A stretch of 64,000 nucleotides of DNA. It comes from an uncultured Bacteroidales bacterium. GTDB taxonomy: Bacteria > Bacteroidota > Bacteroidia > Bacteroidales > Paludibacteraceae. The position numbers were made by a program, and so were the translations under genes. Below, in pieces: positions 1 to 64,000 of this stretch. The notes below the pieces were generated by a model. The model saw nothing but the letters and a program-made list of their open reading frames with translations, was not told the DNA's origin and made no database searches. The stretch's first letter is position 1. The number at the start of each line of letters is the position of its first letter. Location: NCBI GenBank assembly GCA_949282265.1, contig CASDOZ010000003.1:62001-126000 (forward strand). The letters are read 5' to 3'.

Positions 1-471
1 AGAAGACAATGAGGATAATTGTTCAGTAGTTGTAACCAAACTTTTAATACCAGTAGACAATTTCTTCATATCATTAGGATCCAACTCAGGAATTGCAATA
101 TTAGCGGCTACATTAACCTTAGCTTCTGATTGTGGAGTGGTAAGGATACTGTTATTTGCGACTCCCAACATTTCCGCTCCGGCCGAGGTCAAAGGCTTCG
201 GGCTTTTACCTGTCAATGCAGGAAATATATTCTCCCATTTATATTCGACATGGGGTTTATCAAATACACCTATAGCAAAAAGGACTGCTTCTGTAAGCAT
301 TCCTACCATCAGCATAGCACCAGCCCCTGGAAAATGCATAATTTTAAACAAAGCACCTATGATAACGACAGACGCACCCAAACTATAAACCGCGCCTATA
401 CCACGTTTCACAGGATCACTCTCATACCATTCGTAAAAATCGAATTTCTTTTTTTCTTTCTTTTCTGACAT
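1..471 (-). CDS. porL: T9SS inner-membrane motor protein GldL/PorL (3' end outside window)
   Basis: The reverse strand reads 157 codons without a stop from the ATG at 471 to the window edge, so the C-terminus is missing. The product starts MSEKKEKKKF and has two predicted membrane helices at about residues 24-47 and 50-70. The first helix has Y29, K43 and H46, spaced like the conserved polar residues of GldL (K-x-x-H). The second has the TEA motif whose glutamate (E61) matches the conserved membrane glutamate of GldL/PorL. GldL and GldM form the proton-driven motor of type IX secretion in the inner membrane. It follows porK by 35 bp, in the usual porP-porK-porL order, and porM and porN probably lie beyond the left edge. 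The family call rests on motifs and gene order. Confidence 0.88.
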   Translation of the reverse strand, partial: MSEKKEKKKFDFYEWYESDPVKRGIGAVYSLGASVVIIGALFKIMHFPGAGAMLMVGMLTEAVLFAIGVFDKPHVEYKWENIFPALTGKSPKPLTSAGAEMLGVANNSILTTPQSEAKVNVAANIAIPELDPNDMKKLSTGIKSLVTTTEQLSSLSS

Positions 472-506
472 GTTGTTGTTATTTATAATATTGAATCAAT
501 CTAGAT

Positions 507-1847
507 TTATTCGCCCATATAAGAACGGACGCAACGGAAACCTATGTACGAACGACTTTCATACTGGTATTCGTATGAGCGTGAACCACATTGCAAGAAA
601 TAAGCTATGTCTTTCCACGAACCACCTTTAATAACCTTGCGTTTCAACATCGGGGCTTCATTCTTCTTGGCGTTGTATTGGAAACTCGGGTTAATATCCG
701 AGACCCAAGCGTTCAAGCTCGGATTGTAAGCAGTGGAAGTCCATTCCGACACATTGCCTGCCATATCATACAAGCCATAATCATTCGGTTTAAAAGTACC
801 GACTTTCATGGTCATTGCACCCGTATCTTCTGCATAATTACCACGGTAAGGCTTGAAATTTGCTAAGAAACAACCTTTAGCATCACGGGCATAATTACCA
901 CCCCATGGGTAAGTAGCCATTTTCTTTCCACCGCGTGCAGCATATTCCCATTCTGCTTCTGTTGGCAAACGGTAATCTTGTCCTATTACGCGATTATTCC
1001 CATTGAAATAAGCCGTACGCCAATTACAGAAAGCATTTGCCTGCTCCCAAGTAACCCCGACAACCGGATACTGTGCATATCCCGGATGCGAAAAATACAT
1101 TTTCAGCAACGGCTCATTATACGCATATTGAAAGTCACGCACCCATACCAACGTATCGGGATATACGCTTATAATCCGCGTCGAAACCAAATCACTGCGG
1201 TCACGAAGACGCTTTACAATTGTCGTATCACGAATCAAGCCCTCTGAATCCACCCAAGAGCTATCTACTGTGATAACCGTATTTTCCGGAAAACGTCCCA
1301 CACTGACATCATAACGGTTTCTTAGCAAAGAGGCCTGATCGTAATTTATGGATTTGTAAGTATAAAGCATGGAACGGTAATCAAAAGTACCATCACTATA
1401 TTTAAACTCATTCAACACATCTTGAATATCCGGCTCTTTACTTGTCCAAGGAATTTTACGCTTCCAGTTCAAGCGCACTGTTTCTTCATCATAATCTCCA
1501 TCTTTCGGAACTATGGCATATTCCATACGCCCCATATTTACCAAAGCCCTCAACACCAATGAGTCACGTACCCAGTTTGTAAACTGTTTGTACTCATCAT
1601 TCGTAATCTCGGTCTCATCCATCCAGAATGCATTCACTGTTACATTCAGCGAATTATCATCCTCCGAAAAAACCGTGGATTGGTTATTGGTACCCATCAT
1701 AAACGAACCGCGTTCAACAAATACCATTCCGTATGGATTAGCTTCTTGAAAAGATTGTTTTCCCATGGTTCCGACCAGTTCGCCAGCCGGTTTGTTACAT
1801 GAAGCAAGCATTAATGAAAATGCGAGTAACGGCAAAAACTTTTTCAT
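507..1847 (-). CDS. porK: T9SS outer-membrane ring lipoprotein GldK/PorK
   Basis: This 446-residue protein starts at ATG 1847. The frame is open upstream to 1880, but MKKFLPLLAFSLMLASC is a clean lipoprotein signal with C17 as the lipidated cysteine, so the internal start is preferred. The rest has the formylglycine-generating-enzyme (sulfatase-modifying factor) fold seen in GldK: FVERGSFMMGTNN near the start, then RLPTEAEWEYAARGG, GLYDMAGNVSEWTS, VIKGGSWKD and IGFRCVRS near the end. In GldK/PorK this fold is structural: with PorN the protein builds the periplasmic ring attached to the outer membrane. It sits 29 bp after porP and 35 bp before porL, in one operon. FGE-fold enzymes look similar, but the lipobox and the neighbours make PorK much more likely. 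Confidence 0.92.
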   Translation of the reverse strand: MKKFLPLLAFSLMLASCNKPAGELVGTMGKQSFQEANPYGMVFVERGSFMMGTNNQSTVFSEDDNSLNVTVNAFWMDETEITNDEYKQFTNWVRDSLVLRALVNMGRMEYAIVPKDGDYDEETVRLNWKRKIPWTSKEPDIQDVLNEFKYSDGTFDYRSMLYTYKSINYDQASLLRNRYDVSVGRFPENTVITVDSSWVDSEGLIRDTTIVKRLRDRSDLVSTRIISVYPDTLVWVRDFQYAYNEPLLKMYFSHPGYAQYPVVGVTWEQANAFCNWRTAYFNGNNRVIGQDYRLPTEAEWEYAARGGKKMATYPWGGNYARDAKGCFLANFKPYRGNYAEDTGAMTMKVGTFKPNDYGLYDMAGNVSEWTSTAYNPSLNAWVSDINPSFQYNAKKNEAPMLKRKVIKGGSWKDIAYFLQCGSRSYEYQYESRSYIGFRCVRSYMGE

Positions 1848-1876
1848 AGGTTTTTGATATAATGTTATTTCAATTC

Positions 1877-2818
1877 TCATAATATTCGAATACTCTTGTA
1901 TTTACTATTTTTCTTCTGCCGCAAAATATTGAATCCGTATGACAAATACAACTCATGCGAGCCGGAACTTCCCATAATAATCTTTGATGTAGGAAGTTCA
2001 TAAGCATATCCTATGGACAACCCACTTATAATATCCATGCCCAACATCACAATTACAGCATCCTGCAAGCGCATACCCAATCCGCCACGAAACCGCTGTT
2101 TATACTCCAATAAAAGCGATAAATTATATTGCCATGACGCGAAATCAGTATATACCATTGCGCTCGGTTTCAATATAAAATCTTTTGGCAACACGAAGTC
2201 ATAACCTCCCATCATGAACATCGTTCCTTGGACACGAAAAGATGTATAATCATCCCATTCCACCACAGGTTGTGTCAAATGAGTGTACGAAATTCCAGCA
2301 TACCACTTAGTTGCTCTGTAATATAATCCCAAAGACATGTCAAAAGCCATGTCCTCAACAGCAGAGGTCGGAATTGACTGATCACCAGTTATATCATGAT
2401 AATCCGATGTTATCTCATGTACACTGTCGCCTTTAAAACCCAAACTGACGAAACCCAAATCTGCTCCAATGCTAAGATGGCCATTCCCTAACGCATATTT
2501 GAATGCATATTGCGCATGCACTGCTTTCTCAGACAGCAACCCTATATTCTCATTTTCAAATCGAATTCCTGCGCCATGTTCCGTCTTGCCGATAACAAAT
2601 GGCGACTGAAAATGAAAATAGGTAGTTTGAGGAGCGTTAGGTATCCCAATCCATTGCATACGATGCAGGCCTGATACTTTCATCAAATTGCCTTCTCCGG
2701 CCGCCGCCGGATTAAAAACTCCTTTAAAAAACATATAATGCGCTATCTGTGAATCAAATTGGGCAGACAATGTCCAACTACAAACAAACATAATAGCAAA
2801 CAGAATATGTTTTTTCAT
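1877..2818 (-). CDS. porP: T9SS outer-membrane protein PorP/SprF family
   Basis: This is a 313-residue outer-membrane beta-barrel protein of the PorP/SprF family. ATG 2818 is chosen because it begins a type I signal peptide ending SWTLSAQF, while the longer frame to 2845 adds an unlikely leader. The family hallmark follows directly: DSQIAHYMFFKGVFNPAAAG, then HRMQWIGIPNAPQTTYFHFQSP. The rest is alternating aromatic beta-strand sequence such as LSIGADLGFVSLGF. PorP-type proteins assist type IX secretion and may anchor substrates at the cell surface. It is followed by porK and porL, and is probably transcribed with the small DUF2795 gene 42 bp upstream. SprF paralogues are common in Bacteroidota, but the position before porK supports the core PorP. 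Confidence 0.92.
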   Translation of the reverse strand: MKKHILFAIMFVCSWTLSAQFDSQIAHYMFFKGVFNPAAAGEGNLMKVSGLHRMQWIGIPNAPQTTYFHFQSPFVIGKTEHGAGIRFENENIGLLSEKAVHAQYAFKYALGNGHLSIGADLGFVSLGFKGDSVHEITSDYHDITGDQSIPTSAVEDMAFDMSLGLYYRATKWYAGISYTHLTQPVVEWDDYTSFRVQGTMFMMGGYDFVLPKDFILKPSAMVYTDFASWQYNLSLLLEYKQRFRGGLGMRLQDAVIVMLGMDIISGLSIGYAYELPTSKIIMGSSGSHELYLSYGFNILRQKKNSKYKSIRIL

Positions 2819-2860
2819 ATTTAAGGCAAACATGGGTAACCCCATGCCTATAAGGTATTT

Positions 2861-3082
2861 TTAATACTCTTCTTCATTAAAGAAAAAGTCCTCTTTACTT
2901 GGATAGTCGGGCCATATATCTTCTATTGATTCATATATTTCCCCCTCATCTTCAATCTGTTGCAAATTTTCTATAACTTCCAGCGGCGCCCCAGACCGGA
3001 TCGCATAGTCAACCAACTCATCTTTAGTGGCGGGCCATGGTGCATCTTCAATTTTAGAGGCTAATTCTAATGTCCAATACAT
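2861..3082 (-). CDS. Small acidic DUF2795-family protein
   Basis: This 73-residue cytoplasmic protein is rich in Asp and Glu, particularly at its C-terminus (KEDFFFNEEEY). The segment AWPATKDELVDYAIRSGAP followed by EVIENLQQIEDEGEIYES fits the DUF2795 pattern, a short helical domain of unknown function. A good -7 box (TATTTTTG, minus strand, 3139-3146) lies about 57 bp before the start. This gene is therefore probably the first of the T9SS transcription unit, with porP starting 42 bp after its stop. There is no sign of secretion or membrane insertion. A role in T9SS is only suggested by position. Confidence 0.8.
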   Translation of the reverse strand: MYWTLELASKIEDAPWPATKDELVDYAIRSGAPLEVIENLQQIEDEGEIYESIEDIWPDYPSKEDFFFNEEEY

Positions 3083-3138
3083 AGTTTCATGTAAATCAAA
3101 TAGTTGTACCTATAACAATAGTGATTCTATTTATCGCG

Positions 3139-3146
3139 CAAAAATA
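3139..3146 (-). promoter_or_regulatory. -7 promoter element for the DUF2795-porP-porK-porL operon
   Basis: On the minus strand this reads TATTTTTG, matching the Bacteroidota -7 consensus TAnnTTTG. It lies 57 bp upstream of the DUF2795 start. No clear -33 TTG is seen at the expected spacing, where the promoter runs into the end of the upstream gene. Confidence 0.55.
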
Positions 3147-3160
3147 AGAAATATTTTTAT

Positions 3161-3721
3161 TTATTCCACACACTTATTGCTGTCCCATGCAAAAATTTCA
3201 CATTTGTTTTCGAACATTATTCTTTTAGCTAAAACAAAGAAAAAATCAGACAACCGATTCACATAAATCAAAGCATTGGCATCTAATGAATTTATCCTAT
3301 TATTCAATTGCACCATATACCTCTCCAAACGACGCGTAATCGTCCGGCAAACATGACACAACGAAACCGCCTGATCACCACCTGGCAAAATAAATTTGCG
3401 AATGACCGGCAAATTCGCTTCCATTGTGTCTATCTGTTTTTCCAAACCAGAAACCATAACCGGAGTGATTCTTGTAGCTGTTGTCAATTCCGCAACACTT
3501 TCATCCGTAGCCAAATAGCCGCCCAACACAAATAACTGGTTTTGAATAACATACAAAACATTATCAATCTCTTTCGAGATGTTTTGCGCACGCAACAAGC
3601 CGACAAATGAGTTCAATTCATCCGCCGTACCATAAGTTTCCAAACGCAAATCATCTTTCGAGACACGAGTCCCCCCAATCAAAGATGTAGTACCTTTATC
3701 TCCAGTTTTTGTATATATCAT
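3161..3721 (-). CDS. PduO-type ATP:cob(I)alamin adenosyltransferase
   Basis: This 186-residue protein is full length for the PduO-type family, which transfers the adenosyl group of ATP to reduced cobalamin to make coenzyme B12. The N-terminal MIYTKTGDKGTTSLIGG is the ATP-binding signature. YGTADELNSFVG follows near residue 31, and the C-terminal VCRTITRRLERY carries the conserved Arg and Glu residues. It begins 21 bp after the methyltransferase gene and shares its promoter. No cobalamin synthesis or B12-dependent enzyme gene is visible in the window, so it probably serves salvage of imported corrinoid. Confidence 0.93.
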   Translation of the reverse strand: MIYTKTGDKGTTSLIGGTRVSKDDLRLETYGTADELNSFVGLLRAQNISKEIDNVLYVIQNQLFVLGGYLATDESVAELTTATRITPVMVSGLEKQIDTMEANLPVIRKFILPGGDQAVSLCHVCRTITRRLERYMVQLNNRINSLDANALIYVNRLSDFFFVLAKRIMFENKCEIFAWDSNKCVE

Positions 3722-3742
3722 AAGTCCTATCTTACAAACAAC

Positions 3743-4522
3743 TCAAAACCGCATTCGATAATTCTTTTTACCCAGATACTTGTTAAAAAACACAAAACCC
3801 ATTTCAAACAAGTCAATCGTTGCCGTTACTTCCTTATGCAATCTGATTTCACGCCATGCCCGTCTCATTTCATCCGAACGATGGATCCCATCCACAACAA
3901 ATACAGATTCATTATGCTTCTTTTGCAAGCACTGTTCAAAATAATACATGACAGATTTCTCCGTATGTTCTGCATCCATAAAGACCAAATCTAACGATGA
4001 AGTCTGTGAAATTATTAACGGCAAAAGATCATCTATATTGCCTTCGACAATTCGGATATTTTCAAGCCCGAGCATGTGGAAATTATTACGAGCCACAGCG
4101 AGCAAAACCGGGTTCTGTTCCATCGTAATACATTCTGCCGTTGATGAAGCCGCAGCTAAATAACAAGTCGTTATCCCCAACGAAGTACCTAATTCTAAAA
4201 TATTTCTGGCTTTCAAATACGTTGCCGTACGAAACAACAACTGTGCATACTTTTTTGACTTGATACAATTTCTGGCAATATAACCTACGGTTTTGTTTTT
4301 GCCAGAACTATTGTCCCTACCATCCGCTGGTACATTTCGGGAATCTATCCACAACTTTCTACGCAAGTGTTCTATGGAATCAAAACAATAAAAAGGTTCC
4401 TTTTCCAATATTACTGATTGCGTAAAATCGAATAGGAAAGGTGAATGCACACCATATCCTTTGGTATTGCGTGCCAAGAAACAATGCCTCAGATACCTAA
4501 ACACATAAGAACGACCTAACAT
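3743..4522 (-). CDS. Class I SAM-dependent methyltransferase (O-methyltransferase-like)
   Basis: The 259-residue product has a Rossmann-type methyltransferase core: ILELGTSLGITTCYLA is motif I (SAM binding), ECITMEQNP the acidic end of strand 2, and LDLVFMDAEHT the post-II/IV region. The N-terminal part (LRHCFLARNTKGYGVHSPF) is typical of a group of Bacteroidota proteins related to catechol-type O-methyltransferases. The substrate is unknown. A near-perfect promoter lies 26 bp upstream, and cob(I)alamin adenosyltransferase follows 21 bp downstream, making a two-gene operon. No signal peptide is present. Confidence 0.82.
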   Translation of the reverse strand: MLGRSYVFRYLRHCFLARNTKGYGVHSPFLFDFTQSVILEKEPFYCFDSIEHLRRKLWIDSRNVPADGRDNSSGKNKTVGYIARNCIKSKKYAQLLFRTATYLKARNILELGTSLGITTCYLAAASSTAECITMEQNPVLLAVARNNFHMLGLENIRIVEGNIDDLLPLIISQTSSLDLVFMDAEHTEKSVMYYFEQCLQKKHNESVFVVDGIHRSDEMRRAWREIRLHKEVTATIDLFEMGFVFFNKYLGKKNYRMRF

Positions 4523-4547
4523 TCTAATATTCCATAATAAACCAGGC

Positions 4548-4579
4548 CAAAAGTAAGATAAATAATTTAAATAAACAAA
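4548..4579 (-). promoter_or_regulatory. Consensus promoter for the methyltransferase-adenosyltransferase operon
   Basis: On the minus strand TTTG, a 20-bp spacer and TACTTTTG match both boxes of the Bacteroidota sigma-ABfr promoter. The predicted transcript start lies about 20 nt before the ATG at 4522. Confidence 0.75.
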
Positions 4580-4685
4580 TAAACATACCCGATTTAAAAA
4601 AAAGAGTAAAATCCCGTATTGTAAACAAGGATCAACGCCAAAGCAAATTTACGCCTTCAAAGCTAAAAAATGAATACAGCAATAG

Positions 4686-4720
4686 TAAAAAAGCCTGTCT
4701 GATTTTCTTCAGACAGGCTT
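4686..4720 (-). terminator. Rho-independent terminator of the tRNA-fMet transcript
   Basis: A perfect 12-bp stem, AAGCCTGTCTGA with TCAGACAGGCTT around a 6-nt loop, is followed on the minus strand by a run of T residues. It lies just past the 3' end of the tRNA. Confidence 0.85.
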
Positions 4721-4726
4721 CCTTTG

Positions 4727-4798
4727 TTGCGGAGGCCCGATTCGAACGAACGACCTCTGGGTTATGAGCCCAGCGAGCTACCACTGCTCCACTCCGCG
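4727..4798 (-). tRNA. Initiator tRNA-fMet (CAU)
   Basis: The minus strand folds into a complete 72-nt cloverleaf with anticodon CAU in the loop CTCATAA. Two features mark it as the initiator rather than the elongator tRNA. The acceptor stem begins with an unpaired C1 opposite A72 (CGCGGAG against CTCCGCA), and the anticodon stem ends in three G-C pairs (CTGGG/CCCAG). CCA is not encoded. The T stem contains two G-U wobbles. It has its own promoter (4810-4840) and terminator. Confidence 0.93.
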
Positions 4799-4809
4799 AT
4801 TTCTGAGTG

Positions 4810-4840
4810 CAAAAGTAGAACTTTTCTTTGATTACCGCAA
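4810..4840 (-). promoter_or_regulatory. Promoter of tRNA-fMet
   Basis: The minus strand shows TTG, a 20-bp spacer and TACTTTTG, ending 12 bp before the mature tRNA 5' end. The same -7 octamer occurs before tRNA-Arg(CCG) in this window. Confidence 0.75.
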
Positions 4841-4861
4841 TAGGCCATCTGATAAAAATAG

Positions 4862-5305
4862 TTATTTTTTCAACAGCACTTGCTCTATTGCCATTTTCAG
4901 TTGTTCTTTCGGCAACATTCCTTGCGCTATTTGCGGTTGTGCGTTTAAAGGACAAAACAACATGGTAGGAATTGCCTGGATACCGAACGCAGCCGACAAT
5001 CCCCGTTCCTGCTCCGTATCCACTTTATACACATAAATTTTCCCAGCATACTCATTGGCCAATTCCTCCAAAATAGGTGCCAAGGCTTTACACGGTCCAC
5101 ACCACGAAGCGTAAAAATCGACAATACAAGGTTTGTCACCCAGATATTCCCATCTATGTGGATTCTCCTTATAATTAGCCACCTTTTGCAAAAATTCCGC
5201 TTCCGTCAAATGCTTTACTATAACTTTATGGACGGTTTCTTCCGTCTGCCCCCAAGCTGCAAAAGCGAAGGACAACACGCACACAATACTCAAAATCCGT
5301 TTCAT
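4862..5305 (-). CDS. Exported thioredoxin-fold protein
   Basis: This 147-residue protein starts at ATG 5305, which opens a type I signal peptide (MKRILSIVCVLSFAFAAWGQ); a second ATG 12 bp upstream is also possible. The thioredoxin domain fills the rest. The active site ASWCGPCK has redox cysteines at about C69 and C72, and the cis-proline loop reads QAIPTMLF. It is predicted to act in the periplasm as a disulfide reductase or isomerase, though the partner is unknown. It follows the low-molecular-weight phosphatase gene by 45 bp on the same strand and probably shares its transcript. Confidence 0.88.
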   Translation of the reverse strand: MKRILSIVCVLSFAFAAWGQTEETVHKVIVKHLTEAEFLQKVANYKENPHRWEYLGDKPCIVDFYASWCGPCKALAPILEELANEYAGKIYVYKVDTEQERGLSAAFGIQAIPTMLFCPLNAQPQIAQGMLPKEQLKMAIEQVLLKK

Positions 5306-5350
5306 TATTTCTTCCAATTACAATTACTTCACTTTACGCAACAATGCTGC

Positions 5351-5854
5351 TTAAACAATCCTGACTTTAGATTTCAACAACCTGTCCAGCAGTTCAGCAC
5401 AACCATCTTCCAACATTTCTATCACCAGACGAAAACCATCCGCTCCGCCATAATACGGATCGGGTACATAATCCAAACCATGGATATTGGTAAAATCTGC
5501 CATGCGGAATATTTTCTTTTTGGCCTCAGGCTCCGGAGCCAAGTCCTCCAAATCGGCGACATTCTGATCATCCATCCCAATCAGCATATCAAAATCGAAA
5601 AAATCATCACTACACACACGACGGGCACGATGCGTTAAATCATAGCCACATTGGCGAGCAAACTGCCGCATACGCATATCAGGCAGATCACCAATATGAT
5701 ACGATGATGTACCGGCGGAATCAATCAAAAACTTATCCGACAAGCCCGCATCCGAGACTTTCCGAAGCATAACGGCCTCCGCCATAGGCGAACGGCAGAT
5801 ATTGCCTAAACACACGAACAAGATACGATATTCCGGAGTTTTTTTTGAATTCAT
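5351..5854 (-). CDS. Low-molecular-weight protein-tyrosine phosphatase
   Basis: The 167-residue product has the phosphatase loop FVCLGNICRSPMAE at its N-terminus (C15-x5-R21, the nucleophile cysteine and phosphate-binding arginine) and the acid loop VPDPYYGG near residue 120. It is a cytoplasmic enzyme that removes phosphate from tyrosine or arginine residues. The frame is open to 5905, but a -7 promoter box (TATCTTTG, 5859-5866, minus strand) lies inside that extension, so the start is set at ATG 5854. The box ends only 4 bp before this ATG, which suggests a leaderless message or a slightly displaced start site. The thioredoxin gene follows. Confidence 0.9.
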   Translation of the reverse strand: MNSKKTPEYRILFVCLGNICRSPMAEAVMLRKVSDAGLSDKFLIDSAGTSSYHIGDLPDMRMRQFARQCGYDLTHRARRVCSDDFFDFDMLIGMDDQNVADLEDLAPEPEAKKKIFRMADFTNIHGLDYVPDPYYGGADGFRLVIEMLEDGCAELLDRLLKSKVRIV

Positions 5855-5858
5855 GCGA

Positions 5859-5866
5859 CAAAGATA
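5859..5866 (-). promoter_or_regulatory. -7 promoter element of the phosphatase-thioredoxin unit
   Basis: The minus strand reads TATCTTTG, a consensus -7 box, 4 bp before ATG 5854. It forms a divergent pair with the plus-strand box at 5917-5924. Confidence 0.6.
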
Positions 5867-5893
5867 CAAAAAATCCAAACACGAAAAATCGGA

Positions 5894-5924
5894 TTTTCCA
5901 ACCAAACAAAATATTGTATCTTTG
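5894..5924 (+). promoter_or_regulatory. Promoter of the thrE-like exporter operon
   Basis: TATCTTTG at 5917-5924 matches the -7 consensus. A TTTT at 5894-5897, 19 bp upstream, is an acceptable weak -33 box. The predicted message starts about 20 nt before ATG 5948. Confidence 0.65.
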
Positions 5925-5947
5925 CACAGACATTTTTGCGCACAAAC

Positions 5948-6727
5948 ATGGGATCAACTATCCACGAGCAACTTAAATTGCTGGCCATTTTCTTATCCGA
6001 ATACGCAACAAGTCTATTGGCGTCAGGCGTACATACATCACGGATCGTTCGCAACTCCAAACGCATAGCAGATTCTTTCGGCTACAAAATGCATATTACC
6101 CTATTGCAGAAATCTGTCATCATTACCGTCCGAACACCCGATGATGAACATTCATACAGCATGGTATCCGGCATCAAACCGATGCCAATCAGTTTTGAAC
6201 TCAATTCCGATCTAAGTGCATTAAGTTGGGACGCCTATGACAAGCACCTCAGTATAAACGAACTATGGAACGGCTACAAGGAAGCATTGGCAAAGCCCAA
6301 ATTAAACGCCTGGATCGTATGGATGCTCGTAAGTGTTGCAAATGCCGCTTTCTGTAAACTCTTCGGCGGCGATTTGATCGCCTGCATGGGAGTCTTGGTC
6401 GCTACCGCCACGGGATTTGGATTAAGGCAAGTTTTACTCAAAAAACATGTGAACCATTATTATATATGGTTTTTATCCGCATTATGCGCCGCCCTCTGTA
6501 CCAGCCCATTGTTCTTTTTCGGTTGGGGCAATACACCGGACATCGCTATGGGAACCAGTGTGTTGTTCCTTGTTCCCGGCGTACCGCTAATAAACGGTGT
6601 CATCGATATCATCGAAGGGCATGTACTGGCTGGGACATCACGTCTAATCAACGCAATGCTTCTGATAGCCTGCCTATCAATGGGGCTTTTATGCGCATTA
6701 ATGATTGCAGGAGGAAATGTACAATGA
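5948..6727 (+). CDS. ThrE-family threonine/serine exporter, large component
   Basis: This 259-residue protein starts at ATG 5948; an in-frame TTG at 5936 is less likely. It matches the cytosolic-plus-membrane half of ThrE-type exporters. A soluble region at about residues 1-115 contains ATSLLASGVHTSRIVRNSKR and SYSMVSGIKPMP. About five hydrophobic helices follow, with LVPGVPLINGVIDIIEGH close to the conserved ThrE loop. In Corynebacterium ThrE exports threonine and serine; here the two halves are separate genes, as in many bacteria. The stop overlaps the start of the next gene (ATGA, 6724-6727), so the two subunits are translationally coupled. Confidence 0.87.
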   Translation: MGSTIHEQLKLLAIFLSEYATSLLASGVHTSRIVRNSKRIADSFGYKMHITLLQKSVIITVRTPDDEHSYSMVSGIKPMPISFELNSDLSALSWDAYDKHLSINELWNGYKEALAKPKLNAWIVWMLVSVANAAFCKLFGGDLIACMGVLVATATGFGLRQVLLKKHVNHYYIWFLSALCAALCTSPLFFFGWGNTPDIAMGTSVLFLVPGVPLINGVIDIIEGHVLAGTSRLINAMLLIACLSMGLLCALMIAGGNVQ

Positions 6728-7236
6728 ACGAAACAGGAGCGTTATTGATTGCTGTAGTCTCCGATGGTCTATTCGCAGCCATCGCCGCCATTGGGTTTTC
6801 CGTCATTTCCAATCCGCCATTGAGGACACTTCCCTACTGCGCACTATTAGCCGCTATCGGACACGCATCACGCTTCCTACTAACAAACAGCATGGGAGTG
6901 GATATTGCATCAGCATCATTTATAGGAGCATTTCTAATAGGCTGGTTGAGCCTGCCATTTGCTGCCATAGTACACAGCCCGACAACAACATTGTACATTC
7001 CAGCACTATTACCCATGATTCCCGGCATGTTCGCATATCGAACAATCCTTGCAATGCATCAATTCATGACACACATCAACGAAAATGACTTGGCATCATT
7101 CTACATGGATGATTTTTTAAAAAACGGAGTAACTGCATTTACAATCTTATTTGGATTAGCCGTAGGGGCATCACTTCCAACATTAATATTACGACGATAT
7201 TCATTTTCCATGACACGGAACAACAGACCTAAATAA
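6724..7236 (+). CDS. ThrE-family exporter, small membrane component (DUF3815-like)
   Basis: This 170-residue inner-membrane protein starts at ATG 6724, inside the stop of the upstream gene, with GGAGG at 6710-6714 as a ribosome-binding site. About four or five hydrophobic segments are visible, among them LIAVVSDGLFAAIAAIGFSV and TTLYIPALLPMIPGMFAY. The second holds the proline-rich loop typical of the small ThrE half. It is expected to form the export channel with the preceding protein. The predicted substrate (threonine or serine) is inherited from the family. Confidence 0.85.
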   Translation: MNETGALLIAVVSDGLFAAIAAIGFSVISNPPLRTLPYCALLAAIGHASRFLLTNSMGVDIASASFIGAFLIGWLSLPFAAIVHSPTTTLYIPALLPMIPGMFAYRTILAMHQFMTHINENDLASFYMDDFLKNGVTAFTILFGLAVGASLPTLILRRYSFSMTRNNRPK

Positions 7237-7284
7237 ATCGGATATGTTATAATAAATGATTCTTTTACAATTCAATGTAAGTAT

Positions 7285-8325
7285 ATGACCTCCATTACCA
7301 ACAACATAAAAAAAACGCTTACGCAAATTCTGGAAAAGACAACATACGATCGATTATTTATTCTTACCGATAACAACACAGAACAATATTGTCTACCAAT
7401 ATTGCAAAAAATACCTGCATTTACCAATGCACACACCATTTCTGTACCAGCAGGCGACGAGAACAAGACCATATATACTGCCATCAAAATCTGGGAAGCA
7501 TTTTCCACCCAAGGCGCGACACGTCATTCATTATTAATAAATATAGGAGGTGGCATGATAACCGACTTGGGCGGGTTTACGGCATCGACATTCAAACGCG
7601 GTTTTAATTATATTAATGTATCCACCACTCTATTAGGTGCTGTCGATGCTGCGACTGGTGGTAAAACAGGTGTGAATTTTTTGGGGTTAAAGAATGAAAT
7701 TGGCGTTTTTAAACCCGCGTTACATGTATTGGTTGCAACAGAATTGTTTAATACCCTTGACAGCAAAAATATACGTTCGGGATTTGCCGAAATGCTGAAA
7801 CACGCACTTATATCAACAGATAAGGACTGGGCTGATACCTGCCGTTTCGATTTGGAAAATCTTGACATGGAGATGCTGACCGCCTTGCTGAAACGCAATA
7901 TCGCAATCAAACAACATATCGTAAATGAAGATCCGACCGAAAAAGGTATCAGAAAAGCTCTAAATTTCGGCCACACTATTGGTCATGCCATAGAAAGCCT
8001 TTCTTACCAAACCGGCACACCTCTATTACACGGATATGCAATATTATATGGTTGCGTCACAGAACTATATTTGTCATTTATAAAGCTCGGATTTCCAAAA
8101 GGAATTATCATGCAACTCGTACAAATCATGAAACAATATTATGGTGTCTACAATCTGTCATGCAAACAATACGATAAATTGTACGAGCTTATGATGCACG
8201 ACAAAAAGAACAACGGGCAAGAAATAAATTTCACTTTATTAAAAAACATCGGGGAAATCTACATCAACCAAAACGCCACAAAAGATGAAATATTCGAAGC
8301 ATTAGACTTCATGCGGGAAGGATAA
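7285..8325 (+). CDS. aroB: 3-dehydroquinate synthase
   Basis: This 346-residue cytoplasmic enzyme is full length for AroB, which converts DAHP to 3-dehydroquinate in the shikimate pathway using NAD and a divalent metal. Signatures are NIGGGMITDLGGFTAST (NAD binding, about residues 86-102), STTLLGAVDAATGGKTGVN, the metal-ligand region GFAEMLKHAL, and the metal-binding histidines in NFGHTIGHAIE and LLHGYAI. It lies 48 bp after the exporter genes in the same direction and may be co-transcribed with them. No other aromatic-pathway gene is in the window. Confidence 0.95.
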   Translation: MTSITNNIKKTLTQILEKTTYDRLFILTDNNTEQYCLPILQKIPAFTNAHTISVPAGDENKTIYTAIKIWEAFSTQGATRHSLLINIGGGMITDLGGFTASTFKRGFNYINVSTTLLGAVDAATGGKTGVNFLGLKNEIGVFKPALHVLVATELFNTLDSKNIRSGFAEMLKHALISTDKDWADTCRFDLENLDMEMLTALLKRNIAIKQHIVNEDPTEKGIRKALNFGHTIGHAIESLSYQTGTPLLHGYAILYGCVTELYLSFIKLGFPKGIIMQLVQIMKQYYGVYNLSCKQYDKLYELMMHDKKNNGQEINFTLLKNIGEIYINQNATKDEIFEALDFMREG

Positions 8326-8469
8326 AACAACAAATACGCAAATAAATATCCCAAATACATTCTCTCTATCAAAACTCACCAATAAGACATCAGATTCTGA
8401 TATTTCAAGATATATTTTTGAATATAAATTTGGATTGCAATTAATTGTTCAACAGATTATTATATAATA

Positions 8470-8505
8470 ATGACGTATTTATGTCGTAGTACATGAATAC
8501 GTCAT
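8470..8505. repeat. 10-bp inverted repeat upstream of the PUL 1 regulator
   Basis: ATGACGTATT (8470-8479) and AATACGTCAT (8496-8505) are perfect reverse complements 16 bp apart. T-rich sequence follows (GTGTATTTTTGTG). It may be a weak aroB terminator or an operator for the regulator gene. The rest of the aroB-regulator gap (8326-8649) is AT-rich with no open frame; a near-consensus -7 box CATATTTG lies at 8555-8562. Confidence 0.55.
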
Positions 8506-8649
8506 GTGTATTTTTGTGTAATCAGGTTTTCGTAGAAGAAACAGTTTCTTTCTTCATATTTGCAAGAAATTTTGTTTCCGGAATACAAAATTCACACACG
8601 GGCTATAATTCATCGTGCCGGAACTCAGCCTCGAAACACAAAAAAAAGG

Positions 8650-11571
8650 ATGAAACATAAGATTCACTGTTTGCTGCTATCTTGCATATCATCTATTTTG
8701 GCAAATGCCGCATGGCAAATGCCAGTTACAAATTATTATCCCAAAGAATATGCAGCCGGCACGCAAAACTGGCAACTAAAACAGCAACGAAACGGCTGGA
8801 TTTATGCAGCCAATAATTATGGCCTTTTAGAGTTCGATGGGGAAAGCTGGCAATTATACGGCATATGGAATTCAAGCGTAATACGTTCTGTAGAAATAGA
8901 TTCTGACGGGACTATTTATGTCGGTGGCGCAAACGAATTTGGAAAACTAACAGCAAACTGTTATGGAAGCCTTGACTATCAGCCGCTTTCATTAGACATC
9001 CCGGAAACATACAAAAATTTTGGAGAAGTTTGGAACTTACATCGCCATGAAGATGTACTGTATATTCAGACACGTGACCATATATTCATTCGCCCTGATC
9101 AAGGAGAATTAACTGTTATAACCCCCAAATCTCGTATTTATTGTTCCGCACTAATAGGTAACGGCATATACGTCGCAACTGTTGATGGCATTTATCTACT
9201 CACAGGAAATCATCTGAACGCATTACGCGGATCCGAACAACTATATGGTTATGAAATACGCAGTTTGCAACCTTATGGTGAAAATGGCGTCCTGATTGGC
9301 ACCGATTTTAACGGAATATTCCTGTATGACGGAGAAAAAATAGGCCGTTTCCAAACAGAAGCAGAAAATTTTATCAGAAAAAATCAACTATACACCCTAA
9401 GCGTCGGTAAAAAATACATAGCTTATGGGACCGTACTCAATGGATTGGCTATCACAGATATGCAAGGCAAGAACTGCCGTTATGTAAATACACAAAATGG
9501 TTTACAAAATAATACCATACTAAGTCTATTGTTCGATCATGACGAGAATTTATGGCTCGGACTTGACCAAGGTTTGGACAAAATCGTCATAGAATCCCCT
9601 CTATCATTGCTTTATGGCCAATCATTTTCTTATGGATCTGGATATACAAGTGCCATTTATGAAAACAAAATCTATTTCGGTACAAACCAAGGACTTTATT
9701 ATTGCAATTATCCATTGGACATGTCCCAACAGCACACCGAACTGCAATTGATAGAAGGTAGCGGCGGCCAAGTCTGGAGTTTGGATGAAATCAACGGTAC
9801 TTTGTTTTGTTCACACAACCGCGGATTGTTCATAGTTGACAAAACGCGCTTGCAAAACATTGACAACAGTGAAGGGTTCTGGCAGGTACGCTCCCTACCT
9901 GGAACAGACTATGTAATAGCTGGAAGTTATAACGGCCTATACATTTTGCAAAAACAACAAGGGAAATATTACATTAGCCACAAAATCAAAGGATTCGACA
10001 TTACTTCACGAAATTTTGAAATCGATGCCCAAGGTAAAATATGGATTGTTTCCAACCGTGGCATTGAACGGCTAACATTAAGCGAAGACAAAACGACATG
10101 CGTATCTGAACTCATACACGCACAAGAACAGCAAAACGATTATTTCCATATAGATAAAATAAACGAAGAAATCATATTAAGCAATAACCATTTTTGTGGT
10201 ATAGTAAATGCGAATGGCATCTTAGAAAAACGAGAGGATTTTTTCAATTTATTGGACGGTATAAAAAATTACGCAACCATCCAGAAAGATGAGCACAATA
10301 ATATATGGTACATATCAGGGGATGCACTGAAAGTACGCCAATATGATATGAAAAAACGACAATTTACCGAACAACCAATACAAATCATCGATATGCCGAG
10401 ATTTTTTGTCGGCGGATTCACACACATCAACCAACTCGGCAATAATCAAGCAATTGTCGGTAGCGTATCCGGCTTTGCACTCGCTGACTTGAATTATGCA
10501 AATGCAAAACAAAACACAGAAAAACGTCCAATCCTAATCAGACGTATGTCTGTCACATCTCCAAAAGATTCTATCATTTATGGACAATCATTCCCTACAA
10601 ATCCACCAAAAATATACATCCCATTTAAAAATAATTCCATCCGATTTGCATATAGCAGCTCATTTTGCTTAGATAATACGGAAGAATACTGCGTACGACT
10701 TCTTCCAATTGAAGAAAAATTTAGTTCATGGAGCAAATCAACAACCAAGGAATATACTACTTTACATGAGGGGAATTATACTTTCGAAATACGTATGCGA
10801 ACTACTGGAGATTTAGAAGAAAGCAAGACAAGCCTATCATTCTACATATTGCCGCCTTGGTATCGTTCATGGTGGGCATACCTTTTATGGATTGCATGTA
10901 CAATGTTCCTTGCATACGGCATATACTTGTATTTCAGACATAAAATAAAGATAGGACAATTACAAATGGCCAAATTCAAGGATGAAGAGATGCGCAAACG
11001 TGAACAATATTTCGCAGAAGAAGCACACATTCGAGAGAAAGAAATACTGAAATTACAAAACGAAAAAACAGCCTACGAATTACGCAACAAAAGCCAAGAA
11101 TTATCTAACCTACTACTTAATCATCTAACTAAAAATGAATTGATAACAGATGTCAAGCATGATTTAAAGAAAATTGCCGATGAATTACAAAACAAAGATA
11201 TTGATACTGCACGCAAACGTATCACTTCGTTGCAAAGCAAACTGACACGGAGCATCGAGCAAGGTATTGATTGGAACAAATTTGAAGAAAACTTCGATAT
11301 GGTACATGACAAATTTGTTAAAAAGTTGGTCAAGCAATACCCGCAACTTAGTAAAAATGAACAGAAACTATGTATTTACATCCACATGGGGTTATACACC
11401 AAAGAAATAGCACCACTCATGAACCTTTCCACGCGTGGCGTTGAAATGTTACGTTACCGAATGCGTAAAAAATTAGGCTTAGGACGCGCAGACAGTTTGG
11501 AAATATTTTTCCAGAAGCTAAGTAATACCGATAATGGATACGAAGAAACAAAAACCTCGAAAAAGGATTAA
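8650..11571 (+). CDS. Membrane-tethered propeller / Y_Y_Y / LuxR-type transcriptional regulator
   Basis: The 973-residue product starts at ATG 8650, with an AAAAAAAGG tract just upstream and a signal-like N-terminus (MKHKIHCLLLSCISSILANA); a TTG in frame at 8560 is unlikely. Residues about 30-620 are beta-propeller repeats of the Reg_prop kind (DHDENLWLGLDQGLDKI, DAQGKIWIVSNRGIERL), predicted periplasmic. A Y_Y_Y-like domain follows at about 640-730. One membrane helix lies at about 740-765, then a long coiled coil, then a LuxR-type helix-turn-helix at about 900-960 (LSKNEQKLCIYIHMGLYTKE, LSTRGVEMLRYRMRKK). There is no histidine kinase or receiver domain, unlike hybrid two-component PUL regulators. 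Its place next to PUL 1 suggests that it senses beta-glucan fragments and activates the susC promoter. Confidence 0.87.
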   Translation: MKHKIHCLLLSCISSILANAAWQMPVTNYYPKEYAAGTQNWQLKQQRNGWIYAANNYGLLEFDGESWQLYGIWNSSVIRSVEIDSDGTIYVGGANEFGKLTANCYGSLDYQPLSLDIPETYKNFGEVWNLHRHEDVLYIQTRDHIFIRPDQGELTVITPKSRIYCSALIGNGIYVATVDGIYLLTGNHLNALRGSEQLYGYEIRSLQPYGENGVLIGTDFNGIFLYDGEKIGRFQTEAENFIRKNQLYTLSVGKKYIAYGTVLNGLAITDMQGKNCRYVNTQNGLQNNTILSLLFDHDENLWLGLDQGLDKIVIESPLSLLYGQSFSYGSGYTSAIYENKIYFGTNQGLYYCNYPLDMSQQHTELQLIEGSGGQVWSLDEINGTLFCSHNRGLFIVDKTRLQNIDNSEGFWQVRSLPGTDYVIAGSYNGLYILQKQQGKYYISHKIKGFDITSRNFEIDAQGKIWIVSNRGIERLTLSEDKTTCVSELIHAQEQQNDYFHIDKINEEIILSNNHFCGIVNANGILEKREDFFNLLDGIKNYATIQKDEHNNIWYISGDALKVRQYDMKKRQFTEQPIQIIDMPRFFVGGFTHINQLGNNQAIVGSVSGFALADLNYANAKQNTEKRPILIRRMSVTSPKDSIIYGQSFPTNPPKIYIPFKNNSIRFAYSSSFCLDNTEEYCVRLLPIEEKFSSWSKSTTKEYTTLHEGNYTFEIRMRTTGDLEESKTSLSFYILPPWYRSWWAYLLWIACTMFLAYGIYLYFRHKIKIGQLQMAKFKDEEMRKREQYFAEEAHIREKEILKLQNEKTAYELRNKSQELSNLLLNHLTKNELITDVKHDLKKIADELQNKDIDTARKRITSLQSKLTRSIEQGIDWNKFEENFDMVHDKFVKKLVKQYPQLSKNEQKLCIYIHMGLYTKEIAPLMNLSTRGVEMLRYRMRKKLGLGRADSLEIFFQKLSNTDNGYEETKTSKKD

Positions 11572-11590
11572 CTTTTTCGAGGTTTTTTAT
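11551..11590 (+). terminator. Rho-independent terminator after the PUL 1 regulator
   Basis: A 14-bp stem, AAACCTCGAAAAAG with CTTTTTCGAGGTTT, is followed by TTTATT. The 5' arm overlaps the last codons and the stop of the regulator gene. Confidence 0.85.
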
Positions 11591-11709
11591 TACGTCAAAT
11601 ACACTACATTCATCTATCTGTACTTGAAAAATATCTCCATAAAAAACGTACTAAAATAAAAAAGTAAATATATAATAAATAGCATTTTATACATAAAAAG
11701 AAGAGTTTT

Positions 11710-11777
11710 TTGCGTATTCATTTTTTGATAAATGTGAATTTATGTGTATCCAAAAAATTTGATAACCCTATACGCAA
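11710..11777. promoter_or_regulatory. Candidate operator: split inverted repeat at the PUL 1 promoter
   Basis: TTGCGTAT (11710-11717) and ATACGCAA (11770-11777) are perfect reverse complements flanking the -33 box. TTTGATAA occurs twice between them (11724-11731 and 11758-11765), 34 bp apart. These are plausible binding sites for the adjacent regulator. The assignment is inference from position. Confidence 0.4.
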
Positions 11778-11790
11778 GACTCTATATTTG
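11758..11790 (+). promoter_or_regulatory. PUL 1 (susC) promoter
   Basis: TTTG at 11758-11761, a 21-bp spacer and TATATTTG at 11783-11790 match both boxes of the Bacteroidota promoter. The transcript would begin about 75 nt before susC. Confidence 0.75.
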
Positions 11791-11870
11791 CGACGTGCTT
11801 TTCGTATCAGGAAACCACATGATTTTATCATTCAATTAACCGTACTTAACCGTACATAAAACAAGGATCC

Positions 11871-14800
11871 ATGAAAAAGATTTTCTTATTTCTTTTTTGT
11901 TTACAAGCTCCATTGCTATTTGCACAAACATGGAAGATAACAGGCAACATAAGTGCCTCCGATGATCCATTCCCTGTAACAGGTGCAAATATTACCCTTA
12001 AAGGCACCACTATCGGTACAATTTCTGATTTGGATGGAAATTTTTCCATTTCAGCATCAAAAGGCGACATCCTCGTCTTTTCTTTCATCGGCTATAAAAC
12101 CCAGGAAAAAGAAGTAATTTCTGATGCTCCTCTAAAAATTATTCTTGAGCCAGATAATCTGATGCTAGACGAAGTGGTTGCCATTGGTTACGGAACCATG
12201 AAGAAAAGTGACTTGACCGGTGCAGTAACATCCGTAAAAGCAGATCAACTGCAAAAAACACCAGCTGCTGGCCTTGACCAGGCATTGCAAGGACGTGCAG
12301 CCGGTGTAACTGTCAATTCCAACAGTGGACAACCTGGTGCCGCAGCCACTATCCGTATTCGTGGTATCGGTTCAGCTATTGGCGGTAATGACCCGTTGTA
12401 TGTAGTTGATGGCGTTATCACCACAGACATTAGTTTTTTAAGTCCCAATGACATCAAATCTACCGAAATTCTGAAAGATGCATCCGCAACAGCCATTTAC
12501 GGCTCACGCGGCGCGAACGGTGTGATTCTGGTTACCACGAAATCTGGCTCACAAGGCAAAGCCAATATCTCTTTCGATGCCTATTGGGGTTTGCAAAACC
12601 GCTGGAAAAAATTAGACTTGATGAACAGCAAAGACATGGTAATGACCAAGCTCAGCATTGATGCCATGAAGAACGGTGCGGAGCAAATGGCCTATTACCT
12701 CAACAATGGTTTTAATGAATGGATGCAACTCTACAACATTGGCAGTTCTGAATATTATCCGGTTGCACAAACAGCCAAATATCCGAACGGGCTTGATTAT
12801 TCCGGCATTGAAACAGACTGGCAGGATGTCGTTTTCAATCCGAATGCCTTCATGCAAAACTACAACATTTCGATTGATGGAGGCAACGACAAAGGACATT
12901 ATGCATTCAGTTCAAGTTATTACACCCAAGACGGTACAATTATCGGTTCGGACTACGAGCGTCTGACCCTGCGTTTTAACAGCGACTACCAGGTACGCGA
13001 CTGGTTGAAAGTAGGCGAACATCTTTCTTTCATGACATCGCAAGGACGCAATGCCATGAACAACAGTTCCAGCCCTGGTGCATCTATTATTTCAGCAGCA
13101 TTGGCCATGGCTCCATGGGATCCTGCATATTATCCAGAAGGAAGCGTTACACGCCAAGGAAATGACCTTAGCGGCCAGATTTCTGCATCATCCAATTTTA
13201 AAAACGTTACGAACCCGCTGTCCATGGTAGAACACATACACCCGCAAAACAACACCGAACGCTGGGTCGGCGACATGTTCGTGGAAATCAATCCAATTAA
13301 AGACCTGACTTTGCGCTCTTCGTTAAGCATGGACTATTCTGTTATACGCGACCGAAGCTACAAGGACAAATACGAATACTCGTCCTATGACAAATCGGAA
13401 AAGAACTTTATTTCCAGCAGCATGACCCGCTATTCCACCTTATTGGAAGAAACGACACTGACTTATGCCAAAGACATTGACCGCCATTCATTCTCCATAA
13501 TGGCCGGCCAAACCGCCGAAGAATACAATTATTATGGCATCAGCGGCTCCGGTGCGAGCATTCTGAATCCGATAGAAACAAACTGGTATTTGAGTAATGC
13601 AACCGAAGACCAGACCTACGCAAGCGACACGAAAGGCCGTATCCGCCGCCTATCGTTGCTGGGACGTGCCTATTATTCGTTCGACAACCGCTACATGATA
13701 ACACTTAACTTCCGTGCCGATGCTTCAAGCAAATTTCCAGAAAACTTGTGGGGCTATTTCCCATCCACAGCACTTGCATGGCGCATTAGCGAAGAACCAT
13801 GGATGAAAGATTTCCGGGATTTGGACCAACTGAAATTACGTTTAGGCTGGGGACGTGTAGGTAACGATGGTGTACCAGAGAATGCATTCTTACTCTCTAT
13901 GGGCAGTTCATCCGACGTATTTTACGGTTATCCGTTCGGTGTAAACCAAGCTTTGCAAACCGGTGCAGCCGTATTAACACAAATAAATTCAAACGGCAAA
14001 TGGGAAACCAACGAACAATGGAATGCCGGTCTTGACTTCGGATTTTGGAGCGGCCGCCTGTCCGGAAGCATAGATTACTTCTTACGTGATACAAAAGATG
14101 CTTTACTTTATGTACAGGCACCTGCCAACGTCGGCAACTGGGGAAGCCCAATCAAAAACGTCGGCGTCATCCGCAACGAAGGTGTAGAAATTACGTTTGA
14201 CCATCAAAACAATATTGGCAAAGTGCAGTATTCCATAGGTGGCAACGTGTCGTTTATCAAAAACGAACTTATAGAGCTGAACGGCGGCTCACCCATTTAT
14301 AATGATGGTGAGCCGATAAAAACAGACTTGGGTATGCCTCTGAATAGTTTTTGGGGATATGAATACGAAGGCATCTATCAATCTGATGAGAAGGCGCTCG
14401 AACATTTGTGGTCATACAGTGCGGCAGAAATCGGCGTGCACGCCGGTGATGCCAAATACAAAGATCAAAACGGTGACGGAAAAATCGACGACCAAGACAA
14501 TGTCTATTTAGGCAGTCCGTTCCCATGGCTGACATACGGCTTGAACTTAGGTGCCGAGTTTTACGGTTTCGATATCCAAGTATTTTTCCAAGGCGTCTAT
14601 GGTAACAAAATTTACAATGCATTGCGCCTACGCACCGAAGGAGCCGGTGATGAATGTACGCTCAGCACATCCATGAGTGATGTATGGATTGGATATTCCG
14701 ACCTTGTACGTGCCGCCTTTGAGAAAAACGGCATCAACTGGATGGAATTGGAAAACCGCGACGGAAGCATTCCCAATCCGTTAGGTTCACCGACCAATAC

Positions 14801-15053
14801 GGAAAACAGCTCGCGTTTCATTGAAGACGGTGCTTATTTCCGGTTGAAGAACCTGCAAATCGGCTACACCATTCCGTCCAAACTCACGGAAAAAGCACAT
14901 ATCAACCGTTGCCGGTTGTACGTAAGCGGCAGCAACCTGTTCACCCTGACCAAATATACCGGATATGACCCGGAAGTAGGAACAGCAGGCGTGGACTATG
15001 GCAACTATCCGCAGAGCAGAACCATAACATTCGGCATCAATCTGAATTTTTAA
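11871..15053 (+). CDS. SusC-family TonB-dependent oligosaccharide transporter (PUL 1)
   Basis: This 1060-residue protein has a signal peptide (MKKIFLFLFCLQAPLLFAQ), an N-terminal carboxypeptidase-D-regulatory-like domain (GANITLKGTTIGTISDLDGN, residues about 20-105), the SusC box LDEVVAIGYGTMKKSDLTGA, a plug domain (GIGSAIGGNDPLYVVDGV, DASATAIYGSRGANGVILV) and a 22-strand-type barrel ending in ITFGINLNF. It forms the outer-membrane pore that imports glucan oligosaccharides with its SusD partner, powered by TonB. susD follows 26 bp downstream. The glycan is inferred from the GH16, GH81 and GH128 neighbours. Confidence 0.95.
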   Translation: MKKIFLFLFCLQAPLLFAQTWKITGNISASDDPFPVTGANITLKGTTIGTISDLDGNFSISASKGDILVFSFIGYKTQEKEVISDAPLKIILEPDNLMLDEVVAIGYGTMKKSDLTGAVTSVKADQLQKTPAAGLDQALQGRAAGVTVNSNSGQPGAAATIRIRGIGSAIGGNDPLYVVDGVITTDISFLSPNDIKSTEILKDASATAIYGSRGANGVILVTTKSGSQGKANISFDAYWGLQNRWKKLDLMNSKDMVMTKLSIDAMKNGAEQMAYYLNNGFNEWMQLYNIGSSEYYPVAQTAKYPNGLDYSGIETDWQDVVFNPNAFMQNYNISIDGGNDKGHYAFSSSYYTQDGTIIGSDYERLTLRFNSDYQVRDWLKVGEHLSFMTSQGRNAMNNSSSPGASIISAALAMAPWDPAYYPEGSVTRQGNDLSGQISASSNFKNVTNPLSMVEHIHPQNNTERWVGDMFVEINPIKDLTLRSSLSMDYSVIRDRSYKDKYEYSSYDKSEKNFISSSMTRYSTLLEETTLTYAKDIDRHSFSIMAGQTAEEYNYYGISGSGASILNPIETNWYLSNATEDQTYASDTKGRIRRLSLLGRAYYSFDNRYMITLNFRADASSKFPENLWGYFPSTALAWRISEEPWMKDFRDLDQLKLRLGWGRVGNDGVPENAFLLSMGSSSDVFYGYPFGVNQALQTGAAVLTQINSNGKWETNEQWNAGLDFGFWSGRLSGSIDYFLRDTKDALLYVQAPANVGNWGSPIKNVGVIRNEGVEITFDHQNNIGKVQYSIGGNVSFIKNELIELNGGSPIYNDGEPIKTDLGMPLNSFWGYEYEGIYQSDEKALEHLWSYSAAEIGVHAGDAKYKDQNGDGKIDDQDNVYLGSPFPWLTYGLNLGAEFYGFDIQVFFQGVYGNKIYNALRLRTEGAGDECTLSTSMSDVWIGYSDLVRAAFEKNGINWMELENRDGSIPNPLGSPTNTENSSRFIEDGAYFRLKNLQIGYTIPSKLTEKAHINRCRLYVSGSNLFTLTKYTGYDPEVGTAGVDYGNYPQSRTITFGINLNF

Positions 15054-15079
15054 GTTTTAACTCATAAAATTCCATACCC

Positions 15080-16690
15080 ATGAAAAAGAATTTCATAAGC
15101 CTAGTTATAATACTTGCGAGCACATTGACCGCCTGCGATGACTGGTTGACCGCACCGCAGCCCGGCGTCACCATGACAGAAGACTTTTATAGCAGCGGAG
15201 ATGCCGCCATACAGAATATCACCGCTTGTTATGTTCCCCTTCAATGGGAATACAGCAATACATACTGTTGTGAATGGTTTATCGGCGACGTAGTCAGCGA
15301 CGATGCCCTGAAAGGCGGGCAAAGCACCAACGACATGTCCGATGTGTATGACATGGAAAACTGGAAAACGGCAACCAACAACACATTGCTACATGATTTT
15401 TACAAAGCGCAATACCAAGGAATAGCGCGCTGCAACATGGCATTGGAAAATATCCCGAACATGGATTTGGATTCCGTCATGACACAGAGTGTCAAGAACC
15501 GGCTGATAGGTGAAGCCAAGTTCCTGCGCGCATACTACTATTTCCGTTTGGTACGTGTGTTCGGCGGCGTTCCAAAAGTAGATCACGTTATCAATTCCGA
15601 TGCCGAATGGCAACAAGCCCGTGCTTCAGTGGCAGAAATTTACGATTTCATCCTCTCGGATTTGGAAGATGCACAAAAATATCTTTGGAAAAAGAGTGAA
15701 TATGCAGACGAAGACATGGGACGTGCCACCAAAGGTGCGGCACAAGCCATGCTCATGAAAGCGAACCTGTATTTTGCCGGTGACGGAAACACCAAATACA
15801 GGAACGGCGCAGATGCTGCCCAATACTATCAAGCAGCCAAAGCATGGGGCGATTCCATCATTGCATCGGGCGAATATTCGCTGTGTCCGAATTATGCCGA
15901 CAACTTCACACTTGCCGGCGAAAACGGCCCTGAATCCGTGTTTGAAATACAATATGTAGAAGACCCGACCAGTGACTATGGCGAAGGATTCGGATTTACA
16001 CGTGGCACGTTCACCGTTATACTGACACGTTCGCGTTCCTCCATGCTGGGCGGAGGCTGGGGATTCAACAAACCGACACAGAACTTGTACGACGAATATG
16101 AAACCGGCGACACACGCCGTGATGTTACCATCCTCAACCCGAATGATACGCTGATAGAAAATCCAGCTCAGGAAATATATTTGGGAAGCCGCTATATCAG
16201 CAGGAAATATGCCTTATACAATGATGATTTAAGCTATTACACACTCGCACACGCCACCCGCGGACCCATAAACAACAAACAGATCCGTTATGCTGATGTA
16301 TTGTTGATGTACGCGGAAGCCTGCGAGGCCTTAGGTAACGAATCAGAAGCCAAAGACAAACTAAATGAAGTACGCCAACGCCAAAGTGTCAATTTGCCGG
16401 CATATCCCGGATATACATTGAAAATCAACGGACAGGAAATCAGCAATCCAACTTTACGGCAGGCAATCCGGCACGAACGCCGCATGGAGCTGGCCATGGA
16501 AGGCCACCGCTGGTTCGACTTGTGCCGCTGGGGCGTAGCGGAAGAAACCATGAATGCCTACAAAGCCACCGAAAGCCAGGAAGCACAAGACCAAATGGCA
16601 ACCTTTATTGCAGGCAAACACGAGTTGTTCCCAATTCCTGACGAAGAAATCGAACTGAATCCATTACTGGAACAGAATCCCGGATATTAA
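15080..16690 (+). CDS. SusD-family glycan-binding lipoprotein (PUL 1)
   Basis: The 536-residue SusD-like protein has a lipobox with C19 followed by two aspartates (CDDWLTAPQPG), the acidic signal used for surface export in Bacteroidota. It has the TPR-like helices and RagB/SusD C-terminal region (NNKQIRYADVLLMYAEACEA, LRQAIRHERRMELAMEGHRW, DLCRWG, LFPIPDEEIELNPLLEQNPG). It would form the lid of the SusC pore and hand over bound beta-glucan. It lies between susC and the surface glycan-binding protein gene. Confidence 0.95.
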   Translation: MKKNFISLVIILASTLTACDDWLTAPQPGVTMTEDFYSSGDAAIQNITACYVPLQWEYSNTYCCEWFIGDVVSDDALKGGQSTNDMSDVYDMENWKTATNNTLLHDFYKAQYQGIARCNMALENIPNMDLDSVMTQSVKNRLIGEAKFLRAYYYFRLVRVFGGVPKVDHVINSDAEWQQARASVAEIYDFILSDLEDAQKYLWKKSEYADEDMGRATKGAAQAMLMKANLYFAGDGNTKYRNGADAAQYYQAAKAWGDSIIASGEYSLCPNYADNFTLAGENGPESVFEIQYVEDPTSDYGEGFGFTRGTFTVILTRSRSSMLGGGWGFNKPTQNLYDEYETGDTRRDVTILNPNDTLIENPAQEIYLGSRYISRKYALYNDDLSYYTLAHATRGPINNKQIRYADVLLMYAEACEALGNESEAKDKLNEVRQRQSVNLPAYPGYTLKINGQEISNPTLRQAIRHERRMELAMEGHRWFDLCRWGVAEETMNAYKATESQEAQDQMATFIAGKHELFPIPDEEIELNPLLEQNPGY

Positions 16691-16752
16691 TTGAAACAAC
16701 TAATAATTAACGGTCTTTGACCAATTTATAAACAATTCAAATTTAAGTAATT

Positions 16753-17691
16753 ATGAAACACTGTAAATTTATTGCCCTTGCAGCTGCCGCATTTATGTTT
16801 GCTGCATGTGAAAAAACACCCGAAGGTGTAACAAACGTAACACTTGATCAATCAACCGTACAAGTTGAAGTAGGCAAAACCGTAACCTTGACGGCCACCG
16901 TAGAACCTGCCGGAGCAGCCGAAGTTACGTGGGAATCATCGAACACCGCTGTGGCTACCGTTGACGGAGGTGTTGTTACCGGCGTTGCCGAAGGTACCGC
17001 TATCATTGCAGCCAGCGCTGATGGAAAAACAGCATCCTGTATTGTAACAGTTGTTGCAGAAGGAAGCGGTGATGAAAATGAAAATGGCAATGAAACGCCC
17101 GGAGCAGACCACGCCTCATTGCAGGGAAGCGAATACTATCCATTCTTCCTTGATGGCACTACTGCCGAATTGTTAGGGGATAAAATCATCCTTGATTTCC
17201 GACCCGATGAAATGACCAAATTTTTATATATTTGGGAACAAACTTACACAGCCAAAGATGCCACTGGCATGGGATTTTATGGCAATACAGATGGTTATAC
17301 ATCCATGACGGTTACAAGCACATGGTCAGGTTGCGGCTTGAATGTACCGGAAGCAAATGCAAAAACGCTTTATGACAAAATAATTGCTAATCCAGACCAA
17401 TATTATTTCCACATGGCCATCAAATCAACAGACAATTATTCTCACTGCTTCTATCTGTTCGGCGCAGAAAACACATCAAAATTTGTCCTTGGCTCAAAAT
17501 CAGTATACGATGGTCCTGTTAAACAAGATTTTACACGTGATGGTTCTTGGCAAGAAATAGAATTCCCATTGTCAGACCTTAACCTTTCTGGCTATACTGG
17601 CGATACAGCCATCAACATCTTTGTTGCTCTCACGGAAGGTGTCCCGGGTGCCATTCTCAATATAGATGCCGTGTTCATTTATAAAAAATAA
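16753..17691 (+). CDS. Surface glycan-binding lipoprotein with Big2 domain (PUL 1 SGBP)
   Basis: This 312-residue lipoprotein (C19 in FMFAACEKTPEG) carries an Ig-like Big2 domain at about residues 25-100 (VTWESSNTAVATVDGGVVTG), an acidic linker (GSGDENENGNETPGAD), and a C-terminal module of about 190 residues. The last part (DGSWQEIEFPLSDLNLSGY, then LNIDAVFIYKK) resembles jelly-roll carbohydrate-binding modules. No catalytic residues are evident. Position three after susC and susD is where PULs usually encode the SusE-type surface glycan-binding protein. The Big2 domain would act as a stalk. A hairpin follows the gene at 17710-17733. Confidence 0.8.
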   Translation: MKHCKFIALAAAAFMFAACEKTPEGVTNVTLDQSTVQVEVGKTVTLTATVEPAGAAEVTWESSNTAVATVDGGVVTGVAEGTAIIAASADGKTASCIVTVVAEGSGDENENGNETPGADHASLQGSEYYPFFLDGTTAELLGDKIILDFRPDEMTKFLYIWEQTYTAKDATGMGFYGNTDGYTSMTVTSTWSGCGLNVPEANAKTLYDKIIANPDQYYFHMAIKSTDNYSHCFYLFGAENTSKFVLGSKSVYDGPVKQDFTRDGSWQEIEFPLSDLNLSGYTGDTAINIFVALTEGVPGAILNIDAVFIYKK

Positions 17692-17709
17692 AATACCGGC
17701 ACTTTTACT

Positions 17710-17733
17710 CGGTGGAGCTTGGATGTTCCACCG
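17710..17733 (+). terminator. Intercistronic stem-loop between SGBP and GH16 genes
   Basis: CGGTGGA (17710-17716) pairs with TCCACCG (17727-17733) around a 10-nt loop. No T-run follows, so it is probably an RNA-processing or stability element that keeps the susCD-SGBP message more abundant, not a full terminator. Confidence 0.45.
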
Positions 17734-17773
17734 GGCTCTAATCAATCTAATTTCAAAAAGGGAACACAACCAT

Positions 17774-19057
17774 ATGAAAACACCATTATTGGCTCTATGC
17801 TGCTTTATGCTTCTATTTTTTTCATGTAAAGAAGAAGCCATAACAATCACGTTAAGTCCGACAACGCTGGAAATGACAGTCGGAGAAATAAAAAACCTCA
17901 CCATTACTGGTATTACGTCAGGAGATATAAACTGGACATCTTCGGATGAAAGCATAGCAACTGTTTTCTACGGAACTGTTACTGCACTCACACCCGGAAT
18001 AGTTACTATCACTGCTACATATAAAGAGGCAAGCGCCCAATGCATCATCATCGTGACGAGCAGTAGTTCAGAAGGGAACTTGCTAATAACTCCAACAATC
18101 CTGTCACTTGAAAAAGGTGACACATACCAACTGCAATGCAAAAACACGTACAATCTGCCACTAACATGGATTTCCAGCAACGATTCCGTTGTAAGCGTTG
18201 ATGAACACGGACTGGTCACCGCTTTGTCAGCCGGTTATTCAATCATAACTGCCTCAAACGGTTCGGAAAGTACCAGTGCTACAGTGGCTGTTTCACACAC
18301 ATGGGGCGAATACGAACTGGTATGGAGCGAAGAATTCAATGACGAAAGTCTGGATACAGACGTGTGGAACTATGAGATTGGAGGAGGCGGATTTGGAAAC
18401 AACGAACAGCAATACTATACAGACCGTTCTGAAAATATCAGATGCGAAAACGGTTGCCTAATCATAGAAGCCAGAAAAGAAACCTACGAAAACCGCGAAT
18501 ATACATCTGCACGCATAAACACCAAAGGGAAAAAAGAATTTGCATACGGCAAAATCGAAGCACGCATTTCATTGCCTTCTGGGCAAGGGACATGGCCGGC
18601 TTTCTGGATGCTTGGACAAAACTATTCTACCACCGGTTGGCCCAAATGTGGAGAATTAGACATAATGGAACATATAGGTTCACAACCGACCATGGTTTCA
18701 TTCGCCGTGCATACAAAAGAGAAAAACGGAACAAAAGGCAACAACTGGAGTTCACGCACCTATATAGATGACATAGAAGACGAATTTCATATATATGGCA
18801 TAGAATGGATCAAAGAAGATTATTATGGCCGCGACAAAATCATTTTTACCGTGGATAATACGGAATATGCTTCCACGGTAGAATCCGTACCTATGGATGA
18901 CGCTAACACATGGCCATTCAATCAAGGCTTTTTCATCATATTGAACCTTGCCATAGGTGGAAATATGGGCGGAACCATTGATGACAGTATTTTCCAGAAC
19001 GAAATATTAATGAAAGTAGACTGGATTCGCGTCTATCAGCGTCATGAAATTGAATAA
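17774..19057 (+). CDS. GH16 endo-beta-1,3-glucanase lipoprotein with two Big2 domains
   Basis: The 427-residue product starts at ATG 17774. The longer frame to 17666 overlaps the previous gene and would bury the lipoprotein signal (C18, then KEE, a surface-export signal). Two Big2 Ig-like domains (about 22-92 and 100-175; INWTSSDESIATVFYGTVTA, LTWISSNDSVVSVDEHGLVT) precede a GH16 jelly roll at about 180-427. The catalytic motif is E294-L-D-I-M-E299 (GELDIMEH), the laminarinase form with nucleophile and acid/base glutamates. VWSEEFND and WPAFWMLG are also typical. It would cut beta-1,3-glucan at the cell surface. The next gene starts 3 bp after its stop. Confidence 0.93.
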   Translation: MKTPLLALCCFMLLFFSCKEEAITITLSPTTLEMTVGEIKNLTITGITSGDINWTSSDESIATVFYGTVTALTPGIVTITATYKEASAQCIIIVTSSSSEGNLLITPTILSLEKGDTYQLQCKNTYNLPLTWISSNDSVVSVDEHGLVTALSAGYSIITASNGSESTSATVAVSHTWGEYELVWSEEFNDESLDTDVWNYEIGGGGFGNNEQQYYTDRSENIRCENGCLIIEARKETYENREYTSARINTKGKKEFAYGKIEARISLPSGQGTWPAFWMLGQNYSTTGWPKCGELDIMEHIGSQPTMVSFAVHTKEKNGTKGNNWSSRTYIDDIEDEFHIYGIEWIKEDYYGRDKIIFTVDNTEYASTVESVPMDDANTWPFNQGFFIILNLAIGGNMGGTIDDSIFQNEILMKVDWIRVYQRHEIE

Positions 19058-19060
19058 ATC

Positions 19061-20587
19061 ATGCCAAATCTGAATAGATTCATATTAATATTCTTTATCA
19101 TCGGCCTGTTTGCAACAGCATGTTCCGAACAAGGCCTGAAAAATATTGCACTCAACCGAATTGTATTGGAACTACAAGAGGGCGAAACTTTCTTGCTGAC
19201 CATACAAAGCGATCCAGTCGATGCAGATGCATACATACAATGGACATCTTCCGACACGACAATAGCTTCTGTATCGGGGATTGGGCTTGTACGCGCACTG
19301 AAAGACGGGAGTACAACCATCATGGCCACTTCCGAAAACAACACTCAGGCCACTTGCATCGTCGTAGTCACGCCGCCCGATTTGCCGGATGCGCTGGCCA
19401 TTTTACCGAAAAGTGCCAAACGGGGCGTTTCCTACAATTTCACCATTGATTCAGATGTTGATTTGCTCACACCTTACATTTCCTGGTCATACAATTGGGG
19501 GCCGGATGTAACGGAAAATATCGGTAAATTGTTCCAATTGTACGATCTCGATTTTTGCCCGATGGCCTGGAACGGAGCGTATGATGCCAACCGGATACGT
19601 GCCTATAAAGCGGCCGATCCCGACTGTGAATACTTGTTGGCCTTCAACGAACCGAATCTGACCGACCAATGCAACTATACACCGACACAAGCGGCCGAAC
19701 ACTGGGACGATCTGAAAGCCTTGGCAGACGAATTAAATATGAAAATCGTTTCTCCTGCCATGAACTACGGCACGTTGGATGGTTACGGCGACCCCATCGT
19801 ATGGCTTGATGAATTTTTCACACTTGTTCCACCGGATGATGTCGCTGCAATTGCCATTCATTGCTACATGGGTACGGCCGGCGCGCTGAAATCATACGTG
19901 GAACGTTTTTATAAATACGACAAACCGATTTGGCTGACCGAATTTTGCGCTTGGGAAAACCACATTTCCAGCGCACAGGCACAAATGAATTTCATGAGCG
20001 AGGCCATTACCTATCTGGAAGCCGACTCGATGGTGGAACGTTACGCATGGTTTATTCCACGAGCTGATGGGCCTGTGGACAGCTATCCTTACATGCAATT
20101 GCTCACCAAAACAAAACCTTTCGCGCTAAGCGAACTTGGGGAAGTGTTTGCCGGATTGCCATCGTTGGACAAAAATACATGGCAAAATGCAGATAACTAT
20201 ATTCTGCCAAACACATACACGGCAATATGCAGCCAAGAAAGCATCGGAAAAAATGGCTGGATTGCCGGGCCACATATCCGTCCTACGACTGATGCAACCG
20301 GACAATTGCAATTAGCCGATTTTATAGCCGGACAATGGGTGGAATACCAAATCGAAGCACAAAAAGATATTTCGCATCTGCGCATCCGCTATGCGGCTTA
20401 CAGCAATACAAGCCTGAAAATAGAAGCCGACGGTGCAGAAATCGCACTTGTAGAAGCAGAAAAAACAGGCGATGCCTCTGCCTGGAATACACTGGAAATT
20501 CCCGTTGACATAACAGCAGGGAAACACACCCTGCGCATAACAGTGCAAAAAGGCAACATAAATATCAATTGGTACAAATTTGAATAA
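19061..20587 (+). CDS. GH128-like beta-1,3-glucanase lipoprotein with Big2 and C-terminal CBM6-like domain
   Basis: This 508-residue lipoprotein (C21 in FATACSEQ) has a Big2 domain at about 27-105 (IQWTSSDTTIASVSGIGLVR), a TIM-barrel domain at about 115-370, and a C-terminal jelly-roll region at about 380-508 (GQWVEYQIEAQKDISHLRIR) that looks like CBM6. The barrel matches the glycosyl hydrolase catalytic-core family GH128: SWSYNWGP, the general acid in FNEPN (E197), and the nucleophile in WLTEFCAWE (E294). Known GH128 enzymes are endo- or exo-beta-1,3-glucanases. It is tightly coupled to the GH16 gene before it. Clan GH-A relatives are an alternative, but the motifs fit GH128 best. Confidence 0.82.
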   Translation: MPNLNRFILIFFIIGLFATACSEQGLKNIALNRIVLELQEGETFLLTIQSDPVDADAYIQWTSSDTTIASVSGIGLVRALKDGSTTIMATSENNTQATCIVVVTPPDLPDALAILPKSAKRGVSYNFTIDSDVDLLTPYISWSYNWGPDVTENIGKLFQLYDLDFCPMAWNGAYDANRIRAYKAADPDCEYLLAFNEPNLTDQCNYTPTQAAEHWDDLKALADELNMKIVSPAMNYGTLDGYGDPIVWLDEFFTLVPPDDVAAIAIHCYMGTAGALKSYVERFYKYDKPIWLTEFCAWENHISSAQAQMNFMSEAITYLEADSMVERYAWFIPRADGPVDSYPYMQLLTKTKPFALSELGEVFAGLPSLDKNTWQNADNYILPNTYTAICSQESIGKNGWIAGPHIRPTTDATGQLQLADFIAGQWVEYQIEAQKDISHLRIRYAAYSNTSLKIEADGAEIALVEAEKTGDASAWNTLEIPVDITAGKHTLRITVQKGNININWYKFE

Positions 20588-20604
20588 TCCAAAACAATAA
20601 CTTT

Positions 20605-22260
20605 ATGAAGAAATTACTTTTTTTATTGGGCATAACGGTTTTGCCGGCATTTTTGAACGCACAACTGTTGGTGGACGATTTTGAGGCGAATGCCCATACG
20701 TGGAACAACGTAAGCTGTTTCACAGAAATACGCACAAACGAATACAAAACAGGACTGAACACCTCCGACAAAGTGCTCTACACCATGCGGGCAGTGGGCT
20801 GCGACAACTGGTCGGGTGCGATTTACACACCGGAAAATGCCATTACCGGCTACAACTACCTGCATGTGATGATGTATCGCAATAACGAGAATTTGCCGAA
20901 CCTGAAAGTGGCAGACACACATCCGACGGGCGGCTCGCTTGACCTGACACCCATGACCGCCATCAAAGCAGGAGAATGGCAAGACGTCGTGTTTGACATT
21001 TCCGCATTCAAGGACAGCGGCATCAGTTTCATCATGTTCATGGTGGACAGGACGGAAAGCCTGAACGAAGATGCCTGGATGCTATGCGACGATATTCTGC
21101 TGGACAACGATCCCAATCCACGGACAGAAAATTCCGGCAGCGAAGAACCCGGAAGCAGTGGAGATGAAACCGGTACCGGTGAGACCAATGGATACCGCCT
21201 GGTGTGGGCAGACTATTTCAACGGGAATAGCCTGAACACGGACAACTGGAACATTGAAGTGAACGGCGACGGCGGTGGAAACGGCGAATTGCAATATTAC
21301 CGCGCCGAAAATGTATCGGTGGGCAAAGAACCCGTTTCGGGCAAAGGTTGCCTGATACTGACCGCGAAAAAAGAAAACTATAACGGCAAAACCGCCACTT
21401 CCGGCCGCATAACGACCCAGAACAAAGTTTACTTCACCCACGGCAAAATAGAAGCCAGCATCAAATTCCCGCATACGGCCAACGGATTGTGGCCCGCATT
21501 CTGGCTGATGGGCAATGACATTGCGCAAGTGAGCTGGCCGCGCTGCGGCGAAATCGATATCGTGGAAATGGGACATGTGAGCGGCATAAACAACGGCACG
21601 CAGGACCGCTACTTCAACGGGGCATGCCATTGGGGATTCTATGATTCCAACAACACTTACCCTAATTATGCCCAGCACAAGACCAACGCATACGGCATGC
21701 AGGATGATTTTCATTTGTTCACGCTCTACTGGGATGAAAATGAACTGAAAATGTATCTTGACCAAGACAAATATCCGGAAGCGGAACCTTATTTCCAGAT
21801 GGCCATTAGCGACCGGAACGGGGATTGGGCAACAGGAAACTATTTCCATAAGCCGTTTTTCGTACTGTTCAACCTGGCAGTCGGCGGCTCGTTCCCGCAG
21901 ATATGGGACATCAACGCCGTAACAGCACTTGCCAGCGGAGAAGCCTGCATGTATGTCGATTTCGTCAAAGTTTACCAGCAAGGCGACGCAGACGACACAT
22001 TCACCGGCCCGGCAAACACCGCCATTTCCGCGACCAATACCGACTTGACTTCCATTACCTGCTACCCCAACCCGAGCACCGATTTTTTTGCTTTCGGCCG
22101 CACGGTGGAACATATTGAAGTAATCAATCTGGCCGGTGCGGTCATCTACCAGGCAGAAAACGTCAGTAGCATTGATGCCAGCAGTTGGCCAAAAGGGACA
22201 TACATTGCAAAAATACGCCATAACGGCAACACGATAAGCCGGAAAATGCTGAAAAACTAA
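20605..22260 (+). CDS. T9SS-secreted GH16 beta-glucanase with N-terminal CBM
   Basis: The 551-residue product has a type I signal peptide (MKKLLFLLGITVLPAFLNAQ), an N-terminal jelly-roll binding module at about 20-170 (LLVDDFEANAHTWNNV ... DAWMLCDDILLDN), a Ser/Gly/Glu linker, and a GH16 catalytic domain at about 195-470. The active site is E316-I-D-I-V-E321 (GEIDIVEM). The last 75 residues are a type A T9SS sorting domain (ITCYPNPSTDFFAF, then PKGTYIAKIRHNG and a basic end). It is thus likely exported or surface-attached through T9SS, unlike the first GH16, which is a lipoprotein. It lies 17 bp after GH128 and 29 bp before GH3. Confidence 0.93.
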   Translation: MKKLLFLLGITVLPAFLNAQLLVDDFEANAHTWNNVSCFTEIRTNEYKTGLNTSDKVLYTMRAVGCDNWSGAIYTPENAITGYNYLHVMMYRNNENLPNLKVADTHPTGGSLDLTPMTAIKAGEWQDVVFDISAFKDSGISFIMFMVDRTESLNEDAWMLCDDILLDNDPNPRTENSGSEEPGSSGDETGTGETNGYRLVWADYFNGNSLNTDNWNIEVNGDGGGNGELQYYRAENVSVGKEPVSGKGCLILTAKKENYNGKTATSGRITTQNKVYFTHGKIEASIKFPHTANGLWPAFWLMGNDIAQVSWPRCGEIDIVEMGHVSGINNGTQDRYFNGACHWGFYDSNNTYPNYAQHKTNAYGMQDDFHLFTLYWDENELKMYLDQDKYPEAEPYFQMAISDRNGDWATGNYFHKPFFVLFNLAVGGSFPQIWDINAVTALASGEACMYVDFVKVYQQGDADDTFTGPANTAISATNTDLTSITCYPNPSTDFFAFGRTVEHIEVINLAGAVIYQAENVSSIDASSWPKGTYIAKIRHNGNTISRKMLKN

Positions 22261-22289
22261 GCAAACTCAATTCATAAATTTGTACAAAT

Positions 22290-24503
22290 ATGAAAAACAA
22301 ACTGTTATGGCTCGCCACTATTGCGTTATTGGCAGCCTGCACACCAGCAAAAGATGCCACCGAACAACAAATCAATAATTTGTTGTCGCGCATGACCTTG
22401 GAAGAAAAAATCGGGCAAATGAACCAGCTCAACGGCATGGGATTGTCCGATGAGCTGACAGGCCAGATCCGTGCCGGACAAGTCGGCTCCATCTTGAACG
22501 AAGTCGATGTGGACGTTGTCAACGAATTGCAGCGCATTGCTGTCGAAGAATCCCGTTTGGGTATTCCGCTGATTATTGCCCGCGATGTCATTCACGGCTT
22601 CAAAACCATTTTTCCCATTCCGTTGGGACAGGCAGCAACCTGGAATCCGGCTGTTGTCGAGGCTGGCGCGCGCGTAGCAGCCGAAGAATCGACGGCAAGC
22701 GGTATCCGCTGGACTTTTTCGCCCATGATTGACGTGAGCCGCGACCCGCGTTGGGGACGCATAGCCGAATCATACGGCGAAGACACCTATTTATCTGCTG
22801 TTATGGGTGCCGCCACCGTCAGAGGCTACCAGACGGACAACCTGGCCAATCCGACTGCCATGGCAGCCTGCGCAAAACACTTTTGCGGATACGGAGTCAG
22901 CGAAAGTGGAAAAGATTATAACACGACTTGGATTCCAGAAGTGCAGTTGCGCGATGTTTACCTGCCACCTTTCAAAGCCTCCGTCGATGCTGGTTGCGCC
23001 ACGTTTATGTGCTCGTTCAACGATATCAACGGCGTGCCCTCTACCGGAAACGCATGGCTGAACAAGGACGTACTCCGGCACGAATGGAACTATGACGGCG
23101 TGCTGGTTACAGACTGGGGTTCCATGGAACAAATGATACCGCACGGTTTCTGTTCCGACCTGAAACATGCCACAGAAGTAGCCGCCAACGCAGGCGTAGA
23201 TATGGACATGATGAGTTACGGTTATACGCAATACCTGAAAACCTTGGTGGAAGAAGGCAAAGTCAAGGAATCGGACATAGATAATGCCGTGCGCAACATA
23301 TTGCGGCTCAAATTCCGTTTAGGCTTATTTGAAAATCCCTACACGGCCAAAGTAGAAAACCCGTACTACCGTCCTGAATCGCTTGAGAAAGCCAAACAAG
23401 CCGCTATTGAAAGCGCAGTGCTGCTGAAAAACGACAAACAAACCTTGCCGCTCAAGAATGTCAAAACAGTTGCGCTCGTAGGCCCGCTGGCCGATGCCGG
23501 TGTGGACCAGGTTGGTACATGGTGTTTCGATGCCGAGCCTGAACATTGCGTTACGCCGGCACAGGCATTCCGCAATCTCAAGCAATTCAACGTAATCGTT
23601 GAGCCTGGACTGACATACAGCCGCGACAACAACCAACAAGGCATACAAAAAGCCGTAGCAGCCGCCAAACGCGCAGATGCCATCGTATGTTGCGTTGGCG
23701 AGGAAGCCATTTTGTCCGGCGAAGCCAAATGCCGCGCCGATATTTCGTTGCCCGGAGCACAAACGGAATTAATCAGACAGCTCAAAGCGACCGGCAAGCC
23801 GTTAGTGCTCGTTGTCATGACCGGACGCCCCATGACCATCAGAAAGGAAACGGAAATGGCCGATGCCGTGCTCTATCATTTCCACGCAGGAACCATGGCC
23901 GGCCCTGCATTGGCTGACCTGATTACCGGACAAGCCGTCCCATCCGGCAAACTGCCGGTTACCATTCCAAAAATGGTCGGGCAAGTTCCTATTTATTATG
24001 CACATAAAAATACCGGTCGCCCGGCCTCAAACATGACGATGATAGATGACATTCCGGTGGCAGCACCGCAATTCTCCATCGGTTCCACCAGCTACCATCT
24101 GGACGCCGGCAGTCAGCCGCTGTTTCCATTCGGTTACGGTTTGAGCTATACAACATTCACATACGCCAATCCGATACTTTCGGACACTGTGCTGACACGA
24201 AACGGGAAAATCACCGTAAGTTGCGAGGTAAAAAACACTGGCTCATACGACGCGTATGAAACCGTACAACTGTACACCCGCGATCTCGTCGCATCATTGT
24301 GCCAGCCGGTACGCTTGCTTAAAGGTTTCCAGAAAGTGCACATCAAAGCCGGCGAAACAGCTACCGTTTCATTCGAACTGACGGCCGATGACCTGGCTTT
24401 CTGCCACAGCGACATGCGCACTTATGCCGAACCTGGCGAATTCCAAGTGTGGATAGCCGCCGACAGCCAACAAGGAACACCGGCAACATTTACACTGAGA
24501 TAA
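22290..24503 (+). CDS. GH3 beta-glucosidase lipoprotein
   Basis: This 737-residue GH3 enzyme has an N-terminal barrel with KHFCGYG (substrate-site Lys-His) and the nucleophile aspartate D275 in VLVTDWGSM, a C-terminal alpha/beta sandwich, and a fibronectin-III-like domain (FPFGYGLSYTTFTY onward). The signal ends in a lipobox with C17 (LLAACTPAKDA). Unlike the surface enzymes here, no acidic residues follow the cysteine, so it is likely kept on the periplasmic side. There it would release glucose from beta-1,3-oligosaccharides imported by SusC. A hairpin at 24511-24536 follows. Confidence 0.93.
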   Translation: MKNKLLWLATIALLAACTPAKDATEQQINNLLSRMTLEEKIGQMNQLNGMGLSDELTGQIRAGQVGSILNEVDVDVVNELQRIAVEESRLGIPLIIARDVIHGFKTIFPIPLGQAATWNPAVVEAGARVAAEESTASGIRWTFSPMIDVSRDPRWGRIAESYGEDTYLSAVMGAATVRGYQTDNLANPTAMAACAKHFCGYGVSESGKDYNTTWIPEVQLRDVYLPPFKASVDAGCATFMCSFNDINGVPSTGNAWLNKDVLRHEWNYDGVLVTDWGSMEQMIPHGFCSDLKHATEVAANAGVDMDMMSYGYTQYLKTLVEEGKVKESDIDNAVRNILRLKFRLGLFENPYTAKVENPYYRPESLEKAKQAAIESAVLLKNDKQTLPLKNVKTVALVGPLADAGVDQVGTWCFDAEPEHCVTPAQAFRNLKQFNVIVEPGLTYSRDNNQQGIQKAVAAAKRADAIVCCVGEEAILSGEAKCRADISLPGAQTELIRQLKATGKPLVLVVMTGRPMTIRKETEMADAVLYHFHAGTMAGPALADLITGQAVPSGKLPVTIPKMVGQVPIYYAHKNTGRPASNMTMIDDIPVAAPQFSIGSTSYHLDAGSQPLFPFGYGLSYTTFTYANPILSDTVLTRNGKITVSCEVKNTGSYDAYETVQLYTRDLVASLCQPVRLLKGFQKVHIKAGETATVSFELTADDLAFCHSDMRTYAEPGEFQVWIAADSQQGTPATFTLR

Positions 24504-24510
24504 AACACAC

Positions 24511-24536
24511 TTTCCCGCAGTTACTACTGCGGGAAA
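24511..24536 (+). terminator. Stem-loop after GH3
   Basis: TTTCCCGCAG and CTGCGGGAAA form a perfect 10-bp stem with a 6-nt loop. The following bases are A-rich, not T-rich, so termination is probably partial. Confidence 0.5.
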
Positions 24537-24549
24537 GCAACTAAAATAA

Positions 24550-24567
24550 AATTGATGGCCATCAATT
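24550..24567. promoter_or_regulatory. Perfect 18-bp palindrome upstream of the secreted binding-protein gene
   Basis: AATTGATGGCCATCAATT is an uninterrupted palindrome 40 bp before the next start codon. It is a candidate operator; no -7 box is clear nearby. Confidence 0.4.
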
Positions 24568-24607
24568 ATAAAAACAAATTTATTACTAACTATTTAATTC
24601 TTTTATT

Positions 24608-26143
24608 ATGAAACGTACATTACTAAGACCGGCACTTGGCGTCTTAATGTCGTGCATGACACTAAGTGTATGGGCGCAGCCCACAACATCTGCCCCCACA
24701 CCGCCTGAATATGCCGCAAGCAAACTCATTTCGCTGTACAGCGATGCTTACACACAAAATGTAGGTTGGAATTTTGGAGAATGGGGAAGTGGGACGACTT
24801 ACGCCCAAGAACAAATTGATGGTGATAACATAGCCAAATTTACCACTACGAATTTGGGTTATTTCGGTTGGGAATTTACATCCGATGTCAATGCCGCCAC
24901 CATGACAAATTTGCATTTGGACGTTTGGATGGCAGAAGAAACCACTTTCCAACTGTTCCCGATCTGCCGGACACAACCAAATGGCGAAAAGTTTTTAGAG
25001 ATAACTGCACAAGCAGGAGTATGGACAAATGTCGATTTGAATCTGGAAGACTACCAGAGCCAAGGTCTGGATCTTTCTGGAATATTCCAGTTCAAGTTTA
25101 ACAATTTGGGAAACAAGGTGATATATATCGACAACGTATATTTCTACAACTCCTCCGCGGAGGTCGATACGGAAAAACCACAAGCTTTGACGGCCTCGCT
25201 GGTTTCCACTTCATATTTTAGCGCAGTGATAGCTTGTTCTGCCACGGATAATTCCGGCGCAGTCAATTTTGAAATAAAAGATGAAACAAACGGTGTTACT
25301 CAAACAGGCGGTGCCGTCTCAGGAGCAACTGCCAATATCACTGTAAACGGTCTTCAACCGGGAATTACTTATAATTTTGTCGTTTCTGCCTCTGATGCAG
25401 ACGGGAATATTTGTGAAACGACTGTTCCCGTAACCGTTACAACCTTGTCACTCCCAACATCTGCCACAACGCCAAAACATGCTGCTGAAGATGTCATTTC
25501 CATATTCAGCGACGCGTACGCTCCTGCCACTGCTTTTGCCATTGGCGGCTGGGGACAAACAACAGTTACGACAAAGGTGGAATTGGCGGAAGGAGATGAA
25601 GCCTATCTTATGGAAAAATTCAATTATTTAGGTTGGGAACTGAACAACAATGTGGCTGCATTCGATGCTTCTGAAATGGATTATCTCCATGTAGATGTAT
25701 ATACGCCCAATGCCGTGGCATTCCGTATATCTCCTATATGGGGAAGCGAATCATTATACACCTGCAACCCCTTGAACCCAAACCAATGGAATTCATACGA
25801 TATCCCGCTGTCTGCATTTACAGGAATCAATTTAGCCAACATCTACCAGATAAAAATGGAAGCAGACAATGATGACGCAACTGTTTTTGTGGACAATGTG
25901 TATTTCTGGAAAGGGGAACAAACAGCAGCCATACCGGCAACCAATAACACCCAGTCCATGCGACTGACAGTAGGAGAAAAGCGATTGGACATTTCATTGT
26001 CCGTTCAAGAAAACATTCAGGTTTTCAACATGTTAGGAATTTGCCTATACAATGAAACTACGCAAAATGCTACTATCCAGCTGCCAACAGGTGCATACAT
26101 TGTCAAGGCAGGCAACAACATCAAAAAAATAACAGTTCAATAA
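24608..26143 (+). CDS. T9SS-secreted enzyme-less glycan-binding protein: CBM-like / FN3 / CBM-like
   Basis: The 511-residue product has a signal peptide (ending SVWAQPTTS), a first module at about 38-180, an FN3-like domain at about 183-275, a second module at about 288-440 and a T9SS sorting domain at the end (PTGAYIVKAGNNIKK). The two modules are clear relatives: each starts with ISLYSDAY or ISIFSDAY followed by a tryptophan-glycine motif (GEWG, GGWG), has a YFGWEF or YLGWEL strand, and ends IDNVYFYN or VDNVYFWK. The pattern resembles jelly-roll carbohydrate-binding modules. No glycosidase motif is present. In a beta-1,3-glucan PUL it probably binds laminarin-like glucan outside the cell. 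I cannot name the module family. Confidence 0.78.
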   Translation: MKRTLLRPALGVLMSCMTLSVWAQPTTSAPTPPEYAASKLISLYSDAYTQNVGWNFGEWGSGTTYAQEQIDGDNIAKFTTTNLGYFGWEFTSDVNAATMTNLHLDVWMAEETTFQLFPICRTQPNGEKFLEITAQAGVWTNVDLNLEDYQSQGLDLSGIFQFKFNNLGNKVIYIDNVYFYNSSAEVDTEKPQALTASLVSTSYFSAVIACSATDNSGAVNFEIKDETNGVTQTGGAVSGATANITVNGLQPGITYNFVVSASDADGNICETTVPVTVTTLSLPTSATTPKHAAEDVISIFSDAYAPATAFAIGGWGQTTVTTKVELAEGDEAYLMEKFNYLGWELNNNVAAFDASEMDYLHVDVYTPNAVAFRISPIWGSESLYTCNPLNPNQWNSYDIPLSAFTGINLANIYQIKMEADNDDATVFVDNVYFWKGEQTAAIPATNNTQSMRLTVGEKRLDISLSVQENIQVFNMLGICLYNETTQNATIQLPTGAYIVKAGNNIKKITVQ

Positions 26144-26172
26144 ATCAATACCAACAGAAAAATCAAATTATT

Positions 26173-27477
26173 ATGAAATCGAATTTTTTAAAAGTTTTGG
26201 CAACAGGTATTGCCATGCTATGCAGTTCAAATGTAATTTTTGCAAAACAGTATTGTTCCGAACCATTAACCAATGGTACAAACACCATCTTTTTAACGTG
26301 CCAGAAATTAAGTGAAGGGAACTATCAAATCCTGATTGAAGGCGAAGGATTAACTGGATTGGGCGGCTCATATGTGAATGCCAATGGTGTTGGTGGTTAC
26401 TATTTGAATGGTGACCACCAGAGTGTAGCCGCAGATGGTACTTCCATTACATGTAACATTTCTTCAACCACAGATCCCACTTTCTATACTCCGTTATATG
26501 TCATAATAGAAGGGGTCGGCGAAGTCAATTTCGGACAACCAAGCGACATTGAATGGGGTGTATGCGGAAACATAGAAGATGATACAGAAAAACCAATTAT
26601 GGGAACAGCTGAAATTATTGGTGCGCCTACTCATAACACGGTACAAATAAAAATTACCGGCGCGACCGACAATGTAGGCGTAGTAAGTTATCATGTGGTA
26701 GATGAAACCAACAGCTATAATACAACTTCCATTCCCGTAGAAGATATTATCACTTTGAACAATTTAAATTCCAATACAACCTACAACCTCACAATTACTG
26801 CCAAAGATTTGGCTGGAAACGAATCGGAAAATAGTGCAACTGTTACTTTAACAACAACCTCTTTTGTTTATTACAATTTCCCGACCGGACAACAAATGGA
26901 TGCGGAATGGGCCGACCCAAATGGACGAATTTTACTCACTATCCAGAAAGAGAGCAGTTCATCTGTCAGTTTCATGGTTTCTCCGAACAATGAAGGAACT
27001 GTCATTGATTTCGTTGCCGTATTGATAGCTGGAAAAGAATATAATACTGGTTCAGTGAGTGGGAATTCGGTAGCCGGTCAAAAAATAACCGTTACTGAAC
27101 TGGCATCACTTAGTTTTACCGTTGATTGGTTACAATGGCACACGACCTCCATGGATGCAGCCGGCCGCTGGAGTACAGGCACATTCACCGTCAACGAATC
27201 GGAACTTTACAGTGCCGGGCAAAGCACGAACACGATAATCGAAATGAACACGGAATGTTCGGTTTATCCGAATCCGGTAGCCGACGTGCTGAATATCCAG
27301 GCAGCAGACAAAATAGCCATGGCAACCGTTTTCAACCTGATGGGACAACAAATACTGACCGTAAAACCGAACACAGAGAGCGTAAAAATAGACTGCTCCG
27401 CCCTGACCAAAGGCAGCTACATGCTGAGCCTTGTGTTTGCAAACGGCCAGAAAGCCACATACAAGATTGTGAAGTAA
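26173..27477 (+). CDS. T9SS-secreted protein with FN3 and two unassigned modules
   Basis: This 434-residue protein has a signal peptide (ending SSNVIFAKQY), a first unassigned beta-rich module at about 25-132 with cysteines near both ends, an FN3-like domain at about 137-230, a second unassigned module at about 232-355 (FVYYNFPTGQQMDAEWADPN ... DWLQWHTTSMD), and a T9SS sorting domain (CSVYPNPVADVLNIQAAD, LTKGSYMLSL). The FN3 domain opens with the same DTEKP...ATDN...VDETN pattern as the preceding gene, so the two share a building block. No catalytic motif is seen. Its place among beta-1,3-glucanases suggests glycan binding. A strong terminator follows directly. Confidence 0.72.
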   Translation: MKSNFLKVLATGIAMLCSSNVIFAKQYCSEPLTNGTNTIFLTCQKLSEGNYQILIEGEGLTGLGGSYVNANGVGGYYLNGDHQSVAADGTSITCNISSTTDPTFYTPLYVIIEGVGEVNFGQPSDIEWGVCGNIEDDTEKPIMGTAEIIGAPTHNTVQIKITGATDNVGVVSYHVVDETNSYNTTSIPVEDIITLNNLNSNTTYNLTITAKDLAGNESENSATVTLTTTSFVYYNFPTGQQMDAEWADPNGRILLTIQKESSSSVSFMVSPNNEGTVIDFVAVLIAGKEYNTGSVSGNSVAGQKITVTELASLSFTVDWLQWHTTSMDAAGRWSTGTFTVNESELYSAGQSTNTIIEMNTECSVYPNPVADVLNIQAADKIAMATVFNLMGQQILTVKPNTESVKIDCSALTKGSYMLSLVFANGQKATYKIVK

Positions 27478-27493
27478 AATAGTTAACTAACCT

Positions 27494-27535
27494 AATAACC
27501 TTTCCCTGCAAATGGTGGGGAAGGGTTATTTTTTT
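27494..27535 (+). terminator. Strong Rho-independent terminator just before GH81
   Basis: A 13-bp stem (AATAACCTTTCCC with GGGGAAGGGTTATT, one G-U pair) is followed by seven T residues. It ends 12 bp before the GH81 start codon, leaving no room for a promoter between them. Confidence 0.88.
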
Positions 27536-27547
27536 CATAAAGATACC

Positions 27548-30500
27548 ATGCGTACACTCATCACCCTTTTATTCATAAGCATGTCGTTTTGGCTCAACGC
27601 GGCAATTGTCACTGTTGGCAGCGGCAGTTACACAACCACTTTCCCCGGTACGGATGCCGCCGGACGCAACCAATTTCCGCCCGGCACACCCCAGCTAAGC
27701 GGTACAGCATCCGGCAAACCGGTCCCAACAAACGATTGGTGGTCCAACTTGTTGGTTTCCGACCACGTTTCCAATCTTTTCCCGCATCCTTTGGCATTGA
27801 GAACCAACAACCAAGGATTGGTACTCACATATATTCCTCGTGGTGTAATGGATGCCGTGGAGCCCATTGTCATTGGTGTTTCCGGCCTGAATGCATCACG
27901 TTGCACTGTTGATGACTATTCCGACTGGACAGTAACCATGGCATGGAACGACGGCACACACAGCCTGAAAGCCACAGCCGGACAAGGTATGCCTTTCGTC
28001 TATTTTGAGAAAGGGCAAAACAATGCAGTACAAATAAGAATCAACACGGGCACAGCACATGTAGAAAATGAAATTGTCTGGATTGAAAATGCAAGAAACG
28101 GCGCATCATTCGCCATTTACGCACCGACAGGAAGTATCTGGGAACAAGAAGGCGGCACATACACATCGACCCTGAACGGGAAAAATTATTTTTCAGCAGC
28201 CATATTGCCCTTGGAAAACAAAAAATCCATCCGTGAAATGGCACTTGATTACCAAGATTTTGCCTATGTTTTCCCGCAAAACACGCAAGCCAATTTTTCA
28301 TACGACGAGCAAACATCAGTCGTAACCACCCGTTTCGAAGTGGAAACACTTGTCAGGGAAGGTTCCCATGACCAAATTCTTTTAGGACTATTCCCGCACC
28401 AATGGGCACATTTGGCAGCGACAAATGACATGGCAGAAATAGCTACCTACCCATCCGTACGTGGCACGATAAAAACACTGGCTACCAATACATTTACGGT
28501 AGAAAATACATTCAAAGGCATTTTACCTGCCCTGCCCTACGTAGATGAAACAAGCAACGGCTTTTCAGCAACAACCCTGACACAAAAAATAGATGCCATC
28601 AAAAACGACCGCATAGATGACTGGACAGACTCCTATAACGACGGGCAATTGCTCAACCGCTTGATACAAACAGGACGTATCGCGGCTGAATCCGGCAACC
28701 AAGACGCACTCAACACCATTCTGAATACCGTGCAGCAGCGCGTGGAAAACTGGCTTTCCTATCAAGCCGGCGAAGTAGCTTTTCTTTTCTATTACAACAA
28801 CGATTGGACAGCCCTGTTGGGCTATCCGGCCGGACACGGACAAGACAGCAACCTGAACGACCACCATTTCCATTGGGGATACTTTATCCATGCCGCGGCT
28901 TTTCTGGAACAATACAAACCGGGCTGGGCTGCCCAATGGGGCGACATGGTCAATTTGCTGGTACGCGATGCTGCAAGTCCCGACCGCAACGACCCGCTCT
29001 TCCCATATTTGCGCAATTTCAGCCCTTACGCAGGACACTGTTGGGCAAACGGTTTTGCCACTTTTCCACAAGGCAATGACCAAGAATCCACATCCGAAAG
29101 TATGCAATTCAATTCCTCGCTCATACATTGGGGTTGCGTAACCGGCAACGATGCCATCCGTGACTTGGGCATTTACCTGTACACCACCGAACAAACCGCC
29201 ATTGAAGAATATTGGTTCGACGTGTACGAGCGTAATTTCCCTGACACACAACAATATGCACTTATTTCCCGCTTGTGGGGGAACGACTTGGACAACCAGA
29301 CTTTCTGGACTGGTGACATTGCCGCCAGCTACGGCATAGAATTGTATCCCATCCACGGAGGTTCGCTTTATTTGGGACACAATCTTGCCTATGCAACCAA
29401 ACTATGGGAAGAAATAAAAGCAAACACAGGCATCATGCGAAACGAAGCCAACACCAACTTGTGGCATGACGTAATCTGGCAATTTGCTGCATTCATCGAC
29501 CCGACCGAAGCCATCGCACTCTACGATTCTTACCCGCAGCGGAGCCTGAAATTCGGAATCTCCGACCCACAAACCTACCATTGGCTGCACGCAATGAACG
29601 CATTGGGCAAAGTGGAAACAAACGTAACCGCCGACTATCCTATCGCAGCCGTGTTCAACAAGGGCGGACGCAAAACTTATGTTGCACACAATTATACAAA
29701 CGAAACGCTAACCGTCCATTTTTCTGATGGCGAAAGCCTGACCGTGCAACCACGCAGCATGGGGTTCTCGACCCGCGGTGAAATGTTACCGGAGGTGTTC
29801 ATCAGTTCGCCGGCTGCCAACCAGACGATACGCCCACAACAGACAATCACCATCAAAGCGGAAGCGCATGACTATGGAGGAAATACCATCACACAAGTTG
29901 ATTTTATAGTCGATAACGTGCTGATTGCGACTGACCGCGATGCACCCTACACTGCAGAATGGCGTAACAACGGTGAAGGGACATACCAACTCAGTGCACG
30001 GGCAACCAATTCCGCAGGGCAAACAGCCATTTCTGAAAGCATACAAATAACAGTTGCGTCAACAGCAACAGGTGAATCCGGCGGCTGCGACTGGACTTCC
30101 ACTGACGCGCAACAAGGCAGTTTCTCGGAAGGATATGAAATAGCATTCCGCACGGAAGGCAACTCCGTAAAAGTCAAATCGCGGCTACTTGACCAAGATA
30201 AAACCGATGTGATGGCATACGTCTGGAAAGAGACTCCATTCACTGAATACCCGATGACTCGCGAAGGCGATTATTTTACCGCCACTATCAATGATACGGA
30301 AATTGGTACGACCATTAACTTAGCCTGCAAATTCGCATTTGCCGGAGGTATGAGTGTCACAAAATATTATTCCTACACAGTCGGGAACAATTGCGAAGAG
30401 ACGACAAACCTGACTTCCGGAATCTATAAAAAACTGCGGATATTTCCAAATCCTGCCAGCGACCAGCTACACATAGAAGCCGGAACACCGATGGCAAAAG

Positions 30501-30655
30501 TAGTACTCCACAATCTATACGGGCAACAAGTAAACGCTGTCCAAGTAAACGCATCCCGCTGCATTCTGGACATATCCACTTTACCAAAAGGAAGTTATCT
30601 ACTCTCTGTTGAATATGAAAACGGGCAATGGGATAGCAGCAAAATCATAAAATAG
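27548..30655 (+). CDS. GH81 endo-beta-1,3-glucanase with Ig-like, CBM56 and T9SS domains
   Basis: The 1035-residue product starts at ATG 27548; the frame extends to an ATG at 27512, but that lies in the terminator stem, and the signal peptide MRTLITLLFISMSFWLNA begins here. A GH81 domain spans about 25-720 (PVPTNDWWSNLLVSD, then LNDHHFHWGYF near 437 and NDQESTSESMQFN near 512, which holds the catalytic region). Then come an Ig-like domain (about 747-840), a CBM56-type beta-1,3-glucan-binding module (about 846-950; ACKFAFAGGMSVTKYYSYTV), and a T9SS sorting domain. GH81 enzymes cut long beta-1,3-glucan chains, including insoluble ones. It closes PUL 1, and a bidirectional terminator follows. 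Confidence 0.93.
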   Translation: MRTLITLLFISMSFWLNAAIVTVGSGSYTTTFPGTDAAGRNQFPPGTPQLSGTASGKPVPTNDWWSNLLVSDHVSNLFPHPLALRTNNQGLVLTYIPRGVMDAVEPIVIGVSGLNASRCTVDDYSDWTVTMAWNDGTHSLKATAGQGMPFVYFEKGQNNAVQIRINTGTAHVENEIVWIENARNGASFAIYAPTGSIWEQEGGTYTSTLNGKNYFSAAILPLENKKSIREMALDYQDFAYVFPQNTQANFSYDEQTSVVTTRFEVETLVREGSHDQILLGLFPHQWAHLAATNDMAEIATYPSVRGTIKTLATNTFTVENTFKGILPALPYVDETSNGFSATTLTQKIDAIKNDRIDDWTDSYNDGQLLNRLIQTGRIAAESGNQDALNTILNTVQQRVENWLSYQAGEVAFLFYYNNDWTALLGYPAGHGQDSNLNDHHFHWGYFIHAAAFLEQYKPGWAAQWGDMVNLLVRDAASPDRNDPLFPYLRNFSPYAGHCWANGFATFPQGNDQESTSESMQFNSSLIHWGCVTGNDAIRDLGIYLYTTEQTAIEEYWFDVYERNFPDTQQYALISRLWGNDLDNQTFWTGDIAASYGIELYPIHGGSLYLGHNLAYATKLWEEIKANTGIMRNEANTNLWHDVIWQFAAFIDPTEAIALYDSYPQRSLKFGISDPQTYHWLHAMNALGKVETNVTADYPIAAVFNKGGRKTYVAHNYTNETLTVHFSDGESLTVQPRSMGFSTRGEMLPEVFISSPAANQTIRPQQTITIKAEAHDYGGNTITQVDFIVDNVLIATDRDAPYTAEWRNNGEGTYQLSARATNSAGQTAISESIQITVASTATGESGGCDWTSTDAQQGSFSEGYEIAFRTEGNSVKVKSRLLDQDKTDVMAYVWKETPFTEYPMTREGDYFTATINDTEIGTTINLACKFAFAGGMSVTKYYSYTVGNNCEETTNLTSGIYKKLRIFPNPASDQLHIEAGTPMAKVVLHNLYGQQVNAVQVNASRCILDISTLPKGSYLLSVEYENGQWDSSKIIK

Positions 30656-30707
30656 CCTGAAAGCAGATTCCAACACCTTCAATGATTTGCTTTTCATGGC
30701 ATAGAAA

Positions 30708-30744
30708 CAGGGCGTACTAAGAATATGGATTTTAGTACGCCCTG
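30708..30744. terminator. Bidirectional terminator between PUL 1 and the PUL 2 regulator
   Basis: CAGGGCGTACTAA and TTAGTACGCCCTG form a perfect 13-bp stem with an 11-nt loop in the gap between converging genes. The flanking T and A runs are short. Confidence 0.75.
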
Positions 30745-30773
30745 CTTGTTCCCTGCACAATCGCGGCCTACCC

Positions 30774-32363
30774 TTACAGCCGCATCACCCGTTCATCGAA
30801 TGAATTCCTGTCAATCAAGGCTTTGTTACGCATTTTGGTGCGATAGTTATAAATGGTCGTGATGGAGTAGCGAAGGAATTGCGCTATCTTGGCACTGTCG
30901 GTTATCCCCAGGCGAATCAGGGCATAAATACGCAGTTCCGGCGACAACAGCTCGCCTTTGGGAACCACACGGGCGGATGGTTCCAGCAAGTCATTGAATT
31001 TCTGTACAAAATCAGGATAAAGCTGTAAAAACGATTCATCGAAATTCGCATAAAATTCTTTTAGTTCTTTGTCTATGATTTTGGAAGATTTCAATGTATT
31101 GAATAACTCCTGGCTTTGTCCGGAAGTAGCCATTTTATTGAGTTGCCGGCGATATTCATCCATTTTCTCTATGTAATTTGAACACTGGTTCATATAGCGG
31201 CTGATATACTCTTCCTTGATATGGTTGCTCTCTGCCAGATTGGAGTTGGCAACAAGCAAATCATCGTTGGCCGCTTTCAGTTTTTTCCTGGTGGCACTCA
31301 GTTTCCGGTTTTGCCAAAACACCAATATGAAAGTAACCATCATCACAAACAAGCAAACAGATATAATATAAGTAAACAACAAAGACGACTTCCGCTGCTT
31401 TTCTATCTGTGCCTGATACGCCTCTTGGATGATTTTATATATAGGCAACAATTCTATTGCCCTTAAACGGGCGTTGCACAAAGCCGCATCATCCATGGAA
31501 CATTTGATATAATTGTAAGCCCTCTCAATATCCCCACGCTCAAAAAGCAATTCCGCCAATTCGCGCAATGAGATATATTCCCGCACCGCGGCCTTCAAAT
31601 CACATTGTGATGACAGGGCATAATAATAAATGGCATTATCCGTATCACCCATTTGCACATACACTTTTGCCAAACCATAATATAAAAGCGCCTTCTCGTG
31701 GATGGACAAGTTGTTTTTGGCATCATGGTTTTTCAACAGGTCGATTGCTTCCTGCCAATTTTCCCGATAAACAGCCTGGTCGAATTTCACAATCGCATAA
31801 GTAAACGATTCTACCGGATTTACACTCAAAATAGAATCCCGGTACGCATCCAACAATTCCAGATATTGATTGTGCAGAAAGTCAATAGACGAATAATCAG
31901 CCAACAATTCGTATAGGGTCCTGCGCAAGTGGTAATAATATGATTTCAGAAAATCAGGAATACCCTTTGCAAAAGCATCCGCAAGCAGTTCATCGGCTTC
32001 CTTGTACATGCCTACCATATAATAGCATTCTGACATGTTGAGCATGGCTTGCACCACAAGGTCGGGATTTCCAATACGCTCTGACAACTCAATACGTTCT
32101 TGTGTATAAACAAGTTGTGAATCAATGCTATATGAACGATACGCATCAGCTATTTCACCTAGGACACGGAAACGTTCCATGTCGTCACGGACAGAATCGA
32201 GTTTGGCTTTCTGCCTCGCTATTTCCTCTTCCTTGGGTTGTGCATATACGGCATGGTTACGAATTATCTGATCCAACGAATCAAGTACAACAGAATTTAC
32301 AGCCACAGCACCAGCCTGTAAGAAGGTACATATCAAGCACGAAAAAAGCAGCATTCTTTTCAT
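30774..32363 (-). CDS. SusR-like membrane-spanning transcriptional regulator (PUL 2)
   Basis: This 529-residue protein starts at ATG 32363 (ATG 32375 is a close alternative). The longer frame to 32468 is rejected because the promoter at 32419-32449 lies within it. A signal peptide is followed by TPR-like helical repeats at about 50-320 (MLNMSECYYMVGMYKEADEL, LYYGLAKVYVQMGDTDNAIY), one membrane helix at about 325-350, a coiled coil, and a C-terminal domain ending in a helix-turn-helix (SPELRIYALIRLGITDSAKI, TTIYNYRTKMRNKA). This is the layout of SusR-type regulators, with a periplasmic sensor and a cytoplasmic DNA-binding end. It is divergent from PUL 2 and probably activates it in response to alpha-glucan oligosaccharides. 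Confidence 0.87.
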   Translation of the reverse strand: MKRMLLFSCLICTFLQAGAVAVNSVVLDSLDQIIRNHAVYAQPKEEEIARQKAKLDSVRDDMERFRVLGEIADAYRSYSIDSQLVYTQERIELSERIGNPDLVVQAMLNMSECYYMVGMYKEADELLADAFAKGIPDFLKSYYYHLRRTLYELLADYSSIDFLHNQYLELLDAYRDSILSVNPVESFTYAIVKFDQAVYRENWQEAIDLLKNHDAKNNLSIHEKALLYYGLAKVYVQMGDTDNAIYYYALSSQCDLKAAVREYISLRELAELLFERGDIERAYNYIKCSMDDAALCNARLRAIELLPIYKIIQEAYQAQIEKQRKSSLLFTYIISVCLFVMMVTFILVFWQNRKLSATRKKLKAANDDLLVANSNLAESNHIKEEYISRYMNQCSNYIEKMDEYRRQLNKMATSGQSQELFNTLKSSKIIDKELKEFYANFDESFLQLYPDFVQKFNDLLEPSARVVPKGELLSPELRIYALIRLGITDSAKIAQFLRYSITTIYNYRTKMRNKALIDRNSFDERVMRL

Positions 32364-32418
32364 GATAAACCCCATTCTTTTATTTTTTAACAAAACGGCA
32401 TACGTGAAAAAGCCAACA

Positions 32419-32449
32419 CAAAGATAAAAAATAAATATCTTAACCACAA
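32419..32449 (-). promoter_or_regulatory. Promoter of the SusR-like regulator gene
   Basis: The minus strand shows TTG, a 20-bp spacer and TATCTTTG. The transcript would start about 50 nt before ATG 32363. Confidence 0.7.
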
Positions 32450-32491
32450 GAAACAGACCTTGACACACCCCATAAAAAGCCCCATAAACAA

Positions 32492-32568
32492 ACTACTTTT
32501 TTGAGGTCAAAATAAAACAGTAAATAATTGATAATAAAGTAATAACATAGTAAAACCGACTACTTTTT
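32492..32568. repeat. Direct repeats in the PUL 2 divergent regulatory region
   Basis: ACTACTTTTT occurs at 32492-32501 and again at 32559-32568, in the gap between the two divergent promoters. They are candidate regulator-binding sites; the function is inferred from position only. Confidence 0.35.
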
Positions 32569-32580
32569 CACTACTACAAC

Positions 32581-32611
32581 TTGTTCACAAAAACCAAAGC
32601 CTATACTTTTG
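32581..32611 (+). promoter_or_regulatory. PUL 2 promoter
   Basis: TTG at 32581-32583, a 20-bp spacer and TACTTTTG at 32604-32611 match the Bacteroidota consensus. The message would start about 60 nt before the first PUL 2 gene. Confidence 0.75.
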
Positions 32612-32678
32612 CGACCGGTAAATGCATTTGACCAAATTATTTTATTGTTTAATCATTCAAAATCTAATTCCAGCTTTT

Positions 32679-34046
32679 ATGAGAACAAAAGTATTTCTTT
32701 TAGCGACAGCTTTTATGGCTTCGGTTTCTGCTCTTTTTGCAGTTGATTATCCTGCTCGTATGTATTTAATTGGTGATGCAACACCTAACAATTGGGATTT
32801 AACAGCAATTACTTCCATGGTCACCACCTCTCCAGGAGTATATACATGGACAGGAGAACTGAAAAATGGTCGAATGAAATTCATTCCATATCCATCGTAT
32901 GAACCCAGTTATGGCCCTACCGCTGCCGATACAATAGAAACAGGAAAATCAGAATTAGCACAAAACATTGTTGCAGGCGAAAGTTATGACATGGAACTGC
33001 GTGTAGATAATACAATGCCAGACAAATCATGCAACATAACTGCCGGGCGTTATAAATTAACATTGGATATAACTGGCGAGACTCCACGTCTAACTGTAGA
33101 AGACGGAACCGCATTGCCCGATAATCCAACAACCCCTATTACAAATCCGGGATATCTATATCCCATTGGAGATGCAACAGAAGCAGGTTGGGATCTAAGC
33201 AAGACAGTTCCTATAGCTGAAACTGAATTTAACTCCGGAATATATACTACATTAATAAAACTGAAAAGCGGTTCCTTGAAATTCCTTCTTCGTAACGATT
33301 GGGGAAGAATGTATGGAGCGACCACTGCAGACCAACCGGTAAATGAAATGGGAGAATATACAGTTGAATACTCGGATGGCAGTTCAGACAAGAAGTTTAA
33401 GATTAATTACCCAAGTACTGTAAATTACAAGCTCACAATCAATCTGAACACAAATACAATGACCATTTACCCGGAAAAAATCTATATCATCGGTCCTGCC
33501 ATGACAGGCATTGAGAATGATTGGAACTTTTTCGAGGATAAGACCATGCACTCAACAGAAACAGATGGTGTATATAGCTGGACAGGCGAATTATACAATG
33601 GTCAAATGAAATTTTTCACAAGCAATGATTTCGGTTCCATCGCATATGGAGCAACAACTGCCGATGCGCCTCTTGCAGAAGGGACATTGGATATCAAACG
33701 GATTGCCGGTAGCGATGACGACTACAAATTCAAAGTTTCCGCCGAACAAACAGGCAATTACACATTGACATTGGATTTGAACAACATGAAACTGAATGCT
33801 GTCAAAAACGGGGACAGCGGAACGGCAACCAATATCTCGCCGGAACAGGAAATTTCCTGGAACATAACCGACGACCACATTGTTTGCGTGGATGCCAACC
33901 AGATTGAAGTATTGGCCATAAGCGGTACACGCATAGCTTCATGCCAAGGCGGACAACTTGACATCAGCAACCTGCACGCAGGCATATATATTGCCATCTT
34001 GCACAAAAACGGCCAAAAAGCCATTCACAAATTCATAGTACGCTAA
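32679..34046 (+). CDS. T9SS-secreted SusF/SusE-like alpha-glucan-binding protein, first gene of PUL 2
   Basis: This 455-residue protein starts at ATG 32679, where a signal peptide begins (MRTKVFLLATAFMASVSALF); the frame is open from 32622. Three SusE/SusF-type modules of about 110-120 residues follow, each opening with a (Y)LIGDATPNNWDL or IYIIGPAMTG type strand, then YTWTGELKNGRMKF, then YGPTAADT or YGATTAD, and closing with YKLTLDI-like strands. The end is a T9SS sorting domain (LDISNLHAGIYIAILHKNG). It is thus released or anchored by T9SS instead of being a lipoprotein. It likely holds alpha-glucan at or beyond the surface. A SusF-like gene placed before susC is unusual. Confidence 0.87.
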   Translation: MRTKVFLLATAFMASVSALFAVDYPARMYLIGDATPNNWDLTAITSMVTTSPGVYTWTGELKNGRMKFIPYPSYEPSYGPTAADTIETGKSELAQNIVAGESYDMELRVDNTMPDKSCNITAGRYKLTLDITGETPRLTVEDGTALPDNPTTPITNPGYLYPIGDATEAGWDLSKTVPIAETEFNSGIYTTLIKLKSGSLKFLLRNDWGRMYGATTADQPVNEMGEYTVEYSDGSSDKKFKINYPSTVNYKLTINLNTNTMTIYPEKIYIIGPAMTGIENDWNFFEDKTMHSTETDGVYSWTGELYNGQMKFFTSNDFGSIAYGATTADAPLAEGTLDIKRIAGSDDDYKFKVSAEQTGNYTLTLDLNNMKLNAVKNGDSGTATNISPEQEISWNITDDHIVCVDANQIEVLAISGTRIASCQGGQLDISNLHAGIYIAILHKNGQKAIHKFIVR

Positions 34047-34053
34047 ACTAATC

Positions 34054-34093
34054 GGGCAAGCCATACCGTTAATATATAGGATATGGCTTGCCC
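34054..34093 (+). terminator. Stem-loop between the SusF-like gene and susC
   Basis: GGGCAAGCCATA (34054-34065) pairs perfectly with TATGGCTTGCCC (34082-34093). Only a modest T-rich stretch follows (CCTTTCATTTTT), so it may be a partial terminator or processing site. Confidence 0.6.
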
Positions 34094-34128
34094 ATCCTTT
34101 CATTTTTCCATAATTCCAGAATCTCAAT

Positions 34129-37113
34129 ATGATGAAAACATTTCAACGGATCTTTTTGTCTGTCCTGGCTTGTTTCGTCTGCACATGTGCAATGGCGCAA
34201 CTGACAGTGCAAGGATTAATTTCCGACGTGAACAATGAGCCGCTCATTGGCGTGAACATCATGGAAAAAGGCACGACAAACGGCACGATTACCGATTTTG
34301 ACGGCCGGTTTACCATAACAGTGCAAGACGGCTCGTCTGTGCTGACTGTCAGCTACGTCGGCTATGTTACGCAAGAAATTGCAATCAACAACCAGAGCAA
34401 CCTGCAAATCGTACTGAAAGAAGACAACGAACAATTGGAAGAAGTAGTGGTTATTGGTTACGGCATCCAGAAAAAAAGCGATTTGACCGGAGCCATATCC
34501 CAAGTTTCGTCCAAAGACCTTGCGCGCCAACCGTCGCCAAGCCTCGGAGCCGCCCTGCAAGGACGTGCAACTGGCTTGCAGGTCGTTTCGAGCGGCGCGC
34601 CGGGCAGCAACGTGAGCATGAAAGTGCGCGGTATCGGCTCCATCAACAACAGCGACCCGCTGTTAGTCATTGACGGCGTGCCGACCGATGTGCCCCTGAA
34701 CATGATTAACATGGACGACGTGGCAACCGTCGATGTGCTGAAAGACGCATCGGCCACGGCCATTTACGGCTCACGCGGGGCATACGGCGTAATCATTATC
34801 ACAACCAAAAAAGGCGACTTCGACAAAAGCAGCCTGAACCTGAAAGCATCCTACGGCTTCGACCAGATACAACGCACGCTGCCGTTGCTGAACGCCACAC
34901 AATTCGCATCGTTGCACAACGAAATGATGGCAGCCGGCGGACAACCACAAAACCCGGCATTCATCGACCCGACCGCATTAGGCACAGGCACGGACTGGAT
35001 GAGCGAACTGTTCCAATACGCACCTACGCAAAACTACTCGCTGAGCTATTCGGGCGGTACAAAAAAAACGACATATTATGTTTCCGGAGCATATTACGAT
35101 CAACAAGGTATAATAAAGACAACTGATTATAAACGTCTGACATTGCAATTCAATTCGGACACGGAAATTTACAAATGGCTGAAATTCGGAAACAAACTGT
35201 CGCTGAACCACGACATAAAGTCGCAAGGTGAATACAACATCCAAAACACAATGAAAGCACTCCCGACACAGGCTATCAAAAACGAAGATGGCTCGTGGGC
35301 AGGCCCGGTCGGACTGGCCATGTACGTGGGCGACATTGCCAACCCGATAGGGAAGATGATGGAAAACAGCAGTTCCACAAAAGGCTACAACCTGCTTGGA
35401 AACATTTACGCCGAAATCAAACCGTGGGAATGGCTGGTTTTCAAAAGCACGTTCGGCATACAGACTTTGTTCTGGGACAGCAAGTCGTGGACACCGAAAT
35501 ACGATTGGGAACCCATCGAGCAACCCGAATCGCAAGCATCGCGCACCTACAACAAAAGTATCACATGGTTGTGGGACAACACGCTGACATTCAACAAGCT
35601 CATTGCCGACAAGCATAACGTAACCGCCATGATCGGTTCGTCGGCGCAAGCCAACACATACGAGTACATGAGCGGCACGGTGCAAGGTTTCATCAGCGAG
35701 ACCGCACAAGAATTGTCGAACGGCATCCTGGAACCGACCTTGTCAGGAAACGGCAGCGACTGGGCGCTCCTGTCATTCATGGCGCGTGCCAATTACAGTT
35801 ATGACAACCGCTATTTGCTGACTGCGACCGTGCGCGCCGATGGTTCATCACGTTTCAGCAAAGCCAACCGCTGGGGCGTATTCCCGTCCGTATCGGCAGC
35901 CTGGCGCCTGAGCGAAGAACAGTTCTTTAACAAATCGTTTGCGCTGAGCGACCTGAAAATCCGCGCCGGATACGGCGTTACGGGTAACCAGGCCAGCGTC
36001 GGCAACTACGCATACGCCTCCGCACTGCAAACCGTGCAATACAACTTCAACGGGACACAAGTCAGCGGCCTGGCGCCGTGGGTAATGCCCAACCCGAACG
36101 TACGTTGGGAAGAAGTGGAACAAATCAACGTCGGCATGGACGCTTCCATGATTGATGCCCGCCTGATTGTAAACCTGGACGGCTACATCAAGAATACAAA
36201 CGACATGTTGGTACCGATGTCCGTACCCATTTCATCCGGTTATTCCGATGAAAACGTGCCGCAAATCAACGCCGGGCTTATGCGCAACATGGGTGTGGAA
36301 CTCGCACTCACATCCATCAACTTCAAAGGCGATTTCACTTGGACGACAAGCGGGAACGTATCCTATAACCACAACCAACTGTTAAGCCTGAACAGCGACG
36401 TGCCCATGTATTTTGACAACAACGTGCACATGGTCGGCTATCCGGTCAGCGCGTTCTACGGCTACGTTACCGACGGAATTTTCCAGACGCAGGAAGACGT
36501 GGACCAACACGCCATACAAACCGTTGGAAGCGACACTTACACCAGTACGCAGCCGGGCGATATCTGTTTCAAGGATTTGAACAACGACGGTGTCATCAAC
36601 GAAGACGACCGTACCATTTTGGGCAGCCCGACACCCTCGTGGACATTCTCGCTGAACAACCAACTGTCATGGAAAGGGTTCGACTTGGAAATTTTCTTCC
36701 AAGGCGTGGCCGGAAACAAAATCTACAACGGCAACCGTGCAGTATTGGAATCAATGAGCGTGGCACAGAACCAAATGATAACGGTTCTGGACCGCTGGCG
36801 CGGCGAAGGCACGAGCAACACCATGCCGCGTGCCGTATTCAGCGACCCGAACAAAAACAACCGCGTATCCGACCGGTTCCTGGAAGACGGTTCATACCTG
36901 CGCCTGAAAAATGTTTCATTGGGTTACACGCTGCCGTCAGAACTGACTAAAAAAGCAGCCATGCAATCCGTGCGTTTTTCCATTTCCGGGCAAAACCTGC
37001 TCACGCTGACACGTTATACGGGATTAGACCCCGAAGTCAGCGGTTCCGGCAACGACAGCAATGTATATCCGGTTACGCGCAACTTCACTTTCGGCATCAA
37101 CATAACTTTCTAA
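34129..37113 (+). CDS. SusC-family TonB-dependent oligosaccharide transporter (PUL 2)
   Basis: This 994-residue protein starts at ATG 34129 (a second ATG is adjacent). A signal peptide ending CAMAQ precedes the regulatory-like N-terminal domain (GVNIMEKGTTNGTITDFDGR), the SusC box EEVVVIGYGIQKKSDLTGAI, the plug (GIGSINNSDPLLVIDGVPTD, DASATAIYGSRGAYGVIII) and the barrel ending RNFTFGINITF. With the downstream SusD it would import alpha-1,6-gluco-oligosaccharides; the substrate is inferred from the GH66, GH31 and GH97 genes. susD begins 13 bp after its stop. Confidence 0.95.
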   Translation: MMKTFQRIFLSVLACFVCTCAMAQLTVQGLISDVNNEPLIGVNIMEKGTTNGTITDFDGRFTITVQDGSSVLTVSYVGYVTQEIAINNQSNLQIVLKEDNEQLEEVVVIGYGIQKKSDLTGAISQVSSKDLARQPSPSLGAALQGRATGLQVVSSGAPGSNVSMKVRGIGSINNSDPLLVIDGVPTDVPLNMINMDDVATVDVLKDASATAIYGSRGAYGVIIITTKKGDFDKSSLNLKASYGFDQIQRTLPLLNATQFASLHNEMMAAGGQPQNPAFIDPTALGTGTDWMSELFQYAPTQNYSLSYSGGTKKTTYYVSGAYYDQQGIIKTTDYKRLTLQFNSDTEIYKWLKFGNKLSLNHDIKSQGEYNIQNTMKALPTQAIKNEDGSWAGPVGLAMYVGDIANPIGKMMENSSSTKGYNLLGNIYAEIKPWEWLVFKSTFGIQTLFWDSKSWTPKYDWEPIEQPESQASRTYNKSITWLWDNTLTFNKLIADKHNVTAMIGSSAQANTYEYMSGTVQGFISETAQELSNGILEPTLSGNGSDWALLSFMARANYSYDNRYLLTATVRADGSSRFSKANRWGVFPSVSAAWRLSEEQFFNKSFALSDLKIRAGYGVTGNQASVGNYAYASALQTVQYNFNGTQVSGLAPWVMPNPNVRWEEVEQINVGMDASMIDARLIVNLDGYIKNTNDMLVPMSVPISSGYSDENVPQINAGLMRNMGVELALTSINFKGDFTWTTSGNVSYNHNQLLSLNSDVPMYFDNNVHMVGYPVSAFYGYVTDGIFQTQEDVDQHAIQTVGSDTYTSTQPGDICFKDLNNDGVINEDDRTILGSPTPSWTFSLNNQLSWKGFDLEIFFQGVAGNKIYNGNRAVLESMSVAQNQMITVLDRWRGEGTSNTMPRAVFSDPNKNNRVSDRFLEDGSYLRLKNVSLGYTLPSELTKKAAMQSVRFSISGQNLLTLTRYTGLDPEVSGSGNDSNVYPVTRNFTFGINITF

Positions 37114-37126
37114 AACCACAAGACAA

Positions 37127-38626
37127 ATGAAACACTTATTCGTATATAAAACCTGGATGGCTGTCGCACTTATCGCGTTGCTCTATTCCTGCGACGATTT
37201 CCTGACCCGCGAACCGTGGGATTCGGTGGACAGCTCGCAAAGTTTCAAGACAGAAGAAGATGCTATCGCCGCCGTGAATGCGGCCTACCAGCCTTTGCAA
37301 TGGGCAAAATTGTACAACATGCGTATCTGGACGCTCGACATCGTTGCCGGCAACAGCGTAGTGGGTGCAGGTGGCGGCACGGACGGTATTGAAACCGTCG
37401 ATTTGGCCAACTTTATTGCCACGGCAGACAACTTTGCCGCATTGGATTTATGGCGCGGCCCATCACCGGGAATCCTGCGTTGCAACTTCGTCCTGCAAAA
37501 AGTGCCGGATATGACCATAGACACATATATGAAAAACCGCTGTTTGGGCGAAGCCCATTTCTTGCGGGCACACTATTATTTCATTTTGGTGAGGCTGTTC
37601 GGCGGAGTGCCTTTGCTTACCGAACCGCAAACATCGGAAACTGACTTGCAAGTGGAACGCGCATCGGTCGATGAAATTTACAGCTTGATTATCTCCGACC
37701 TGAAAAGTGCCATCGACCTGTTGCCTGCCAAATCGGAATACTCCACGACCGACCTCGGACGCGCCACAAAAGAAGCTGCCAAGGCCGAACTTGCACGCGT
37801 TTACCTGACTTACGAGCCTGACAATGAAAAATACGAAGAAGTAGTACGCTTGTGCAACGAAATAGGAGAAGCCGGTTATGAACTTGCAGCCGACTATTCG
37901 GACAACTTCGACCCAGCCAAGAAAAACGGCGTGGAATCGATTTTCGAAGTACAGTATTATGGCAAGACAAGTTACGATTTCTGGAGCAACGAAAACCAGT
38001 GCTCTTGGACGAGTACGTTCATGGGACCTCGTAACTCAAACATGGCTGCCGGCTGCTACGGTTGGAACCAACCAACCTCTGAGTTTGTAATGCAATATGA
38101 AGAAGGCGACTTGCGGAAAGACAAAACCATTTTCTACACCGGCTGCCCTGTTTTTGACGGAAAACAATATAGTTCATCCTACTCGACGACAGGCTACAAC
38201 GTGCGCAAATTCCTGCTCACCAAAGCCCAATCGCCCGACTACAACACCAGCGATGCCAACTGGGTAGTAACCCGCTATGCCGATGTATTGCTCATGAAAG
38301 CCGAATCCCTGAACGAACTCGGACGCACGACAGAAGCTGAAAACCCGCTCTACGAAGTCAGACAACGGGCCGGCTTGACCAACCGTGCCGACATAGAAGG
38401 TTTGTCGCAAGCCGAAATGCGTGAAAAAATCATCCACGAACGCCGCATCGAACTTGCCTTTGAAGGCCATCGGTGGTTTGACATGATACGTTACAAGGAC
38501 AACTACGCGCTGAATTTCCTACATTCGATAGGAAAGACATCCGCAACGACCAAACATTTGCTGTTCCCCATCCCGCAACAGGAAATCGAGGCCAACAGCA
38601 AGCTGACACAAAACCCCGGTTATTAA
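37127..38626 (+). CDS. SusD-family glycan-binding lipoprotein (PUL 2)
   Basis: The 499-residue product has a lipobox with C22 followed by two aspartates (CDDFLTREPW), the surface-export form. The RagB/SusD core includes CLGEAHFLRAHYYFILVRLF, VTRYADVLLMKAESLNEL, IHERRIELAFEGHRWFDMI and the terminal LLFPIPQQEIEANSKLTQNP. It pairs with SusC as the binding lid. It sits 13 bp after susC and 18 bp before the SusE-like gene. Confidence 0.95.
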   Translation: MKHLFVYKTWMAVALIALLYSCDDFLTREPWDSVDSSQSFKTEEDAIAAVNAAYQPLQWAKLYNMRIWTLDIVAGNSVVGAGGGTDGIETVDLANFIATADNFAALDLWRGPSPGILRCNFVLQKVPDMTIDTYMKNRCLGEAHFLRAHYYFILVRLFGGVPLLTEPQTSETDLQVERASVDEIYSLIISDLKSAIDLLPAKSEYSTTDLGRATKEAAKAELARVYLTYEPDNEKYEEVVRLCNEIGEAGYELAADYSDNFDPAKKNGVESIFEVQYYGKTSYDFWSNENQCSWTSTFMGPRNSNMAAGCYGWNQPTSEFVMQYEEGDLRKDKTIFYTGCPVFDGKQYSSSYSTTGYNVRKFLLTKAQSPDYNTSDANWVVTRYADVLLMKAESLNELGRTTEAENPLYEVRQRAGLTNRADIEGLSQAEMREKIIHERRIELAFEGHRWFDMIRYKDNYALNFLHSIGKTSATTKHLLFPIPQQEIEANSKLTQNPGY

Positions 38627-38644
38627 TTCAAAACATGAACTGAC

Positions 38645-40099
38645 ATGAAAACGAAAAATCTTATCATACCGTGCGCCATAGTCGCGTTGCTATCATTCGG
38701 TTGCGAAGAAAAAATCATCACCGACAAAGGCGAGACCGCCCTTGAACTGAAAGCATCGTCCGACTCTGTGGCATGTGACCAACGTGCAAGCTCGTCCGAA
38801 GCGTTGCAACTGACCTGGACCAGCGGCACCAACGCCGGCACTGGCGCGGCCATCTCATACCTTTTTGAAATGGACCTGAAAGGGAACGATTTCCAAGGAG
38901 GCATGAAATTCGACATCGGCAAAACCGATTCGCGCGTTATCTCGTTCACGCACAAGGAACTCACGGACACTTTGCTGTATTTTTTCCCGGACATCCCGTT
39001 GGAAACGTACAGCGAATTTGAAGCCCGCGTGACCGCAACGGTCGCCTCGCCGGACGTTCCGACACAAGTTTCGCCGGTCATAACCTTGAAAATCGCGCCC
39101 TACAAATGGCGGATATTGACCATTTACCTGATTGGCGATGCCGCACCCAACGGCTGGGACAACCAACTGGCCACAGCCATGACTGCCGACTATGACAACA
39201 TGTCGCTCTTCACGTGGGAAGGTGTCCTGAAAAAAGGCGAACTCAAATTCATAACCCAACTGGGTTCATGGTTGCCATGTTATGTACGTGACGAAAACGA
39301 TCCTGGCAAAATGGTATTCCGCGAAAACGAAGAAGACTACCCCGACAACAAGTGGAACATAGAGTCCGCCGGTATCTACCGCATCGAAATGAACACGGAA
39401 GCCTTGACCATCCAATTCAGCAAAACAGGCGATGTGGAGGAAGAAAAACACCTCTATATGGTCGGCGATGCCACGCCCGGAGGTTGGGACAGCAATCTGG
39501 CAACTGAACTAACCGAAGATGAAAACAATGCCGGACGCTACTCTTGGCAAGGTGCGCTGAATGCAGGCGAACTTAAATTCATTACCGAGCTGGGTTCATT
39601 CCTGCCGTGCTATGTCCGCGACGAAAATGACCCAGGAAAAATGGTTTTCCGCGAGAACGAAGAAGACTGTCCCGATTACAAATGGGAAATAACAAGTGCC
39701 GGAAATTATCGTATTGAATTGGACATTAACAACCTGACCATCAGTATCACATCGCTTGGTGAAACGGGCAAATACGAGCACATCTGGATGATAGGCGACG
39801 CCACGCCCGGAGGCTGGAGTTGGGACAACGTAACCGAAATGGCCAAAAATCCGGACAATCCCAATGAATTTTCCTACGACGGCTATTTATCAGCTGGCGA
39901 AATCAAATTCCCGCTCGAAATCAACCATGACTGGAGCGGACAGTTCATCCTGGCGCCGGAAGCCAACTGCGCACCAACCGAAAACGGCACATACGTGGTC
40001 GGCAACCAGCCGGACAATAAATGGAAAATAACCGAAGCTGGGAACTACCGCATTGTCATCAATGCCGCAGACGAAACCATTTCATTCACACGCAACTAA
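38645..40099 (+). CDS. SusE-like surface glycan-binding lipoprotein with three tandem binding modules
   Basis: This 484-residue lipoprotein (C20 in LLSFGCEEKI, acidic surface signal) has an N-terminal SusE domain at about 30-155 and three SusE/SusF C-terminal-type modules at about 155-260, 265-370 and 375-484. Each opens with YLIGDAAPNGWD, YMVGDATPGGWD or WMIGDATPGGW and has a KGELKFI or AGEIKF strand. Modules 1 and 2 share a nearly identical 26-residue block (PCYVRDENDPGKMVFRENEE core), while the DNA of the two copies differs at many third positions. It corresponds to the SGBP of dextran loci and would hold alpha-1,6-glucan for GH66 and SusCD. Confidence 0.92.
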   Translation: MKTKNLIIPCAIVALLSFGCEEKIITDKGETALELKASSDSVACDQRASSSEALQLTWTSGTNAGTGAAISYLFEMDLKGNDFQGGMKFDIGKTDSRVISFTHKELTDTLLYFFPDIPLETYSEFEARVTATVASPDVPTQVSPVITLKIAPYKWRILTIYLIGDAAPNGWDNQLATAMTADYDNMSLFTWEGVLKKGELKFITQLGSWLPCYVRDENDPGKMVFRENEEDYPDNKWNIESAGIYRIEMNTEALTIQFSKTGDVEEEKHLYMVGDATPGGWDSNLATELTEDENNAGRYSWQGALNAGELKFITELGSFLPCYVRDENDPGKMVFRENEEDCPDYKWEITSAGNYRIELDINNLTISITSLGETGKYEHIWMIGDATPGGWSWDNVTEMAKNPDNPNEFSYDGYLSAGEIKFPLEINHDWSGQFILAPEANCAPTENGTYVVGNQPDNKWKITEAGNYRIVINAADETISFTRN

Positions 40100-40112
40100 A
40101 ATCAACCTATAT

Positions 40113-41882
40113 ATGAAAAAGATCGTTTTTTTCCAATTATATCTGACATTCTTCATGTCCCTGGCGGCATGTAACAAGTTTGAACCAGTCAACGACCCGA
40201 TTACTTATGGTGACGGCTACATGCCCGTACAGTTGAACACCGACAAGGCACGCTACAATCCGGGCGAAACCGTCAAAATCACCTTGAACAAACCGGTAGA
40301 AGGCGCCACCGATGTCATGGTGCGTTACCGCCATTTGGGCACAACCCTTGCCGAAGAACCGTTCACAAGTTGTGAATGGACATGGCAGCCACCTGCCGAT
40401 GACTTCAAAGGATATTTGATTGACTTGTACAGCGTGGAAAACGGCAAAGAGATTGTCCACGGCAGCATTGCTGTAGATGTATCCTCCGATGTGTCCCGCT
40501 TCCCGCGCAACGGTTTCCTGTCGGCCTACGGCAAAATGTCCAGCAGCGAAATCGCAACCAACATGGCGAACCTGAACCGCCACCACATCAACTATGTGCA
40601 GTATCAAGACTGGCACTACAAACACCACAAACCGCTGGCTGGCACCCCATCGGCACCTATGGAAGTATGGACGGACATCATAACCCGCGATTGCTACAAA
40701 ACGACCGTGGAAAGTTACATCAAAGCCTCGCACAACTACGGAATGAAATCGCTGTTCTACAACCTGGCTTACGGTGCGCTGGATGATGCCGCCGACGATG
40801 GAGTGCAGGAAGAATGGTATATCTTCAAAGACAGAAACCACACTACGAAAGACTGCCACGAGCTCGGTTCGCCTTTCAAAAGCAGTATCTATTTAGTGAA
40901 TCCCGCCAATGAAGAATGGATTGACTACATATCATCACAAAATGATGATGTTTATGCCGTATTTGATTTTGACGGTTACCAAATTGACCAATTGGGTTGG
41001 CGTGGGGATTTATATGATTATTACGGCAATATCGTATATCTAGACCAGACATTCAAAAACTTCATTGAAAAAATGAAAGAAGCACAACCATCCAAATCTC
41101 TGGTAATGAACGCTGTGGGACAATATGGACAAGAACACCAAATATCCAAAGCTCCTGTCGATTTTCTATATACCGAAGTATGGGACCATAATGACGAAAA
41201 TGGTTTTACCATTTTTTCTAACATAATTACCAACAATGACAATTGGTCTTCTGGAAAAGAAACAGTATTGGCGGCATACCTCAACTATGAACTTGGCCGC
41301 AAAGGACGCGGATATTTTAATACTCCAGGTATTCTTATGGGTAGTGCCGCTGCATTCGCGTGGGGAGGAAGTATTTTGCAATTGGGTGAACATATGCTCT
41401 GTAACGAATATTTCCCCAACAACAATTTAAGTATGAAGGGTGAACTGAAAACCGCTCTTGTACACTATTATGATTTTCTGACTGCGTACGAAAATCTGTT
41501 ACGGGAAGATGGAGAATGGTATGGTGTAGATATTACCTCTGAAGACAACCAATGCACATTTAATCAATGGCCACCACAAAAGCAACAAATCGCCACAGTA
41601 GGCAAACGATTCGCAAACAAAGATGTCATACACCTACTAAGCTATAGAAATGCTACACATTTAGACTGGTGTGATACAGAAGGCAACCAAGGAGAACCTG
41701 ATTTGTTGGAAAATCTGGCTATCAGTTTTAACGTCAAAGCCGAGCCTAAAGCCGTTTGGATAGCAACTCCTGATTATCAAGACTGTGTTGCCATCCATTT
41801 GGATTACCAATATGAAAATGGGAAAATCAATTGTACTATTCCGTCACTGAAATATTGGAGTATGATTGTAGTTGAATATTAA
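40113..41882 (+). CDS. GH66 dextranase lipoprotein
   Basis: The 589-residue product starts at ATG 40113, giving a lipoprotein signal (MSLAACNKFEP, C20); the open frame upstream overlaps the previous gene. An Ig-like N-terminal domain (about 30-130) is followed by the GH66 barrel. FDGYQIDQLGW gives the likely nucleophile D292, and YTEVWDHND the likely acid/base E355, in the order and spacing of known dextranases. GH66 enzymes are endo-dextranases or cycloisomaltooligosaccharide-forming enzymes; no extra domain marks the cyclizing type. It would cut dextran into importable isomalto-oligosaccharides. Base composition drops sharply in GC inside the gene near 40,880. Confidence 0.9.
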   Translation: MKKIVFFQLYLTFFMSLAACNKFEPVNDPITYGDGYMPVQLNTDKARYNPGETVKITLNKPVEGATDVMVRYRHLGTTLAEEPFTSCEWTWQPPADDFKGYLIDLYSVENGKEIVHGSIAVDVSSDVSRFPRNGFLSAYGKMSSSEIATNMANLNRHHINYVQYQDWHYKHHKPLAGTPSAPMEVWTDIITRDCYKTTVESYIKASHNYGMKSLFYNLAYGALDDAADDGVQEEWYIFKDRNHTTKDCHELGSPFKSSIYLVNPANEEWIDYISSQNDDVYAVFDFDGYQIDQLGWRGDLYDYYGNIVYLDQTFKNFIEKMKEAQPSKSLVMNAVGQYGQEHQISKAPVDFLYTEVWDHNDENGFTIFSNIITNNDNWSSGKETVLAAYLNYELGRKGRGYFNTPGILMGSAAAFAWGGSILQLGEHMLCNEYFPNNNLSMKGELKTALVHYYDFLTAYENLLREDGEWYGVDITSEDNQCTFNQWPPQKQQIATVGKRFANKDVIHLLSYRNATHLDWCDTEGNQGEPDLLENLAISFNVKAEPKAVWIATPDYQDCVAIHLDYQYENGKINCTIPSLKYWSMIVVEY

Positions 41883-41901
41883 TACCTTAATATATTATTT
41901 T

Positions 41902-44469
41902 ATGAAAAAACTATTTATAATATTGTCATTATTAAGCTGTTTTATCCATTCCGTCTATAGTGAAAACAATCCTATAGCAGCCCCTGAAGCTATTGTAATT
42001 TCGGGAAATATGCGCTTTACCATATTAACCCCAGAAATGATTCGTATAGAATGGAGTGAAACACAACAATTCGAAGACCGTGCTTCTTTCACGGTGCTAA
42101 ATCGTCGCTTGCCAGTACCACCTTTTACAAAAGAAGAACGTGACGGATTTTTATATATAAAAACAGAAAAACTTTCTTTACAATACCGTATAGGCAGTTT
42201 TCCTGGAACATTTAATCCTGCAAGTTCAGAAAACCTCAAAATAACATTTGAGATGGATGGTCGTACACAGACATGGTATCCTTGGAAACCCGATAATTTA
42301 AATTTAAAAGGAACCATGCGTACATTGGACAGCGCGAACGGAACAAACAAATTATCAGAAATGGAAAATGGTCTTCTCTCACGTTCGGGTTGGGCTGTAA
42401 TAGATGAAACAGGAGAACGTCCAGACGGCAGTATAAGCCTAATGTTCGAACCAAGGGAAAATGGAGTAGATTGGGTCGGAGAACGTCAAGACAAAACTGC
42501 TATGGACTGGTATTTTTTAGGTTACGGGCATGACTATAAAAAAGCGTTATCAGACTTTATTAAAATAGCTGGCCGCATCCCCATGCCACCCATGTACGCA
42601 TTCGGATATTGGTATTCAAAATATGAAGAGTATTCAGAACAAGATTTCAAGGATTTAGTAGGCGAAATACAAGACCATGACATTCCTCTCGATGTAATGG
42701 TTGTCGATATGGACTGGCACTATTCCGGTAGCAGTAATGATGGAGGACGTGGCGGATGGACTGGATGGAGTTGGAATAAGCGTTTATTTCCCGACCCGGA
42801 AGGATTTCTGAACTGGCTTCATGACAATCATTTAAAAGCCACACTCAATCTCCATCCTGCAGATGGAATCGCTCCTGATGAAGATAACTTTACAGCATTA
42901 GCCAATGAACTAGGATTACCCACCAATCAAACTATACCATGGCGATTGGAGAATGAAGAATTCTATAAAGCATTTTTCAAACACATTATACGTCCACATG
43001 AAAACATTGGCGTTGATTTCTGGTGGTTAGATTGGCAACAATGGCTATTGGCCAATGATGTAGAAAAATTAGGTAACACTTTTTGGCTAAACCATGTATT
43101 TTTCAATGATAAGAAACAACAGGAAAACGGTCGCCCCATTATTTTACACCGCTGGGGAGGATTAGGCAATCATCGTTATCAGGTTGGCTTTTCTGGGGAT
43201 GCACATGCAAATTTTGAGACCCTTGCCTTTGAGCCCTATTTTACCGCTACAGCTTCAAATGTTGGTTATGGCTATTGGAGTCATGACATCGGCGGACATT
43301 ACCAAAATGGCGGCAATGATGCAGAACTTTACCTTAGATGGATTCAATATGGAGTCTTTTCCCCTATCCTCCGCACACATAGCACAAAAGACGCCTCGAT
43401 TGAACGAAGAATCTGGAAATATGACAATTTCACACTTATGCGTGATGCCATAGAACTCAGGTATGCATTAGCGCCTTATATTTATACACAGGCTCGTACA
43501 GCTTATGACACAGGTATTTCAATATGTCGCCCACTCTATTACGAATGGCCAGAAGAAAACGAAGCCTACAAGCACAACGACGAATATATGTTTGGTGATA
43601 ACATATTAGCAGCGCCAATAGTAGAACGTTCCAACAACAATGGCATTAGCCATAAAACCATTTGGCTACCAAAAGGGAATTGGTATGAGGTAAATAGTGG
43701 CGATATCCTGGAAGGAAACAAAAGTTATACTCGGACTTTCACCCAGGCAGATATCCCTCATTATTACAAAGAAGGTGCAATTATTCCAATGTATCCCAAA
43801 CTATCTCACCTAAAAAGCCGTCCAGATAAACTTATTTTGCAATTTGCTCCCGGACAAGAAGGCGAGTTTATGTATTATGAAGATGAAAACGACAATGACA
43901 ATTATCAAAATGGCCTTTATACATTCACTAAAATAACCCAAAACCGTAATGAAAAAGAAGGAACCTTCACCATATACCCACGTGAAGGTAATTTCAATGG
44001 CATGCCCACAAACAGAAGTTACGAGTTACATATATTAGCCGCAACATTCCCACAATCAGTTGAAGTGAACCACATTCCATATCAAATGGGCAATGAAGGG
44101 AATGGAACTTGGAATTATGACAGCGAAATGCAAATAATAAAACTCTATATTCCCTCTACTTCATGTGATGAAACCATCGAAATTAACATAATATTTTCAG
44201 AAGAAAGTGCAGTACAAACGACAAAAGAAGACAAAAACGCTTTCATCCACTATATTCAAAACGAAAAAAAACTATGTGTCAATACAGACCAGATTTGCCA
44301 TAACATAAAACTATATTTACATGACATTACAGGAAAAATAATTTTAGAGCAAGACGAGAAAAACTCGATGGGATTTTACGTAAATATTCCCAACAGTACA
44401 CCTAATGGGGTCTATATTGTCAAAATGGAATACGACGGCCATCAACAAACACAAAGAATAATCATATAA
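41902..44469 (+). CDS. GH31 alpha-glucosidase with T9SS sorting domain (first of two)
   Basis: The 855-residue enzyme starts at ATG 41902; the frame opens at a TTG inside the previous gene, which is not needed. After a signal peptide comes the N-terminal beta domain, then the GH31 barrel with VDFWWLDWQQW (nucleophile D377) and FSGDAHANFET (acid/base D433), then SHDIGGHYQ and ILRTHSTKD. A DUF5110-like beta domain follows, then a T9SS sorting domain (STPNGVYIVKMEYDG). This GH31 type is found beside GH66 in dextran loci and probably removes alpha-1,6-linked glucose. It lies 19 bp after GH66. Confidence 0.9.
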   Translation: MKKLFIILSLLSCFIHSVYSENNPIAAPEAIVISGNMRFTILTPEMIRIEWSETQQFEDRASFTVLNRRLPVPPFTKEERDGFLYIKTEKLSLQYRIGSFPGTFNPASSENLKITFEMDGRTQTWYPWKPDNLNLKGTMRTLDSANGTNKLSEMENGLLSRSGWAVIDETGERPDGSISLMFEPRENGVDWVGERQDKTAMDWYFLGYGHDYKKALSDFIKIAGRIPMPPMYAFGYWYSKYEEYSEQDFKDLVGEIQDHDIPLDVMVVDMDWHYSGSSNDGGRGGWTGWSWNKRLFPDPEGFLNWLHDNHLKATLNLHPADGIAPDEDNFTALANELGLPTNQTIPWRLENEEFYKAFFKHIIRPHENIGVDFWWLDWQQWLLANDVEKLGNTFWLNHVFFNDKKQQENGRPIILHRWGGLGNHRYQVGFSGDAHANFETLAFEPYFTATASNVGYGYWSHDIGGHYQNGGNDAELYLRWIQYGVFSPILRTHSTKDASIERRIWKYDNFTLMRDAIELRYALAPYIYTQARTAYDTGISICRPLYYEWPEENEAYKHNDEYMFGDNILAAPIVERSNNNGISHKTIWLPKGNWYEVNSGDILEGNKSYTRTFTQADIPHYYKEGAIIPMYPKLSHLKSRPDKLILQFAPGQEGEFMYYEDENDNDNYQNGLYTFTKITQNRNEKEGTFTIYPREGNFNGMPTNRSYELHILAATFPQSVEVNHIPYQMGNEGNGTWNYDSEMQIIKLYIPSTSCDETIEINIIFSEESAVQTTKEDKNAFIHYIQNEKKLCVNTDQICHNIKLYLHDITGKIILEQDEKNSMGFYVNIPNSTPNGVYIVKMEYDGHQQTQRIII

Positions 44470-44480
44470 AAAGTTATATC

Positions 44481-45806
44481 ATGAACAGAATATTTTCCAT
44501 ATTCCTTAATATATGCTTTTTCTGTAGCCTATCATTGGCACAAGATTATACACAACTCTATATCATTGGCGGTGCAACCGCCAATGGTTGGGATAATAAC
44601 AATGCACAAAAGATGACACTGGTATCATCCAATACAGAAAATGCCATATTTACATGGACAGGACAATTAAGTGCAAGTGATTTCAAATTCATTAATGCCG
44701 GCGGAACCTTTTGGCCCTGCTTTAATGCCACGAGTGAAAATGAAATTGTCGTATTAGGCCAAACACACAATTTAGCCTATCATACCACTGAAATAGATGA
44801 TTATAAATTTGTCATACAGAATTCCGGTTTATATACCATAACCGTTGATATGCGCCAACTTACTATGGTAGTCGAATCTGTTAACTTGGATGAACTACCA
44901 GAAAACCTATGGATATGCGGTAGTGCCATACCTAACGGCACGGCTCAACTTATTAAAGGCTACGACGGAACATTTTTCTTATACGGAGGAAGTTTACAAA
45001 ATGGAGATGTAAAAATAATGGATACCCCTGCACCGGAACCTTATACAACCTATTATATTCCATATCAAGAAGCCATTGACATCACCGGCAACAGCAGATA
45101 TGTTACAACAAATGACAATAATGCTGCCGGTTGGGAAGTTCTTGTTGATGATCCTGCCTATAAAATAAGAATCGATCTAATACAAAAAAGAGTAACCGCA
45201 CAAGTCTTTTTGCCTTCACAAAAACTTTATATTGTTGGAGGGGCTACAGAAGCTGGCTGGGATGCAGAAAAAGCGATTCTTTTATCCAATGAAAATCAAC
45301 CTATTGGTACATACGTATTTGAAGGTGAATTAAAAATACGCAATGAAAATGTAGAACCCAACGCCTTCAAGTTCTTAGGCCAGAAAACATGGGATCCATA
45401 TAGCATTCATGCTATCAGCGAAAATGCTCCAATACTAACAGCCTCATATATAGGAGAACGAAGTACTGTACACACATTTCCCGACTATAAATGGACTATT
45501 GACGAAGACAAACAAGGTCATTATACCATTACAGTCAACTTATTGAACGAGACAATCGAAGCTCAATATAATGGTGAAGAATCGTCATTGTCAACACCCA
45601 ATGAAGCAACAATATCAATTAACGGACATGATGGATTACATATATGGAGCACGAACGGACAAACAATAGATACATTGCATATCTACGATTTGTCAGGCAG
45701 GCTTGTCATCCACGAAAGACAATTTACTGATTTACATTTACCATTAGAAAAAGGCATCTACATTATAAGCCTCAATTCTATAACATATAAAACGATTATT
45801 TATTAA
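44481..45806 (+). CDS. T9SS-secreted SusF-like alpha-glucan-binding protein (second)
   Basis: This 441-residue protein has a signal peptide (ending SLSLAQDYTQ), three SusE/SusF-type modules (about 22-130, 135-245, 248-360; LYIIGGATANGWDNN, LWICGSAIPNG, LYIVGGATEAGWDAE) and a T9SS sorting domain (TLHIYDLSGRLVIHER, LEKGIYIISL). It has no enzymatic motif and probably binds alpha-glucan at the surface. It is one of three SusE/SusF-like proteins in this PUL, lying 11 bp from both flanking GH31 genes. The middle module is the most divergent and may have lost its binding site. Confidence 0.85.
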   Translation: MNRIFSIFLNICFFCSLSLAQDYTQLYIIGGATANGWDNNNAQKMTLVSSNTENAIFTWTGQLSASDFKFINAGGTFWPCFNATSENEIVVLGQTHNLAYHTTEIDDYKFVIQNSGLYTITVDMRQLTMVVESVNLDELPENLWICGSAIPNGTAQLIKGYDGTFFLYGGSLQNGDVKIMDTPAPEPYTTYYIPYQEAIDITGNSRYVTTNDNNAAGWEVLVDDPAYKIRIDLIQKRVTAQVFLPSQKLYIVGGATEAGWDAEKAILLSNENQPIGTYVFEGELKIRNENVEPNAFKFLGQKTWDPYSIHAISENAPILTASYIGERSTVHTFPDYKWTIDEDKQGHYTITVNLLNETIEAQYNGEESSLSTPNEATISINGHDGLHIWSTNGQTIDTLHIYDLSGRLVIHERQFTDLHLPLEKGIYIISLNSITYKTIIY

Positions 45807-45817
45807 CAACAAAGATT

Positions 45818-48800
45818 ATGAATGTGTACAAAAGGCTCACAACGTACTTAATAGCAAGCATAAGTTGTTTACTAAGCGTACAAGCACAAACATCGTTCTT
45901 GTTTGACAACAACATGGCAGTATTCTATCCTGTAGATTTCGATTCCACCCAAACATTGCCATCATTTGCCATAACCAAGAACCTCCTATACCAGAATGAC
46001 GTACCTGAAACTTGGGAAATACGTCCTGTATTCGGCACAACAGACGAAGGTAAAACTCTTGTTGAAATTGCTTTCGAAGAAGGTACTGATCTATATGGTA
46101 CCGGACTTGTTATCGGTGACTTACGCAGAAATGGTTATGACATACCATTATGGAACAATGACAACTACGGATATTACAAACCCGGCCTATATCAATCCCA
46201 TCCATGGATTATGGGAGTACGTCCAAACGGAAAGACATTCGGTATTATTGCAGATAACAGTTGGCGTTCCAACATTAATCTGTCCAATCCTATAAAGATA
46301 ACCAGCGAAGGCCCATCTTTCCGTGTTATTGTCATTGAAAAAAACAATCCGATGGAAATGATGCAAGCACTCAGCGAATTGACAGGACACATCAATCTGC
46401 CTCCATTATGGGCAATCGGTTACCATCAATCACGCTATAATCCTTCATATAAACCATCAGACGTATTATATATAACAAACGAGTTCAGACGTAGGCAACA
46501 CCCATGTGATGTTATATGGTTTGATATCGACTATATGGATGGCAAACGCATTTTTACATATGATGCAACAAACTATTTCACGGCAGATGGTGTACCAAAT
46601 CCTATTGCTATGAACGATTCGCTTCACAGCAAAGGCTTCAAAGCCGGCTACATCACAGACCCTGGCGTAAAAATAGATGAACAGTATAGTATATATCAGG
46701 AAGGAAATGAAGGAAATTATTGGGTATTAAACAAAGACGGCGAAGCCTATGAAGGTGAAGTATGGCCCGGTATGTGCCATTTTCCCGATTTTACACGCCC
46801 AGAAACACGTGAATGGTGGGGAGAACGCTATGGAGAATTTGTAAAAAACAATGATATAGACGGTGCATGGAACGACATGAACGAACCAGGAGTATTCAAC
46901 ACAGAGGAATGGACCATGCCGGTAGACAACCAACACCAAGGCGGCGGAGGATTGGCTGCTGGCCCACATATGCGTTATCACAACTTATATGGCTCACTTA
47001 TGTCACAAGCCACCTACGAGGGAATCATTGAAGCAATACCGGAAAAGCGCCCATTCATATTATCACGCGCCAACCATCTTGGGGCACAACGCTATTGCGC
47101 CACATGGACTGGTGACAACCTTGACACATGGAAACATCTGAAACTGACTATTCCTATGTGTCTCAATCTTGGCCTTTCCGGACAACCATTTGGAGGTCCT
47201 GATGTCGGCGGATACGGACGTATTGGAAATGCTGATTTAATGGGACATTGGTTTGCTCTAGCACCTTACTATCCATTTTCTCGCAACCACACTTCAGAAC
47301 ATGCACAAGAGCCATGGGCATTCGGCAACAAAATTGAAACTGTTGCACGAAATGCCATCAATCGCCGCTATCATTTATTACCTTATTTCTATACACTATT
47401 CCACGAATCATCTAAAACAGGAATGCCTATCATGCGTCCTCTGTTTTTTGCCGATGTAACCAATGAAAATTTACGGGAAGAAAAACAAGCATTTTTATTA
47501 GGTAAAGACTTATTGATAATTCCACGTTGGGCAGTCAATCCGACCTTGCCTCAAGGTGATTGGGATGAACTTGCATTTGAAACAGAGGATGATGGGTATC
47601 AAGCCACGGTTGCTTTACGTCCAGGAGCCATACTACCTTGCTTGGGACATACCATACAAAGCACTGCGGAATATACCTGTGATTCCATTACATTGTATGT
47701 GAACCCTTTATCTGATGGCAACGCAGAAGGATACATGTATGACGATGAAGGAGAAGGGTTTGACTATAAAACAGGAGCATACGCTTTACTGTCATTTAAT
47801 TGTACAAATAAAGGAAATGATTCCTTAGCCATTACCATCAGTCAAAGTGAAGGAACTTTTGTACGGCCAACAAGATATTTCCGCGTAGCGGTTGTCGGTG
47901 GAGAGACCATACAATATTCAGATTGGAGCAATGAATTAGAAATTGTTGTCCCCAACGTATTAGATACAGTCAACACATTAGATACAAGCAAAATCGGAGT
48001 TTATTTCATTGCCGGTACCTTTACCAACTGGTTCAACGGAGACGAAGACAAAAGGTTAATGTTAAAAGATCCGTCAGAAGACGGAACCTTAACAAGCGAC
48101 CGCCTCTATTTCGAAGCAGGAACATATGAAATGAAATTTGCAAACACAGAAAATTGGACTGGATCTGACTGGGGTGCAGAAGAAGGTAACAACAGCCTGA
48201 CAGGAACAGCTATAAAAGGACCGGATGATGAGTGCAAGAACATCAAATTTACTATTGAAAAAGACGGAAGCTATTATATCACATTTAATCCGAAAACACT
48301 ACAATATGCCATTGTACGCACATATGAATCCAACCAAAAAGAAATGTATATTGGAGGAACATTTAATAATTGGACAACAATGGCAGGCGTAATGAATCTA
48401 GTGGGAGACAACCAATGGGAAGCTACAAAGATCTATATTCCAGCCGGTCAACAAGAACTGAAATTTGCAAACACTTATGATTTCACTGGTGATGATTGGG
48501 GCAATGCGCAGGGTTTAAGTGGAACTGCTGTTCTATCTACAGGCGGAGACCCCAATTTAAGTTTTAACATCACAACAGCAGGAGAATATACCATACGTTT
48601 CAACGACAACACATTGGAGTATAGTATCGAATTAACCTCTGGAATTGAAACTGGTATAAACGAAAACATCACGAAGCAAACCTATATTTATCCCAATCCA
48701 ACCAATGACCTACTAAATGTCAATCTAAACAATGGAAAAGGCATAGTAGAAATTTATGCTATAAACGGCCAAATTGTTTTACGTAAACAACTGGATGCAA

Positions 48801-48901
48801 AATCATCTACACTTCATATTGCGCAATTGGCAAAAGGTACGTATCTTGTAAAACTTTTAGATGGAAAAGAAACATCCGTTCATAAACTCATAAAAGACTA
48901 A
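45818..48901 (+). CDS. GH31 alpha-glucosidase with two glucan-binding modules and T9SS domain (second)
   Basis: The 1027-residue enzyme has a signal peptide (ending LLSVQAQ), the N-terminal GH31 beta domain, and a barrel with DGAWNDMNEPGVF (nucleophile D353) and ATWTGDN (acid/base D433), plus RNHTSEHAQEPW. Two C-terminal SusF/CBM-like modules follow at about 725-835 and 838-940 (YFIAGTFTNWF, MYIGGTFNNWTT). A T9SS sorting domain ends the protein (TYIYPNPTNDLLNVNL, LAKGTYLVKLLDG). This is the classical alpha-glucosidase subtype of GH31, different from the previous gene. It is expected at the cell surface, acting on bound alpha-glucan or its fragments. Confidence 0.92.
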   Translation: MNVYKRLTTYLIASISCLLSVQAQTSFLFDNNMAVFYPVDFDSTQTLPSFAITKNLLYQNDVPETWEIRPVFGTTDEGKTLVEIAFEEGTDLYGTGLVIGDLRRNGYDIPLWNNDNYGYYKPGLYQSHPWIMGVRPNGKTFGIIADNSWRSNINLSNPIKITSEGPSFRVIVIEKNNPMEMMQALSELTGHINLPPLWAIGYHQSRYNPSYKPSDVLYITNEFRRRQHPCDVIWFDIDYMDGKRIFTYDATNYFTADGVPNPIAMNDSLHSKGFKAGYITDPGVKIDEQYSIYQEGNEGNYWVLNKDGEAYEGEVWPGMCHFPDFTRPETREWWGERYGEFVKNNDIDGAWNDMNEPGVFNTEEWTMPVDNQHQGGGGLAAGPHMRYHNLYGSLMSQATYEGIIEAIPEKRPFILSRANHLGAQRYCATWTGDNLDTWKHLKLTIPMCLNLGLSGQPFGGPDVGGYGRIGNADLMGHWFALAPYYPFSRNHTSEHAQEPWAFGNKIETVARNAINRRYHLLPYFYTLFHESSKTGMPIMRPLFFADVTNENLREEKQAFLLGKDLLIIPRWAVNPTLPQGDWDELAFETEDDGYQATVALRPGAILPCLGHTIQSTAEYTCDSITLYVNPLSDGNAEGYMYDDEGEGFDYKTGAYALLSFNCTNKGNDSLAITISQSEGTFVRPTRYFRVAVVGGETIQYSDWSNELEIVVPNVLDTVNTLDTSKIGVYFIAGTFTNWFNGDEDKRLMLKDPSEDGTLTSDRLYFEAGTYEMKFANTENWTGSDWGAEEGNNSLTGTAIKGPDDECKNIKFTIEKDGSYYITFNPKTLQYAIVRTYESNQKEMYIGGTFNNWTTMAGVMNLVGDNQWEATKIYIPAGQQELKFANTYDFTGDDWGNAQGLSGTAVLSTGGDPNLSFNITTAGEYTIRFNDNTLEYSIELTSGIETGINENITKQTYIYPNPTNDLLNVNLNNGKGIVEIYAINGQIVLRKQLDAKSSTLHIAQLAKGTYLVKLLDGKETSVHKLIKD

Positions 48902-48913
48902 CCAATAAAATAA

Positions 48914-51091
<2,178 letters not shown>

Positions 51092-51167
51092 AACGGGAAA
51101 TTATCAAACCGTTGGATAAGTGGAGACTGAAAAGAACGATTATCCAACATTTCACAGAAAAACAACA

Positions 51168-51191
51168 GAGGTCGGCCTAAAAGCCGACCTC
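51168..51191 (+). terminator. First hairpin after GH97
   Basis: GAGGTCGGC and GCCGACCTC form a perfect 9-bp stem around CTAAAA. The tail TTAAAATAAA is weak. Confidence 0.6.
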
Positions 51192-51200
51192 TTAAAATAA

Positions 51201-51240
51201 AGGGAATTACAGCGGGAATAGCCAGTAATTCCTTTTGTTT
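51201..51240 (+). terminator. Second terminator after GH97, end of PUL 2
   Basis: GGAATTAC and GTAATTCC (51203-51210, 51225-51232), extended by A-T and G-U pairs, are followed by TTTTGTTT. Together with the preceding hairpin it closes the PUL 2 transcript. The remaining bases to 51370 show nothing recognisable. Confidence 0.7.
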
Positions 51241-51370
51241 TATCCTCTATATCAATGCAATATCGGGCAATGACAGATTATTCCATATATCCATATCGTC
51301 CGATCTTATATCTGGCAACAAAAAATCTTCCCGTTATTAATCACTTAATTTTCAATTTTTCCCATAAAAC

Positions 51371-54300
51371 TTACACATATCTGGCCAAAAAACCCAATGC
51401 CTTATCTTGGTTTGAATTATTCAATATATACGATTTATTGCCTACTATATATAATGCTTTGCGCGCACGAGTAACAGCAACATTCATAATGTTAGAACAT
51501 GCCTCATCTATCCAACGAATTTTATTTATAGGAGAATTATTTGTTACCACTAAACTAATAATTATCATATCTCTTTCATCGCCTTGGAAAGCATGGACTG
51601 TATCGGCTGTAACACTATCTCTCAATTTTTCAGAAATCTTTTTATTTATTTCGGCAGCTTGATCTCGAAAAGGGGTGATTATGCCAATACTATATCTGTA
51701 CTCCTCACATTTTTCCCGGGCCAATTCAAGCGTTTTAGAAACTTCTTTCTCATTTATATTAATTGTTGAATCCATTTGTTCCCCTTGTACATCTACCCAC
51801 CAAATACCGTCGGTTCCATCTGCTACTGTATTAATTTCGAGATTACGTCCCAATCTTTTTCTATAAAAGAAATCATTTGAATAGCCTATTATTCGTGGAT
51901 GACACCTATAATGTCCCGTAAGCATTATAGGTTTATTCACATCGTAAGCATTGGAAATAAAACTCGAGCAATAGTCCCAAAGAGATTCTTCCACATATTT
52001 CAAATTATTACATTCACTTAAATTCAATTGATCAGCAATGATGTTTTCTTCTTCTGTTGTAACAGGAGTAATATGCTTTAACTGTAAAGGATCACCTATA
52101 ACAACTATTTGCTTTGCCCTTGCCACCAAAGGAATAGCTGATGCTATATCACATTGGGATGCCTCGTCTATGATAACCATGTCAAATAAATCTTCCGCAA
52201 TTGGGAATGCACTTTTAATAGACAAACTAGTTACTGCATTTAATTTGAATACATCCAAGAATTCACTTGCATTTTGTACAAACTCATCTAATCGCTTCGG
52301 GTCTGTTGGAATATTATCGGGGATAAACTGTTTATACCTATTTACCTTTTGAATTGCATCTTTCTGATTAAGAGTTTCTATCAAACAATCAAACAATATA
52401 TTTACACTATTTTGTTTGATAAAATTTATACAGTCATTCTTATCTATCTCCAACTGCTCTATTTTCTTCACACATGAAGCCAACGACGCATTACAAACGT
52501 CTATTTTCTTATTAATTGACTGTATCTGCTGATTTAATAATCTGTATTTTCGTTCTATTTCTTTTTTAATCAGAGCAATATCTATCAACAGTTTGTTAGC
52601 TTGTAGCATAACATTCAATGCAGTATCACTTTGAGCCAAAATTTCTCTAGTACTTTTAAAATCTTCAACCTTTTGTTTTAGCGGTAAGGTTCCAAAATAA
52701 TTTCTGATAGTATATGGACATTCAGCAATTGCCTGTAATAGCTCCATAATATATTTATTCTTGTTAAACAGAAGATTCCATAATTTTCTATAGCCAGTAA
52801 ATTTATGGTACAATTTATTCCGTAATGACTGCATGATTATACAACAAGCATCCACATCTTTCTCTTTACAATCAATCACAAATGACCAAATGTCCTGATT
52901 GGATTTTTGTAATTCACTCAATTCATTCTTACTCCACGACTTAAGATTAGCTACTCCTTCAACAAATCTTTTTAATTCATCTTGCAAGTTGCTTTTTTCA
53001 TCCTCAAAACGTTTCTTTGTATCAAGCTGTTTGTTATATTCTTTTTTTACTTCTTCCAGCAACTTCTTCTTTTCCAGGTATTCAGCATAAGCATTTGTTT
53101 CTAATGAAATTGGAGGACGACGAATAAAATCATCTAAAGCTGATATTGTCGTTTTTCTTATATACTCCTTATGACCAAAACGCATCAGAAAATCATTGCT
53201 TCCTGTAATAGCATCAAAACGGTCTTTTACATTATCAACCGCCTTATTATTTTTACTTGCCACTAAAACTTTCTTTCCGCGAACCGCTGCATTAGCGAGA
53301 ATATTTAAAATTACTTGAGTTTTCCCTGTTCCCGGAGGTCCGGTTATAACCGACAATTTATTGTTAAGTGCGTACAAAACAGCTTCTTCTTGATATTGAT
53401 CCAAAGAGGTTATATGTAAAATTTCATCCTTATCTACTAGCCCTCCATCCAATTGATTTGTAATAGGAGCTCTTAATAAAAAATCCTGCAACAAAGAATT
53501 CTTGTTTGCTATCCGATTCAAATTCCAATTACTCACCTCTGAATAAGTTTGACTTATAGCTGGATTCTTTTGGCTTAAGGCTACGCATGCAATCTTTTCC
53601 AGAACAGCATCTTTCGAAACAACTCGCTTTATGACTTCCTGCAATCCATCAAACGATGGCAACGGTTCTGTTGAAGAAATATATTCTGCTAACTTTTCCA
53701 CATCTTCTGCAATAAGTCCTAGTTTATCAGCCTCTTGAATATTTACAGTAAAATCAGCAAAGTCAACAACCAGATCATCTTTTTGTATATCAAAATTCTT
53801 CAGAACTGATATATTAACAATATTATTGAATAAACGATACTTTTGTCTGTTGATTGATATACATAATCCTATATACAAATTAGCCGGCCATTTTGTCTTT
53901 TGCTCATCTAAATTGTCTTTATACAAACTTACAAATTGCTGATTATTAATGAGTTTTAATATAAATGTATTCTCATCTTTATATCCCAATTCGTATTCAT
54001 AAACATTTTTGACTTGTGGTTCTTTACTTCTTTCCAATTCCAAAGCCACCTTATAAAACAGCAAAATCTTATCTATTATACTTGCATTATTCTTAACATT
54101 ATTCTGAACTAATTCTATTAATCGCTTTATAGCCTTCTCATTAATCATATTCTTCGGTTTAATATAAAATTCCTTTCTTATAATTTCAATATTCAATTGT
54201 TCTTTCGTAAAAACCAGCATTTTAATTGTTCCACGTTCAGGCAACTGGCCACTACACCTACGAATGATGCTTTCATCATTAATTCCCATGTATTTAGCAA

Positions 54301-54943
54301 AAGCTTCTATACGTACACTTCCTATATTGGTAGGCCCAACGCAGAAAAAATAATTTTTCCCCTTAATCACACTGTTTACTAAAGACGACAAAGACTCTAA
54401 ATTTATCGATGTTATATCCAGTATATTAGAAAAGAAATGCAAGGTTACACCTTGTTCCATCGGAAGATCTTCCGCCTTTAAATCATCTATAAACTTATTA
54501 ACACACAACAAATTTTTATCACTTTTCAGATAGGACCGCAAATGAATCTTTGCACGTCCCAATGCCTTACATGATGGTTCTATTAAGATTATTTTCTTTA
54601 CATTTTCAAAGTTGATGCCATTCTCCCTAAAATAATCCAAACAACAACAACTCGCAAGACCTTGGCCGCATCCCCAATCAACAATCGTAACATTTTGTAC
54701 ATAATATCTAAAAGAAGCCGGCAAAGCATTCAATGCAATACGTACTTTCTTCTCATGCATTTTCCCATACGACCACAGATATTGAGAAAGCAATTCATCC
54801 GTACGCAACAAATCAACACCATGATTCAATCCTTTCCATGGACAATGACGCTTCTCTACAGACAATGTACTGTATGCGATTCGGATAAAATCATTAAAAA
54901 CAGGATTCTCCAAATTTTCTATTTGACTTTCATAATCAACCAT
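51371..54943 (-). CDS. Methyltransferase-like domain fused to SF1 (UPF1-type) helicase
   Basis: The 1190-residue product has three parts. Residues about 80-230 form a class I SAM-methyltransferase-like domain (VTIVDWGCGQGLAS as motif I, IILIEPSC next). About 240-500 is an unassigned region. From about 510 comes a superfamily 1 helicase: Q motif DQYQEEAV, Walker A GPPGTGKT (535-542), Walker B IIDEASQ (925-930), motif III VVIGDPLQL (947-955), TGHYRCHP (1009), HAFQGDERD (1117) and NVAVTRARKAL (1154). A helical, coiled-coil-rich insert at about 615-860 splits the first RecA domain. No nuclease motif is visible. It is AT-rich and starts 9 bp after the stop of the DUF1848 gene, so the two form an operon. 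The biological role is unknown; defence or nucleic-acid repair is a guess. Confidence 0.85.
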   Translation of the reverse strand: MVDYESQIENLENPVFNDFIRIAYSTLSVEKRHCPWKGLNHGVDLLRTDELLSQYLWSYGKMHEKKVRIALNALPASFRYYVQNVTIVDWGCGQGLASCCCLDYFRENGINFENVKKIILIEPSCKALGRAKIHLRSYLKSDKNLLCVNKFIDDLKAEDLPMEQGVTLHFFSNILDITSINLESLSSLVNSVIKGKNYFFCVGPTNIGSVRIEAFAKYMGINDESIIRRCSGQLPERGTIKMLVFTKEQLNIEIIRKEFYIKPKNMINEKAIKRLIELVQNNVKNNASIIDKILLFYKVALELERSKEPQVKNVYEYELGYKDENTFILKLINNQQFVSLYKDNLDEQKTKWPANLYIGLCISINRQKYRLFNNIVNISVLKNFDIQKDDLVVDFADFTVNIQEADKLGLIAEDVEKLAEYISSTEPLPSFDGLQEVIKRVVSKDAVLEKIACVALSQKNPAISQTYSEVSNWNLNRIANKNSLLQDFLLRAPITNQLDGGLVDKDEILHITSLDQYQEEAVLYALNNKLSVITGPPGTGKTQVILNILANAAVRGKKVLVASKNNKAVDNVKDRFDAITGSNDFLMRFGHKEYIRKTTISALDDFIRRPPISLETNAYAEYLEKKKLLEEVKKEYNKQLDTKKRFEDEKSNLQDELKRFVEGVANLKSWSKNELSELQKSNQDIWSFVIDCKEKDVDACCIIMQSLRNKLYHKFTGYRKLWNLLFNKNKYIMELLQAIAECPYTIRNYFGTLPLKQKVEDFKSTREILAQSDTALNVMLQANKLLIDIALIKKEIERKYRLLNQQIQSINKKIDVCNASLASCVKKIEQLEIDKNDCINFIKQNSVNILFDCLIETLNQKDAIQKVNRYKQFIPDNIPTDPKRLDEFVQNASEFLDVFKLNAVTSLSIKSAFPIAEDLFDMVIIDEASQCDIASAIPLVARAKQIVVIGDPLQLKHITPVTTEEENIIADQLNLSECNNLKYVEESLWDYCSSFISNAYDVNKPIMLTGHYRCHPRIIGYSNDFFYRKRLGRNLEINTVADGTDGIWWVDVQGEQMDSTININEKEVSKTLELAREKCEEYRYSIGIITPFRDQAAEINKKISEKLRDSVTADTVHAFQGDERDMIIISLVVTNNSPINKIRWIDEACSNIMNVAVTRARKALYIVGNKSYILNNSNQDKALGFLARYV

Positions 54944-54952
54944 CTACTAAAT

Positions 54953-56011
54953 CTATCCCAATATACTTTCTACAAAAGGATTTTTCTTGTGGAACATCCA
55001 GTTTTCTATTGCAATGTCCTTACTTGCATTCGCATAGCAATATTCACATAAATGAGGGCAAGTATTATATTCACCTATATCTTTACTTTTCATACATCCG
55101 CAAGCTATGCGTTGCCCCTTGTCCTTATTATTCTTTTTTATAATGGCATACAAATTGTTCTCTAAATAAATAGCATCTCCATCATAAAAGAGGAATGAAG
55201 GATTCCGATTATCAATAATTTCAACTCCAAGAAAATCCATTAATTTTTTGGACTTATAACCCAAACGCACCATAAGGCGGTCATCTATGCAATGATTATG
55301 TTCTACTCCATCTAAATCAACAATCTCACCACAAGTTGCAATAACATAATTCCAACCTTTTGCTTTATTCATATAGACGAGTTTTTGCGCAAACTCTATC
55401 ATTTGTTCCTTTGTCCAATCCATATAATTAATATGGCCACGTTCAAGGTTTGATTTAACCTTGCGATATGATAATATATCTGCGAAGCTAAAAACCAGTT
55501 TCTCTGTATAACCTTTAAGTTGGTCACCTATGTATTCTATCTTTCGCAGAAGTTTATCACTATCAATTTTGTCTGTCAAAATAAGAGGGTCAAACCTCCA
55601 AATTACAGCCCCTTTACCAAGCCTGTCGACAAACATCTTAAATGTTTCTATACGTTCTTCAAGCGGAGGTACACCACGTTCCAACCCTTCATCTTCATAA
55701 TTGTTAAGCGTGTATTGCACGTAACAACCAATGCCTCTCTCTTTTAAATAGTCAAGGTGTTTGAGAAGTGGACGAGGGTTCTTCGACCAAAAAACAATGA
55801 ATTTCGTATCTTCATAGGCTACATAGCTTTTCTTTCCATTGAATGGATTTGTCCATGCGGAATATCCTTTTTTAAGGCGTTCAAAAAACCAGTCTGCATA
55901 AAAAGCCGGGATGTCAGTACTCCGACTTGCAGATACAACAATGGGAAAAATGGCTTTAGCCATATCTTTATTGTCAAGTTTTATAAATCTATCTTCTTGT
56001 TTATTTGCCAT
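54953..56011 (-). CDS. DUF1848-family protein with C-terminal CX3CX2C iron-sulfur motif
   Basis: This 352-residue protein matches the DUF1848 pattern. An N-terminal VVSASRSTDIPAFYADWFFE is followed by FIVFWSKNPRPLLKHL, VIWRFDPLILTDKI and LVFSFADIL, in an apparent TIM-barrel order. The C-terminus has C304 and C306, then C318-x3-C322-x2-C325 (TCPHLCEYCYANAS). This is the spacing of radical-SAM cluster ligands, but at the C-terminal end instead of the N-terminal one. It is likely an iron-sulfur enzyme; the reaction is unknown. It is cytoplasmic, AT-rich, and is the first gene of a two-gene unit with the methyltransferase-helicase. No consensus promoter is clear upstream. Confidence 0.87.
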   Translation of the reverse strand: MANKQEDRFIKLDNKDMAKAIFPIVVSASRSTDIPAFYADWFFERLKKGYSAWTNPFNGKKSYVAYEDTKFIVFWSKNPRPLLKHLDYLKERGIGCYVQYTLNNYEDEGLERGVPPLEERIETFKMFVDRLGKGAVIWRFDPLILTDKIDSDKLLRKIEYIGDQLKGYTEKLVFSFADILSYRKVKSNLERGHINYMDWTKEQMIEFAQKLVYMNKAKGWNYVIATCGEIVDLDGVEHNHCIDDRLMVRLGYKSKKLMDFLGVEIIDNRNPSFLFYDGDAIYLENNLYAIIKKNNKDKGQRIACGCMKSKDIGEYNTCPHLCEYCYANASKDIAIENWMFHKKNPFVESILG

Positions 56012-56410
56012 AAATATAATCTTATCTTTAGCTTCAAAACTTTTTTATCCAAGATATAAAAGGATTTTCAAATGATTGATTTTTCCTCAGTTCTTTTATA
56101 GGATTCACCTTTCCCAAGAGATTCTTGCTAATTTTTGTGTTTCAGTTTCTCAGACTTTAAACTTACAAAAGCAATAAACACTCCTTTATTCTCAAACATA
56201 TAGAATTGGCTTATCCAAATACAAAATTACTAAAAACATTTAGAAAAGAAGAATATACTACAAAAACATTTTTTTACTGATTAAAATAATCAATCCCTCG
56301 CAATGACAAATATCGCTCACCTACCGTAAATCGGCATACCAATGAGATATTTTATGTGAAGCAAAAACGGAGGATAGCAAAAATTCACACATTCCTGTCC
56401 AAACTACATA

Positions 56411-56446
56411 CAAAAAACGTGGAGCCGGTCTGCCGCCCGTTCCACG
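56411..56446 (-). terminator. Terminator at the 3' end of the candidate ncRNA
   Basis: On the minus strand CGTGGA ... TCCACG, with an inner CGG/CCG helix, is followed directly by TTTTTT. The structure is G-C rich in an AT-rich region. Confidence 0.75.
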
Positions 56447-56739
56447 ATGTAAAGGCCTTCGCTTTTAGTCGAAACGAGCAACGTCGAAAGCCCCACGCTA
56501 ATGTTTATGTATATTAATACCCATGCCCGCTTCCCCTATCATTCCATGACAAGGCGCAACAAGGGCTGTGTATAAACATCCCAAGGGACGTTCCCGTTGC
56601 TTTGGTTTTTGACTAACTCATTGAAGTTAAGAATTTGCGAAGTTCTTACACCGTCAAAACAAAAGCGCCAGTAAACGTCTTTTCGTATGTATCCCCCACC
56701 CAACCTTACTGCCAAACAGCATCAGCGTGAGGAAAGCGC
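56412..56739 (-). ncRNA. Candidate structured non-coding RNA, about 320 nt, unassigned
   Basis: No open frame of note covers this stretch, yet it is G-C richer than the flanks and begins after a consensus -7 box (TATCTTTG) and ends in a terminator. Several helices can be drawn in the minus-strand transcript. TGTTTAT pairs with ATAAACA, closing a domain. GTTTTGAC pairs with GTCAAAAAC around an inner AAGAA/TTCTT hairpin. GGCTTTCG pairs with CGAAGGCC near the 3' end. It does not show the tRNA-like ends of tmRNA, the CR-I/CR-V motifs of RNase P RNA, or the SRP RNA core. The rest of the gap between DUF1848 and the transglutaminase gene (56012-56892) shows nothing else recognisable. Confidence 0.6.
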
Positions 56740-56746
56740 AAAGATA
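56739..56746 (-). promoter_or_regulatory. -7 promoter element of the candidate ncRNA
   Basis: The minus strand reads TATCTTTG, an exact TAnnTTTG match. No open reading frame starts just downstream, so it points to an RNA gene. Confidence 0.6.
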
Positions 56747-56860
56747 GTTATTCTTTATAATTTATTGTCTTAAAATTGGATGAATTCAAAAAATAAATAC
56801 ACTGCCGACCGGTCCTTTTTTTGCAAATCCCGGACGCCGCCTGCATTCAATAAAATCCCG

Positions 56861-56868
56861 TATCTTTG
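56861..56868 (+). promoter_or_regulatory. -7 promoter element of the transglutaminase-like gene
   Basis: TATCTTTG lies 24 bp before the ATG at 56893. No clear -33 box is visible at the usual distance. Confidence 0.6.
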
Positions 56869-56892
56869 CAAGAAGATAAGGAATAACCAATC

Positions 56893-58272
56893 ATGCGGAA
56901 CATCACATTTTTTCTGGCCTTGGCGTTTGCCTTGAACACACCGGCACAAGAGCATTACGCGCATAAAATATCGCCGACACGTTACGACTACACGCAGGTT
57001 GCGCAACAGATTACAGCCGGTTGCGACAGCAAATACAAGCAGGCTTATGCCATATACCGCTGGTTGTGCGACAACATCAGCTACGACACATCATACAACA
57101 TCTACACCGCAGACGAATGTTGGGACAACCGCCGCGGCGTATGCCAGGCATACAGCGAACTGTTTTACCGCCTGGCCGAAGCCGTCGGGCTGAAAGCGCA
57201 TATCATCACGGGCATCGGCAAGACACACGGCGGCCGCATGGAAAAACACGCATGGATTTTCGCCATCGTGGAAGGCGAAAGCACCGGCATTCTGATTGAC
57301 CCCACCTGGGGAGCCGGTTCTGTGGACAACGGCACTTTCATACGAAACGAAAACGACGATTCATGGTTCCATGTCAGTCCTTACTGGAATATCTTCACGC
57401 ATTTCCCCAACGATGAAACCTACCAACTGCTGCCGCACCCCATCAGCCGCCAGCAATTCAATGCACTTCCCCCGATAGGACCGGCATGGGGCAAACTCGG
57501 TTTTGACGCACAAACCACATACGACCGCTGCATGGCCGGCGACACGGATTTGCCCAAAGTTTACAACAGTGGCATGGGCATCATTTATCTCAATCAAGTC
57601 CCTGAGCAACAAACCTTGCGCGTAGGCACAAACTATCGTTTTGCCGTGCAGAAACTGCAACCCTGCGAACTGGCCATCATCTCAAACCAGACTGCCGTGA
57701 CCACATGGCAACAACAGAATGGCGTTTACTATGTGGATTTTGTGCCCACAGAAGCCGGTGAATTGAATTTTGGATTCAGGCTGGGAAACGACCGTTCCTA
57801 TACTACCGTGCTGGAATATAAAGTGGCGCGGCCCACTGCCTCCGACATGGCGCGTCTGGAAGCGGCAAACCCCACGGCCTTGCCGGAAATATCCGGCCTC
57901 AGGAATTTCAGTCCTGAAATGCTGGAAAAATACGCCATCGACACCCGTAAACTGCTGGCCGGTGTACGAAACGGCAGCATAGACGCATTACCTGAATTTT
58001 ATAAAACCGATGGCCAATGTGCACTGGAAAATATCCCGCTCGACGGCACGCTGCAATGCGGGCAAAGCTACACTTTTACGCTGCGCCCCCGAAACGGGAT
58101 TCAATGGGCGCTTGTCAACGGAAACACCTGGCACAAAAACTGGACAACCGACCCTGAAACCGGCAGCATGACCATGACCATAGTGCCCGACACCGCCGGC
58201 ACTCTTGCTCTGGTCGTCCAGCTGCAACCGAATGCCTCTTATGAATACTGCTTGTGCTACCAGGTGCAATAA
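56893..58272 (+). CDS. Exported transglutaminase-like (papain-fold) protein
   Basis: This 459-residue protein has a signal peptide (MRNITFFLALAFALNTPAQ) and a transglutaminase-like domain at about 35-170 with an intact catalytic triad: C84 in GVCQAYSELF, H119 in KHAWIF and D136 in IDPTWG. The rest (about 200-459) looks like beta-sandwich domains (ELNFGFRLGNDRSY; SYTFTLRPRNGIQWALVNGN). Such bacterial proteins are usually peptidases or amidases of unknown substrate rather than true cross-linkers. The ending CLCYQVQ is not a T9SS domain. It is a single gene with its own promoter and a bidirectional terminator. Confidence 0.88.
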   Translation: MRNITFFLALAFALNTPAQEHYAHKISPTRYDYTQVAQQITAGCDSKYKQAYAIYRWLCDNISYDTSYNIYTADECWDNRRGVCQAYSELFYRLAEAVGLKAHIITGIGKTHGGRMEKHAWIFAIVEGESTGILIDPTWGAGSVDNGTFIRNENDDSWFHVSPYWNIFTHFPNDETYQLLPHPISRQQFNALPPIGPAWGKLGFDAQTTYDRCMAGDTDLPKVYNSGMGIIYLNQVPEQQTLRVGTNYRFAVQKLQPCELAIISNQTAVTTWQQQNGVYYVDFVPTEAGELNFGFRLGNDRSYTTVLEYKVARPTASDMARLEAANPTALPEISGLRNFSPEMLEKYAIDTRKLLAGVRNGSIDALPEFYKTDGQCALENIPLDGTLQCGQSYTFTLRPRNGIQWALVNGNTWHKNWTTDPETGSMTMTIVPDTAGTLALVVQLQPNASYEYCLCYQVQ

Positions 58273-58312
58273 AGGAAAAACACGGGAGAGCCACAGGAAA
58301 ATCCGCCAAACA

Positions 58313-58350
58313 AAAACCGGATACATCGAAAAAACGATGCATCCGGTTTT
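58313..58350. terminator. Bidirectional terminator between transglutaminase gene and tRNA-Arg
   Basis: A 16-bp stem with one mismatch (AAAACCGGATACATCG with CGATGCATCCGGTTTT) and an A6 loop ends in T runs on both strands, serving the converging genes. Confidence 0.85.
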
Positions 58351-58355
58351 CTTCG

Positions 58356-58429
58356 TGACCCCGGCGGGATTCTAACCCACGACCTTCAGAACCGGAATCT
58401 GACGTTCTATACAGCTGAACTACGGGGCC
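58356..58429 (-). tRNA. tRNA-Arg (CCG)
   Basis: The minus strand folds into a 74-nt cloverleaf: acceptor GGCCCCG with CGGGGTC (one G-U), anticodon stem TCAGA/TCTGA with loop TTCCGGT, giving anticodon CCG for codon CGG, and T stem GTGGG/CCCGC. The discriminator is A and CCA is not encoded. A promoter lies at 58443-58472. Confidence 0.93.
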
Positions 58430-58442
58430 TCGGTTGCGGATG

Positions 58443-58472
58443 CAAAAGTAGTAAAAAAGAACGAATATGCAA
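58443..58472 (-). promoter_or_regulatory. Promoter of tRNA-Arg
   Basis: The minus strand shows TTG, a 19-bp spacer and TACTTTTG, ending 13 bp before the tRNA 5' end. Confidence 0.7.
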
Positions 58473-58632
58473 CCATCCGCCGGACAAAATGTTTCCTGAC
58501 CGGAAATACTTTATGTTTAACACAAAACCAATCCTGTTTTAAACAATTTGACATTCCAGCCTGTCATACACCGATATTTTTCAAACGATATAAAAATTTT
58601 ATTTCAGTATATAATATTTTAACAGAAAAACG

Positions 58633-58640
58633 TACCTTTG
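58633..58640 (+). promoter_or_regulatory. -7 promoter element of the TonB-receptor operon
   Basis: TACCTTTG fits TAnnTTTG and lies 56 bp before the receptor start. The expected -33 site is only A/T-rich. Confidence 0.55.
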
Positions 58641-58696
58641 TCCGCGTTCCGGAAAATCGGAATATAAAACAATCATGTTACACTAACACTTATCTT

Positions 58697-61408
58697 ATGA
58701 AAAAAACATTTTGTCTGCTATTATTGTTGGCATCAGTCCAATGGCTGTCGGCACAACATGTAGTAAAAGGCGTCGTGCTCGACAAGAGTACTAGCGAATC
58801 GCTTATCGGCGTAAGCATTTACAACCCGGCCACAAGTGCCGGCACGGTAACCGATGTAGACGGCTATTTCGAGCTGAACATAGGACAAACGGAAGCTACC
58901 CTGCAGTTTTCCTACGTCGGTTACGTTACCCGCGAAATCAAAGTAACCGCCAACCGGACCAACCTGGGCAAGATTGAGATGGAAAGCGATGCCATTGGTT
59001 TGCAGGACGTTACGATAACTTCCTCGGTGGCCATACAGCGCAAAACGCCGGTAGCCGTATCCACCGTTACCGGACTCGAAATTGAAGAACGCCTGGGTTC
59101 ACAGGAATTCCCGGAAATACTGAAAACAACCCCCGGAGTCCATGTGAACAGACAAGGAGGCGGTTTCGGCGACTCGGAGGCCTATATGCGTGGTTTCGAC
59201 AACACAAACATTGCCGTCATGGTAAACGGTGTTCCCATGAACGACATGGAAAACGGCAACGTATATTGGAGCAACTGGGCAGGACTGAACGATGTCACCT
59301 CCACCATGCAGACACAACGCGGTCTGGGAGCATCCAAAGTATCGGCACCATCCGTGGGCGGAACTATCAACATCATCACGAAAGGAATAGATTCCAAGCG
59401 GGGAGGATCACTGCAATATGCCCTGGGCAACGATGGCTACAACAAGGTAGCATTCAGCGTATCTTCCGGACTGACCGAAAAAGGCTGGGCTTTCACGGTG
59501 CTCGGCTCAAGAACATGGGGCAACGGATACGTCCAGGGAACCGACTTTGAAAGCTACAATTATTTTGTAAACATAGCCAAACGAATCGGCGAATCACACC
59601 AGCTGTCACTCACGGCCTTTGGCGCACCACAAAAACATTACCAGCGCGACGGAGCACTGACCATGGCCGGATGGGAAGAAGTAGCCAAATACATGTCCGA
59701 TGGCAAATCAAAATACCGCTACAACGCCAGCTACGGATTTGACCAGAACGGACAACGCAAAACAGCGGACTACAATGAATACCACAAACCGCAGATTTCC
59801 TTGAACCACACCTGGCAAATAGACCACAAGTCATCACTCGCCACCGCACTCTACACTTCCATCGGCCGCGGCAACGGCTATTCCGGACAAGGAAACGACG
59901 AATTCTCCAACTATTCATACCAAAGCTGGTACGGCGCACGCTATGGTGAACTGAACACCACTTTCCGGAAAGCAGACGGAACATTCGACTACGGCGCCAT
60001 ATACGACATAAACAGCGCAAGCAACTACGGCTCCATGCTGATCATGTCCAAAAGCAAAAACTACCATAACTGGTACGGACTGCTTTCTACCTACACAAAC
60101 AAGTTCGCCGAATACATCGACTTCTATGCCGGACTCGACCTGCGCTACTACAAAGGCACACACACCAACGAAATCGTGGACCTCTACGGCGGAGACTACT
60201 ACATGGACCCCGAACGCGGAGGCGTCAGCGTGGAAAACAATGCGGCCGCAGCCGACAAGGCATGGCGATACCAGAAACTTGGAATCGGAGACGTCGTGTA
60301 CCGCGATTACGACAGCTACGTAGTGCAGGAAGGCGTATTCGCACAGGCGGAATACAACCGGGATGCATTCAACGTGTTCCTGGCCGGCTCCGTATCCTAC
60401 ACAAACTACTGGCGCTACGACCGATTCTATTATGATGCCGAACATGCACGTTCGGAAACAGTCGGCTTCCTCGGAGGAACAGTGAAAACCGGTGCCAACT
60501 ACAACATCAACAAATACAACAACATATTTGTCAACGTAGGCTACATCTCCCGTGCACCGAAATTTGCATACGGCGCATTCATGCAGTCAACCACAAGCAA
60601 TGCCATCAATGTAAACGCCAGAAACGAACAGGTCATGTCGGCCGAAATCGGATACGGATTCCACAACTCATGGCTGAGCGCAAACCTGAACGCCTACTTC
60701 ACGGAATGGATGGACAAGACCATGACCAAATCGGGAACCCTGGAAAACCAGGAAGAATACTACATGAACATGACCGGCGTAAACGCACGCCACATGGGCG
60801 TGGAACTCGACATCAAGGCAGAGCCGACCAAATGGTTGGAAATTACGGCCATGCTCTCATTGGGCGACTGGACATGGGACAGCGACAGCGTTGTGGGCTA
60901 TGCCTATGACGCACACGGACAGGCACTCCGTCCCGACGGAACCATAACAACACCGGGCGCACCCGACCAGGCCTATGCCATCATCAACATGAAAGGCATA
61001 CAGGCAGGCGGCTCGGCACAAACAACAGCCGCCTTGGGAATGACCTTCAAACCCATGAAAGGCCTGCGCATCGGAGGCGACTACGTTCTCTATGACCGCA
61101 ACTACGCTTACTACTCACTGTCAGGAAGCAACCTTTCACTCGGAAAAACCGTCAACGTGCTTGCACCATGGAAAATACCTACCGGCGGACAACTGGACCT
61201 GCGCGCATCATACCGCTTCCAAATGGGAAAACTGGATGCCGTCATTTCCGGCAACGTCAACAACGTCCTGAACCAATTCTACATAGAAAAAGCGTACAAC
61301 CCAAGCTCCATCGTCTCCGGAAGCATCGCTGAAGCAAACCTGGACAACGTGTACATGTATTTCTCCACCGGACGCACATACAGCATACGTCTGAAAATTA
61401 ATTTCTAA
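58697..61408 (+). CDS. TonB-dependent outer-membrane receptor with carboxypeptidase-regulatory-like domain
   Basis: The 903-residue receptor has a signal peptide (ending QWLSAQ), a carboxypeptidase-D-regulatory-like domain at about 22-105 (ESLIGVSIYNPATSAGTVTD), a plug at about 115-240 (GSQEFPEILKTTPGVHVN, MRGFDNTNIAVMVNGVPMND, SAPSVGGTINIITKG) and a barrel ending in YSIRLKINF. It lacks the SusC box and is shorter than SusC proteins, so it is a general TonB receptor. Ligand unknown. A choice-of-anchor J lipoprotein gene follows 18 bp downstream and is probably its partner. Confidence 0.92.
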   Translation: MKKTFCLLLLLASVQWLSAQHVVKGVVLDKSTSESLIGVSIYNPATSAGTVTDVDGYFELNIGQTEATLQFSYVGYVTREIKVTANRTNLGKIEMESDAIGLQDVTITSSVAIQRKTPVAVSTVTGLEIEERLGSQEFPEILKTTPGVHVNRQGGGFGDSEAYMRGFDNTNIAVMVNGVPMNDMENGNVYWSNWAGLNDVTSTMQTQRGLGASKVSAPSVGGTINIITKGIDSKRGGSLQYALGNDGYNKVAFSVSSGLTEKGWAFTVLGSRTWGNGYVQGTDFESYNYFVNIAKRIGESHQLSLTAFGAPQKHYQRDGALTMAGWEEVAKYMSDGKSKYRYNASYGFDQNGQRKTADYNEYHKPQISLNHTWQIDHKSSLATALYTSIGRGNGYSGQGNDEFSNYSYQSWYGARYGELNTTFRKADGTFDYGAIYDINSASNYGSMLIMSKSKNYHNWYGLLSTYTNKFAEYIDFYAGLDLRYYKGTHTNEIVDLYGGDYYMDPERGGVSVENNAAAADKAWRYQKLGIGDVVYRDYDSYVVQEGVFAQAEYNRDAFNVFLAGSVSYTNYWRYDRFYYDAEHARSETVGFLGGTVKTGANYNINKYNNIFVNVGYISRAPKFAYGAFMQSTTSNAINVNARNEQVMSAEIGYGFHNSWLSANLNAYFTEWMDKTMTKSGTLENQEEYYMNMTGVNARHMGVELDIKAEPTKWLEITAMLSLGDWTWDSDSVVGYAYDAHGQALRPDGTITTPGAPDQAYAIINMKGIQAGGSAQTTAALGMTFKPMKGLRIGGDYVLYDRNYAYYSLSGSNLSLGKTVNVLAPWKIPTGGQLDLRASYRFQMGKLDAVISGNVNNVLNQFYIEKAYNPSSIVSGSIAEANLDNVYMYFSTGRTYSIRLKINF

Positions 61409-61426
61409 CCCGTAAAAAAAATCATT

Positions 61427-63313
61427 ATGAAGAAAATATTCGGCCTCATGATATTACCGCTCCTGGCAGCCACTGCCGGATGCGAGGATTTCTACAGCGA
61501 CAAACAATTGGACTACGAACACACCATCACGGATGTCCAGAGTCTGAGCCATACGCTGGAAACAACCGACTACGCATACATTGCCGGACTCGAAACAAAC
61601 AAACAACTCGCTTTGCAACAGGATGACGATTCCACCTGCTACAAAGCATTACAGGCACTGGCCAATACCAAATGTTTTTCCGACCTTGTACCCGCCGAAC
61701 TGTTCATCCCGGCATTTATCACGGAAAAATACCCGCAACTGAGCAGCGGCTCCCTCATGCGCATTACGCACAACACAACCCGGGCCCTGCCTGAATACAT
61801 GCAGGACTTCGCGAACATCTCGGAATACACGCTCACCGACAGCGACTATGAATCGGTCTGGAAAGAATCCGTGCAGGCGTCCTACCTGACACCCGCCACA
61901 CTGTCGCAAATTCCGCAAATCCTAGCCGCCGTGCAGGCACAAGAAGGCGAAATCATGGTTGTAAACTACATGTACGATGAAGTGGAACCAAGTGTCGGAG
62001 GCTCCGCCGAACAGCCCGAAAAACTGGCCATGGAAACCGCCGATTTCCAACGGTTGCTTGATTGGGTCATAGCCAATCAGGACAGCGGATATCTGGACAC
62101 AAGAGACGACCCCATTACGGCCGAATACTATTTCGGCGCAGCCACCAGCTTTGCCAACATAAACAACAAAATTTCCACCTGGAAAAAATATTATGACCCG
62201 GACAGCCTGTACACCGACATGGACGATGCGGAAATGACACAACTGATGGCCGACCGACTGGCTTGGGGTATTGCCAATCTCGTTCTGCCGGAACACTATC
62301 CGACACCCGAAGCAAGCACCTACATCGTTTCTTTTGACCGCTACACCGATGACGGAACAACCGAAGAAAACATTACCTTCACATATGAAAATGACCGGTT
62401 TGGTGCAACAGCATGCTCATACGCAAGCCCATCCGGCACATTCCAGCCGGAAACCCGAGCGCAGGACATAACCGCCAACCGGGCCGCCGTGTATGTGCTC
62501 CAAAACGGCCTGTGGAAAGCCTACAAAACAGACGATGCCAATGTAACAGCCATCCCCCAACCGGTTTACAACGCATTGGGCGGAAACACCATCAGCAAAC
62601 CGCAAGACATTATCCCTGTTTTCCTGTCGCAAACTTATCCGTACGCACAATCCGACGACACGTATGCCGTCATCTACAACAGCGAAAACGGAATGACCAT
62701 AAGCGAATTCAGCTACGACGGCAGCAACTGGAACATGACTACCGATATCAAAACGGCCGTGCTGACCTTTGAACTGGCCGAACAACAATGGGTTGCCAAA
62801 CAAAACCTGTATCTCTCGGAAACATTCGCCGACAACCGGCAGGGAGACTTTACCATACAGGATGTTGCCCTGGATGGACTTTCCTACGTATGGGCCACAA
62901 GCAGCAGCTACGGCATGAAAGCATCGGCCTACGTCGGTGGCAACCATGCTACGGAAAGCTGGCTGATCTCACCGCTCATCGACCTGAAAGATGCCATGAA
63001 TCCGGTGTTGAGTTTTGACCAGGCCGTCAACTACACCAAAGCATTTACCGATGAATGCTTCATCATGATATCAACCGACTTTGCCGGTGATGTTACCGCA
63101 TGTTCATGGAAACATCTGCCGTTCAACAAGGATGAAAACGATGCCTATATGGTTCCACCCGGAAACAACTGGGATTTCATGAACACAGGCAATCTGAGTT
63201 TGAGCGACTACTGCGGAAAAGTAATTACCATCGCTTTCAAATATACCAGTTCCGCAACAACATCTGCCACTTGGGAAATCAAGAACTTAGTCGTACAAGA
63301 AGAAATGGAATAA
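61427..63313 (+). CDS. Surface lipoprotein with C-terminal choice-of-anchor J domain
   Basis: This 628-residue lipoprotein (C19 in LAATAGCEDFYSD, acidic surface signal) has an N-terminal region of about 440 residues without a recognised domain and a C-terminal jelly-roll domain of the choice-of-anchor J (cleaved adhesin) type at about 450-625: SETFADNRQGDFTIQD, ATESWLISPLIDLKDAMNPV, then LSFDQAVN and ITIAFKYTSSATTSATWEI. It is the partner gene of the TonB receptor. A surface capture role is likely, but the ligand is unknown. A very strong terminator follows. Confidence 0.82.
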   Translation: MKKIFGLMILPLLAATAGCEDFYSDKQLDYEHTITDVQSLSHTLETTDYAYIAGLETNKQLALQQDDDSTCYKALQALANTKCFSDLVPAELFIPAFITEKYPQLSSGSLMRITHNTTRALPEYMQDFANISEYTLTDSDYESVWKESVQASYLTPATLSQIPQILAAVQAQEGEIMVVNYMYDEVEPSVGGSAEQPEKLAMETADFQRLLDWVIANQDSGYLDTRDDPITAEYYFGAATSFANINNKISTWKKYYDPDSLYTDMDDAEMTQLMADRLAWGIANLVLPEHYPTPEASTYIVSFDRYTDDGTTEENITFTYENDRFGATACSYASPSGTFQPETRAQDITANRAAVYVLQNGLWKAYKTDDANVTAIPQPVYNALGGNTISKPQDIIPVFLSQTYPYAQSDDTYAVIYNSENGMTISEFSYDGSNWNMTTDIKTAVLTFELAEQQWVAKQNLYLSETFADNRQGDFTIQDVALDGLSYVWATSSSYGMKASAYVGGNHATESWLISPLIDLKDAMNPVLSFDQAVNYTKAFTDECFIMISTDFAGDVTACSWKHLPFNKDENDAYMVPPGNNWDFMNTGNLSLSDYCGKVITIAFKYTSSATTSATWEIKNLVVQEEME

Positions 63314-63326
63314 AAGCCCGATGGCA

Positions 63327-63377
63327 TAAAACAAACAGCGGCTGGCGAAATAGAAACGCCAGCCGCTGTTTGTTTTA
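63327..63377. terminator. Bidirectional terminator between the receptor operon and efflux gene
   Basis: A perfect 21-bp stem (TAAAACAAACAGCGGCTGGC with GCCAGCCGCTGTTTGTTTTA at its core) closes a 9-nt loop, with A/T tracts on both sides. Confidence 0.92.
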
Positions 63378-63394
63378 TTAATAACTATCCCCCA

Positions 63395-64000
63395 TCATTC
63401 ACTTCCACCGCCTAACGCACTGTACAAGTTAATGACAGATTGCAATTGTGTAAAACGGTCAGAAGCGACGTTCAAACGGGCATCGAGCAAAGACTGCTGT
63501 GCCGTAAGCAATTCCAAATAGGAAGCGTTCCCTGTAAGATACAAGGCTTCAGATGTTTCCGCCGTACGCTCCAGTTCCGTGCATTGTTTCGTATGGATTT
63601 CCCAATTGCGTTGCGCCGAAGCCGAAGCATAGAGTGCATTGTTCACTTCCTCGCCGGCATCCAGCAATGCCTGTTGGTAGTTCAGTTTGGCTATCTCTTC
63701 CTCATCCTTGGAAACACGCAAGTTTGACACGAGTTTTCCACGATTGAAGATAGGTTGCGCCAACGATGCCACAGCCGACAAAATCCAACCTCCGGGATTA
63801 GTAACGGCCTCACCCAAGGAGTTCGTCCAGCCGGCGTTGCCGCTCAACACCAGTTGCGGATAAAATGCGGAACGTGCCTGGTTGGTCGTGTAATAAGCCT
63901 CGGCCAAAGCCATTTCCGCCTGCATCACATCCGGCCGTTTGGAGAGCAAACGTACCGGGATACCGATATTCAGTTGTTCGGGTAGCACCTGTTCTGCCAG
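63395..64000 (-). CDS. TolC/NodT-family outer-membrane efflux protein (5' end outside window)
   Basis: The reverse frame is open to the right edge, giving the last 201 residues; the beginning is beyond the window. Typical sequences are IPVRLLSKRPDVMQAEMALA, AYYTTNQARSAFYPQLVLSG, SLAQPIFNRGKLVSNLRVSK and LTGNASYLELLTAQQSLLDA. These match the second repeat of RND-pump outer-membrane channels of the OprM/NodT family. It would form the outer-membrane tunnel of a three-part efflux pump, whose other genes presumably lie to the right. Confidence 0.92.
   Translation of the reverse strand: MAEQVLPEQLNIGIPVRLLSKRPDVMQAEMALAEAYYTTNQARSAFYPQLVLSGNAGWTNSLGEAVTNPGGWILSAVASLAQPIFNRGKLVSNLRVSKDEEEIAKLNYQQALLDAGEEVNNALYASASAQRNWEIHTKQCTELERTAETSEALYLTGNASYLELLTAQQSLLDARLNVASDRFTQLQSVINLYSALGGGSE

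What the first reader, a model, noticed from the sequence alone, without database searches (positions are those of the whole stretch)
51371..56011. Two-gene unit: DUF1848 iron-sulfur-like protein plus methyltransferase-SF1 helicase
The two genes are 9 bp apart on the minus strand, AT-rich compared with the PUL genes on one side and the receptor operon on the other, and isolated between terminators and an RNA gene. A possible radical-type enzyme, a methyltransferase-like domain and a nucleic-acid helicase in one transcript suggest a nucleic-acid modification, repair or anti-phage system. I know of no named system with this pair. No integrase or insertion sequence is visible, so transfer is inferred from composition only.
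Basis: partly seen in the sequence, partly recalled or inferred. Interest (0 to 1): 0.75.

Follow-up and report, generated by a model that had tools for sequence, protein, structure and literature searches.

The report
DUF1848 plus methyltransferase-helicase gene module
Two neighbouring genes in this bacterium belong to an apparently undescribed family of swappable gene modules, some of which sit among phage-defence genes, and in which an oxygen-using DNA/RNA repair enzyme and an oxygen-free candidate enzyme seem to stand in for each other.

Summary
In detail: two intact minus-strand genes, 9 bp apart, AT-rich, 51371-56011. The pair is real and conserved. I scanned 84,980 species genomes for the N-terminal methyltransferase (MT) domain and kept the best 80 of 266 relatives. 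DUF1848 lies directly upstream in 54 of 80, is fused in 1, and lies elsewhere in the held flank in 5. In 17 of the other 20, and beside DUF1848 in 5 more, there is an AlkB-family dioxygenase (ALKBH2/3-like). AlkB loci are all in genomes with a COX1-family match (22 of 22); DUF1848-only loci mostly are not (4 of 55). The rest of the MT protein or operon varies: SF1 helicase (window), SF2 helicase, UvrD, repeats, ADP-ribosylation genes. BREX or type I restriction genes lie beside 20 of 80 loci against 2 of 54 control stretches, but mainly beside AlkB forms (14 of 22), less beside DUF1848-only ones (6 of 55) and beside none of 9 SF1-type loci. In a same-genus genome the site holds other AT-rich cargo. 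Reading: a mobile module with a methyl 'writer' and a partner that is AlkB or its proposed oxygen-independent stand-in DUF1848. Module and partner exchange are well supported; defence is likely; the chemistry is inferred. My searches found no paper describing it.

The parts
51371..54943 (-). methyltransferase-SF1 helicase gene, 1190 aa
54164..54943 (-). N-terminal class I SAM-dependent methyltransferase (MT) domain, about residues 1-260 (DWGCGQG, EPS, FSNILD); the constant part across relatives
53429..54136 (-). linking region, about residues 270-505, unknown; shared with SF1-type relatives
51371..53416 (-). SF1 helicase core, about residues 510-1190, with GPPGTGKT (535), DEAS (926), GDPLQL (950), VAVTRA (1155)
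54953..56011 (-). DUF1848 gene, 352 aa; first gene of the pair
55037..55102 (-). CxC...CxxxCxxC cysteine motif of DUF1848 (residues 304-325), radical-SAM-like but at the C-terminus
51212..56407 (.). variable cargo interval, replaced by other genes in the same-genus genome G001
51167..51192 (-). terminator-like hairpin at the left border of the cargo, shared with G001

Best explanation
The pair is one form of a mobile, modular, defence-like system. Its constant core is (i) an undescribed class I SAM-dependent methyltransferase domain, the 'writer', and (ii) a small partner that is either an AlkB-type Fe(II)/2-oxoglutarate dioxygenase (in genomes with a COX1-family oxidase) or the cysteine-motif protein DUF1848 (mainly in genomes without one). 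I propose that DUF1848 is the oxygen-independent functional stand-in for AlkB, an 'eraser' of methyl or other adducts on nucleic acid. The core is joined to exchangeable helicase, nuclease, ADP-ribosyl or repeat parts; in the window this is an SF1 helicase. Proposed action: the helicase exposes single-stranded invader (or infection-specific) DNA or RNA, the MT domain methylates it as a damaging or marking lesion, and AlkB/DUF1848 keeps the cell's own nucleic acid clean. Shown here: conservation of the module, the partner exchange, its association with COX1 (not kinship-corrected to significance), defence neighbours of the family as a whole, and cargo exchange at the window site. Inferred: nucleic-acid substrate, direction (write versus erase), anti-phage effect, radical-SAM chemistry, and that the window's own SF1 form shares the role of the forms found in BREX.
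For: Linkage: DUF1848 -91 to +105 bp upstream of MT in 54 of 80 loci, fused in 1; a second fusion in another sample (L175/L212). Exchange: AlkB in 17 of 20 loci without DUF1848 and in 5 of 60 with it; Fisher p 2.3e-10 (not corrected for kinship). Exchange in three architectures: SF1 (L048), SF2 (L051/L052 beside L043/L059), ART type (L103, L106, L114, L118, L121 against L117, L197/L035, L198, L201, L202); 7 changes of the AlkB label on the MT tree, quick method. Oxygen: AlkB loci 22 of 22 in COX1+ genomes, DUF1848-only 4 of 55 (one genome, G491, had a match under the cut-off and is counted as negative). AlkB iron and 2OG motifs in 22 of 22; closest solved relatives ALKBH3 (9.8e-37) and ALKBH2. 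MT model: TrmM, NTM1, Bud23, KsgA among Foldseek hits at E 1e-5 to 3e-5. Effector-like parts: PIN in L044, weak MTES_1575 nuclease match in L066, UvrD, 2CompART/2CompARG beside L035. Defence: at least two BREX families in 10 of 80 loci, one in L065, type I RM genes in 9; together 20 of 80 against 2 of 54 control stretches; 113 sampled neighbours match 135 PADLOC models, 113 control proteins 7 (models are redundant). In six loci the module lies between a PglX-like methylase and PglZ, with up to two other genes in between (L078, L090, L091, L116, L118, L121; order, identities of cluster representatives). Mobility: cargo swap in G001.
Against: No functional data. The window pair is not in a defence island. 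Defence neighbours are mainly on the AlkB side: 14 of 22 AlkB loci but 6 of 55 DUF1848-only loci (p 0.27 against controls) and 0 of 9 SF1-type loci; many DUF1848 loci have short flanks. The COX1 split is partly kinship: 5 starred independent pairs, on average 3.6 agreeing, 0 opposed, 1.4 undecided, p 0.125. DUF1848-only also occurs in COX1+ genomes (4 of 55 in the main set; 4 of 14 in the added set), and both partners coexist in 5 loci, so they are not strict alternatives. Six MT loci show no partner in the held flank (L049 and L055 cut by contig ends; L092, L194, L195, L196); genome G881 (L195, L196) shows neither family. Radical-SAM assignment rests on a motif: Pfam 16 bits against 29.5, no PDB fold match at E<=0.001. 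The MT motif is altered in some ART-type proteins (DWACG in L103 and L114; none found in L117), so not every MT need be active. Most DUF1848 genes seen in the phylum sample are standalone (matches in 75 of 395 genomes against MT in 6 of the same 395).
Confidence: 0.45

Rival explanations
1. Self-repair rather than attack: the module mends alkylated or otherwise damaged DNA/RNA (from phage or rival toxins). AlkB/DUF1848 reverses lesions, the helicase opens the substrate, and the MT restores a lost methyl mark.
For: The AlkB partner is ALKBH2/3-like, families known for direct reversal of alkylation (recalled). The helicase resembles IGHMBP2-family helicases (below the cut-off). The window form has no defence neighbours, nor do its 9 SF1-type relatives show BREX or type I RM genes.
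Against: Nuclease, PIN and ADP-ribosyltransferase parts join the same core and some modules nest inside BREX. A methyltransferase is not needed for AlkB repair (recalled).
Confidence: 0.25
2. Modification pathway: MT and AlkB/DUF1848 act in sequence to build a hypermodified base or a self-mark (methylate, then oxidise or rearrange), read by the helicase or nuclease as self/non-self, like a restriction-modification system.
For: Enzyme pair plus helicase or nuclease; some neighbours are BREX and type I RM genes.
Against: No target-recognition domain was recognised by Pfam in the 19 MT proteins scanned. Several MT proteins show no recognised nuclease or helicase (L034, L089, L097, L100, L111, L115).
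Confidence: 0.2
3. DUF1848 and AlkB have unrelated roles and both merely travel with the MT gene in accessory islands; the split reflects which lineages hold which gene.
For: Kinship explains part of the split; standalone DUF1848 is common; DUF1848 loci are less often beside BREX/RM than AlkB loci.
Against: Near-exclusive use of the position upstream of MT, two DUF1848-MT fusions, exchange in three architectures, and probably two recruitments of DUF1848 lineages.
Confidence: 0.17

Closest known systems
Mokosh (MkoA/MkoC)
   Same: closest PADLOC model to the helicase: MkoC 1.2e-63, in the helicase region only
   Different: no kinase or phospholipase-D domain matched; the MT domain and DUF1848 partner are not part of Mokosh as I recall it
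BREX
   Same: 10 of 80 relatives lie in or beside BREX clusters, six of them between a PglX-like methylase and PglZ
   Different: the nearest genes of the window are not BREX genes; the 2026 BREX survey PMC12839542 has no AlkB, 2OG, oxygenase, radical SAM, demethyl- or DUF1848 in its main text (term counts and passages; section 35 part 1 of 2 read; supplements not seen)
PADLOC RTasDUF1848 (by its name a reverse-transcriptase-associated DUF1848, class DRT)
   Same: same DUF1848 family, 1.5e-39
   Different: no reverse transcriptase among the four nearest flanking genes of the window
AlkB / ALKBH2 / ALKBH3 direct-reversal dioxygenases
   Same: hold the partner slot in COX1+ carriers
   Different: DUF1848 matches no 2OG-oxygenase family, has invariant cysteines and a strand-helix model
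Radical SAM enzymes such as Elp3
   Same: CxxxCxYC motif; Elp3 is a weak Foldseek hit, probability 0.99, E 0.033, rank 22
   Different: motif at the C-terminus, Pfam score below cut-off, no significant fold match

Membership tests
Mokosh | SF1 helicase of the MkoA/MkoC kind | tested here: met
   MkoC 1.2e-63, best stretch residues 912-1189
Mokosh | kinase domain (type I) or phospholipase-D nuclease (type II) with the helicase (recalled definition) | tested here: not met
   no such Pfam match to E 0.1 in either protein
BREX | PglZ and BrxC in the locus | tested here: not met
   the four nearest flanking genes are GH31, GH97, transglutaminase-like and TonB-type; genes further out were not scanned
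IGHMBP2 family helicase (TIGR00376) | curated score cut-off | tested here: not met
   144.5 bits against 348.9
Class I SAM methyltransferase | methyltransferase fold and SAM motif | tested here: met
   window: DWGCGQG present, Foldseek E 1e-5 to 2e-5 to TrmM, NTM1, Bud23. Relatives: D[WF]GxG in 71 of 80 by regex; of nine misses, L088, L097 read DYGCG, L100 AWGCG, L103 and L114 DWACG, L121 DWGCG (domain start misplaced), L117 none found, L055 and L098 not looked at again
Class I SAM methyltransferase | methyl transfer to a known substrate | not testable with these tools
   needs an assay
Radical SAM superfamily (DUF1848) | CxxxCxxC cluster motif | tested here: met
   68 of 68 rows labelled MT-linked and 31 of 31 standalone
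Radical SAM superfamily (DUF1848) | family score over cut-off | tested here: not met
   16 against 29.5 bits
Radical SAM superfamily (DUF1848) | partial or full TIM barrel of the superfamily | tested here: inconclusive
   alternating strands and helices at pLDDT 93.9; weak hits, many to barrel enzymes, none at E<=0.001
Radical SAM superfamily (DUF1848) | binds a 4Fe-4S cluster and cleaves SAM | not testable with these tools
   needs purified protein
AlkB family (partner in other loci) | HxD...H iron site and Arg for 2-oxoglutarate | tested here: met
   22 of 22
PADLOC DRT with RTasDUF1848 | reverse transcriptase next to DUF1848 | tested here: not met
   none among the four nearest flanking genes
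Anti-phage defence system | found next to known defence genes | tested here: inconclusive
   family as a whole 20 of 80 against 2 of 54 (p 0.0008); DUF1848-only 6 of 55 (p 0.27); SF1 type 0 of 9
Anti-phage defence system | protects against phage | not testable with these tools
   needs a phage challenge

The most novel reading that the evidence does not exclude
DUF1848 is an oxygen-independent (radical-SAM-type) nucleic-acid demethylase or dealkylase, the anaerobic counterpart of AlkB, and together with an undescribed methyltransferase domain it forms the writer/eraser core of a new family of anti-phage modules whose effector part is freely exchanged and some of which nest inside BREX.
Probability: 0.32. 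Interest if true: 0.93.

Novelty: categorically new. Interest (0 to 1): 0.78.

Why it matters
AlkB-type repair needs oxygen (recalled biochemistry), and I know of no anaerobic enzyme that does its job. A natural exchange between AlkB and DUF1848 in the same gene slot gives a domain of unknown function, matched in 75 of 395 sampled genomes of the phylum, mostly of two genera, a first testable chemical hypothesis. It also points to a module built on writing and perhaps erasing methyl groups, with an exchangeable effector side, part of which is nested in BREX.

Tried and rejected
Rejected: that the pair is a chance neighbour pair; that it is Mokosh, BREX or an IGHMBP2 equivalog; that DUF1848 has a solved relative by sequence (nothing significant); that the neighbouring 'RNA gene' is a tRNA, tmRNA or Rfam family (the only low-threshold match is a chance-level E 3.3).

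Led nowhere: plasmid search with the whole helicase (1158 records, none covering 80% of the query); plasmid search with the MT part (two weak Moraxella records); DUF1848 in plasmids (6 records) and phages (8 records), not followed further; paper search for 2CompART (five unrelated papers), DUF1848 (0), PF08902 (0); Bacteroidetes-type promoter pattern, one candidate at 56166-56196 (-), but matches in the window are at chance level (16 against 13.5); VIA-align not available.

Limits: the 80 loci are the best of 266, found through two peptide motifs; near copies remain (68 clusters at 80% identity) and three genomes hold two loci each. The MT tree is by the quick method, with unsure long rows L055 and L114 and L121 half filled. 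COX1 (PF00115) also takes in nitric-oxide reductases (recalled), and many genomes are MAGs. The type of a whole cluster (SF2, SF1, UvrD, ART, LRR) is named from scanned members. BREX and RM profiles were built from the test loci; Pfam confirmed representatives for PglZ, BrxL, BrxC, BrxB, an Eco57I-type methylase taken as PglX, HsdR and HsdS, while BrxA and HsdM were named by eye. Controls: 60 stretches fetched from contig starts of host genomes, the 54 of at least 5 kb used; they are not random positions. PADLOC check: proteins of 150-1300 aa, module genes left out, 113 of 582 (the first 113 of a random 120) against 113 of 675; of the 113 test proteins 78 came from DUF1848-only loci, but the output does not say which members matched.

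Full report
Observation. The 352-aa protein is DUF1848 (4.8e-88); the 1190-aa protein has an SF1 helicase core with its motifs present and an N-terminal region that Pfam barely sees but whose model matches class I methyltransferases (MT). Composition differs from the near flanks.

A mobile site. Same-genus genome G001 is collinear on both sides (left block 77% identical, right block 97%), but homology stops at window 51211 and resumes at 56408. The 5.2 kb between is replaced there by 3.4 kb of other AT-rich genes: a protein with a weak HAD match (below cut-off), two DUF488 proteins and a dual-OB protein. Both cargoes lie between a shared terminator hairpin and the 3' end of a structured RNA element. 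Neither window cargo protein matches an integrase; exchange by recombination in the flanks is my inference.

The pair is conserved through the MT domain. A first search showed the helicase without MT in one relative (G016) and the MT domain on other proteins in three. An MT alignment scanned against 84,980 species genomes gave 266 relatives; the best 80 were kept. DUF1848 lies directly upstream (-91 to +105 bp, same strand) in 54 of 80, fused in L059, downstream in 4 (L042 directly, three at 1.25-1.66 kb), about 5 kb upstream in L117, and is absent from the held flank in 20. The four viral-contig loci (two alike) have a DUF1848 match next to MT, one only a fragment. A second, profile-based sample of 393 genomes of one order gave 20 with MT, one weak and several already seen. 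Of 20 stretches examined, 13 carry DUF1848 (one fused, L212), 1 carries AlkB (L204), 3 are cut at the contig start (L199, L200, L203) and 3 show no partner (L194-L196).

The partner is exchangeable. In 17 of the 20 loci without DUF1848, and in 5 with it, there is an AlkB-family gene: directly before MT in most, directly after MT in L048, before DUF1848 where both occur, first of a four-gene operon in the ART type. Of the remaining three, L049 and L055 are cut by contig ends and L092 has none. Catalytic motifs are intact in 22 of 22; the closest solved structures are ALKBH3 and ALKBH2. AlkB and DUF1848 avoid each other ([5,17],[55,3], Fisher 2.3e-10). On the MT tree (84 rows, quick method) the AlkB label changes 7 times and the architecture 10 times. 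The exchange is seen inside the SF1, SF2 and ART types.

Oxygen. COX1 was sought in the 77 genomes that hold the 80 loci. AlkB-only 17 of 17 and both 5 of 5 are COX1+; DUF1848-only 4 of 55; neither 1 of 3 (G491, with a match under the cut-off, counted as negative). Fisher p is 3e-15 for AlkB against COX1, but kinship inflates it: five starred independent pairs give on average 3.6 agreeing, none opposed, p 0.125. In 14 further DUF1848-only loci, repeats dropped (L034, L197, L198, L201, L202, L205-L213), 4 genomes are COX1+. So the pattern is asymmetric: AlkB only where COX1 is, DUF1848 in both but mostly without. The window genome has no COX1 and no AlkB, and a second, unlinked DUF1848 gene.

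Orphans. Genomes of partner-less loci were searched for both families: G586 has a DUF1848 elsewhere; G503 has three (one is that of L108); G468 a fragment at a contig end; G462 an AlkB elsewhere; G881, with two MT loci, neither. This is compatible with MT needing a partner in the cell, with one exception.

DUF1848 itself. 75 of 395 phylum genomes match, mainly of two genera, against 6 of the same 395 with MT (the window genome among them, two very weak), so most copies are not MT-linked. On a quick tree of 97 rows, MT-linked copies of Bacteroidota-type loci form one group with support 100 (63 rows, the window copy twice and the unlinked L001 among them); four copies from Bacillota/Eggerthellaceae loci fall with the standalone side, hence probably two recruitments (midpoint root, long branches). 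The 57-row alignment has seven invariant cysteines (227, 241, 304, 306, 318, 322, 325). The model is confident (pLDDT 93.9); I read it as a strand-helix barrel with a C-terminal cysteine segment; no PDB match is significant. PADLOC lists a model RTasDUF1848.

Effector side. Clustering of 84 proteins by the part outside MT gives 50 SF2-type, 10 SF1-type (window among them), 7 ART-type (two clusters), 5 UvrD-type, 2 LRR, 2 short alike, and 8 singletons, named from scanned members: SF2 DEAD/Helicase_C, with a weak MTES_1575 nuclease match in L066; PIN nuclease after the SF1 helicase in L044; Sel1 in L100; Fib_succ_major in L111; LRR in L034 and L115. ART-type operons read [AlkB or DUF1848]-UvrD-ART/ARG-MT.

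Defence setting, for and against. At least two BREX families occur beside 10 of 80 loci, a single one beside L065, type I RM genes beside 9. In six, the module sits between a PglX-like methylase and PglZ, in two architectures. Control: 2 of 54 stretches from contig starts of host genomes; p 0.0008, and for 15 kb or more 19 of 54 against 2 of 47, p 1.3e-4. Random neighbours match 135 PADLOC models against 7 for controls (113 proteins each). But split by partner, AlkB loci give 14 of 22 (p 4e-8), DUF1848-only 6 of 55 (p 0.27; 15 kb or more 6 of 34, p 0.063), any DUF1848 9 of 60 (p 0.057; 15 kb or more 8 of 36, p 0.018), and SF1-type loci 0 of 9. The window form inherits the defence reading from its core, not from its own neighbours.

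Mechanism. The constant members are a methyltransferase and an enzyme of the demethylase family (or its stand-in); the variable members are helicases, nucleases and ADP-ribosyl enzymes. The simplest reading is a methyl write/erase core that damages or marks invader nucleic acid while sparing self, the gene order (partner first) recalling antidote-toxin operons. The nucleic-acid substrate follows from AlkB kinship and helicases; the direction is inferred. Repair and hypermodification remain rivals, repair a little stronger after the split above.

Literature. Full-text searches found no paper with DUF1848 or PF08902. AlkB with BREX as whole words gave seven papers, none on this by title and abstract start. 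Related searches showed nothing relevant in the part listed (15 of 134, 2 of 2, 5 of 5, 12 of 101). Of PMC12839542 I saw passages and section 35 part 1 of 2; of all others only listings. Most subscription papers and supplements are not in this library, so 'not in print' means not in these searches.

Noticed in passing
window 56405-56760 (-): Strongly folding RNA-like element (z -4.4) ending in a terminator-like hairpin, 98% identical in G001 at the cargo border, with about 67% relatives in contigs C14 and C5 of the same genome; no meaningful Rfam match. Possibly an undescribed small-RNA family.
   Followed up: partly
L168 10306-13725 (G001): At the same site the sister genome holds a weakly HAD-like, two DUF488 and a dual-OB gene, so this is a cargo hotspot.
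   Followed up: partly
L041 9122-10279 (-), same gene as in L001: Second DUF1848 gene in the window's genome, unlinked to MT, yet inside the MT-linked group of the tree.
   Followed up: partly
L065, L070, L071, L077, L082: Loci carrying AlkB, DUF1848 and MT in a row, all in COX1+ genomes; useful for testing division of labour with and without oxygen.
   Followed up: no
L057 15121-15924 and L082 7305-8168 as examples: A protein of 158-380 aa, coiled-coil-like in L057, directly follows the MT gene in 43 of the 83 loci (clusters 2 and 7; recount); unknown function, perhaps a third subunit.
   Followed up: no
L034, L089, L097, L100, L111, L115: MT proteins without a recognised helicase, some ending in LRR, Sel1 or Fib_succ_major parts, like variable recognition domains.
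   Followed up: no
L055 217-4494: MT match lies after an SF1 helicase in one 1425-aa protein, the reverse of the window's order.
   Followed up: no
L036 1918-3483: Protein upstream of a 5'-truncated DUF1848 looks by eye like a diversity-generating-retroelement target; no Pfam match.
   Followed up: no
neighbours in alignment A5: Two of 113 sampled neighbours match retron/DRT reverse-transcriptase models.
   Followed up: no
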